Shown here: piece by piece, positions 1 to 34,633 of the stretch
Position numbering within the stretch: the stretch's first letter is position 1
Layout: every line of letters begins with the position of its first letter
Made by a program: the position numbers and the translations under genes
The notes under the pieces: model-generated
Seen by the model: only the letters and a program-made list of their open reading frames with translations
Databases searched by the model: none
Told to the model about the DNA's origin: nothing
From: Acholeplasma sp.
GTDB lineage: Bacteria > Bacillota_I > Bacilli_A > Acholeplasmatales > Acholeplasmataceae
Length of the DNA stretch: 34,633 nt
Direction of reading: 5' to 3'
Assembly (NCBI GenBank): GCA_003605085.1
Contig: QZKD01000046.1
Location: 1 to 34,633, forward strand

Positions 1-290
1 CCACTACCTGCAGGAACAACATCTAAATGGCCAATCATTCCCACAAATTCTTTTTGGTTTCCGTACTCAATATGTCCAGCATAGCCATCAAGATTGATGG
101 TTGAAAATCCATCTCTTTCACCAAGAGAAAGCATAAAATCAAGGGCTTCTTTCGTACCTTCACCAAAAGGTGCTCCTTTACGCTTGGGATCAAATGTGGT
201 CATTTCAGAGTTGATTTTGATAAGGTTTTGTAAATCAAGAATAATCTCATCTTTTCTTCTTAATACTTCTTCTTTAAAATTGATCGTCAT
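1..290 (-). CDS. pepV: M20 family dipeptidase, PepV-like (5' part only)
   Basis: This is the N-terminal 96 residues of a metallopeptidase; the rest lies beyond the left edge of the window. Translation from the ATG at 290 reads MTINFKEEVLRRKDEI and reaches GMIGHLDVVPAG at about residues 84-95. That is the first zinc-ligand motif of the M20 family, with H88 and D90. The stretch KRKGAPFGEG (37-46) also fits PepV/Sapep enzymes, which cleave dipeptides in the cytoplasm using two zinc ions. The start is supported by a strong ribosome site (AAAAAAGGAG, 7 bases before ATG). An extended -10 (TGCTACAAT, TACAAT at 310-315) lies upstream, so it appears to have its own promoter. Family is secure; the PepV subgroup is inferred from the N-terminus alone. 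Confidence 0.85.
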   Translation of the reverse strand, partial: MTINFKEEVLRRKDEIILDLQNLIKINSEMTTFDPKRKGAPFGEGTKEALDFMLSLGERDGFSTINLDGYAGHIEYGNQKEFVGMIGHLDVVPAGS

Positions 291-309
291 ATTATCATCT
301 CCTTTTTTC

Positions 310-318
310 ATTGTAGCA
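310..318 (-). promoter_or_regulatory. Extended -10 promoter element for the PepV-like gene
   Basis: On the minus strand TGCTACAAT (TG plus one base before TACAAT) lies just upstream of the ribosome site of the dipeptidase gene. I see no good -35 at normal spacing, which is common for extended -10 promoters. The same TGC-before-the-minus-10 pattern recurs at several promoters in this window. Confidence 0.5.
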
Positions 319-356
319 CATTTTTGACGATTCCAACGTATCACATCACTTCACCA

Positions 357-384
357 TAAAAAAAGTACAGGATTAATCCTGTAC
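357..384 (-). terminator. Intrinsic terminator of the padR/DUF1700/DUF4097 operon
   Basis: Positions 365-384 form a perfect 20-base palindrome (GTACAGGATT and its complement). Read on the minus strand it is followed by seven T. The stop codon of the DUF4097 gene (373-375) sits in the middle of the palindrome, so it falls in the loop of the hairpin. Confidence 0.85.
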
Positions 385-1395
385 ATTAATAGTGATGTTT
401 CCTGTATTGACTGAAACTGTGAATGCAATCGTTCCTGTTGAGGTTTGATGCTCTGATCCCTGACTCAATCCATCAATTCGAATGGTTCCTGTATCGGTTT
501 CTAAATCTAACCGATAGAGTGACAAATCAAGAACATTGACGGTAACATCCCCCGTGGATGAATCGATGTCAAAATGAGTTGCATCGACTAACGTAATCGT
601 GATGTTGCCTGTATCTGAATGCAATACACATCCTCCGTCGATTGTTCCTTCATCAAGTATGATACGACCTGTGGAAACATCTGCATCTAAAGACGTTAAA
701 TTGAAGGTTTCCAAGGTGATTTTGCCTGTACTTGTACGCAATTCTGTCTCTTGTCCAACCACGTTGTTTAACACGATATCTCCAGTAGAATTTGTCACCA
801 TGATGTCACCTTGTATGTTTAAATTTACTAAACTTGCATCTCCAGTGTCAAGATCTGCTTGAAGTGAATTTGCTTGGATATTTTGTAACTTAATCGATCC
901 TGTATCAGTCGACACATCAAGGGTTTCATAGCTTTTTTCTACACCATAAATTAATTCAATATCACCAACACTTGATTTAAGCTGTAATGTTAAGATCCAG
1001 TCATGAGGAATATAAACATGAACTTCCCGATATTCATCAGCTACAAACGAGAAATTGAACCAATTCCATAACGGCTGCTTCTCTTCTTGAATGATCTCAT
1101 AAGTTCCTAAAACATCATCACTGAATGTCCATTCATCCTTGGTCTCATGAACACGATACGTGATATGCATTTGATCATCGTCACTATCATGAAAAATGAG
1201 ATGTCTTGTTTGAACATCGATCATCAAGGTATCTATTGGATCTGTAACATCTTGAGTCATAACCTCAGAGTAAGATTCTTCATCATTAAAAAAACCTGTG
1301 ATTTCAGCTAAGCTTGATCCCATAAAGAATGATGCAATCACCATCACCATTCCAACAATCAGTAAAACACCTAATAATCTTGAAAATACTTTCAT
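373..1395 (-). CDS. DUF4097 family beta-strand repeat protein, membrane-anchored
   Basis: A 340-residue protein with one N-terminal membrane segment (about residues 5-25, LLGVLLIVGMVMVIASFFMG) followed by an exported repeat region. From about residue 140 to the end it carries eleven copies of a short motif of the form S/D/N-TG-x-I/V (for example DTGSIKL, STGDIVL, STGKITL, STGRIIL, DTGNITI, NTGNITI) every 15-25 residues. This is typical of DUF4097/adhesin-like proteins that fold as a right-handed beta-helix. The molecular role of the family is not well established. Its start overlaps the stop of the DUF1700 gene as ATGA (1392-1395), so translation is probably coupled. It is the last gene of a PadR-DUF1700-DUF4097 operon, a set widely linked to cell-envelope stress in Firmicutes. 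Confidence 0.85.
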   Translation of the reverse strand: MKVFSRLLGVLLIVGMVMVIASFFMGSSLAEITGFFNDEESYSEVMTQDVTDPIDTLMIDVQTRHLIFHDSDDDQMHITYRVHETKDEWTFSDDVLGTYEIIQEEKQPLWNWFNFSFVADEYREVHVYIPHDWILTLQLKSSVGDIELIYGVEKSYETLDVSTDTGSIKLQNIQANSLQADLDTGDASLVNLNIQGDIMVTNSTGDIVLNNVVGQETELRTSTGKITLETFNLTSLDADVSTGRIILDEGTIDGGCVLHSDTGNITITLVDATHFDIDSSTGDVTVNVLDLSLYRLDLETDTGTIRIDGLSQGSEHQTSTGTIAFTVSVNTGNITINVQD

Positions 1396-1961
1396 TTTTC
1401 TTCACCTTTTCGATACGCTAGTTTTGAAAACCAGTGTAATAATTTTTTCTGCAAGACAGTCATCCATTTCAGCAATACTAATGAGAAGATGGCCATCAAC
1501 GTAAATACCACTAATGCAAATCCAATCATTCCGATCATGGATCCTAAAGACAGACTCGAAGTCGATAATTGAGTTAAGAATCCGATAAAACCAATGAGTG
1601 AACTACCTAAGACAACAAAACCCGTAAGGATCATTGAAAAGACAACGATCATGATGGATATGTATAAAACCGCTAGGGGAAATAGTATGGGACTACCGAT
1701 CAATAGAATCAATAACTGTTTCGTGGATTTTGATATCTTACGATAAGAATTATTTTCACGTTTCATCAATACTTCCGGTGTCATATCAACGACAATTTTT
1801 TGAATGTCATAACTCGCTAAAATCTGATCGAGTGATTCTCCTGAGGATAGACGTTCGTTAATCATCTCTTCGTAATAACTGACAATATCATCCACTTCAC
1901 TGTCGTAGAATTTTTTACTTAAAGCTCGTTCTAAATCTTTTAACCATGTTTTCATATGCAT
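1392..1961 (-). CDS. DUF1700 (HAAS-domain) membrane protein
   Basis: A 189-residue protein. The N-terminal 60 residues resemble the HAAS helical domain of DUF1700 proteins: WLKDLERALSKKF, then SYYEEMINERLSSGES, then a helix ending in TPEVL. Three or four hydrophobic segments follow (roughly 80-175), so it is an integral membrane protein. It lies 4 bases after padR and overlaps the DUF4097 gene by 4 bases. DUF1700 proteins often act with a PadR repressor and a DUF4097 protein, which matches this order; the biochemical role is unknown. Two in-frame ATGs (1961 and 1955) are possible starts. Neither has a convincing ribosome site, so translation probably couples to padR. The product of the 1955 start would begin MKTWLKDLERAL, which looks more like homologues. 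Confidence 0.82.
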   Translation of the reverse strand: MHMKTWLKDLERALSKKFYDSEVDDIVSYYEEMINERLSSGESLDQILASYDIQKIVVDMTPEVLMKRENNSYRKISKSTKQLLILLIGSPILFPLAVLYISIMIVVFSMILTGFVVLGSSLIGFIGFLTQLSTSSLSLGSMIGMIGFALVVFTLMAIFSLVLLKWMTVLQKKLLHWFSKLAYRKGEEK

Positions 1962-1965
1962 ACGC

Positions 1966-2268
1966 TCATTTCATCAATATCTCATACACTTTTCGAATAT
2001 CTTCCCATTCATGAAGAAATTCATCAATTTTGATCTTTCCTTTGCTCGTAATCATATAGTATTTACGATTACGACCTTGAAACAATACATTATATGTCTT
2101 GAGTTCATCATTTTTTTCCAATCGCCTTAAGATTGGATACAGTGTGGATTCAGTGATATCAATGTATTGTGAAAGGTCACTTACAATTTTATAGCCATAC
2201 GAGTCACCACGGGTGAGCATGGCAAGGACAAAAATTTCTAAAACACCTTTTTTTACTTGTTCTCTCAT
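1966..2268 (-). CDS. PadR family transcriptional regulator
   Basis: A 100-residue winged-helix regulator. MREQVKKGVLEIFVLAMLTRGDSYGYKIV at the N-terminus and TESTLYPILRRLEKND (recognition helix, about 39-54) are diagnostic of PadR. The wing follows (LFQGRNRKYYMITSKGK). The protein is the short form with a minimal C-terminal helix. It heads the three-gene operon, with a good ribosome site (GAGGGG before ATG). A consensus promoter carrying a palindrome in its spacer lies directly upstream, so autorepression is likely. PadR proteins usually release DNA on binding small hydrophobic compounds; the ligand here cannot be told from sequence. Confidence 0.92.
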   Translation of the reverse strand: MREQVKKGVLEIFVLAMLTRGDSYGYKIVSDLSQYIDITESTLYPILRRLEKNDELKTYNVLFQGRNRKYYMITSKGKIKIDEFLHEWEDIRKVYEILMK

Positions 2269-2300
2269 CAGATACCCCTCAATACTTTGTTTTCGATAAT

Positions 2301-2329
2301 ATTATACAATGCATAGTATATATTGTCAA
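2301..2329 (-). promoter_or_regulatory. Consensus promoter and probable PadR operator
   Basis: On the minus strand TTGACA (2324-2329) and TATAAT (2301-2306) are separated by exactly 17 bases, a full consensus sigma-A-type promoter. The spacer and -10 contain the imperfect palindrome TATACaATGCATaGTATA (2303-2320, 16 of 18 positions symmetric). A PadR dimer bound there would block RNA polymerase. The promoter itself is near certain; the operator role is inferred. Confidence 0.8.
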
Positions 2330-2330
2330 T

Positions 2331-2356
2331 AAAAAAAGTTCATTTTTCTGAACTTT
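2331..2356 (-). terminator. Intrinsic terminator of ssb
   Basis: The stem AAAGTTCA/TGAACTTT (2335-2342 with 2349-2356) has a six-base loop and a T-run on the minus strand. The ssb stop codon TGA (2340-2342) is part of the stem. The padR -35 box starts only two bases beyond the T-run. Confidence 0.75.
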
Positions 2357-2702
2357 CTTCATCGGAACGTAGTTCCGCTTTTGTAGATGATGTTAAATAG
2401 GTAATGCGTTCTGCAATAACTTCAAGCATGGTCAGCTTTCGATCATCAGGCAATTCATACTTCCATGTCTGTATTCTAGCTTTGACTGCAAGCATCACAC
2501 CTTTCGATGCATAGTTCTCAATCGCCGTGGCTAATCCTTCCCAAACAGTAATACGAATAAAGTCAGTGTCGTATTGACCATCCACATTTTTGAAACTACG
2601 CTGAACAGCCAAATTGATGTAGCACACTTTTCGTCCATCTTCTAAAATTCGACTTTCAGGATCTTGAGCAAGTCGCCCGATTAAAATCACTTGATTTAGC
2701 AT
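2340..2702 (-). CDS. ssb: Short single-stranded DNA-binding protein
   Basis: A 120-residue OB-fold protein. MLNQVILIGRLAQDPESR, then AVQRSF, then DFIRITVWEGLA and YASKGVMLAVKARIQTWKYE follow the standard SSB fold over residues 1-105. The usual acidic tail ending in a D-D-x-I-P-F-like tip, which recruits partner proteins, is absent: the C-terminus is just SDEESSEK. It therefore resembles short secondary SSBs (SsbB-like) more than the essential replication SSB, which normally sits between rpsF and rpsR. The ribosome site is strong (AGAGGAGG). The gene stands alone, with its own promoter and its own terminator. Confidence 0.88.
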   Translation of the reverse strand: MLNQVILIGRLAQDPESRILEDGRKVCYINLAVQRSFKNVDGQYDTDFIRITVWEGLATAIENYASKGVMLAVKARIQTWKYELPDDRKLTMLEVIAERITYLTSSTKAELRSDEESSEK

Positions 2703-2711
2703 ATGATTCCT

Positions 2712-2758
2712 CCTCTTTACTCAATTATAAAGAGGATATCGAGTTCATCAAAATGAAC
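2712..2758 (-). promoter_or_regulatory. ssb promoter with two inverted repeats
   Basis: The -10 TATAAT (2724-2729) has a fair -35 (TTGATG, 2746-2751) at 16 bases. Two inverted repeats cover the region: CCTCTTTA/TAAAGAGG (2712-2719 with 2728-2735), spanning the -10 and the ribosome site, and GTTCAT/ATGAAC (2743-2748 with 2753-2758), spanning the -35. Either could be an operator. The first could also fold in RNA and hide the ribosome site if transcription starts far enough upstream. The GTTC..GAAC order is opposite to a LexA box. Confidence 0.5.
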
Positions 2759-2860
2759 AAATCAGGTTTATATTCACTTCTTTTACATGATTTTTATGGG
2801 TTTAGTAGGATAATTCAAAATCTATGGATAACTAAATGATTTGTAAATAATAATTCAATA

Positions 2861-2885
2861 AAAAAAGCCTGATTTAGGCTTTTTT
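2861..2885 (-). terminator. Strong terminator ending the ileS-to-yfmH run
   Basis: The stem AAAAAAGCCT/AGGCTTTTTT (2861-2870 with 2876-2885) has a five-base loop and can act in both directions. The yfmH stop codon (2874-2876) lies at the loop and its edge. The remaining spacer up to ssb (about 2760-2860) is AT-rich and I see no gene in it. Confidence 0.88.
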
Positions 2886-4148
2886 ATAAATGAGGATGGA
2901 CATATATTTTGGCGAGATAAATGATAATGTTTGTTTGACATCATCGAGAGTGACTTCTTTAACCAGATCCACAACATCAAACAGGCTAACACCCATATGA
3001 TAATACTTTCCGTAAATATAGGATTTATACTCTAAATTATTTAGTGCAAATACAAACTGACCCAAATATGCGCGTTGAACACGATCAAAAGCTTCCGAAA
3101 CTAAATCATTTGAACTCTGATTAAAGATATAGTCGAGTAGTATTCGTTTTAGTTTATAAACTTTTTTTGATTCCGCATAAAAAATAATATTTTCTGCATG
3201 CTTTTCAGTATTATGATTGACAGAAAAACTTTGATTGATCAATTTTTCACTTAAAAGCTTTTCATGAATAGGAGAAGATGGGCTAAAAAGAATATTCAGC
3301 AGCATCGACATCGCTGTTTCATGTTTAATTTGCTCAGAAGGATTTCTTTTCTTAACATGCAGTTTAAATCCGATCATGAGTTGATCCATACTGATCGGTT
3401 TTTTTAAGGTCATGGCTTTGATGACAACCCGTTTCGGTTCTTTAGGATAAAGTGTTTTGACTGCGATTTTTGGTTCTTGATGGTGTTCATCATAGACTTC
3501 AAAAAAGCGTTGGATTGCTTTTAGATCAACCTTACCTGCAATGGTTATCAAACGGTTTTTATGCTGATAATATGACTGATAAACATGACTTAATATTTTT
3601 TCATCGATCATTTCAATGGATTCAAGTGTTCCTCCGATGTCTACTCTAATCGGATGGTAGTGATAGAGATTTTCCATCATTTGATTTTGAATCGCGACAT
3701 GAGGATCGTCTAAATACATTTTAAGTTCTTCTGCAATAATAGGTTTTTCATTATTTACATTCTCTTGGGTGTAATAGGGGGTATCAATCATCTTTAATAA
3801 ATAGTCAAGTGCTTCCATCACACGTTCGGTTGCCATAAATAAATACGATGTTTGATTGTATGAGGTCATCGCATTTGCATCAACACCAAGCTTTGAGAAA
3901 TGAACAAATGCATCACCATCAGGCATAGCAAACACTTTATGCTCCAAAAAATGTGCGGTCCCATAGGGAGTTTCAAACGTGTCCTCATAGACTTTATACT
4001 TGACATCTAGCGCACCAAAAGGAATAGACAATTCTACATAGGTTGAGTAATAGGGATCTTCTTTTGGTAGGATATGCACTTGCATACCATTTTTGAGTTT
4101 TATGATATAGAGAGTTTCATTGAAACGTTCAATCTTTTTTTTGATCAT
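2874..4148 (-). CDS. yfmH: M16 family zinc peptidase, YfmH-like (active-type subunit)
   Basis: A 424-residue M16B peptidase. The inverted zinc motif HFLEH is at residues 66-70 in TAHFLEHKVFAMPDGDAF, and the third ligand is probably E140 in KPIIAEELKMYLDDP. The order and length match the YmfH/YfmH family of Bacilli, annotated as associated with the 5-aminopentanol modification of elongation factor P. It pairs with the YfmF-like protein encoded just upstream, which lacks the zinc motif, so a heterodimer of one active and one inactive subunit is expected. Its start overlaps the yfmF stop as ATGA (4145-4148), with AAGGTGA as ribosome site. It is the last gene before a strong terminator. The exact substrate is unknown. 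Confidence 0.88.
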   Translation of the reverse strand: MIKKKIERFNETLYIIKLKNGMQVHILPKEDPYYSTYVELSIPFGALDVKYKVYEDTFETPYGTAHFLEHKVFAMPDGDAFVHFSKLGVDANAMTSYNQTSYLFMATERVMEALDYLLKMIDTPYYTQENVNNEKPIIAEELKMYLDDPHVAIQNQMMENLYHYHPIRVDIGGTLESIEMIDEKILSHVYQSYYQHKNRLITIAGKVDLKAIQRFFEVYDEHHQEPKIAVKTLYPKEPKRVVIKAMTLKKPISMDQLMIGFKLHVKKRNPSEQIKHETAMSMLLNILFSPSSPIHEKLLSEKLINQSFSVNHNTEKHAENIIFYAESKKVYKLKRILLDYIFNQSSNDLVSEAFDRVQRAYLGQFVFALNNLEYKSYIYGKYYHMGVSLFDVVDLVKEVTLDDVKQTLSFISPKYMSILIYKKA

Positions 4149-5350
4149 GGACGTTCACCTTCAAGGACATAGATCGTATCGATGGTCAGTTGTGATAAAG
4201 CCTTTTTTACATCTTCCAAGGTGACATTAGAAATATGGGTAATTCGCGCTTCAACGGATTCTTGATAGTTTAATAAATGACGAATAAATGCACGTTTAGT
4301 TAACGTGGATTGACTATCGAGTGATGATTTGATCTGATGAATATAATAGGCTTTTGCATGATCAAGTTCCTCAGCGGAAATGCCATCATTTTTCATATTT
4401 TCGACAAGAATTTTTATTTGCTCAATCGCAAAATCAACTTTACTAAGATCGATACCAGATGAAATCATGAGCACACCTTTATAGTGATCATAATTGGAAG
4501 AAACGTCATAACAAAGCCCTTCTTTTTCACGGATCTCTCTGAAAAGACGTGATTCAGGATAGCCTCCCAAAATGGTATCTAGAATCACTGCCGCATCATA
4601 AAGTTCATCGATACGATAAATGGGTAATATGTACCCCATATGAACGATTGCTTGCTTCATGATCGTAGATTCAACTTCTTTTACCAAAGGTCGAGGTGCT
4701 CTAAAATGAGTCACAAAAGGATCTGTAAAGGCGATGTCTGAACCTAAGTGTTTGAAGAGTTCATCCTTCATCTGATCATCCACATGACCATTTAAAACAA
4801 TCGTTTTTGCTTGATGTAGTATCGTGCGTTGATAGTAATCCACAAGATGTTTTAATGTCGTTTTTTTAATTTGTTCTAACGTTCCAGAGATCGGCGAACC
4901 ATAGGGGTCATCACCAAAGAATAAGCGTTGAAATTGATGTTGTGCATACGCTCTTTTCTTATCTTGAAGTGTTTCCCATTGTTCAATGAGCATACGCTTT
5001 TCTTCATAAAAAATCTCTTCATTGAACGCTCTATGATCAAAAAGAACCTCTTTAAATAACTGGATTGCATCGGGCCATAACTTGGGATCTTCAACAATTT
5101 TTGGATCCGCAATCGTCATTGAAAATGACATCACAGATAAATTGCCTATACGTTCTGTCCTGGGTTTAATATAAGCTCCATAAAGCTGTTCTAAGCGTCT
5201 ATTCATCGAAAGTCTTGTGGGTAGTTGATCGGTTCCAGTTACCATTAATTTCGGCAGTAAAAAACGATACACTCGGGTATCGGGAGTTTCTAGGTCAGTG
5301 AGATAGACCGCGATTTGTATCGTTTTAAAATCGTTTTTTATGACAATCAT
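4145..5350 (-). CDS. yfmF: M16 family peptidase-like protein, YfmF-like (non-catalytic subunit)
   Basis: A 401-residue M16-fold protein, partner of the downstream YfmH-like peptidase. The region that would hold the HxxEH zinc motif reads RLSMNRRLEQLYGAY (about residues 46-60), with no histidine ligands, so it is probably catalytically inactive as in other YmfF/YfmF proteins. The second M16 half is recognisable from GGYPESRLFREIREKEGLCYDVSS (about 265-290), typical of the R/Y substrate-binding region. Its ATG overlaps the deoD stop by one base (TAATG at 5350), and I see no ribosome site before it, so it probably depends on translational reinitiation after deoD. The function is inferred from family and pairing only. 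Confidence 0.85.
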   Translation of the reverse strand: MIVIKNDFKTIQIAVYLTDLETPDTRVYRFLLPKLMVTGTDQLPTRLSMNRRLEQLYGAYIKPRTERIGNLSVMSFSMTIADPKIVEDPKLWPDAIQLFKEVLFDHRAFNEEIFYEEKRMLIEQWETLQDKKRAYAQHQFQRLFFGDDPYGSPISGTLEQIKKTTLKHLVDYYQRTILHQAKTIVLNGHVDDQMKDELFKHLGSDIAFTDPFVTHFRAPRPLVKEVESTIMKQAIVHMGYILPIYRIDELYDAAVILDTILGGYPESRLFREIREKEGLCYDVSSNYDHYKGVLMISSGIDLSKVDFAIEQIKILVENMKNDGISAEELDHAKAYYIHQIKSSLDSQSTLTKRAFIRHLLNYQESVEARITHISNVTLEDVKKALSQLTIDTIYVLEGERP

Positions 5351-6060
5351 TATAGACTGTGTAAGGCAACTTCAATCATCTTAGTAAACGCCTCTTGACG
5401 TTCCTGTGATGTGGTAGCTTCATGAGTGATCAGTGAATCCGAGACCGTAAGTAAGCAAGCTGCCTTCTTGCCCAGTGCTTTTGCGTTTGCAAATAATGCG
5501 AAGGATTCCATTTCAACGGCATCTGTCCCGTATGTTTCATGAATAGTCTTAAATTCATCATGCTTTAATCGGTAAAAGACATCTGAGGAATGGACTCTTG
5601 CCAAGTGTAGAGGAATCCCTAAAGATTCACCTGCTTTTAAGATGCGATTATTGAGTGTTGTAGATGCTCCAAGAATCTTTCTCGATGAAATGCCCATGGT
5701 TTTTGCAAAACTTGATTCTGAATATGCATCCTTAACCAAAATCACATCATATAGATTCAAATCCTTTGTATAAGTTCCACAAGAACCGATACGAATAATC
5801 TTTTCTACACCATAAAAATTGAAGAGTTCAAAGGAATAAATCCCAATCGAGGGCATACCCATACCAGATCCCATTACAGTCACTTTTTTCTTACCATAAT
5901 ACCCAGTGAAACCCCACATATTACGTACATTATTGATCTGAACAACTTTCGTTAAAAAGTTATCTGCAATATATTTTGCTCTTAAGGGATCTCCAGGCAT
6001 AAGCACTGTTTTTGCAATAAGTGAAGCATCTGTTAAATCAATATGTGGTGTTGGAATCAT
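5350..6060 (-). CDS. deoD: Purine nucleoside phosphorylase, DeoD type
   Basis: Cytoplasmic enzyme that splits purine (deoxy)nucleosides with phosphate into base and (deoxy)ribose-1-phosphate. From the ATG at 6060 it is 236 residues, the normal DeoD length. Visible motifs are MPGDPLRAKYIA (21-32, phosphate loop), IRIGSCGTY (89-97, phosphate Arg and Ser), DAVEMESFALF (180-190, ribose-binding Glu/Met/Glu) and TVSDSL (205-210, catalytic Asp208). An upstream TTG in the same frame (6084) is unlikely: the ATG has AAGGAG at 7 bases and matches the family N-terminus. It overlaps the end of deoC by 23 bases. With DeoC and SurE it forms a nucleotide-to-sugar-phosphate route; a phosphopentomutase is not in the window. 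Confidence 0.95.
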   Translation of the reverse strand: MIPTPHIDLTDASLIAKTVLMPGDPLRAKYIADNFLTKVVQINNVRNMWGFTGYYGKKKVTVMGSGMGMPSIGIYSFELFNFYGVEKIIRIGSCGTYTKDLNLYDVILVKDAYSESSFAKTMGISSRKILGASTTLNNRILKAGESLGIPLHLARVHSSDVFYRLKHDEFKTIHETYGTDAVEMESFALFANAKALGKKAACLLTVSDSLITHEATTSQERQEAFTKMIEVALHSL

Positions 6061-6712
6061 TTTTCTTCTCCTTCTTTGAGACAATATCTACGCCATTGGA
6101 TGTACCGATACGTGTGGCACCAGCTTCGATCATGGCAAGCGCATCGACGTACGTTCTTACGCCACCACTCGCTTTGACTTCTGCGTGATCTTTTACAGTA
6201 TCTTTCATCAATTTGACATCTTCAATGCGTGCACCATATGTCCCAAATCCTGTCGATGTTTTGACAAAATGCGCACCTGCTTGAACGGCAATCTTACAAC
6301 CACGAACGATTTCTTCTGGTGAAAGGTAACACGTTTCTAAAATCACTTTAACGGTGCGTCCTTGCCCAGCATCGACCACACCTTTGATATCTTTATAGAC
6401 CCATGCATCGTCATGGCTCTTTAGAGCGTGCACATTGATCACCATATCCAGTTCATCAGCACCTGCTTTGACAGCCTCTAAGGCTTCAAAATGCTTGACT
6501 TCCTTAGCATGTGTCCCATGAGGGAAACCAATGACTGTACAGACGAGAACATCGGTATTTTTTAATTCTTTTTTTGCATATGAAACCCAAATTGGATTGA
6601 CACATACGCTTTTAAAATCATACTGTTTTGCTTCAGCAATGAGTGTATCAATCTGTCCTTGAGCCACGTTTGCTCCTAATTTTGTGTGATCGATCATTTT
6701 ATTCAGTTGCAT
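6038..6712 (-). CDS. deoC: Deoxyribose-phosphate aldolase
   Basis: Class I aldolase that cleaves 2-deoxyribose-5-phosphate to acetaldehyde and glyceraldehyde-3-phosphate. The 224 residues include the Schiff-base lysine K151 in FVKTSTGFG, the proton-relay lysine K180 in VKASGGVR and the acidic residue D89 in DELDMVINV. MIDHTKL at the N-terminus is typical. The start at 6712 has AAGGAG at proper distance and overlaps the preceding membrane-protein gene by 14 bases. The C-terminal tail (KKEKKNDSNTTY) is extended into deoD and is probably not functional. Neighbouring deoD supplies the upstream step of deoxynucleoside catabolism. Confidence 0.96.
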   Translation of the reverse strand: MQLNKMIDHTKLGANVAQGQIDTLIAEAKQYDFKSVCVNPIWVSYAKKELKNTDVLVCTVIGFPHGTHAKEVKHFEALEAVKAGADELDMVINVHALKSHDDAWVYKDIKGVVDAGQGRTVKVILETCYLSPEEIVRGCKIAVQAGAHFVKTSTGFGTYGARIEDVKLMKDTVKDHAEVKASGGVRTYVDALAMIEAGATRIGTSNGVDIVSKKEKKNDSNTTY

Positions 6713-7349
6713 GAATCATCACTCCTTTTTCTTTTTTATGTGTTATTTTTTGCATGAAAACCGCAATGAGTGGTCCCATACTTAATGTCAATATAATCGT
6801 GAACGCATTCACTTGTAAGAGAAGTTTTCCTGTCAATAAGCCAAGAATAATGGCTAAAATTAAGAAGGTGCCTTCAATCATAATTTTGGCAAGTCCTAAA
6901 GGAATCCCTTTATGATGCATCGTTTTGAGTAAACGTTCAAAAGGTGAAGTCACTAATCCAGAAATCAAGGTCAGTGAAACACCAAATGCAATGACAAATA
7001 TCGTCACGGATGCTATTATGATTCGAATCCATAATGGACTATACAGTGAGGTTGGAATAAGATCAACTAAAATATTCCATAGATCAATAAAAAATCCAAC
7101 GACGAATAAGAAAATAATAGAAATCCAGACATCTTTTCCTTTTTCAGCAAAATAACTGATGAGTGCAACAGTAAATCCAGTAACAAAAGTCATAATACCC
7201 TGGGTAAACCAAGGAATACTAACGATATCGACAATAAAATAATTGAACGCATCAATGGGAGTTGCTCCCACGTTCGTGTGTAAAATCACAGAAATCCCAA
7301 GAGCTACAATAACGAAACCCGAGAGATGAATAAATACTTTTTTTAGCAC
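6699..7349 (-). CDS. YczE/YyaS/YitT-type membrane protein
   Basis: A 216-residue integral membrane protein with about five hydrophobic segments: residues 8-25, 45-65, 74-92, 108-130 and 155-200. The motif GATPIDAFNYFIV (about 28-40) after the first helix, and SGLVTSPFERLL in the middle, resemble the YczE family (COG2364), whose function is not firmly known. The start is GTG at 7349 with AAGGAG 5 bases away. It lies 9 bases after the unknown gene and overlaps deoC, so it is embedded in the nucleoside operon. A transport role for a nucleoside or sugar would fit the location, but nothing in the sequence proves it. Confidence 0.75.
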   Translation of the reverse strand: MLKKVFIHLSGFVIVALGISVILHTNVGATPIDAFNYFIVDIVSIPWFTQGIMTFVTGFTVALISYFAEKGKDVWISIIFLFVVGFFIDLWNILVDLIPTSLYSPLWIRIIIASVTIFVIAFGVSLTLISGLVTSPFERLLKTMHHKGIPLGLAKIMIEGTFLILAIILGLLTGKLLLQVNAFTIILTLSMGPLIAVFMQKITHKKEKGVMIHATE

Positions 7350-7358
7350 GTTGGCTCC

Positions 7359-8213
7359 TTAATCGAGTAACTTCTTGACAGATTCCTTTTTAAAGGTATG
7401 CGTTACTTTCGTAAATTTTGTTTTCTTCATGATGCGGTAAATCTTACTTGCAGTCTTTTTTTGAATGACTTTGGTTCCCTTAATAAAGCCGGGAACATCG
7501 ACAAGTATTTTATCAATGAGGGGATATAGTTCATCATAACGAATAATTTTAATCTCATTATTTAAACGATAAAATACATAATCAAGGTGTGGTGGAAAGA
7601 CTGTGAGCGTATGTTCCTTCCATTCGATTCCGATGGTTAATTCGTTCTTTTCCGTGGCAAGAAAATGATACTTAGGTACATAGGTTTCAAGTTCTTTGTA
7701 GTAATTTTGGAGTTCTGCCATGTCATCTAAATAACGCAAAATTCCATTTAATTTTTCTTTATTTACGATGTGATAATCCTGCAATAAAATAGGATTCTTA
7801 TTGATATATGCCTTTTTAACCATATCAAAGACTTTCAAAACAACATCCATTTTGAAGGGGAGTACATCTTCAAACATTTCGTTATACACATGAAAGCCGA
7901 ATCGGTCTGAGACCTGCTTGACCATCTCAAAGAGGTGGCGTGCGAGGTAATCAGGGGTTAGAATTGGCATCTCTAAATGGAAGTTTAAGTCTAAAAATTT
8001 GGGTGATAAACGGTAAATATCAGGCACTTGGGATTTTGGTGTAATCAGAAACATCGCATCGTGCTGTAGACGTGGATGCGTGTAAATAAAGCGAACGCTG
8101 CGATCATCCATCTCGACACGAATGCCCTCAATACTTTCAAAATGAGCAATCAACTGTTCGATATCAATTTTACGCGTTTTTTCTTTAAAGAAATGAATAT
8201 TAAAAAGCGCCAT
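7359..8213 (-). CDS. Conserved-looking protein of unknown function, 284 aa
   Basis: I do not recognise this protein. It is soluble-looking, with no signal peptide or membrane segment. It is rich in aromatic and charged residues, with a lysine-rich basic C-terminus (about residues 245-284, KGTKVIQKKTASKIYRIMKKTK). The middle (about 120-180) is predicted helical; the first 75 residues (IEGIRVEMDDRSVRFIYTHP) and 195-235 look like beta strands. The ORF is certainly real: strong ribosome site (GAGGTGATG before ATG), clean coding character, and 36- and 9-base gaps to surE and the yczE-like gene. Its place between a 5'-nucleotidase and deoxynucleoside catabolic genes is the only functional hint. The basic tail could contact nucleic acid, but that is speculation. 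Confidence 0.7.
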   Translation of the reverse strand: MALFNIHFFKEKTRKIDIEQLIAHFESIEGIRVEMDDRSVRFIYTHPRLQHDAMFLITPKSQVPDIYRLSPKFLDLNFHLEMPILTPDYLARHLFEMVKQVSDRFGFHVYNEMFEDVLPFKMDVVLKVFDMVKKAYINKNPILLQDYHIVNKEKLNGILRYLDDMAELQNYYKELETYVPKYHFLATEKNELTIGIEWKEHTLTVFPPHLDYVFYRLNNEIKIIRYDELYPLIDKILVDVPGFIKGTKVIQKKTASKIYRIMKKTKFTKVTHTFKKESVKKLLD

Positions 8214-8249
8214 AGCATCACCTCATCCTGATATTAGTCTACCATATTT

Positions 8250-8984
8250 TTAAGATTCTTTCATGATTTGTTGAAGCCAAACATCATCGGTTCGATTGAT
8301 TTCAAGCGGAGTAATCGATATATATCCTTCATCAAATGCAACAACATCGCTATCTGGATCTTCTTGATAATGAATGATGGAACCTTTGATGTGATAAACA
8401 TCGGGTCGTTCACTTTTGACAAATTCAGCATGTTGATAACGTGATCCCATGCGAGTCATTTTAACCCCTTTAGGTCTTGCATAAATTTCTTTGGGAAAGT
8501 TTATATTTAAGATACCTGGACCCTCATATAGCTTCGCTTCAATGATCTCATCCATCAATTTGATCGTTTCATCATAGAGATAAGGTAAATTGGTGTTGTG
8601 TGCTGAAATCGCAATGGCATCAACACCTAAAACCTTGGCTTCAATTGCAGCTGCAACAGTTCCTGAATATAAGATATCTTTAGCGATATTTTGACCATAG
8701 TTAATGCCTGAGACCACAAGATCAAAATCCACATTAAATACTTTTAAACCCAAGCGTGTGGCATCTGTTGGTGTTCCATCGACCACCAGTGTCGCTGTAG
8801 AACCAAAAATAGGATCTGTCATAAAGGTTTCAATCCGACTACGAATCGTGATTGCTTGGCTTTTTGCACTTTGATGTGTTTTTGGTGCAGAAACATAGAT
8901 GTTCCCAAAAGGTGCTAAAGCACGTACTAAAATCGCCAAACCTTCTGCTTGGTATCCATCATCATTGACGACTAAAATATTCAT
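8250..8984 (-). CDS. surE: 5'/3'-nucleotidase SurE
   Basis: Metal-dependent nucleoside monophosphatase of 244 residues from the ATG at 8984. Ligands of the single metal site are all present: D8 and D9 in VVNDDGYQAEG, S39 in KTHQSAKS, and N95 in SGINYGQN. VDGTPTDATRLG (68-79) is also typical. A longer ORF upstream exists, but the ATG at 8984 has AGGAGG at good distance and matches the family start. The ileS stop and surE start overlap by one base (TAATG). SurE would dephosphorylate nucleotides to nucleosides, feeding DeoD and DeoC encoded downstream in the same run. Confidence 0.95.
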   Translation of the reverse strand: MNILVVNDDGYQAEGLAILVRALAPFGNIYVSAPKTHQSAKSQAITIRSRIETFMTDPIFGSTATLVVDGTPTDATRLGLKVFNVDFDLVVSGINYGQNIAKDILYSGTVAAAIEAKVLGVDAIAISAHNTNLPYLYDETIKLMDEIIEAKLYEGPGILNINFPKEIYARPKGVKMTRMGSRYQHAEFVKSERPDVYHIKGSIIHYQEDPDSDVVAFDEGYISITPLEINRTDDVWLQQIMKES

Positions 8985-11683
8985 TATTTTCCTCCTACCA
9001 CATCGTGGCAACGATCACATAGTCCATTTTCATGCACATGATCAACGATATTCCAACAACGATCACACGTGATTCCCTCTGCTAAAGACACAACTACAGA
9101 TAATTCTTTTCCTTCTTTTAGATCAACACTTGAGACGATGAGCACTTGATGAAGTTTCACCTCGAGTTTATGTATCGCATCGATATCTTCCTTGGGTAAG
9201 ACTAAATCGACTTTCGCCTGGAGGGATTTCCCGATGACTTTTTGTTCTCTGGCTTCTTCAAGTTTCTTCAAAACGACTTCTCTGATCCGATAAAACCGGT
9301 CAAATGCTTCAAGTAGAGCTTCATTTTGGTGAACATAGACTTCTGGCATGTCTTCAAGATAGACGTCTTCTAAATGTGCTGTTGGCAATGCCCAGTAGGC
9401 TTCTGATGTTGTATGTGGGATAATCGGTGTCAAAAGCTTCAATAGTCCCACAAGGATATCATAAATGGTGGATTGAACACTTCGTCTTTCAAAATCATCT
9501 TCTTTTAAGATATAGAGAATATCTTTAGTATAGTCTAGGTAATAGGCTGATAAATCATTGGTCATGAAAGGAACGACACAGCGATAGACACGATCAAACG
9601 CATAATTTTCATAGGCCTCAATGACCTCGCTGACAATTTTTTCATACTTGATCGTCATGACACGATTGAGATTCCCACGCATCGAATAACCGATGTAATC
9701 CTTCTCGGGATTAAAATCTGCAATATTGCCCAACATAAATCTAAACGTATTTCTGATCTTACGATACCCTTCAGCAATTTGATTCATCATATCATTGGAT
9801 ATTCTGACATCGGATTGGTAATCCACTGTCGCTACCCATAATCTAAGTAAATCTGCCCCTTGTTGTTTCATCACGACGAGTGGGTCGACCGTATTTCCTA
9901 AAGACTTACTCATCTTTCGTCCTTGACCATCAAGAACAAAACCATGAGAGACTACTTTTTTATAGGGAGCTTGGCTAAACGCAGCTACCCCTGTAATCAA
10001 CGATGAATTAAACCATCCGCGATATTGGTCTGAGCCTTCTAAATAAAGGTCAGATGGGTAGGGTAGACCACGTGATTCTAAGACTGAATGTGAAGTTCCT
10101 GAATCAAACCAGACGTCCATGATATCCGTTTCCTTGCGGAAATGACCATTGGGTGATCCCGGATGTTTAAATCCTTTGGGAAGTAAATCGATGGCTTCTC
10201 TTTCATACCAAATATCTGAACCATCAAGTTCGAAAAGATGAGCTACATGTTCTAAAACGTCTTTATCTAAGATGGCATCACCATTTTCAGCATAAAAGAC
10301 AGGGATAGGGACACCCCATGCTCTTTGACGTGAAATACACCAGTCTTCTCTTCCTGAAATCATATTGGAGATACGAACTTCACCCCAAATAGGAAGCCAA
10401 TCCACTTTTTTAACTTCATTAAGAAGATCTTGTTTTAACATATCTATCGAAGCAAACCACTGTGGGGTTGCTCTAAAAATGACGGGTTTTTTTGTTCTCC
10501 AATCGTGAGGATAGGAGTGGGTAAATGTTTGCGACTTTAAAAGAACACCTTTTTCTTCGAGTGCTTTCACAATCTCTTGGTTAGCTACTTCATAATACAT
10601 ACCTGCAAAAGGTCCTGCTTCTTCCATCATGTAACCGCGATCATCGACAGGACATAAAATATCTAAATTGTACTGTTTTCCTACACGGTAATCATCTTCC
10701 CCGTGGCCAGGTGCGGTATGAACGAGTCCTGTACCATCGGTATCTGTGACGTGTTCGCCAACAATGATCGGTGAAACGCGATCGTAGAGAGGATGTTTAT
10801 ACTGCTGATGTTCTAAATCCATTCCTTTGATGCGTCCTAAAACTTCAACATGTGTCCATTTCAATTCTTTAGATAAAGCATCAATGAGTGTTTCAGCAAC
10901 GACATATTTTTCATTGTTGACTTGAATGACTGCATATTGAAAGCGTGGATGAACGGAAATAGCCAGATTGGCTGGTAATGTCCATGGTGTAGTCGTCCAG
11001 ATCACAAAAGATGCATCCTTCAAAAGACCATCTCCATTGACGACAGGAAACTTCACATAAATGGATATCGACTGTTTATCTTGATACTCAATTTCAGCTT
11101 CAGCGAGTGCGGATTCCGATGAGGGTGACCAATAAACAGGCTTTAATCCTTTATAAATTAACCCACGATCTACCATTTTAGCAAAAATTCTCACTTGATG
11201 TGCTTCAAAATCTGGTGTATAGGTGATATAGGGTTCATCCCATTCACCTAATATACCTAGACGTTGAAATTGCACTTTTTGTTTATTTACTTGATCTTCA
11301 GCGTAGGCTTTACATAGTTTACGATATTCGACCAATGATAATTCTTTACGGTTCACACCTTTTTTGGTAAGTGCTGTTTCAATAGGTAATCCATGCGTAT
11401 CCCAACCAGGGATATAACGCACATGACGACCTTTCATGGTTTGATAACGCAAAACAAAATCCTTGAGGATCTTATTTAATGCATGTCCGATATGAATATC
11501 GCCATTGGCATAGGGAGGACCATCGTGCAAAACGAATGGTGTTTTTTCTTTGTTTTTTTCTAATACCTTTTTGTAGAGGTCCATCTCTTGCCATTTCGCT
11601 TGAAATTCAACCTCTCTCGTGCCAAGATTTCCCCGCATTTGGAAATCCGTTTTTGGCATGAGTAATGAGTCTTTATAGTCCAT
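8984..11683 (-). CDS. ileS: Isoleucyl-tRNA synthetase
   Basis: Class I synthetase, 899 residues, charging tRNA-Ile. HIGH lies at residues 64-67 (GDIHIGHALNK) and KMSKS at 590-594 (GRKMSKSLGN). The editing (CP1) domain shows TTPWTLPANL (231-240) and GTGLVHTAPGHGEDD (317-331). The C-terminal zinc knuckle CDRCW...CDRC is intact (about 873-895), as in the bacterial IleS1 type. The ribosome site is AAAGGAG. A complete T-box leader with an Ile (ATC) specifier precedes it, so expression should rise when uncharged tRNA-Ile accumulates. Seven further genes follow with almost no gaps, down to the terminator at 2861-2885. Confidence 0.98.
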   Translation of the reverse strand: MDYKDSLLMPKTDFQMRGNLGTREVEFQAKWQEMDLYKKVLEKNKEKTPFVLHDGPPYANGDIHIGHALNKILKDFVLRYQTMKGRHVRYIPGWDTHGLPIETALTKKGVNRKELSLVEYRKLCKAYAEDQVNKQKVQFQRLGILGEWDEPYITYTPDFEAHQVRIFAKMVDRGLIYKGLKPVYWSPSSESALAEAEIEYQDKQSISIYVKFPVVNGDGLLKDASFVIWTTTPWTLPANLAISVHPRFQYAVIQVNNEKYVVAETLIDALSKELKWTHVEVLGRIKGMDLEHQQYKHPLYDRVSPIIVGEHVTDTDGTGLVHTAPGHGEDDYRVGKQYNLDILCPVDDRGYMMEEAGPFAGMYYEVANQEIVKALEEKGVLLKSQTFTHSYPHDWRTKKPVIFRATPQWFASIDMLKQDLLNEVKKVDWLPIWGEVRISNMISGREDWCISRQRAWGVPIPVFYAENGDAILDKDVLEHVAHLFELDGSDIWYEREAIDLLPKGFKHPGSPNGHFRKETDIMDVWFDSGTSHSVLESRGLPYPSDLYLEGSDQYRGWFNSSLITGVAAFSQAPYKKVVSHGFVLDGQGRKMSKSLGNTVDPLVVMKQQGADLLRLWVATVDYQSDVRISNDMMNQIAEGYRKIRNTFRFMLGNIADFNPEKDYIGYSMRGNLNRVMTIKYEKIVSEVIEAYENYAFDRVYRCVVPFMTNDLSAYYLDYTKDILYILKEDDFERRSVQSTIYDILVGLLKLLTPIIPHTTSEAYWALPTAHLEDVYLEDMPEVYVHQNEALLEAFDRFYRIREVVLKKLEEAREQKVIGKSLQAKVDLVLPKEDIDAIHKLEVKLHQVLIVSSVDLKEGKELSVVVSLAEGITCDRCWNIVDHVHENGLCDRCHDVVGGK

Positions 11684-11899
11684 ACTAACACTCCTTTGTA
11701 TATAAAAATATCGCCCTTATTGCTAAGGACGAAAACATGTTCCGCGGTACCACCTTAGTTCTAGAGAATCTCTAGCCCTTCATTTTTAACGTTTGCTCGA
11801 AGGTGATACGCCTTAACCGAATGACTCTTGGGCTTACACCGTCCCCAATTCGCTAAAAGTGTCCGTTAGTTTGTTTGTCCTTCTCTTCGCAATCTTTAA
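11684..11899 (-). promoter_or_regulatory. T-box leader (tRNA-Ile sensing) of ileS
   Basis: The 216-base gap between sepF and ileS is filled by a T-box riboswitch. Reading on the minus strand: a GA-rich start of stem I (AGAGAAGGAC, about 11879-11888); the specifier ATC followed by A (codon at 11805-11807), which is an Ile codon; a stem III hairpin CTAGAG/CTCTAG (11761-11775); the conserved T-box core TGGTACCGCG (11743-11752) that pairs with the tRNA acceptor end; then the terminator at 11702-11731. All elements are in the expected order. I see no clear promoter; it may lie in the 3' end of sepF or transcription may read through from sepF. Confidence 0.95.
11702..11731 (-). terminator. Conditional terminator of the ileS T-box
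   Basis: CGTCCTTA/TAAGGGCG (11712-11719 with 11724-11731, one G-U pair) forms an 8-bp stem with a GCAA loop followed by ATATTTTTAT on the minus strand. The upstream arm can instead pair with AAGG next to the T-box core, giving the antiterminator. Confidence 0.88.
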
Positions 11900-12238
11900 T
11901 TATTCAACAATCTCTTTTAAGAAATCTTCCATGGTGCCATCATCATACACATCTTTCGTGGCAAACATGAAGACTTTTTCTTGAACATTGACGATCTCAC
12001 CTGCTAAAGCATAGGTGACTCCTGAGAAGAAGGCAATCGCTTTATTCGCTTGATCGATGTCAAGAAATTCAAAATTTATGATGAGTGGTTTTCCTGAAAT
12101 CAGTTGATCCGCCAGTCCTGTCAAATATTGATCCTCATCTGAGTTCAGTTTTTCAAAGACAATTTGTTCAGCTTTGGGAACCACTTTTTCTTCTTTTACT
12201 AAAACTTTTTTCTTATTGCTCTTTGCGAATAATCCCAT
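11900..12238 (-). CDS. sepF: Cell division protein SepF
   Basis: A 112-residue SepF, somewhat short for the family. A basic N-terminus (MGLFAKSNKKK) suits a membrane-binding amphipathic helix. The conserved core runs from about residue 38 to 110: LADQLISGKPLIINFEFLD, then DQANKAIAFFSGVTYALAGEI and EKVFMFATKDV. SepF tethers FtsZ filaments to the membrane and binds the FtsZ C-terminal peptide. It is 9 bases after yggS and has a strong GAGGAGG ribosome site. The order ftsZ-(ychF)-yggS-sepF-ileS is a condensed version of the classical Firmicutes cluster; ylmG, ylmH and divIVA are missing. ftsA is not in the window either. Confidence 0.93.
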   Translation of the reverse strand: MGLFAKSNKKKVLVKEEKVVPKAEQIVFEKLNSDEDQYLTGLADQLISGKPLIINFEFLDIDQANKAIAFFSGVTYALAGEIVNVQEKVFMFATKDVYDDGTMEDFLKEIVE

Positions 12239-12247
12239 AGAACCTCC

Positions 12248-12832
12248 TCAAATGAACTCGAGGAATTTACGACCAATTCTTAGATGGGTCGCATGATGTT
12301 TTAACGCGAGTTCGTAATCGTTTGTCATGCCCATGGAGCGAAAAGGAAGGTGATATGTATTGGCAAGTTCATCCAATTTTTGAAAAGCTTCTTCCGTTTT
12401 TAATGGGTCATCATCTTTCCCAATGGTCATCAAACCGATTATCTCTATTTTATCATAATTTTTAATATCATTAAAAAATTGGTTCAAATTTTCTCGTGCA
12501 ATCCCACTTTTTTGGTCTTCTTCGGTCAAATTGACTTGAATGAAACAGGGAAGTGGTTTTTCCCGATACTTTTGAATCACTTCAGCCAAAGAGGGTCGAT
12601 CCAATGTATGAAGGATATCAATTTCGTTTATCATCATTTTGACTTTATTAGTTTGAAGGTGACCGATGAAATGCCATGTGATGGAAAGATCGTTTAATTC
12701 TTCCATTTTTATAAGCATATCCTGCACCCGATTTTCACCAAAATCATGAACACCCTTGTGATATAATTTTCTGATCTGTTCTGATGTAAAATACTTTGAT
12801 GCACAGATCACTTTGGCTTGATCGGTAATCAT
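12248..12832 (-). CDS. yggS: YggS/PLPBP family PLP-binding protein (short)
   Basis: A pyridoxal-phosphate homeostasis protein with a single TIM-barrel domain. The PLP lysine is K14 in VICASKYFT. FGENRVQDM (about 31-39), WHFIGHLQTNKVK (53-65), LHTLDRPSLAEVI and IGLMTIGK are family signatures, as is SMGMTNDYELAL near the C-terminus. At 194 residues it is about 30 shorter than usual: the N-terminal helix found before the first strand is missing, and no in-frame upstream start rescues it. Its ATG overlaps the ychF stop as ATGA (12829-12832) with no visible ribosome site, so it appears to rely on coupling. Confidence 0.92.
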   Translation of the reverse strand: MITDQAKVICASKYFTSEQIRKLYHKGVHDFGENRVQDMLIKMEELNDLSITWHFIGHLQTNKVKMMINEIDILHTLDRPSLAEVIQKYREKPLPCFIQVNLTEEDQKSGIARENLNQFFNDIKNYDKIEIIGLMTIGKDDDPLKTEEAFQKLDELANTYHLPFRSMGMTNDYELALKHHATHLRIGRKFLEFI

Positions 12833-13926
12833 ACGTTGAAGCGGAAAAGCATAATGTCGCCATCTTGAACGAGATAATCTTTACCTTCAAGACGAACACG
12901 ACCATTTTCTTTAGCGAGTTGAGGTGTTTTATATTTGATCAAATCGTCATATGCTAAGGTCTCAGCTTTAATAAATCCACGTTCAAAATCCGAGTGAATG
13001 ATTCCTGCACATTGCGGAGCTTTCATACCGTTTTTAAATGTCCAGGCACGAACCTCGGGTTCACCTGCAGTAAAGTAGGTTTTTAATCCTAAAAGTTCAT
13101 AAGATTTTTCGATCACACGGTTAAGTCCTGATTGTTTAAGGCCATACGCTTCTAAAAAGTGGAGTTGTTCTTCCTTATCCAAAGAAGCAATTTCCATTTC
13201 TACTTGAGCAGAGATGAGTATCACTTCAGTGCCATCCGTTTTGGATTGATGGAGTAATGCTTGATAGTGACGATTACTTTCAGGATGATGAAGATCTTCT
13301 TCAGCCACATTAGCGACATAAATCATAGGTTTCATGGTTAGGAGATTAAAGTTTTTAATTGTTTTGAGTTCTTCTTCAGAAAAATCGAGTGTTCTTGGTG
13401 AGATTCCTTGATCAAGTGCATCTTTGATTTTCACCAAAACATCATACTCTTCAATCGCTTCTTTCACTTTCGCTTTCGCTTTTTTCTCAAGGCGTGAAAT
13501 CCTTTTATCCACTTGTTCTAAATCAGATAAAGAAAGTTCTATATTGATTGTTTCCACATCACGGATCGGATCAACCTCACCATCGACATGGGTGATATTG
13601 CTATCATCAAAACAACGAACGACTTGACAGATCGCATCGACTTCACGAATATGGGATAAAAACTGATTTCCTAAACCTTCACCTTTTGATGCACCGCGAA
13701 CGAGACCCGCGATATCGATGAATTCGTACGCTGTAGGAATCACTTTTTTGGGTTTATATATTTTTTCTAAGACATCTAATCTTGGATCTTGTACGTACAC
13801 AATACCCACATTGGGATCAATGGTCGCAAAAGGATAATTTGCTGCCAATGCTTCAGCTTTTGTGATGGCATTGAATAACGTGGATTTCCCAACATTAGGT
13901 AGTCCGACGATGCCTGCTTTTAACAT
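12829..13926 (-). CDS. ychF: Redox-regulated ATPase/GTPase YchF (Obg family, OLA1 type)
   Basis: A 365-residue P-loop protein. G1 is GLPNVGKS (8-15), G3 lies in IDIAGLVRGASKGEGLGN (about 70-87), and the altered G4 is NVAEED, the form linked to ATP preference in YchF/OLA1. A coiled-coil region (about 125-170) and a C-terminal TGS domain ending FERGFIKAETLAYDDL...VQDGDIMLFRFNV complete the usual architecture. It binds ribosomes and is tied to stress adaptation in other bacteria. The GGAAGGA ribosome site is 11-12 bases from ATG, slightly long. Placement between ftsZ and yggS is unusual compared with typical Bacilli; a terminator separates it from ftsZ. Confidence 0.96.
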   Translation of the reverse strand: MLKAGIVGLPNVGKSTLFNAITKAEALAANYPFATIDPNVGIVYVQDPRLDVLEKIYKPKKVIPTAYEFIDIAGLVRGASKGEGLGNQFLSHIREVDAICQVVRCFDDSNITHVDGEVDPIRDVETINIELSLSDLEQVDKRISRLEKKAKAKVKEAIEEYDVLVKIKDALDQGISPRTLDFSEEELKTIKNFNLLTMKPMIYVANVAEEDLHHPESNRHYQALLHQSKTDGTEVILISAQVEMEIASLDKEEQLHFLEAYGLKQSGLNRVIEKSYELLGLKTYFTAGEPEVRAWTFKNGMKAPQCAGIIHSDFERGFIKAETLAYDDLIKYKTPQLAKENGRVRLEGKDYLVQDGDIMLFRFNV

Positions 13927-13948
13927 GTATTTTCTATTCCTTCCAGTA

Positions 13949-13969
13949 AAAAAGGCTTGACGCCTTTTT
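13949..13969 (-). terminator. Intrinsic terminator of ftsZ
   Basis: The stem AAAAAGGC/GCCTTTTT (13949-13956 with 13962-13969) has a five-base loop and a T-run on the minus strand. The ftsZ stop codon (13968-13970) overlaps the base of the stem. The gap to ychF is only about 40 bases, so part of the ychF mRNA may come from read-through. Confidence 0.78.
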
Positions 13970-15119
13970 AAAATTTCCCTTTTTTAATCAACCATGAAGG
14001 AATATTGCGTTTCTTTCCTTCACCAGGTTGATGGGTGATCTCATCCTCTTCTTGCTCAACATAGGATTGATCTTTAAGCCCTTGGCGGGTGAGTTTAAGT
14101 TGTTCATCTGTTTTCTTGTTAAAGATTTCTGAAGCTAAATTTTCAATCGTGGAATCTTTAGCTTTGAGTTCATATCCAGTGGCGATCACGGTGACGATCA
14201 GTTCATCGTCTAAGTCTTGGTTGACCGTGGTTCCATAAATGATGTTAAGATCACGATCGGTGGCATTTCTGATTTCAGATAATGCTTGTTCCGTTTCAAA
14301 TAATGTGATATTCGTTCCTGAAGTAATATTTACAATGGCATCGGTTGCACCATCGATGGAGACTTCGAGAAGTTTAGAATGAATCGCTTTTCTCGCAGCT
14401 TCAATCGCACGTGTTTCACCTGAGGCAATCCCAATACCCATGAGGGCAGTCCCTTTATTTTCCATCACAGTTCTGACATCGGCAAAGTCCACGTTAATTA
14501 AACCTGGGATCGCGATGATTTCTGCAATTCCTTGAACACCTTGTCTTAAGACATTATCGGATTCTCTAAACGCATCAAGTAATTGTGTGGTTGGACCAGA
14601 GATGGCGAGTAACCGTTCGTTAGGGATGACAATCAGCGTATCTACATGAGGTTTTAATTCTTCAAGTCCATAGATGGCTGCTTGCATCCGGGCGGGTCCT
14701 TCAAATGCGAATGGTTTGGTGACTATCCCAATAGTCAAGCAACCCATTTCTTTCGCTTTTTTCGCAATAATAGGTGCAGCACCTGTTCCTGTTCCACCAC
14801 CCATACCTGCAGTGATGAAGACCATGTCTGCATCTTTTAAGACTTCTTCAATTTCTTCAATCGACTCTTCAGCCGCTTTTTTTCCAACTTCTTTTTTTGC
14901 TCCTGCACCAAGTCCACGCGTCAAATACTTTCCAAGTTGAACTCTGGTTTCCGCTTTGGATACTTTGAGGACTTGAGCATCCGTATTCATCGCGACAAAA
15001 ACAACGCCCTTGACGTCATTTTCAATCATACGGTTGATTGCGTTTCCTCCGCCACCACCGACACCGATGACTTTGATGATTGGTTTCTGGTTAAAATTAT
15101 CTTGTTCGCCGAAGACCAT
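13968..15119 (-). CDS. ftsZ: Cell division protein FtsZ
   Basis: Tubulin-like GTPase that builds the division ring; 383 residues. The N-terminal GTP-binding half shows [16 protein letters not shown] (about 17-32) and the tubulin signature [10 protein letters not shown] (about residues 107-116). The synergy region contains [12 protein letters not shown] short acidic linker ([12 protein letters not shown]) leads to the C-terminal peptide [13 protein letters not shown], matching the conserved tip that binds SepF and other anchors. SepF is encoded three genes downstream. The ribosome site is GAGGAGGG. Confidence 0.98.
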
Positions 15120-15181
15120 AATTTACCCTCCTCATAGCACAATACTATTTTACAATAGTTTTTAATATAATTAAAGCACAA

Positions 15182-16297
15182 TCAACGTGATTTGAAATAA
15201 TTCGTTTTCTTCTTCATTTCATCACGGAAATCAAGAAGGCGATCTTCTTTGATCGCTTGTCTTATTTCTTGCATTAAATGCTTTAAATAAGCCAAATTTT
15301 GGTATGTCACTAAGCGCATTCCTAAAATCTCTTCACCTTTAAAGAGATGTCTGATGTATGACCTAGTATATTTTGAGATGGGTGTTTGAAGATTGGGATC
15401 TAGTGGACGAAAGTCTGTTTCATAGGTTTGATTCTTGATAACAATTTTACCTTCTGTCGTCAGTGCAGTCCCATGTCTTGCAATTCGTGTGGGGAGCACA
15501 CAATCAAACATGTCAATCCCATGAATCACATTCTCTACTAAATCATCGGGTGCTCCAACACCCATTAAATATCGAGGTTTATCAAAGGGAAGAATAGGAT
15601 TAAGAAATTGGGTGACTTCATACATTTCATGCTTGGTTTCTCCTACTGAAAGTCCCCCAATTGAGTATCCCGGGAAATCCATTTTAATGAGTTCTTCTGC
15701 ACAAAATTGGCGTAACTCCTTATTCAATCCACCTTGAACTATTCCAAAGATTGCTTGATCTGTAGTGAGTGCATCTTTTCCTCTTTTTGCCCAACGGAGT
15801 GTGCGTTCGACAGATTGTTTCATATACGTATCTGTTTCATAAGGAGGGGGACATTCATCAAAGCTCATGATGATATCTGCTCCTAATTTTTCTTGAATGT
15901 GGATTGAATCCTCAGGTGACATAAAGAGTGCTGAGCCATTCTTATGATGCTTAAAATGGACACCTTCTTCGGTGATTTTCCGCATGTCGGTCAGTGAAAA
16001 TACTTGATACCCACCACTATCAGTGAGTAATGCTCCATCCCACTGCATAAACCCTCGAATACCTCCATGCTGTTGAACTATATCTGCACCAGGTTGAAGC
16101 CATAAATGATACGTGTTCCCTAAAATTAGACCCTCAGAGACTTCTTTAATCTCTTCTGGGGTTAATGTCTTAACGGTTGCTTGTGTTCCTACAGGCATAA
16201 AAAAAGGCGTTTCAAAAACTCCATGAGGTGTCGTTAAGCGACCTAATCTCGCACCACTTTGTTTACAGACATGCACGACTTCAAAAGATATGCTCAT
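15182..16297 (-). CDS. tgt: tRNA-guanine transglycosylase lacking the zinc cysteines
   Basis: Enzyme that swaps G34 of GUN anticodon tRNAs for preQ1. From the ATG at 16297 (AAGGATGAG ribosome site) it is 371 residues, normal length. Catalytic parts are intact: D93 in [12 protein letters not shown] and the nucleophile D265 in [22 protein letters not shown] (214-220) keeps the valine of preQ1-type bacterial enzymes rather than the glycine of queuine-type ones. The striking change is in the zinc site. Where others have C-x-C-x2-C, this protein reads [19 protein letters not shown] (300-318), with no cysteine; only the histidine ligand (H317) remains. I rechecked this on the DNA (15361-15420); the reading frame is clean. 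The longer ORF start at 16357 would run through the promoter and is rejected. Confidence 0.95.
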
Positions 16298-16313
16298 AAT
16301 CTCATCCTTTACC

Positions 16314-16342
16314 TTGTAATTATAGCATAAGTTTGCTAAAAT
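16314..16342. promoter_or_regulatory. Divergent tgt and queT promoters
   Basis: Plus strand, for queT: TTGTAA (16314-16319), 17 bases, TAAAAT (16337-16342) preceded by TGC. Minus strand, for tgt: extended -10 TGCTATAAT, with TATAAT at 16319-16324. The two promoters overlap, so transcription of the uptake gene and of the tRNA-modifying enzyme may compete. Confidence 0.6.
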
Positions 16343-16356
16343 GATGAAGTAAATCA

Positions 16357-16401
16357 CAAGCTGTACCCTAGGAAACCAGCTTGATCAATAAAAACAGGGA
16401 G
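16357..16401 (+). promoter_or_regulatory. preQ1-I riboswitch in front of queT (translational type)
   Basis: P1 is CAAGCTG/CAGCTTG (16357-16363 with 16377-16383, 7 bp) closing a 13-base loop. The A-rich tail ATCAATAAAAACAGGG follows. CCCT in the loop (16366-16369) pairs with AGGG in the tail (16396-16399), and G16371 can pair with C16395, as in the known H-type pseudoknot. AGGGAG is also the ribosome site of queT, so ligand binding would hide it and switch off uptake. I see no terminator after it. The ligand is inferred from the fold and from the downstream gene. Confidence 0.88.
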
Positions 16402-16407
16402 ATTATG

Positions 16408-16890
16408 ATGAAACAATGGTTGCTTAAAGATTTTTTGCGTCAGACGATGATTGCAGCGGTTTATGCAGTTCTCGTGTATGTGTTTAGCATTTCGAGTTTT
16501 GGACTCATTCAATTTCGAATTGCAGAAGTTTTGATGATATTAGTTCTTTTTGATAAAAAGAATGTGATTGGACTTACTGTCGGTTGTTTTATTGCAAATT
16601 TGCTCTATGGAGCCATTTTAATTGATGTAATCTTTGGATCACTTGCAACCACAATCGCTGGTATCCTTATGTATCTTACAAAGAATAAACCAGGATTATC
16701 GATGATATTTCCTGCAGTGAGTAACGGTCTTATTGTAGGTATTATATTAACTTATGGCTACGTTTTAGGACCTCTTTGGATTACGATTCCCTCAGTGTTT
16801 TTAGGTGAATTTGTCGTCATGTATGCCTTAGGCTTACCCCTATATCTTGTTCTTCGCAAGCACAAAGGGTTTCTTGAATTCTTTCAATAA
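16408..16890 (+). CDS. queT: Queuosine-precursor transporter QueT
   Basis: A membrane protein of about 160 residues, QueT/DUF988 family (S-component-like of ECF transporters), importing a queuosine precursor such as preQ1. MAAVYAVL-like start (LRQTMIAAVYAVLVYVF), the conserved FGLIQFRIAEVLMILVLFDKK, then GCFIANLLYGAILIDVIFGSLATTIAG are hallmarks; five or six membrane helices follow the whole length. The start is taken as ATG 16408, 6 bases after AGGGAG; ATG 16405 is possible, while the in-frame TTG at 16381 lies inside the riboswitch and is rejected. Tgt, the user of preQ1, is divergent next door. No de novo genes (queC, D, E, F) are present, so this looks like salvage. An energising ECF module is also not in the window. 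Confidence 0.93.
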   Translation: MKQWLLKDFLRQTMIAAVYAVLVYVFSISSFGLIQFRIAEVLMILVLFDKKNVIGLTVGCFIANLLYGAILIDVIFGSLATTIAGILMYLTKNKPGLSMIFPAVSNGLIVGIILTYGYVLGPLWITIPSVFLGEFVVMYALGLPLYLVLRKHKGFLEFFQ

Positions 16891-16930
16891 AAAAGGTTGC
16901 ACAGGATTCATTGTGCAACCTCATTTTTTT
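16890..16930. terminator. Bidirectional terminator between queT and degV
   Basis: The 9-bp stem GGTTGCACA/TGTGCAACC (16895-16903 with 16912-16920) is flanked by an A-run on one side and a T-run on the other, so it can end both converging transcripts. Confidence 0.9.
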
Positions 16931-17816
16931 ATCGCTTAAAGCCTTGGAAGAAAATAGCAATCGTTCCGGGACCTGAATGGGCACCGATGACCGGTCCAAC
17001 ATATCCATAGACGATCTCTTTAATTTTAAGTACTTTCTTTAACTCGTTACCAATATATTCTGCTTCTTCTAGTGCATCACCATGTGAGATAAAGATTGTT
17101 TGTTCAAAGGATGAATCGATATACTCTTTGGTGAGATCAATCATCATTTGTAGCGAATGTTTACGCCCTCTTACCTTTTGGATTGGGACAAGTTTACCTT
17201 CTGTTGAGACATGCAAGATTGGTTTAACTTTGAGCAATGTTCCTAAAATATGTGATGTCGCAGAAAGTCTGCCACCACGCATGAGTGTTCCAAGATCATC
17301 AACAGTAAATAGATGGGTGATCTTTAATTTTATACTCTCAATATACGCTGTAAGTTGATTGATGGTTTTGCCATCTTTTTTTCCTAAAAATGCATAATAT
17401 ACCAGTAGTCCTAAACCCATGGATGCAGCTTTTGAATCAATGGTAATAATCTTTCGTTCAGGATAGGTATTTTGTAATTCTTTCGATGCTAAATATGCTG
17501 AGTTATACGTTCCAGATAAAGCAGATGAAAATCCTATGTAGAGAATATCTTTTCCTTCTCTTAGGATCGGTTCAAATGCTTCAAGAAATTGACCAATCCC
17601 AACCATTGAAGTCTTGGCAACCACTTTTTCTCTTAGCTTTTCATAAAATGCGATGAATTTGATTTCTCTTTCATCAGGATAATTCAAATAGGTGTTACCT
17701 TCAAGTTCTACAGAAAGAGGAATGACGTGTAAATCCATCTCTTTGATTTGTTTAACACTTAAATCACAACATGAATCCGTAAAAAGAACATACTCACTAT
17801 GAGTTTTGGTTTGCAT
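16929..17816 (-). CDS. DegV family fatty-acid-binding protein
   Basis: A 295-residue cytosolic DegV protein, the FakB type that binds fatty acids for phosphorylation by FakA. VLFTDSCCDLSVKQIKEMDLHVIPLSVELEG opens the first domain. KTSMVGIGQFLEAFEPIL (about 68-85) and IGFSSALSGTYNSA (93-106) line the lipid cavity. The second domain has FTVDDLGTLMRGGRLS, LLKVKPILHVSTEGKL, and ends GPVIGAHSGPGTIAIFF. All these are standard positions. It has an AAAAAGGAG ribosome site and stands alone, convergent with queT. Whether FakA is encoded elsewhere cannot be seen. Confidence 0.94.
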   Translation of the reverse strand: MQTKTHSEYVLFTDSCCDLSVKQIKEMDLHVIPLSVELEGNTYLNYPDEREIKFIAFYEKLREKVVAKTSMVGIGQFLEAFEPILREGKDILYIGFSSALSGTYNSAYLASKELQNTYPERKIITIDSKAASMGLGLLVYYAFLGKKDGKTINQLTAYIESIKLKITHLFTVDDLGTLMRGGRLSATSHILGTLLKVKPILHVSTEGKLVPIQKVRGRKHSLQMMIDLTKEYIDSSFEQTIFISHGDALEEAEYIGNELKKVLKIKEIVYGYVGPVIGAHSGPGTIAIFFQGFKR

Positions 17817-17882
17817 ATGAAGACTCCTTTTTGGGTTTTGTTTTTACGATTTTATTATAAATGACATCTGTCTATTTATAAC

Positions 17883-17960
17883 TCTACCCAAATTAAAATC
17901 TTCCCTACTTGTTAATGATGACCAGTAGAATTTTAAAAAATCTACTCTACTATTGGTAGA
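17883..17960 (+). promoter_or_regulatory. Cluster of TCTAC/GTAGA repeats upstream of the XRE gene
   Basis: Five copies of the pentamer TCTAC or its complement GTAGA lie at 17883-17887, 17925-17929, 17941-17945, 17946-17950 and 17956-17960. The last four form two inverted repeats: GTAGA-N11-TCTAC and TCTAC-N5-GTAGA. They sit between the degV and XRE genes, directly upstream of the XRE promoter. This arrangement suggests operators, possibly for the XRE protein itself. Confidence 0.45.
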
Positions 17961-17985
17961 ATTGATGCTTTTTATGCAAAAATAG

Positions 17986-17994
17986 TGCTATAAT
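17986..17994 (+). promoter_or_regulatory. Extended -10 promoter of the XRE regulator
   Basis: TGCTATAAT (TATAAT at 17989-17994) is a strong extended -10. The expected transcription start, about 7 bases on, coincides with the ATG at 18001, so the mRNA may be leaderless. No ribosome site is visible. Confidence 0.6.
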
Positions 17995-18000
17995 AGGTCT

Positions 18001-18582
18001 ATGGAACCACGAAAAATACATTTTATGGACAATTTAATTCGTTTGCGCAAGCAACATGGACTGACGCAAATAGGACTCGCCGAAAAAATTAATTATAGTG
18101 ATAAAGCGGTGTCAAAATGGGAAAGAGGGGAAGCAGTCCCTGACATTTTTACCATTGGTGAACTTGCGAATCTATTTCATCTCACCATCGATGAACTCCT
18201 TTATCAAGATCCAGATAACATTGAAAAAATCTCAAAAAAACGTGAACAACATCCCTACTTAATCAAATTATCGTTCCTTATTGTCTCTTCCGTTTGGTTA
18301 CTTGCTATTTTTCTCTTTGTGATTCTAAACTTAGTGATGATTGATAGATCTAGAGTATGGTTAACTTTTATCGCAGCACTTCCTGCATCGATGATCGTTT
18401 ATCTTGTTTTTGCAGTGATTTCTAATAAAAAATTTCTCATTCTATTCTTTTCTGGAGCACTCGCTCTAACCGTGAGTTTACTCGCGTTCTTGATTATCGA
18501 TCATACCTTGGATTGGTTACTCTTTCTTCTTCCGATTCCTACGGTTGCTGTCGTTGCGTTTGCTTTACCCTATCACAGATAA
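18001..18582 (+). CDS. XRE family regulator with C-terminal membrane domain
   Basis: A 193-residue protein with a helix-turn-helix of the XRE/Cro type at about residues 9-65 (LIRLRKQHGLTQIGLAEKINYSDKAVSKWERGEAVPDI). A C-terminal half of four hydrophobic helices follows (about 82-104, 113-135, 140-160, 164-190). Such proteins are common in Firmicutes and are presumed to sense a membrane signal or to tether the regulator. The start at 18001 has no ribosome site and sits at the predicted transcription start; a second ATG at 18025 is an alternative. Its neighbours are divergent degV and convergent galK-galT; the target genes are unknown. Confidence 0.85.
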   Translation: MEPRKIHFMDNLIRLRKQHGLTQIGLAEKINYSDKAVSKWERGEAVPDIFTIGELANLFHLTIDELLYQDPDNIEKISKKREQHPYLIKLSFLIVSSVWLLAIFLFVILNLVMIDRSRVWLTFIAALPASMIVYLVFAVISNKKFLILFFSGALALTVSLLAFLIIDHTLDWLLFLLPIPTVAVVAFALPYHR

Positions 18583-18609
18583 AAAAATGACCTCCTTAGG
18601 TCATTTTTT
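18582..18609. terminator. Bidirectional terminator between XRE gene and galK-galT
   Basis: A 12-bp stem AAAAAATGACCT/AGGTCATTTTTT (18582-18593 with 18598-18609) has a CCTT loop. Both converging genes end in it: the TAA of the XRE gene (18580-18582) touches its edge, and the TGA of galK-galT (18601-18603) lies in the stem. Confidence 0.92.
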
Positions 18610-21213
18610 AATACATGATTCAATAAATTCTTGAAACGCTTCTATACCTTCTTTATTTTGTTTAAAGACACCTGAATCTTCAATCACTTTCTCAAAGCGT
18701 CGACCGATGTCCACCTGGATCTGTTCAAATGAATGGATTTTTTTATCCTGTAAGGTATCGAGCCATGGTAGATGCTTATCAATCGAGGGATGCATAACAC
18801 CTAAAGAAAGATAATCAAGTGCATAAATCATTTCTTCTTTAAGTCTTCCCGGTAGAATCGCGAGTCCCATCGCTTCAATCAAACCAATATTTTCTTTTTT
18901 GATATGATGAACATCAGGATGGGGATGAAAGATACCATCTGGGTATATCTCATTGGTACGATTGTTTCTTAAGATAAGATCAACTTCATAATGTCCTTCA
19001 TTTTTTCTTACAATTGGTGTGATGGTTTGATGAGGGGTGTCTTTTGTCCATGGAATGATCTCAAGAGCTTCATTACGATAAGCCTTCCATGCTTGATAAA
19101 TTTTTTCGACAATCGTTTTTAGTGTCTCGCGATGATTTGATTTGAGACGAACAGTAGATAGTGGCCAATGAAGGATTTCAATGACGATTCCTTGATATCG
19201 ATATGTTTTGATGGTTTTTGCTTCTTCAATGGGGAAATGATATTTTCCACCCTGAAAGTGATCATGATTTAATATCGATCCTCCAACAATGGGAAGATCC
19301 GCATTGGATCCAATGAAATAACTTGGAAATTGATCGACAAAATCAAAAAGATAATCCATTGTCTTATCGGTAATTTTCATCAAACGATGCTCATCGTGTA
19401 GAATGATGGCATGCTCATCATAATAGAGATAGGGTGAATATTGGAAATGCCAAAGTTCACCACCTAAAATGATGGGAACAATTCGTAAATTCATCCGAGC
19501 ATTCCAATAGTTATGTTCATTTTCCTTACAGAGAACACATTTTGGACGTCCTTCCACGATTAAATCTTTCGCTTTGGCGATATCGCGTGGATCTTTTTCT
19601 GGTTTAGCGAGATTGATGGTGATTTCTAAGGGGCCATAAGTACCTTCATAACGCCACTTGGTATTTTGTTTGAGTCTTTCTGATTTAATGTAGTTCACAT
19701 CTTTAGAGAGCTGATATAGATACTGTGTGGCAAAATCTGGACTGACCAAATATTTATCTTTAAAGTTTTGTTTGACGACCTTAGGTTCTTCCATGACGAA
19801 ATCATAAAGATAAGCCTCAAAGGCATCCCTTTCTTCGGTCGTATTAGGCGAGAATAGGTTTAGTGTGTACCCACGATCGATCATCAATTGAAGGGCATGA
19901 TCGAGATTCATGTCAAAATCTAAAATTGTATCATCGATACATACGTGTAAAAGATCAGAGAGTTTTTTGAGTCGTGCATCTTTTTCATTAGCTGGAAATA
20001 AATTGAGGTCTGTGGCATGTTGTACAAAATATTTAAGCGATGCTTTCAGATAATCTAAAGCAATTTCTTTCACACCATCTTCAAAATTCACCAAGTAGAA
20101 ATCTGGTGGAATGTTTGTTTTATTGAAATAGGCAACCCCGACCTTTGTCTTAACATCTTCGATAAGATCATCGGGAACTAATGCGATTGCACAACCACCA
20201 AACCCAGCACCTGTGACTCGTGCACCCATAGCACCAGCCTTCTTCGCTTCTTCGACCAACGTATCAAGATGGAGTCCTGTCACTTCATAGTCTTCTTTTA
20301 GAGACTTATGTGAACCATCTAAGAGCTTGGCGAAGGCATTTGCATCATGAGCTTCCATCGCTTTTTTTGCTTGTAGTGTCCTATCTTGCTCTGTGATCAC
20401 GTGGCGAACACGTTTATAGATTGTATCATTATGGATAAGAGGTTCTATCCACTTGAGATCCTCTATAGATAATTCACAAAGATGACGGATTACCTTTTTT
20501 TCAATGATTATTTTTTGTGCAAGATTGCATTCGCTGACACGCTCATTGTATTTGGATTCTGTCGTTTTTCTCTTGTAATTTGAGTTCATGATCAGCCAGC
20601 GATACCCCTTAAAGAATGCATTAGCTTTGGTCATCTCGAGTGTGTCTGTATTCATTAAGATTCCATGATCTTTGATGCCATTGGCGATAATGAGTTGATC
20701 CATGATTCCACAGTGCATACCCATATAGTAATTTTCGACATGTTGACCCAGCAGTGCTATGTCTGTTCTTGTTAAGCCTAAGTCATAAAGTTGATTGGCA
20801 ATATAACCCACTAAAACTTCAAGGGACGCTGATGACGATAAGCCTGATTGAGGGGGGAGATTACCTTCGATGTAGAGATCAAATCCAAAAGGAATAGAGT
20901 ATTGTCGCTCTCTAAGCTCAAAAAGGATACCTTTAGCATAGTTAGCCCACCCATGATCTTTAAGGTAAGCCAGTTGATCAATCTCGATATCGATGACTCC
21001 TTGTTCCTTGAAATTTGCCGAATAAAAACGAAACCGTTGATCGGTTCGCTTTTTGATGGCACCATAGGTCCCAAGACTGATCGCAGCAGGAAATACTAAA
21101 CCGCCATTATAATCAATGTGCTCACCAATCAGATTGACACGCCCTGGTGAGAAAAAAATTCGCTCGTGTTGATACTTAAATATTCGATGAAATTCTAAAA
21201 GAATCGACTTCAT
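18601..21213 (-). CDS. galK-galT: Galactokinase / galactose-1-phosphate uridylyltransferase fusion
   Basis: One uninterrupted 870-residue chain with two Leloir-pathway enzymes. Residues 1 to about 380 are a GHMP galactokinase: the signature GRVNLIGEHIDYNGG (24-38), PQSGLSSSAS (121-130, ATP loop), HCGIMDQ with catalytic D172, and GARVTGAGFGGCAIAL (330-345). From about 382 a class II (Firmicutes-type) GalT begins with its helical N-terminus. PKCVLC follows (557-562), then GGSILNHDHFQGG (644-656), in which H650 and H652 form the active site. Both halves have full length and all key residues I can check. Start ATG 21213 has GGAGG at 5 bases; an ATG at 21225 overlaps that site and is rejected. It would turn galactose and UDP-glucose into glucose-1-P and UDP-galactose. 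galE is not in the window. Confidence 0.93.
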   Translation of the reverse strand: MKSILLEFHRIFKYQHERIFFSPGRVNLIGEHIDYNGGLVFPAAISLGTYGAIKKRTDQRFRFYSANFKEQGVIDIEIDQLAYLKDHGWANYAKGILFELRERQYSIPFGFDLYIEGNLPPQSGLSSSASLEVLVGYIANQLYDLGLTRTDIALLGQHVENYYMGMHCGIMDQLIIANGIKDHGILMNTDTLEMTKANAFFKGYRWLIMNSNYKRKTTESKYNERVSECNLAQKIIIEKKVIRHLCELSIEDLKWIEPLIHNDTIYKRVRHVITEQDRTLQAKKAMEAHDANAFAKLLDGSHKSLKEDYEVTGLHLDTLVEEAKKAGAMGARVTGAGFGGCAIALVPDDLIEDVKTKVGVAYFNKTNIPPDFYLVNFEDGVKEIALDYLKASLKYFVQHATDLNLFPANEKDARLKKLSDLLHVCIDDTILDFDMNLDHALQLMIDRGYTLNLFSPNTTEERDAFEAYLYDFVMEEPKVVKQNFKDKYLVSPDFATQYLYQLSKDVNYIKSERLKQNTKWRYEGTYGPLEITINLAKPEKDPRDIAKAKDLIVEGRPKCVLCKENEHNYWNARMNLRIVPIILGGELWHFQYSPYLYYDEHAIILHDEHRLMKITDKTMDYLFDFVDQFPSYFIGSNADLPIVGGSILNHDHFQGGKYHFPIEEAKTIKTYRYQGIVIEILHWPLSTVRLKSNHRETLKTIVEKIYQAWKAYRNEALEIIPWTKDTPHQTITPIVRKNEGHYEVDLILRNNRTNEIYPDGIFHPHPDVHHIKKENIGLIEAMGLAILPGRLKEEMIYALDYLSLGVMHPSIDKHLPWLDTLQDKKIHSFEQIQVDIGRRFEKVIEDSGVFKQNKEGIEAFQEFIESCIKK

Positions 21214-21234
21214 GGTGACCTCCATACGTCAAAC

Positions 21235-21243
21235 ATTATAACA
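21235..21243 (-). promoter_or_regulatory. Extended -10 promoter of galK-galT
   Basis: TGTTATAAT on the minus strand (TATAAT at 21235-21240) lies just before the ribosome site. Next to it is a 10-base perfect palindrome, ATTTGCAAAT (21246-21255), in the -35/-10 spacer, a possible operator. The LacI-type operator motif is not present here. Confidence 0.5.
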
Positions 21244-21256
21244 TAATTTGCAAATG

Positions 21257-21281
21257 AAAAGAGCAGTGTTTTTGCTCTTTT
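21257..21281 (-). terminator. Terminator of the glycan-use operon
   Basis: The stem AAAAGAGCA/TGCTCTTTT (21257-21265 with 21273-21281) has a seven-base loop. The T-run after it is short (TTTTCATTT), so some read-through into galK-galT is plausible. The stop of the GH43 gene (21280-21282) lies at the stem base. Confidence 0.7.
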
Positions 21282-22194
21282 ATTCGTTGATATTAATCCC
21301 CAATGTGGGTCCAATAATTTTTAATTTCCCTTGTTCAAACACGATTTTATCCATGAAAACTTGTCGGTTTTCAGATGGGGATTCATGATGCGTATGCACA
21401 TGATAGACACAAATCAAAGTTTGATCAGGTCCTTTAACAACAGAATTATGCCCTGGACCTGAAATGTGACCTTCAATCGATTTGAGGATAGGATTTTCTT
21501 CTGCCTTCACAAAGGGACCTAAGGGAGATTGAGATTTCGCATACCCTATCGAATAACTAGATGAAGCATAAAATCCGGCTGAATACATTAAATAATAGTC
21601 TTTCTGATCTTTAATGATAAATGGACCTTCATTCCAGCGCCATTGACCGGTCGAGATTTCCCAATCCTGTTCAGGTTTCATGATGAAGATTGGCTCTGTG
21701 ATCAATTGAGTTAATGTTTCATCGAGTTCAGCCATGTAGATATGACTTTCATGTCTTCCTTCATAGATATGCTCCGAACAATCTTTATCAAAATAGAAAT
21801 AGTGATGCCCCTGTTCACTAAACACATGTCCATCGATGGTCGCGTATTCAAAATCAAACATAGGTTTCCCATCATAAACGTCAATAAAAGGTCCTAGGGG
21901 GTGATCTGCGATGGCGACACCAATGCGTAAGGAATGACTCATTTTGGAACGTGCACTGTAATGCATTACAAATTTCCCATGGTGATACACCACTTCAGGA
22001 GCCCAAAAATCTTTATATCCAAAACTCCGTTCAGACATAGTATACACTTGTATAGGATGATCCCAATGGTTTAGGTCATCTGAGACCCAACAATAAAATC
22101 CATCGATAAATGATGTGGCATATAAGTAATATCGATCGTTATGTTTTAAGATGAATGGATCACCAATATTGGTAATCCCGATAGGATTTTTCAT
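21280..22194 (-). CDS. Cytoplasmic glycoside hydrolase family 43 protein
   Basis: A 304-residue five-bladed beta-propeller enzyme without signal peptide, so it acts in the cytoplasm on imported oligosaccharides. The catalytic triad of GH43 is visible: base D12 in NIGDPFIL, pKa-tuning D121 in ATIDGHVF, and acid E189 in RWNEGPFII. HNSVVKG and VYHVHTH near the C-terminus fit the metal/His region. GH43 covers beta-xylosidases, alpha-L-arabinofuranosidases, arabinanases and exo-beta-1,3-galactanases; I cannot place the exact activity. It starts 2 bases after the GH2 gene and closes the operon. The context of GH2 and galactose enzymes favours an arabinose- or galactose-releasing role. Confidence 0.9.
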   Translation of the reverse strand: MKNPIGITNIGDPFILKHNDRYYLYATSFIDGFYCWVSDDLNHWDHPIQVYTMSERSFGYKDFWAPEVVYHHGKFVMHYSARSKMSHSLRIGVAIADHPLGPFIDVYDGKPMFDFEYATIDGHVFSEQGHHYFYFDKDCSEHIYEGRHESHIYMAELDETLTQLITEPIFIMKPEQDWEISTGQWRWNEGPFIIKDQKDYYLMYSAGFYASSSYSIGYAKSQSPLGPFVKAEENPILKSIEGHISGPGHNSVVKGPDQTLICVYHVHTHHESPSENRQVFMDKIVFEQGKLKIIGPTLGININE

Positions 22195-22196
22195 AT

Positions 22197-23939
22197 CTAT
22201 ACCTCATTTATGTCCAGCATATCCTCTTTGGATAATTTGTATTCGCGATTAGGTGTCAAAACACCGTTGGTCTCTTGTTCAACATCCGTGGTTTGTGTCA
22301 GGCAATAGCCTTGAATATCAGGAATATTTTTGATCGCTTTTGTCAAACCTAAAAGACGTGATTTAAATGCTTCTTTCGATTCGACTTTCGCACCATATCC
22401 CCAACCTGAATCCTTCTGAAAAGCAACGCCACCATATTCACTAAAAATGATGGGTTGTCCATGATCTGTAAATCCATCAGCAAACACGGAACGAACCTTT
22501 GTTTTATGTGTATGATCGTTAAACACATCATGGATTTTGTGGTACATTGCATAAAGTTCATGACCATCTTCAACATAGTTATGGATCGTGATCAAATCCG
22601 ATTGAGTATGTTCCCAGCCGTCATTGGAGATGACAAATCGTGATGGATCGAGAGCTTTTGTCAAATAATACATACTGAGCGTCCATTGCTGTTCATCACG
22701 TTGTGTTTTGACATGAGGAATTCCCCATGACTCGTTAAATAGCACATAGGTCATGATCGAACAATAATGAAGATGTTGATGAAGAATCTTCGGCCATTCT
22801 ATACTCATTCGACTGACGAGCTTTGACGAGAATTCATAAGCTGATGGCATTTCTAGCCAAACGATGATCCCGAGGATATCCGCATAGTAATAAAACCGCT
22901 CATCTTCAATTTTTTGGTGTTTGCGAATGCCATTATACCCCATCTCCTTGGTGAGGTTTAAATCAGTGAGTAACGCATCTTGATTTGGAGCTGTTAATCC
23001 TGAATCTGGCCAATAACCTTGGTCAAGGAGCATTTTTAAATAGAGTGGTTCGTCGTTGATGAAAAGATTACGCCCTTGAGTAGAAAATTGTCTCATGCCC
23101 AGATAAGATCTCACTTCATCCATCAACTCTTCTTTATAGTAAAGGCGAAAAGTCACGTCGTACAGATGAGGATGATCTGGATGCCATGTCATCAATTTGA
23201 ACTGATCGTGATTGGTTTTCATACTGACTGAAAATGATGTGTGCTTATGAAGGATTTCATGTTGCGTTTTGACAATGATTTCGTCTTTAAATTCGATGAT
23301 TGTTTCAAGACGATATCCATTCGCATATTCGGATAATTCAAGATCGATATCAGTGAGATAGCGATCATTATGTGGGGTTAACTTTAGGTCTTTAATGTAA
23401 ATTTTAGGAACATATTCTAACCAGACACTTTGATAGATTCCTGTCGTTTCAACATACCAGCAGCCAAAACTTTCCTTTTTCCAGCGTTGTTTCCCTCGAG
23501 GCTGTGTGGTATCCCATGAATCCTCAACGCGAATAACCACTGTGTTGGTTCCTTGATGGAGCGCATGGGTGATGTCAAAACTGATCCGGTGATACCCACC
23601 TTCTTCTTGACCTATCAATACTCCATTGATCCAAAGCATCGTAAGATAATCACTTTTTTCAAGATGAAAAATGACTCTTTGATGTTCATCTACCTGAAAC
23701 TCACGATGATACCAACAGATGAAGTGAGGATTTTTGATGTCAATCCCACTCATTTTTGTTTCGTAACTATAAGGAACGATGATCGTCAGATCACTGTTCC
23801 ACGTATGACACCAACCACTGGTTATTCCTTGGTTTTCATCATCAAAACGAAAATCCCAACGACCGTCGAGTATCTGAAATTTAGGACGTGTCCATTTTGG
23901 ACGGGGAAAATCTTGTATGTGTGACTTAGGCCATTGCAT
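22197..23939 (-). CDS. Glycoside hydrolase family 2 (beta-galactosidase/glucuronidase-like)
   Basis: A 580-residue GH2 enzyme with no signal peptide. Order: N-terminal jelly-roll sugar-binding domain (about 20-175, with HREFQVDEHQRVIFHLE and LWINGVLIGQEEGGYHRISFDI), immunoglobulin-like domain (about 180-285), and TIM barrel (about 290-580). The acid/base is E403 in LFNESWG, the nucleophile E501 in IIFSEYGG. It lacks the extra C-terminal domains of LacZ, so it resembles shorter GH2 enzymes whose substrate varies. Start: ATG 23939, 4 bases after the permease stop, so coupled; a longer ORF (from 23999) overlaps the permease gene. It probably releases a terminal beta-linked sugar, most likely galactose given the nearby GalK-GalT, but beta-glucuronidase or arabinosidase activity is possible. 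Confidence 0.9.
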   Translation of the reverse strand: MQWPKSHIQDFPRPKWTRPKFQILDGRWDFRFDDENQGITSGWCHTWNSDLTIIVPYSYETKMSGIDIKNPHFICWYHREFQVDEHQRVIFHLEKSDYLTMLWINGVLIGQEEGGYHRISFDITHALHQGTNTVVIRVEDSWDTTQPRGKQRWKKESFGCWYVETTGIYQSVWLEYVPKIYIKDLKLTPHNDRYLTDIDLELSEYANGYRLETIIEFKDEIIVKTQHEILHKHTSFSVSMKTNHDQFKLMTWHPDHPHLYDVTFRLYYKEELMDEVRSYLGMRQFSTQGRNLFINDEPLYLKMLLDQGYWPDSGLTAPNQDALLTDLNLTKEMGYNGIRKHQKIEDERFYYYADILGIIVWLEMPSAYEFSSKLVSRMSIEWPKILHQHLHYCSIMTYVLFNESWGIPHVKTQRDEQQWTLSMYYLTKALDPSRFVISNDGWEHTQSDLITIHNYVEDGHELYAMYHKIHDVFNDHTHKTKVRSVFADGFTDHGQPIIFSEYGGVAFQKDSGWGYGAKVESKEAFKSRLLGLTKAIKNIPDIQGYCLTQTTDVEQETNGVLTPNREYKLSKEDMLDINEV

Positions 23940-23943
23940 TTGC

Positions 23944-24786
23944 TTATTTAATCCCTGTCCGGGCAACTCCTTCAATAATTTTATCTTGTAAAACGGCATA
24001 GACGATCACCACCGGGATAATCGCTAAAATCGCTGCTGCCATGGTTAAACCATAATCATAATTATAGGTACCCGCAATCTTAGATAAGCCTACAGGGAGT
24101 GTCCACATAGAAGCTTCCACTCCAGAAAATTGGATTAGTGGCCATAAATAATCGTTCCAATTTCCCATAAAAGCGAAGAGTGCAGCGACTAAAAAAGCAG
24201 ATTTTGATAAAGGCATGACAATTTTAATGAAAATTCCAAAATTATTCAGTCCATCAATCTTGGCACTTTCAATCAATTCATAGGGTATGCCAAGAAAGAA
24301 TTGGCGTAATAAGAATAAACCAAAAACACCACCTAGACCAGGAATAATCAAAGAGAGCCAAGAACCAAACCAGCCTAGATCAATGGTCATCGTGATCAGT
24401 GGAACTAAATTGATGACCGTTGGAATCATCGTGGTACTTAAAATAAGCCAAAACAATTGATCGCGAAATTTAAATTTCATGATCGAAAATGCGTATGCGG
24501 CTAAACTAATGACCATCAGATACAAAACGGTATAACTTCCTGCAATCAGAAAGCTATTGAGCATCCAACGCATCACGGGTGTATCAGGTCGCTCAAATAG
24601 TCCTTGATAATGTTGTAAAGTAATCAATTCAGGAAATAAACGTGTAGGATTGGATGAAATATCTTGAGGTGTTTTGAGTGAAGTCGCTAATCCCCAAACA
24701 AGAGGTGTGAGCCATACGATGGAAATAATGACAAGAATGATAAAGCTAATCGTCTTTCTTTTCTTTTGAACCGCATGAATGGCCAT
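23944..24786 (-). CDS. CUT1 sugar ABC transporter permease (MalG/LplC-like)
   Basis: A 280-residue inner-membrane permease with six helices. The EAA loop for ATPase contact is in LIESAKIDGLNNFGIFIKIVMPLSKSA (about 165-190). The end, IIEGVARTGIK, is typical of MalG-type subunits. The ATG overlaps the stop of the other permease as TAATG (24786), with a G-rich ribosome site (GGGGGGATG). It pairs with the upstream permease and binding protein. No ATPase gene is present in the window. Confidence 0.95.
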   Translation of the reverse strand: MAIHAVQKKRKTISFIILVIISIVWLTPLVWGLATSLKTPQDISSNPTRLFPELITLQHYQGLFERPDTPVMRWMLNSFLIAGSYTVLYLMVISLAAYAFSIMKFKFRDQLFWLILSTTMIPTVINLVPLITMTIDLGWFGSWLSLIIPGLGGVFGLFLLRQFFLGIPYELIESAKIDGLNNFGIFIKIVMPLSKSAFLVAALFAFMGNWNDYLWPLIQFSGVEASMWTLPVGLSKIAGTYNYDYGLTMAAAILAIIPVVIVYAVLQDKIIEGVARTGIK

Positions 24787-25718
24787 TATGCATCCCCCCG
24801 TTTCTTAATAATACGGGCCTGAATAATGCTGACAACGATCATGATCATCCCCATAGACACTGCCATTGCAGTGGCAATCCCTGGGTCAGCATTTGTCCCG
24901 AATGCAAGTGGACGAATGCGCATCATGAGCACTGTGGTGGAAAATTCAGGCCCCCCGTTTGTGAGTAAATCGGGTTGACCATAAACGCCAAAAGAAGCCA
25001 GTACCGTCGTAATCATCACGATCAGCATCTGTGGTGCCAGTGATGGCATGGTAATATATTTGAATGTTTGTAGATAACTTGCTCCATCAATGGAAGCAGC
25101 TTCGTACAAGGTCTTATCAATATTTTTTAAACCTGCACCAAAGATGACCATGTTGGTTCCCATGGTCCACCAAATGGTCACGAGAATGATTGAAATCCAA
25201 GCCCATGGTTGGCTAACTAAGAAAGGAATTTCGGCGAAACCCAATTTCACGAGTAAAGCATTGATAAATCCACCGTTAGTATAAAATTGCCATTTCCAAA
25301 TCAAGATGACTGAGGATATGGAAAGAACGGTTGGCATAAACAAGATCGTTCTAAAAATCTTGTGTCCTCGGGGTTCCATATCGATAAGTGCAGCTAAAAT
25401 GAGTGGAATAAGGACCAAAAATGGGACAGAAAAGACAACAAAGATCAAGGTATTTCCCAAACCGGTCCAAAAATAGCGATAATAGATTCCATCGGATTCA
25501 AACCAAATGCGTCTGTAATTTTCAAAACCTATGAAACGTGTTTGATCGGGAAAAAACAAATTCCAATCAAAAAAACTAATGATCAATCCGTAAATAAAGG
25601 GGAATACGAAGAAAATAGAAAACAATACTAAATACGGCAGTAAAAACGAGTATGCACTCGCATTCTCTTTAAGAATTCTTTTCATCCTTCTTCTTTTTAC
25701 TTCATAAGAAAGTTGCAT
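24786..25718 (-). CDS. CUT1 sugar ABC transporter permease (MalF/LplB-like)
   Basis: A 310-residue permease with six helices (first about 22-44, SFLLPYLVLFSIFFVFPFIYGLI). The EAA motif is YEAASIDGASYLQTFKYITMPSLAP (about 207-231). It starts 14 bases after the binding-protein gene, with GAGG as ribosome site. The other half of the pore is encoded immediately downstream with a one-base overlap. Substrate is judged from the operon: an oligosaccharide released by the GH43 lipoprotein. Confidence 0.95.
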   Translation of the reverse strand: MQLSYEVKRRRMKRILKENASAYSFLLPYLVLFSIFFVFPFIYGLIISFFDWNLFFPDQTRFIGFENYRRIWFESDGIYYRYFWTGLGNTLIFVVFSVPFLVLIPLILAALIDMEPRGHKIFRTILFMPTVLSISSVILIWKWQFYTNGGFINALLVKLGFAEIPFLVSQPWAWISIILVTIWWTMGTNMVIFGAGLKNIDKTLYEAASIDGASYLQTFKYITMPSLAPQMLIVMITTVLASFGVYGQPDLLTNGGPEFSTTVLMMRIRPLAFGTNADPGIATAMAVSMGMIMIVVSIIQARIIKKRGDA

Positions 25719-25732
25719 ACTCGATAACCTCG

Positions 25733-27034
25733 CTATGAACGTGCTTCTTCTAAAAGGAGCATCGCTTCCTCAACTGCAGCACTGAGCAATAATTGTGCAT
25801 TGTAATTCGCATTAGACATCGCAGCTGTGACTCGTGAATAAATGGGAGAGAATGCTTGATGGAAATATGGAGATTGCGCAGAAATTCGAAAATCATTTAA
25901 ATCTCCAAATCCAGCGTGATAGGGTAGTGCTTGATATTCAGCGGTTGCTCTAGCGATATTGGATGCTGGAATTTGACCTGCGGTTGCCCAGATATAACTG
26001 TGATCACCCAGATATTTAATAAACGTCATAATCGCTTCCTTCCTTGCATCACTCACGGTGACTGAAGGTTGAGGAACTACAAACGTATGTGAGCGAACGG
26101 GGATTTGATCTTTGGTTGGTGTTTCAGATAAATTAAACATCGAAGATACAGGTAAAACACCAAAATTGATACCGGATTCAATCATGCTATTGAGCATCCA
26201 ACTTCCTTGAATGTGAAAGAGTGCTTTTCCTGTTTGAAACATAAATAAATCCTGGTCAACACTTAAGTTCAAAGGGGAAAGTCCTTCCACATGAATGAGA
26301 TCAGTGATTGCCTTAAGGGCAGCTACACCTTCTGCACTATGGTATGCAGGATCTCCATTGCTATCGATCTCTAGACCATTGTTTTGATAAAGCGATGCCG
26401 TAAAAATCCATTCGGATGGCCACACGGTTGATAAAGGTAACCCCCAAAATTGATTGTTGGTAACTTTTTCACCTGTTTGAACGGTTTTAGCAGCTGCGAT
26501 CAGTTCTGTTCTATTGGTCGGTACAGCTAAATCATACTTATCGAGGAGGTCTTGATTATAATAAATCCCTATGGTATGCACATCGAGTGGAATCCCATAA
26601 AGTTCGTTTTCAAAATAGAGTGAATTGACAATTTCAGAAATGTAATCCGAAGTATTGATATCAGCTTCAGAGGTGGTCATGTAATCTTCAAGAGGAATAA
26701 TCAGACCCGTATTTGCATAGCTCTGCACCAAATATGAGTGCATGATCATCACATCAGGCCCTTTTTTCATGGGTACCAATAAATTAATATTTGTATAGTA
26801 ATCGACTTCATTGGTGAACGTTTCAATCACTTCAATTTGATCGGTGTGTTCACTGTTGAATTGACTAATCAGTTGACGCATCACTGAGCCATCAGCCCCT
26901 GTGAGCGAATTCCAAAATTTAAGACTAATCTTCTCGCCTTCATCCGTGGGTATGGGTGTTGTTGCTCCACCACGACACGCAAAAAGAGATAAGGAAATGG
27001 TCATCACTAAGATGACAAGTATCAATTTTTTCAT
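25733..27034 (-). CDS. Extracellular solute-binding lipoprotein of a CUT1 importer
   Basis: A 433-residue family 1 (oligosaccharide-type) binding protein. The signal peptide MKKLILVILVMTISLSLFAC ends in a lipobox with C20 as the lipidation site. The mature part has the two-lobe pattern: KISLKFWNSLTGADGSVMRQLISQFN near the start, GPDVMIMHSY, YGIPLDVHTIGIYYNQDLLDKY at the hinge, and FHIQGSWMLNSM. Start ATG 27034 has GGAGG at 4-5 bases; the longer ORF (27067) overlaps the intercistronic hairpin and is rejected. It hands oligosaccharides to the two permeases encoded next. Confidence 0.95.
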   Translation of the reverse strand: MKKLILVILVMTISLSLFACRGGATTPIPTDEGEKISLKFWNSLTGADGSVMRQLISQFNSEHTDQIEVIETFTNEVDYYTNINLLVPMKKGPDVMIMHSYLVQSYANTGLIIPLEDYMTTSEADINTSDYISEIVNSLYFENELYGIPLDVHTIGIYYNQDLLDKYDLAVPTNRTELIAAAKTVQTGEKVTNNQFWGLPLSTVWPSEWIFTASLYQNNGLEIDSNGDPAYHSAEGVAALKAITDLIHVEGLSPLNLSVDQDLFMFQTGKALFHIQGSWMLNSMIESGINFGVLPVSSMFNLSETPTKDQIPVRSHTFVVPQPSVTVSDARKEAIMTFIKYLGDHSYIWATAGQIPASNIARATAEYQALPYHAGFGDLNDFRISAQSPYFHQAFSPIYSRVTAAMSNANYNAQLLLSAAVEEAMLLLEEARS

Positions 27035-27051
27035 AATTCCTCCATGATACA

Positions 27052-27085
27052 TGCATAAGAAGGGCATTCGCCCTTCATTTATGCA
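27052..27085 (-). other. Intercistronic stem-loop between GH43 and binding-protein genes
   Basis: Nested inverted repeats TGCATAA/TTATGCA and GAAGGGC/GCCCTTC form a 14-bp stem with one two-base bulge and an ATTC loop. No T-run follows on the minus strand, so it is not a normal terminator. It contains the GH43 stop codon and ends just before the ribosome site of the binding-protein gene. It may stabilise mRNA ends, giving more binding protein than the flanking products. Confidence 0.6.
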
Positions 27086-28179
27086 CGGGGTGTAATATTG
27101 GGTACTTCTTGTTCACTATTGGATGGCATTGAGCCAAAGACCGTTGGCCATCCCTGATCATTCCAAATGATTTTATCTACCATAAGACTTCGTCGCGGCG
27201 AATTCCCGAAAGTAGGTGATTCAACCACTTCAAACGCATGGTATAAAATCCAATCATTACCCTCATCATCTTGAGCGATCGAATTGTGTCCTGGACCTTT
27301 GAAATAACCACTGCCGATCAGCACTTGAAATCCACGATATGTACCTAGCATCGTTCGACCATCATGATCGAGATAAGGGCCCATGGGATTGGTTGATCTT
27401 CCCACGCGAACATTATAGGTACTATTATGTCCATCACAACATGTTCCTGAGGATAAAAATAAGTAATAATAGTTTTCTCTTTTTAAAATATAAGGTGCTT
27501 CATACGTCGCTCCATTCCATGAAGTCGATGTATCTAGTCCTGCAATGAGTGTTTTTGTGTCACTCGCATTTATGCCATCTTTCAAAGCGAGTCCATCTTG
27601 TGTAAGTTCTACCCCATAAATGCCACGGAATGATCCCCAGATCATGTAAACCTTCCCCTCAGCCTCAAAGACTGTCGGATCAATCGAATTATTGACACCG
27701 ATTTGGAGAGAGCGGAGGATTGGCCCCTGATCGGTCCATGGACCGAGGGGATGGTTTGCTGTAGCAACACCGATGCCTGGATCTGGATCACCCCACGTGG
27801 AAAGTGAGTAGTAAAGATTAAATGTATCGCCGATTTTCACGATATCTGGAGCCCATAATCCTGCATTGAGTGTTCCCCATGTCGGACGACTTTGTAACGT
27901 GAATGCACTCGTTTCATAGGTCCAATGGACAAGATCCAGTGATGATAGAATCGGAATATAACGTACACCGTATTCATCACCCCATTGACCATAATCCTGA
28001 GTGCCAAACGCATAATAGATGCCTTCGTGACGAATCACAGATGGATCGGCGAACACGGGTTCATAAACTGGATTTAAATATGTAAGGGGTTCGGGATCAG
28101 GGGTGGGTTCTTCAGATTGGCATCCAGCGATGACGATCATGATGAATAGGGTTATGACTAAAGTGTATAGTTTTTTCAT
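27079..28179 (-). CDS. Lipid-anchored glycoside hydrolase family 43 (arabinanase-like)
   Basis: A 366-residue exported enzyme. The signal peptide has the lipobox VIAGC with C20, followed by a short linker (EEPTPDPEP). The catalytic residues fit GH43: D45 in VFADPSVIRH, D167 in NNSIDPTVF, and E227 in ATYEAPYIL. IGSGYFKGPGHNSIAQDDEGNDWILYHAF (about 288-316) is typical of arabinan endo-1,5-alpha-L-arabinosidases, with H298 in the metal site. It would trim glycan at the cell surface before import. It is the second gene of the operon, 13 bases after the CBM lipoprotein gene. Endo-arabinanase is the best guess; other GH43 activities remain possible. Confidence 0.9.
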   Translation of the reverse strand: MKKLYTLVITLFIMIVIAGCQSEEPTPDPEPLTYLNPVYEPVFADPSVIRHEGIYYAFGTQDYGQWGDEYGVRYIPILSSLDLVHWTYETSAFTLQSRPTWGTLNAGLWAPDIVKIGDTFNLYYSLSTWGDPDPGIGVATANHPLGPWTDQGPILRSLQIGVNNSIDPTVFEAEGKVYMIWGSFRGIYGVELTQDGLALKDGINASDTKTLIAGLDTSTSWNGATYEAPYILKRENYYYLFLSSGTCCDGHNSTYNVRVGRSTNPMGPYLDHDGRTMLGTYRGFQVLIGSGYFKGPGHNSIAQDDEGNDWILYHAFEVVESPTFGNSPRRSLMVDKIIWNDQGWPTVFGSMPSNSEQEVPNITPRA

Positions 28180-28192
28180 AATGCCTCCAAAA

Positions 28193-30151
28193 TTAAGCTT
28201 GAGGTGGATTTAAAGTGATATCATTAACTCTAAAATATTCCACAGTGACGACATGTGCTAATCCTTCAACGACGCTATCACCAAACATGATGACAAATTT
28301 AGCATCGATCGTCTTTGTGTCTTCCGTAATTGTAAATTGATAGGTTAATGTTGCATATTCATCTGCATTTAAGACTAGTTCAGTTTTCGCATCTGTAGCA
28401 ATCCCTGCATATCCTTTGGCGCGATCTTCAACCCATACACGAATGGTACGTGCAATCGAACTCTTAATGCGTACTTCAATTTCATAGGTATGACCTGCAA
28501 CAAGTTCGCTACCTGTGGATTGATATAATTGGTTATTCCATGGATCACGACCGAGTTGATTTTCAGCAAATGTAACGACCATTTCACCATTTTCATTGAC
28601 TGAACCCGTAATGTTATCCAAAACCCATGGTTCAAAGGCTGTGTCAAATTCTTCGTTAAATGGATCATACTTATAGACTTGGAATTCATCAACGGTCACA
28701 GTGATGTTGTTCTGTTGCAGACCATCACCATTTCCTAAAAGTAGACCGATCTTGGCATCTGTGTAGTCTTGATCAGCTGTAAAATGAATTTCATAGGTTG
28801 TCCAATCCGTGCCAACGACCGCTTGAACAAGTGTTGGAGCGATTTGAGCAAAACCACTGCCTGGATGAACGACTTCAACATCGATTTTGCGTTCTTGAGA
28901 AGCCTTTAATACGATTCTTACGACATAGCTTTCCCCCGCCTTGAATACAGAAGTTGCTTGTTGTAATTGAATATGCCATGATGCTGAACTTACGTTGGTC
29001 ACTAAAATGGAGACTGTGCCATCGCCATTGTCGGTGAATGTAGCTGCACCTGTACCCACAGTTTGAATCACATCTTGTGTCCAACCAGTAAATCCATTAT
29101 TGAAATCTCCATTAATGGCTTGATATTCGAAATCTTTAGCGAGTGTGAAATTAACTCTTCTTGTTGCAAAAGCAACACTGCCATTGGTAAGCTCAACGAC
29201 ATAGGTTAAGTAATAACTGGATGCGACCATGACAGAGGATGGAACTTCACCTAAAACTTCAACATCAGCAATATTAGCACCTGTCACAGAAACGCCTTGA
29301 AGAGGATCAAAATTGGCAAAATCACCAGAGACAGCATCGACTTCTTCTAAACCATCAAAGGTCACTGTTGTATTTAATGTCACTTCTTCGATATTAATAG
29401 ATTTAATATTGACCACATGAGGTGTATCGCCAACAGCATCTTGTTCTAATTGGTTACCAAGATAGACAACTACCTTGATGTTATCATAATTTTCAGTCGA
29501 TGTGAAATACATCGTGTATTCAGTATCTGCATCATCGAGTGTGATGGGCATAAAGCCTGGATTGAGCATCGCAAATCCATCGTTAGGATCTTCAAAGCCC
29601 ACAGACATCGAACGACCTTGTGGTGATGAAGCGGTCACGGTTAAACGATAGGTTGTATTCGCTTTAAAAACGACATTCATCTGGTAAAGTTGTAGAGCCC
29701 ACCATGATGTTCCTGCATTTTCAATCGTGATTGCTGCACCATTGGTACCGAAAGCCACGGTTGCTGCCCCACCGGGTTTGTCAAGTGTCCAGCCCACAGC
29801 ACCGAGTTCAAAGTTACCATTTGCCACATTGTGTCCCACAAGCACTGTGAAGTTCTTTTCTTCCTGCGCAGTGACACCTGTGGAATTGGACACTTCATAA
29901 GTGACCGTATAGCCACCAGCAAGGTGTGTTGTAAAGCCACCATCATCAAGGATCGTGATTTCATCGGTTAACTCACCATCGATGGTGTCTGATGCTTCGA
30001 TGCCTTCAAGTAAATCTACAGCATCTCCTCGAGTGATCACTTGATCTTCAAGTCCTGTCCATGTGATCACACCGACTTCAGGTTCTGTTTCACAAGCAAC
30101 AAGAACCAATCCGAGGACCACAAAAACGAATAAAGCTATAATTTTTTTCAT
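28193..30151 (-). CDS. Surface lipoprotein with three carbohydrate-binding-like modules
   Basis: A 652-residue lipoprotein (lipobox LVLVAC, C20) with no hydrolase motif. Domains: Ig-like DUF5011-type (about 28-105, GIEASDTIDGELTDEI), module A (108-258), a second Ig-like domain (262-337), module B (344-494) and module C (497-645). The three modules share the CBM4/9-like pattern: NGNFELGAVGWTLD / NGDFNNGFTGWTQD / NEEFDTAFEPWVLD at their starts, then ALQLYQ / IQLQQA / NQLYQS, then a TYxLxV-type strand. This looks like a glycan-capture protein, similar in job to SusE/F-type proteins of Bacteroidetes but unrelated in sequence as far as I can see. The start at 30151 follows GGGAG; the longer ORF covers the operator and is rejected. 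It is the first gene of the operon, after a LacI-type operator. Confidence 0.87.
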   Translation of the reverse strand: MKKIIALFVFVVLGLVLVACETEPEVGVITWTGLEDQVITRGDAVDLLEGIEASDTIDGELTDEITILDDGGFTTHLAGGYTVTYEVSNSTGVTAQEEKNFTVLVGHNVANGNFELGAVGWTLDKPGGAATVAFGTNGAAITIENAGTSWWALQLYQMNVVFKANTTYRLTVTASSPQGRSMSVGFEDPNDGFAMLNPGFMPITLDDADTEYTMYFTSTENYDNIKVVVYLGNQLEQDAVGDTPHVVNIKSINIEEVTLNTTVTFDGLEEVDAVSGDFANFDPLQGVSVTGANIADVEVLGEVPSSVMVASSYYLTYVVELTNGSVAFATRRVNFTLAKDFEYQAINGDFNNGFTGWTQDVIQTVGTGAATFTDNGDGTVSILVTNVSSASWHIQLQQATSVFKAGESYVVRIVLKASQERKIDVEVVHPGSGFAQIAPTLVQAVVGTDWTTYEIHFTADQDYTDAKIGLLLGNGDGLQQNNITVTVDEFQVYKYDPFNEEFDTAFEPWVLDNITGSVNENGEMVVTFAENQLGRDPWNNQLYQSTGSELVAGHTYEIEVRIKSSIARTIRVWVEDRAKGYAGIATDAKTELVLNADEYATLTYQFTITEDTKTIDAKFVIMFGDSVVEGLAHVVTVEYFRVNDITLNPPQA

Positions 30152-30177
30152 TGTACTCTTTCTCCCTTCGAATCTAA

Positions 30178-30193
30178 CATAGCGTGTGCTATG
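30178..30193 (-). repeat. Short inverted repeat in the leader of the glycan operon
   Basis: CATAGC/GCTATG with a four-base loop lies between the LacI-type operator and the lipoprotein start. It may be a 5'-end mRNA hairpin or part of the control region. Confidence 0.4.
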
Positions 30194-30198
30194 AGTGT

Positions 30199-30214
30199 AC
30201 ATTATCGTTAATGT
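30199..30214 (-). promoter_or_regulatory. LacI-family operator before the glycan operon
   Basis: ACATTATCGTTAATGT is a 16-base palindrome centred on CG with one asymmetric pair. It matches the motif before lacI itself (31281-31296) at 14 of 16 positions. A GATAAT that could be the -10 overlaps it on the minus strand, but the -35 is unclear. Confidence 0.78.
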
Positions 30215-30247
30215 AAAAAATTTAAGGAACACATAATCACTGTGTTC
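30214..30247 (-). terminator. Terminator of the lacI-type regulator gene
   Basis: The stem GAACACA/TGTGTTC (30227-30233 with 30241-30247) has a seven-base loop, followed on the minus strand by CTTAAATTTTTT. It isolates the regulator from the glycan operon. Confidence 0.7.
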
Positions 30248-30256
30248 GTGTGTTGC

Positions 30257-31252
30257 TTAAGCGGTTTTACGAATGATGATACGTGCTCCGTTAACCAACT
30301 TAACCAAGGGGGCATCAAAATGATGCATCCGATGCATGAGCGTTTGAATAGCTCTGCTTGTCAATTCTTCTTTATAGGTATCAATGGTTGTCAATGATAC
30401 CGGAACTCGTAAGTGCTGTTCGATATTGTCATATCCCGCTACCGCGATATCCTTGGGAACGGAAAGTCCTTTTTGATTCAATATACTGATGACCTCATAT
30501 GCCATCGTATCATTAAAACAAAAGATGGCGGTGACTTTTTGTTCGATTAATTCTTCCACAGGTTTAATAAGGTTCAAATCATAATGCTTCAAAAATTTCG
30601 CTTGTGCGACTGGCATCACAATCCCTTTTTCATCCAAAAAGGATCGCAAACCCTCAAGGCGCTTCAATGAACATAAAATGTCTTGAGGAGCACCGATATA
30701 TCCAATCTTTTGATGGCCTTGTTGAGCCAAATGTTTCCCAATCTCGTAGCCACCTTGATAATCATTGGTATAGATGGAATCAATCCCAATGTCATCACCT
30801 TCACGACCTAAAATAACTAAAGGGATTCGATTGGTATGAATGGCTTTAACGACGTCAGGTGTCGGTTTTAAGAAGGTAATAATTCCATCGATTCGTCTAG
30901 CAACCATCTTATTGAAGCTTTCAAGATCAAATTGAGCTCGATCACCTGATGAAGTAAATATCATGATATCGTAATCTTCTTTTTTTAATTCGTTATGAAT
31001 AAGCTCTGTCATGATCATGTAGTATGGATTGGAGATATTATCGAACATAATGCCAATGGTCTTTGTAAAACCACTGCGCAAACTACTCGCAACCACGTCG
31101 GGAATATATCCCATATCGAGCGCAAGCTTTTGTATATACTCACGTGTGCCAATGGAGATATCTGATCTATTTTTTAAGGCACGTGAAACGGTATTAATGG
31201 TTAACCCGGATTTTTCAGCGATATCTTTCAAAAGCACTCGTTTATCTGCCAC
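30257..31252 (-). CDS. LacI family transcriptional regulator of the glycan locus
   Basis: A 331-residue repressor. The helix-turn-helix is VLLKDIAEKSGLTINTVSRALKN (about 6-28), then the hinge SSLRSGFTKTIGIMF. The sugar-binding core follows, with SNPYYMIMTELIHNELKK, RRIDGIITFLKP, AIFCFNDTMAYEVI and AVAGYDNIEQHLRVPVSLTTIDT. Two upstream GTG codons are candidate starts. GTG 31252 (product MADKRVLLKD) lies 11 bases after AGGAGG, while the GTG at 31264 overlaps that site, so 31252 is chosen. A palindromic operator sits at its own transcription start and a matching one before the adjacent operon, so it most likely controls both. The inducer is unknown, presumably a sugar from the locus. Confidence 0.94.
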   Translation of the reverse strand: MADKRVLLKDIAEKSGLTINTVSRALKNRSDISIGTREYIQKLALDMGYIPDVVASSLRSGFTKTIGIMFDNISNPYYMIMTELIHNELKKEDYDIMIFTSSGDRAQFDLESFNKMVARRIDGIITFLKPTPDVVKAIHTNRIPLVILGREGDDIGIDSIYTNDYQGGYEIGKHLAQQGHQKIGYIGAPQDILCSLKRLEGLRSFLDEKGIVMPVAQAKFLKHYDLNLIKPVEELIEQKVTAIFCFNDTMAYEVISILNQKGLSVPKDIAVAGYDNIEQHLRVPVSLTTIDTYKEELTSRAIQTLMHRMHHFDAPLVKLVNGARIIIRKTA

Positions 31253-31268
31253 GTTTAAAAACACCTCC

Positions 31269-31283
31269 TGTAAGCGTTTTACA
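31269..31283. promoter_or_regulatory. cre-like palindrome in the lacI leader
   Basis: TGTAAGCGTTTTACA has perfect five-base arms and a central CG, resembling a CcpA catabolite-response element. It is one base longer than the 14-base cre consensus, so the match is imperfect. It abuts the LacI-type operator. Confidence 0.35.
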
Positions 31284-31326
31284 TTAACGTTAATTTAACT
31301 ATACATGACTTCGTGCATTTTGTCAA
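31281..31326 (-). promoter_or_regulatory. lacI-type gene promoter with operator at the start site
   Basis: TTGACA (31321-31326), 17 bases, TATAGT (31298-31303) make a near-consensus promoter on the minus strand. Immediately downstream lies ACATTAACGTTAATTT (31281-31296), containing the perfect 12-base palindrome ATTAACGTTAAT (31283-31294). Repressor bound there would block initiation, the classical autoregulation layout. Confidence 0.85.
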
Positions 31327-31331
31327 TATAA

Positions 31332-31368
31332 ATTAATAAAAAACTCACCAAATGATTGAGGTGAGTTT
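31332..31368 (-). terminator. Terminator of mutY
   Basis: The stem AAACTCACC/GGTGAGTTT (31341-31349 with 31360-31368) has a ten-base loop and a T-run on the minus strand. The mutY TGA (31345-31347) lies in the stem. Confidence 0.85.
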
Positions 31369-32364
31369 GATTTTGCGATGCGCAATGGCCATCGGATAAT
31401 TGAAGATGTCATGTTTACTTATGCGTATCCACTCAGGGTGACTCCCTTTGATCCTTCTTGCATGATAGACATCCATCAACCACGTCTGATGACTAAATAC
31501 GTGTTTGAATGCTGTTTTTTCTTCGTAGATGTCTAGGACGATCCCCTGTTGTTCTAACTCGTTTAGGACAAAATTAAGCGACTCACTTTCATATTGGGGG
31601 TACTCATACATCCCCTTTAGTAATTCTTCATGACGCTTTCTAAGATAGATCGCTTCTTGATCTTCAATCACCAATGTAATGTAATGATAGACTTTTGTTT
31701 TCAATGGTCGTGTGATTAAGGGGATTTGATCTTGAATGTCTTGTTGATAACTTTGACAGTGTTCTTGAAGAGGGCACAGATCACATTTCGGTTGTCTTGG
31801 ACGACAGATGAGTGCACCTAGTTCCATGATCGCTTGTGTATAAATCCAAGGTGTAGCTTTTTCAATCATTTGCTGTTGATAGATATCCATGCGTTTTTTG
31901 TTTTTCTCAAGCCGCATATCCTGATCATCACCAAGATAACGTGCAAGTACCCGAATAACATTACCATCAGTGGCACTAAAAGGTTGATTATAGGCAATCG
32001 ACATGATGGCACCTGCCGTATAGGCACCTACACCAGGTAGTGATCTCACATGCTCGTATTGATCCGGAAAAACACCTTTGAAATCACGCATGATTGTAAT
32101 GGCTGCTTGATGCATCATGCGAAAACGACGATAATATCCAAGACCTTCTACTGTTTTGTGAAGTTCTTCTTCATTCGCATTGGCTAAATCCAAGACTGTT
32201 GGATATTTTTCAATAAATTTTGAAAAATAAGGAAGTACTGTATCGACTTGTGTTTGTTGTAACATCACTTCAGAAACCCAGATATGATATGAGTTTTTTG
32301 ATTCACGAAAAGGAAGCTTACGTTGATTCTTTAAATACCAAGCTTCTAACTTATAGATATCCAT
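31345..32364 (-). CDS. mutY: A/G-specific adenine glycosylase MutY
   Basis: DNA repair glycosylase removing adenine mispaired with 8-oxoguanine; 339 residues. Catalytic E32 lies in SEVMLQQTQVD, the helix-hairpin-helix is LPGVGAYTAGAI (109-120), and the catalytic Asp is D133 in SATDGNVIRVL. The iron-sulfur loop has C187-x6-C194-x2-C197-x5-C203 (CRPRQPKCDLCPLQEHC). The C-terminal NUDIX-like domain (about 225-339) recognises 8-oxoG. It starts one base after the stop of the phosphatase gene with AGGTGA as ribosome site, so the two are co-transcribed. Confidence 0.97.
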   Translation of the reverse strand: MDIYKLEAWYLKNQRKLPFRESKNSYHIWVSEVMLQQTQVDTVLPYFSKFIEKYPTVLDLANANEEELHKTVEGLGYYRRFRMMHQAAITIMRDFKGVFPDQYEHVRSLPGVGAYTAGAIMSIAYNQPFSATDGNVIRVLARYLGDDQDMRLEKNKKRMDIYQQQMIEKATPWIYTQAIMELGALICRPRQPKCDLCPLQEHCQSYQQDIQDQIPLITRPLKTKVYHYITLVIEDQEAIYLRKRHEELLKGMYEYPQYESESLNFVLNELEQQGIVLDIYEEKTAFKHVFSHQTWLMDVYHARRIKGSHPEWIRISKHDIFNYPMAIAHRKIKLTSIIW

Positions 32365-32365
32365 A

Positions 32366-32884
32366 TTATAATGTCACCTGTCTCACACCACAATGTTCGA
32401 TAATATCATCAAAATGGGTGAGTGTGGACATCACAATACCGTGACATACCACGATGACTTTTTCGTGATCTTGATGGTTTAAAATGGCTTTTCTGACACG
32501 TTCTTTTAAATGTTCATAGGTTTCCCAGTGATACTTCTTTTCTGGAGAATCTTTACCTTTTAAACGCCAATATTCTTCGGATGCATCTTCGACACGATAA
32601 TTAAAGGTAAAGGTGGTATCTGGCATCCATTCATGAACATCATTTTCAACGACGAGTGGAATTTGTGTTAAGCGAGAGATGATTGCTGCTGTTTGTAGTG
32701 CACGTGTATAGGGAGAAGTAATAATGAGTGTCGCATCCTTTAGGATAGGATCAGCAGCACGCCTTGCTGCTTGCATCATACCCTGATCTGTAAGTTTACC
32801 AAGTTCAAAACCCATGCCTACATATCCACGTAATTGTACTTCATCATAACGTGGTTCACCATGACGTATAAGTATGACTTCCAT
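32366..32884 (-). CDS. Histidine phosphatase family protein (PGAM-like)
   Basis: A cytosolic phosphatase of about 172 residues with the RHG catalytic motif at its N-terminus (VILIRHGEPRYDE, H8). TSPYTRALQTA (about 64-74) and the second catalytic histidine in VIVVCHGIVMS are also present. Family members act on phosphosugars, nucleotides or other small phosphates; the substrate is unknown. Start choice is uncertain. ATG 32884 fits the family best but has AAGGA 14 bases away. TTG 32893 has AAGGA at 5 bases and would add three residues. The upstream ATG at 32911 lies only 2 bases from the -10 box and is rejected. It shares an operon with mutY. Confidence 0.88.
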   Translation of the reverse strand: MEVILIRHGEPRYDEVQLRGYVGMGFELGKLTDQGMMQAARRAADPILKDATLIITSPYTRALQTAAIISRLTQIPLVVENDVHEWMPDTTFTFNYRVEDASEEYWRLKGKDSPEKKYHWETYEHLKERVRKAILNHQDHEKVIVVCHGIVMSTLTHFDDIIEHCGVRQVTL

Positions 32885-32913
32885 AGTTTGCAAAACCGTC
32901 CTTTCACTCATTT

Positions 32914-32922
32914 ATTATAGCA
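32914..32922 (-). promoter_or_regulatory. Extended -10 promoter of the phosphatase-mutY pair
   Basis: TGCTATAAT on the minus strand (TATAAT at 32914-32919). The -35 region is weak. It diverges from the nitroreductase promoter about 50 bases away. Confidence 0.55.
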
Positions 32923-32944
32923 TAGTTTTTTAAGGCATATTCAT

Positions 32945-32972
32945 TTCACATATTCATCCCAAATGATATAAT
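32945..32972 (+). promoter_or_regulatory. Promoter of the nitroreductase gene
   Basis: TTCACA (32945-32950), 16 bases, TATAAT (32967-32972) preceded by TGA, giving both a good -35 and an extended -10. Confidence 0.65.
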
Positions 32973-33000
32973 AAACATGCCTAAAAAAAGGAGGTATATC

Positions 33001-33609
33001 ATGTCAGAACTTACAAAAAGACGATCTATACGTATGTATGATCCAAGCATTAAAATATCTAAAGACGAAATGACAATCATCTTAGAAGAAGCCACACGTG
33101 CACCTTCATCGATGAACATGCAACCATGGCGCTTTATCATTGTAGAAAGCCCTGAAGCAAAGGAAAAATTAAGACCTGTACTCTATGGAAATATGAATCA
33201 ACTCGAAACATCATCAGCAATGATTTGTATCTTCACAGATCTTAAAAAATTCGAACTTGCCGAAAAAATCTACAATAAAGCCGTCGATCAAGGACTTATG
33301 CCTGCCGATGTACGTGAAAAGCAACTAAGAAATATTAGCAATATGATTCACACATTATCGGATGATGGTATTGAAAAAAGTGGTCTTATCGATTCAGGAT
33401 TAGTTGCGATGCAGCTCATGCTTATCGCAAGAGAACACGGCTATGACACCTGTCCCATTGGGGGATTTAGACACGATAAAATCGCGGATGCGCTAGATAT
33501 TGATTCTAAACGCTATAAGCCCGTCATGATTTTATCCATCGGCAAAGCCAAAGATGAAGGATATCCATCGGTACGATTAGACATCGACGATGTCGCTACT
33601 TGGTTATAA
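33001..33609 (+). CDS. Nitroreductase family protein
   Basis: A 202-residue FMN-dependent oxidoreductase. SELTKRRSIRMYDPSIKIS at the N-terminus carries the phosphate-binding RRSIR motif. ATRAPSSMNMQPWRFIIVES (about 31-50) is the FMN-contacting loop, and IDSGLVAMQLMLIAREHGYDTCPIGGF (about 137-163) is the usual FMN/dimer helix and loop. Physiological substrate unknown; enzymes of this type reduce nitro compounds or quinones with NAD(P)H. The start is ATG 33001, 7 bases after AAAGGAGG; an ATG at 32977 is too close to the promoter. It stands alone between a divergent phosphatase gene and a convergent permease gene. Confidence 0.92.
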   Translation: MSELTKRRSIRMYDPSIKISKDEMTIILEEATRAPSSMNMQPWRFIIVESPEAKEKLRPVLYGNMNQLETSSAMICIFTDLKKFELAEKIYNKAVDQGLMPADVREKQLRNISNMIHTLSDDGIEKSGLIDSGLVAMQLMLIAREHGYDTCPIGGFRHDKIADALDIDSKRYKPVMILSIGKAKDEGYPSVRLDIDDVATWL

Positions 33610-33610
33610 G

Positions 33611-33650
33611 AAAAAGGAACCTCAAGATCATTCTTGAAGTTCCCTTTTTT
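33611..33650. terminator. Bidirectional terminator between nitroreductase and FtsX-like genes
   Basis: GGAAC-TCAAGA paired with TCTTGA-GTTCC (33616-33627 with 33632-33643), one C/A mismatch, TCAT loop, A-run before and T-run after. Confidence 0.88.
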
Positions 33651-33651
33651 A

Positions 33652-34633
33652 TTAAATGTCGTATTGTGATAAGATTTGTGCCGGTGTTTTTCTCAAAAGA
33701 AGCATGATGGGAATCATTCCTCCAATCAGATTGACAAGATACACAATGATGATTCCTACAATCACTGAGATTGGATTAACTAAGAACAAGCGGAACATAC
33801 CAATGAGTGTATCGTTCGCTTGAATAAGCCCATAAGCAGCAACAAGATATCCTACAAGCGATGTGACTGTCGAAAGAATCAAGACTTCTACTAAGAAGGA
33901 TATTCTAAGTTCACTCTTCTTCATACCAAGCGCTCGGTACACAGCGATTTCATAGATTCTTGAGACCATGGAGGAATGCATAATGAAGTAGAAACCAATG
34001 AGTGCAAATCCAATGACCACAAGAGCAACAATACTCATCGTGACACGAACTTCAACCATGGCTTGTCGGAAATTGAGTGCGATTTGATCCATCTCATTAT
34101 ACGCTGTCGTATTATCATCATCCATCGCTAGAACAAACGCATCTGGGTCTGAGGTATATACATAATAGTTTTGCGTGACATTAAATCTTACTTCTTCCAA
34201 AATCTGATCAGAACCAATCGCAATCATATCAGTCCCTAAGAATACACCACTGACTGGATAGGGCACATCATCCAATGTTTTTGGCCATGGACCTGCAATA
34301 GGCGCACCTGAGCTTAACTCATTATAGACGGCTTGTGAAATGATGATCTGATCCCCGGTAGGAACAGTACCATTCATCAAACTGACATCTTCAATCGCTA
34401 GACTTCCCAAAAATTGAATATTAGCATTATCAATTAAAAAATTTGCTGGATTAAGAAGGTTTGCAAATTGGCGTGTGGTATAGACCACAGATATTTCACT
34501 ATCGATAATTCCGACCAGCTTTGCATCTGTTGAATTGAGTTTGAATTGTTCAATCATCAGATGCTCATAAGACCAGATTCCAAACTCGGCACCTGGACCG
34601 TCAATAAAATTGTCAGCCATCGTTTTGGTGATA
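33652..34633 (-). CDS. FtsX-like ABC permease (C-terminal part)
   Basis: The C-terminal portion of a MacB/FtsX-type permease; the 5' end lies beyond the right edge, since the frame stays open to the last base. About 190 residues of an extracellular domain (with DNTTAYNEMDQIALNF near its end) come first. Three membrane helices follow (roughly the last 130 residues). Between the first two lies VSRIYEIAVYRALGMKKSELRISFLVE, the cytoplasmic coupling loop typical of FtsX-domain proteins. The protein ends LRKTPAQILSQYDI. Members export peptides or lipids, or act in envelope stress, together with a partner ATPase that is not visible here. An internal ATG at 34620 is not necessarily the start. Confidence 0.85.
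   Translation of the reverse strand, partial: ITKTMADNFIDGPGAEFGIWSYEHLMIEQFKLNSTDAKLVGIIDSEISVVYTTRQFANLLNPANFLIDNANIQFLGSLAIEDVSLMNGTVPTGDQIIISQAVYNELSSGAPIAGPWPKTLDDVPYPVSGVFLGTDMIAIGSDQILEEVRFNVTQNYYVYTSDPDAFVLAMDDDNTTAYNEMDQIALNFRQAMVEVRVTMSIVALVVIGFALIGFYFIMHSSMVSRIYEIAVYRALGMKKSELRISFLVEVLILSTVTSLVGYLVAAYGLIQANDTLIGMFRLFLVNPISVIVGIIIVYLVNLIGGMIPIMLLLRKTPAQILSQYDI

Follow-up and report, generated by a model that had tools for sequence, protein, structure and literature searches.

A clade of tRNA-guanine transglycosylases in Acholeplasmataceae and a related family that has lost the structural zinc site and probably remains functional

The zinc domain is one of two hallmarks of tRNA-guanine transglycosylases (TGTs) according to the available portion of PMC6165067. 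PMC9508795, with reference to Chong 1995 for the E. coli enzyme, describes zinc as required for TGT activity and lists TGT among the zinc-requiring enzymes of queuosine synthesis. A tgt gene without the zinc-binding cysteines is found in the window analysed here, i.e. the whole 34,633-nucleotide stretch of Acholeplasma sp. DNA. Does such a gene still encode a working enzyme, and does that enzyme do without the metal? From sequence comparison, genomic context and a structural model, we conclude that the product is very probably a working, preQ1-inserting Tgt that lacks structural zinc.

The gene is located as follows:

15182..16297, minus strand: tgt, encoding tRNA-guanine(34) transglycosylase, 371 amino acids from the ATG at 16297

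The frame is also open from a GTG at 16357. It should be noted that the Tgt searches and the modelling used the chain from residue 4 (Ser at 16288), and residue numbers such as Gln330 follow that numbering. The product matches the bacterial Tgt equivalog model TIGR00430 over its full length, at 496.9 bits against a cut-off of 306.75, and it also matches PF01702; it thus passes both family models despite the absent zinc site. One Tgt copy was found in the source genome, a draft of 1.72 Mb in 46 contigs that is about 85% complete.

Three positions in the C-terminal part of the gene define what has been lost:

15371..15394, minus strand: NLQTPISK loop, shorter by one residue than the C-x-C-x2-C zinc segment that it replaces (from the alignment)

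15347..15349, minus strand: retained His, aligned with E. coli H317 and Z. mobilis H333, a dimer-interface hot spot and not a ligand

15299..15301, minus strand: CAA, coding for Gln330 of the model, where E. coli has the fourth ligand H333

Between a shared DP and the following Tyr, E. coli Tgt reads ECDCYTCRN and the window Tgt reads NLQTPISK (then YTRSY), so that the three cysteines are gone and the segment has one residue fewer. This bears out the cysteine loss described in an earlier sequence-only reading, which had flagged 15361..15420, an interval that includes the replaced segment. That reading gave the segment as NLQTPISKY; the loop is right, whereas the final Y is the Tyr after the loop. 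It had also taken a remaining His for the fourth ligand, and here it was mistaken. We take the zinc-binding His to be the helix His 31 residues past the first Cys, namely: C302 and H333 in E. coli, and C318 and H349 in Z. mobilis. Position 333 (E. coli numbering) varies together with the cysteines, whereas almost every sequence, zinc-less or zinc-keeping, has His at position 317; the fourth ligand is therefore assigned to 333, which is Gln in the window. With none of the four ligands left, the alignment indicates that the whole Cys3-His site is lost, making the loss more complete than first claimed. In human QTRT1, the ligands are three Cys and an alpha-helix His, printed as His248 in the portion of PMC6165067 consulted, and the accessible text of PMC5395182 counts Z. 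mobilis His333 among the aromatic hot-spot residues at the dimer interface, along with Phe92, Trp326 and Tyr330.

In order to see how far this loss extends, we read the zinc region in other genomes. A Tgt match is present in 92 of the 101 genomes of the first search, and 90 of these were read (G004, a fragment without the zinc region, and G093 were not fetched), together with 49 further genomes of the class. The loss is found in two families: f1, to which the named Acholeplasmataceae belong, and the related f5. Among their 65 Tgt-bearing genomes, 64 are readable, the source genome included, and not one has any of the three cysteines; close relatives thus show no sign of the cysteine-bearing Tgt that would have undone the claim. 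Position 333 in the 64 is Gln in 62, Asn in one (G058) and His in one (G023). Among the named members without the site are Haploplasma modicum ATCC 29102, Tenericutes bacterium MO-XQ and Mycoplasmatota bacterium zrk7. Outside f1 and f5, all 73 complete sites are Cys3-His, those of the same-order families f2, f3 and f4 among them; beyond these 73, G068 has the three cysteines and is cut before the His, and G113 gives no data.

In a wider search, 165 of 198 genomes had a Tgt, and 24 of the 165 belong to the same order. We saw no independent loss among the 49 genomes read of the other 141: 48 of them, from 16 families, are CCCH, and the remaining one is G113 (family f6). The 34 matches of a phylum-level draw all lie in genomes already counted. 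Of 80 named loci, which overlap with the other genome set, 50 are CCCH, 29 lack every Cys and carry Gln at 333, and one (L160) gives no data; as these are 80 of 488 confirmed loci, there is room for losses in other phyla. In two genomes of family f22, the only matches (L257 in G169 and L258 in G271) are to a very distant Tgt of 36–37% identity; it retains the zinc site and sits on a very long branch.

The zinc-less sequences also group together by descent. In a maximum-likelihood Tgt tree of 138 rows, computed with the zinc columns removed by a quick search without bootstrap and rooted at the midpoint, all 58 zinc-less rows fall to the same side of a single branch (SH-aLRT 98). Only distinct rows of more than 300 residues entered this tree. 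The zinc label changes once on this tree, compared to about 44 times when labels are shuffled. The sequence-only reading had asked whether the loss forms a clade, and on this tree it does. L120, a CCCH locus, carries the NCBI label Acholeplasmataceae, yet the tree places it outside the group of zinc-less sequences. Two long branches, those of G020 and G023, meet in the tree, and the placement of G023 is unsure. The loss thus appears to have a single origin in the common ancestor of f1 and f5, in which all four ligands and one loop residue would have disappeared. It is likely that this lineage exchanged the entire site for a cluster of Leu, Thr, Ser and Gln on that one ancestral branch, rendering structural zinc dispensable and uncoupling the Tgt step from zinc, with dimerisation and catalysis kept.

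One could instead suppose that the lineage saves zinc in general and that the change in Tgt is one instance of this, which we consider unlikely. The two other metal sites examined show no supporting sign: the IleRS in the window keeps its C-terminal C-x2-C-x12-C-x2-C, and the window MutY keeps its four cluster cysteines, which form an iron-sulphur site and are weak evidence on zinc. Since the cysteines of IleRS and MutY are kept, the loss looks specific to Tgt within this very small sample.

What stands at the ligand positions bears on whether a metal is still bound. Residue frequencies were taken from 66 zinc-less rows, in which three genomes are counted twice. The first Cys is replaced by Leu (0.83) or Ile (0.12), the second by Thr (0.71) or Ser (0.14), the third by Ser (0.79) and the His by Gln (0.92); one residue is deleted before the Tyr that follows the loop. 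At E. coli position 337, Phe has become Tyr in 0.76 of the zinc-less rows, and clade-typical neighbours such as this one may take part in the replacement packing. We propose that the metal site gave way to a small packed, hydrogen-bonded cluster of Leu/Ile, Thr/Ser, Ser and Gln. The Leu would fill the core, and the Thr, Ser and Gln would form a network by bonding one another and the loop backbone, such that loop and short helix, as well as the face at the dimer interface, could stay in place without metal.

Alternatively, a metal may still be bound through other ligands or a second subunit. Two residues conserved in both groups could serve as ligands, His317 and the Asp that immediately precedes the loop (E. 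coli D299), and G023 (L250) has a His-rich loop, TTFHHRYSH, together with its His at 333. However, no Cys, Asp, Glu or His within the replaced loop is conserved across the clade, and the commonest loop residues, Leu, Thr, Ser and Gln, are poor zinc ligands. We thus hold continued metal binding to be quite improbable for the clade. G023 itself sits on a long branch inside the zinc-less clade, where a metal site has possibly been re-acquired.

The remainder of the protein is that of a regular bacterial Tgt. Three catalytic-site residues were located by alignment:

16019..16021, minus strand: catalytic Asp (E. coli D89)

15857..15859, minus strand: base-recognition Asp (E. coli D143)

15503..15505, minus strand: catalytic nucleophile Asp (E. 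coli D264)

These three residues, D143 presumably serving in base recognition, are present in the window Tgt and in every zinc-less row with data. The preQ1-type pocket loop GGLSVGE is retained in the window Tgt. The catalytic aspartates and this loop are therefore intact in the alignment with E. coli, as the sequence-only reading had stated. The equivalents of Z. mobilis F92, W326, Y330, H333 and V233 are retained in the zinc-less Tgts, W326 being Tyr here as in E. coli; judged by residue identity, the dimer hot spot of the window Tgt reads F, Y, Y, H.

An AF2 model of the window Tgt has a mean pLDDT of 93, with the residue block 291–310 at 95–96, although AF2 models no metal and its alignment includes zinc-binding Tgts, such that a confident loop is no proof of a metal-free fold. 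The predicted structure superposes on Z. mobilis TGT with an rmsd of 1.3 over 360 residues, consistent with the TIM-barrel fold. Two alignments were used, namely: A1, the window with 51 of the 80 named loci, and A2, L122 first, then the window and 37 others; L166, which has a stop inside the matched range, was excluded from both.

The neighbourhood of tgt, on the side of its start codon, contains two further features:

16357..16401, plus strand: H-type pseudoknot resembling preQ1-I, in the leader of queT (GCTGTACCCTAGGAAACCAGC...AAAACAGGGAG), from comparison of related queT leaders

16405..16890, plus strand: queT, S component of the preQ1 transporter, in divergent orientation to tgt (PF06177, 7e-39)

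In agreement with the earlier description of a preQ1-controlled uptake gene beside tgt, queT adjoins it divergently. This arrangement is found in 61 of the 63 f1/f5 genomes that have both genes, compared to none of the 11 such genomes of f3. In its leader, the pseudoknot loop CCCT is able to pair with AGGG of the Shine-Dalgarno sequence, and the pseudoknot is common to relatives, with stem sequences that vary in register. Rfam gives no match in the window at the gathering score, and RF00522 gives none at E values up to 10 in 231 bases, leaving the window leader short of that family's own threshold; at 4 of 11 related loci, RF00522 matches with E values of 0.22–0.72 and 24.6–26.6 bits against a gathering score of 39. 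The queT leader is thus a candidate preQ1-I-like riboswitch missed by Rfam.

Other genes of the pathway are widespread as well. Among the 101 genomes, QueT is found in 77 and QueA in 93, the source genome included. The source genome also encodes a QueG-like protein (L264:1315-2274, contig C1), which at 174 of 200 bits falls below the TIGR00276 cut-off. In f1, QueG-like proteins and QueH are mostly mutually exclusive, both being present in G013, G033, G044 and G056; neither is matched in five Tgt-bearing genomes of the family (G007, G024, G026, G040 and G043). QueA without Tgt occurs in the drafts G006, G027, G036 and G054, and Tgt without QueA in G009, G045 and G046. The small-genome genus g7 of the same family (G025, G038, G047, G053 and G057) has no tgt, queA or queT matches in any of the five genomes sampled. 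Given this context, QueT would import preQ1, Tgt would insert it in place of G34 into tRNAs bearing GUN anticodons, and QueA, followed by QueG or QueH, would continue queuosine synthesis.

Elsewhere in the window, on the minus strand at 18601–21225, a single ORF of 874 amino acids is a GalK-GalT fusion. Its residues 5–388 match galactokinase above the cut-off for that family, and residues ~401–871 match type-2 galactose-1-phosphate uridylyltransferase strongly but below the subfamily cut-offs.

If TGT requires zinc, as reported in PMC9508795, the protein could be a relic or have been repurposed, its Tgt activity lost, and the three drafts G009, G045 and G046, in which Tgt has no QueA match, would agree with such a loss. 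However, in 9 of 11 tgt pairs dN/dS is 0.03–0.08, rough ratios given the high dS of these nine (1.1–2.3), the other two pairs being saturated; on these values, tgt in the zinc-less clade is under purifying selection. The three aspartates kept throughout, the pairing of queT with tgt, the frequency of queA and the joint absence of tgt, queA and queT from genus g7 argue in the same direction. With catalytic residues kept and pathway genes mostly kept, there is no sign of the inactive protein that would have overturned the sequence-only reading, and loss of activity is very unlikely. Since the aspartates, the predicted fold, the dimer residues, the preQ1 pocket, purifying selection and the queT/queA context are all maintained, we favour a working Tgt that is probably zinc-independent.

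The source genome is an incomplete draft in many contigs, yet faulty sequencing or assembly has virtually no chance of explaining the observation, nor has a second, normal Tgt at another place in the genome: error and misassembly are excluded by 64 genomes with the same loss, six of them single-contig, and these six (G021, G032, G035, G052, G055 and G074) have one Tgt each and no Cys-bearing copy. Two Tgt matches occur in six f1/f5 genomes. They are two pieces of one gene on one contig in G016, G028 and G072, and two pieces on two contigs in G026; G056 has an extra fragment of 40 residues, and G046 (67% complete) has two near-full matches, one of which was read, the copy on contig C164 not having been fetched.

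Since the clade lost the site naturally, what the zinc contributes can be tested directly by comparing related enzymes with and without it. The window Tgt and L122, which are about 72% identical, form such a pair, one without and one with the zinc site. In the consulted parts of PMC4425180 and PMC5395182, respectively, the C-terminal zinc domain carries dimer-interface residues, and the TGT dimer interface is a target of drug design.

The eukaryotic QTRT1 and QTRT2 share a homologous fold with the window Tgt, whereas both keep the zinc site according to the excerpts of PMC6165067 and PMC4425180 available. With the bacterial Tgts (TIGR00430, PF01702; Z. mobilis 1pud and 4dxx, E. coli 10fb), the window Tgt has in common the sequence family, the predicted TIM-barrel fold, the catalytic aspartates, the preQ1-type pocket and the dimer-interface aromatics; it differs from the Z. 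mobilis and E. coli enzymes in lacking all four zinc ligands and in its zinc loop, shorter by one residue. No report of a zinc-free Tgt was found among the matches listed in the open-access literature searched, and we know of no earlier case within Tgt. Structural zinc is dispensable in bacterial GluRS and in the adenylate kinase lid, unrelated proteins in which, as in Tgt, it is present in some family members and absent in others. The presumably zinc-free Tgt would be a variant of a known enzyme and join the losses of structural zinc already known in other protein families.
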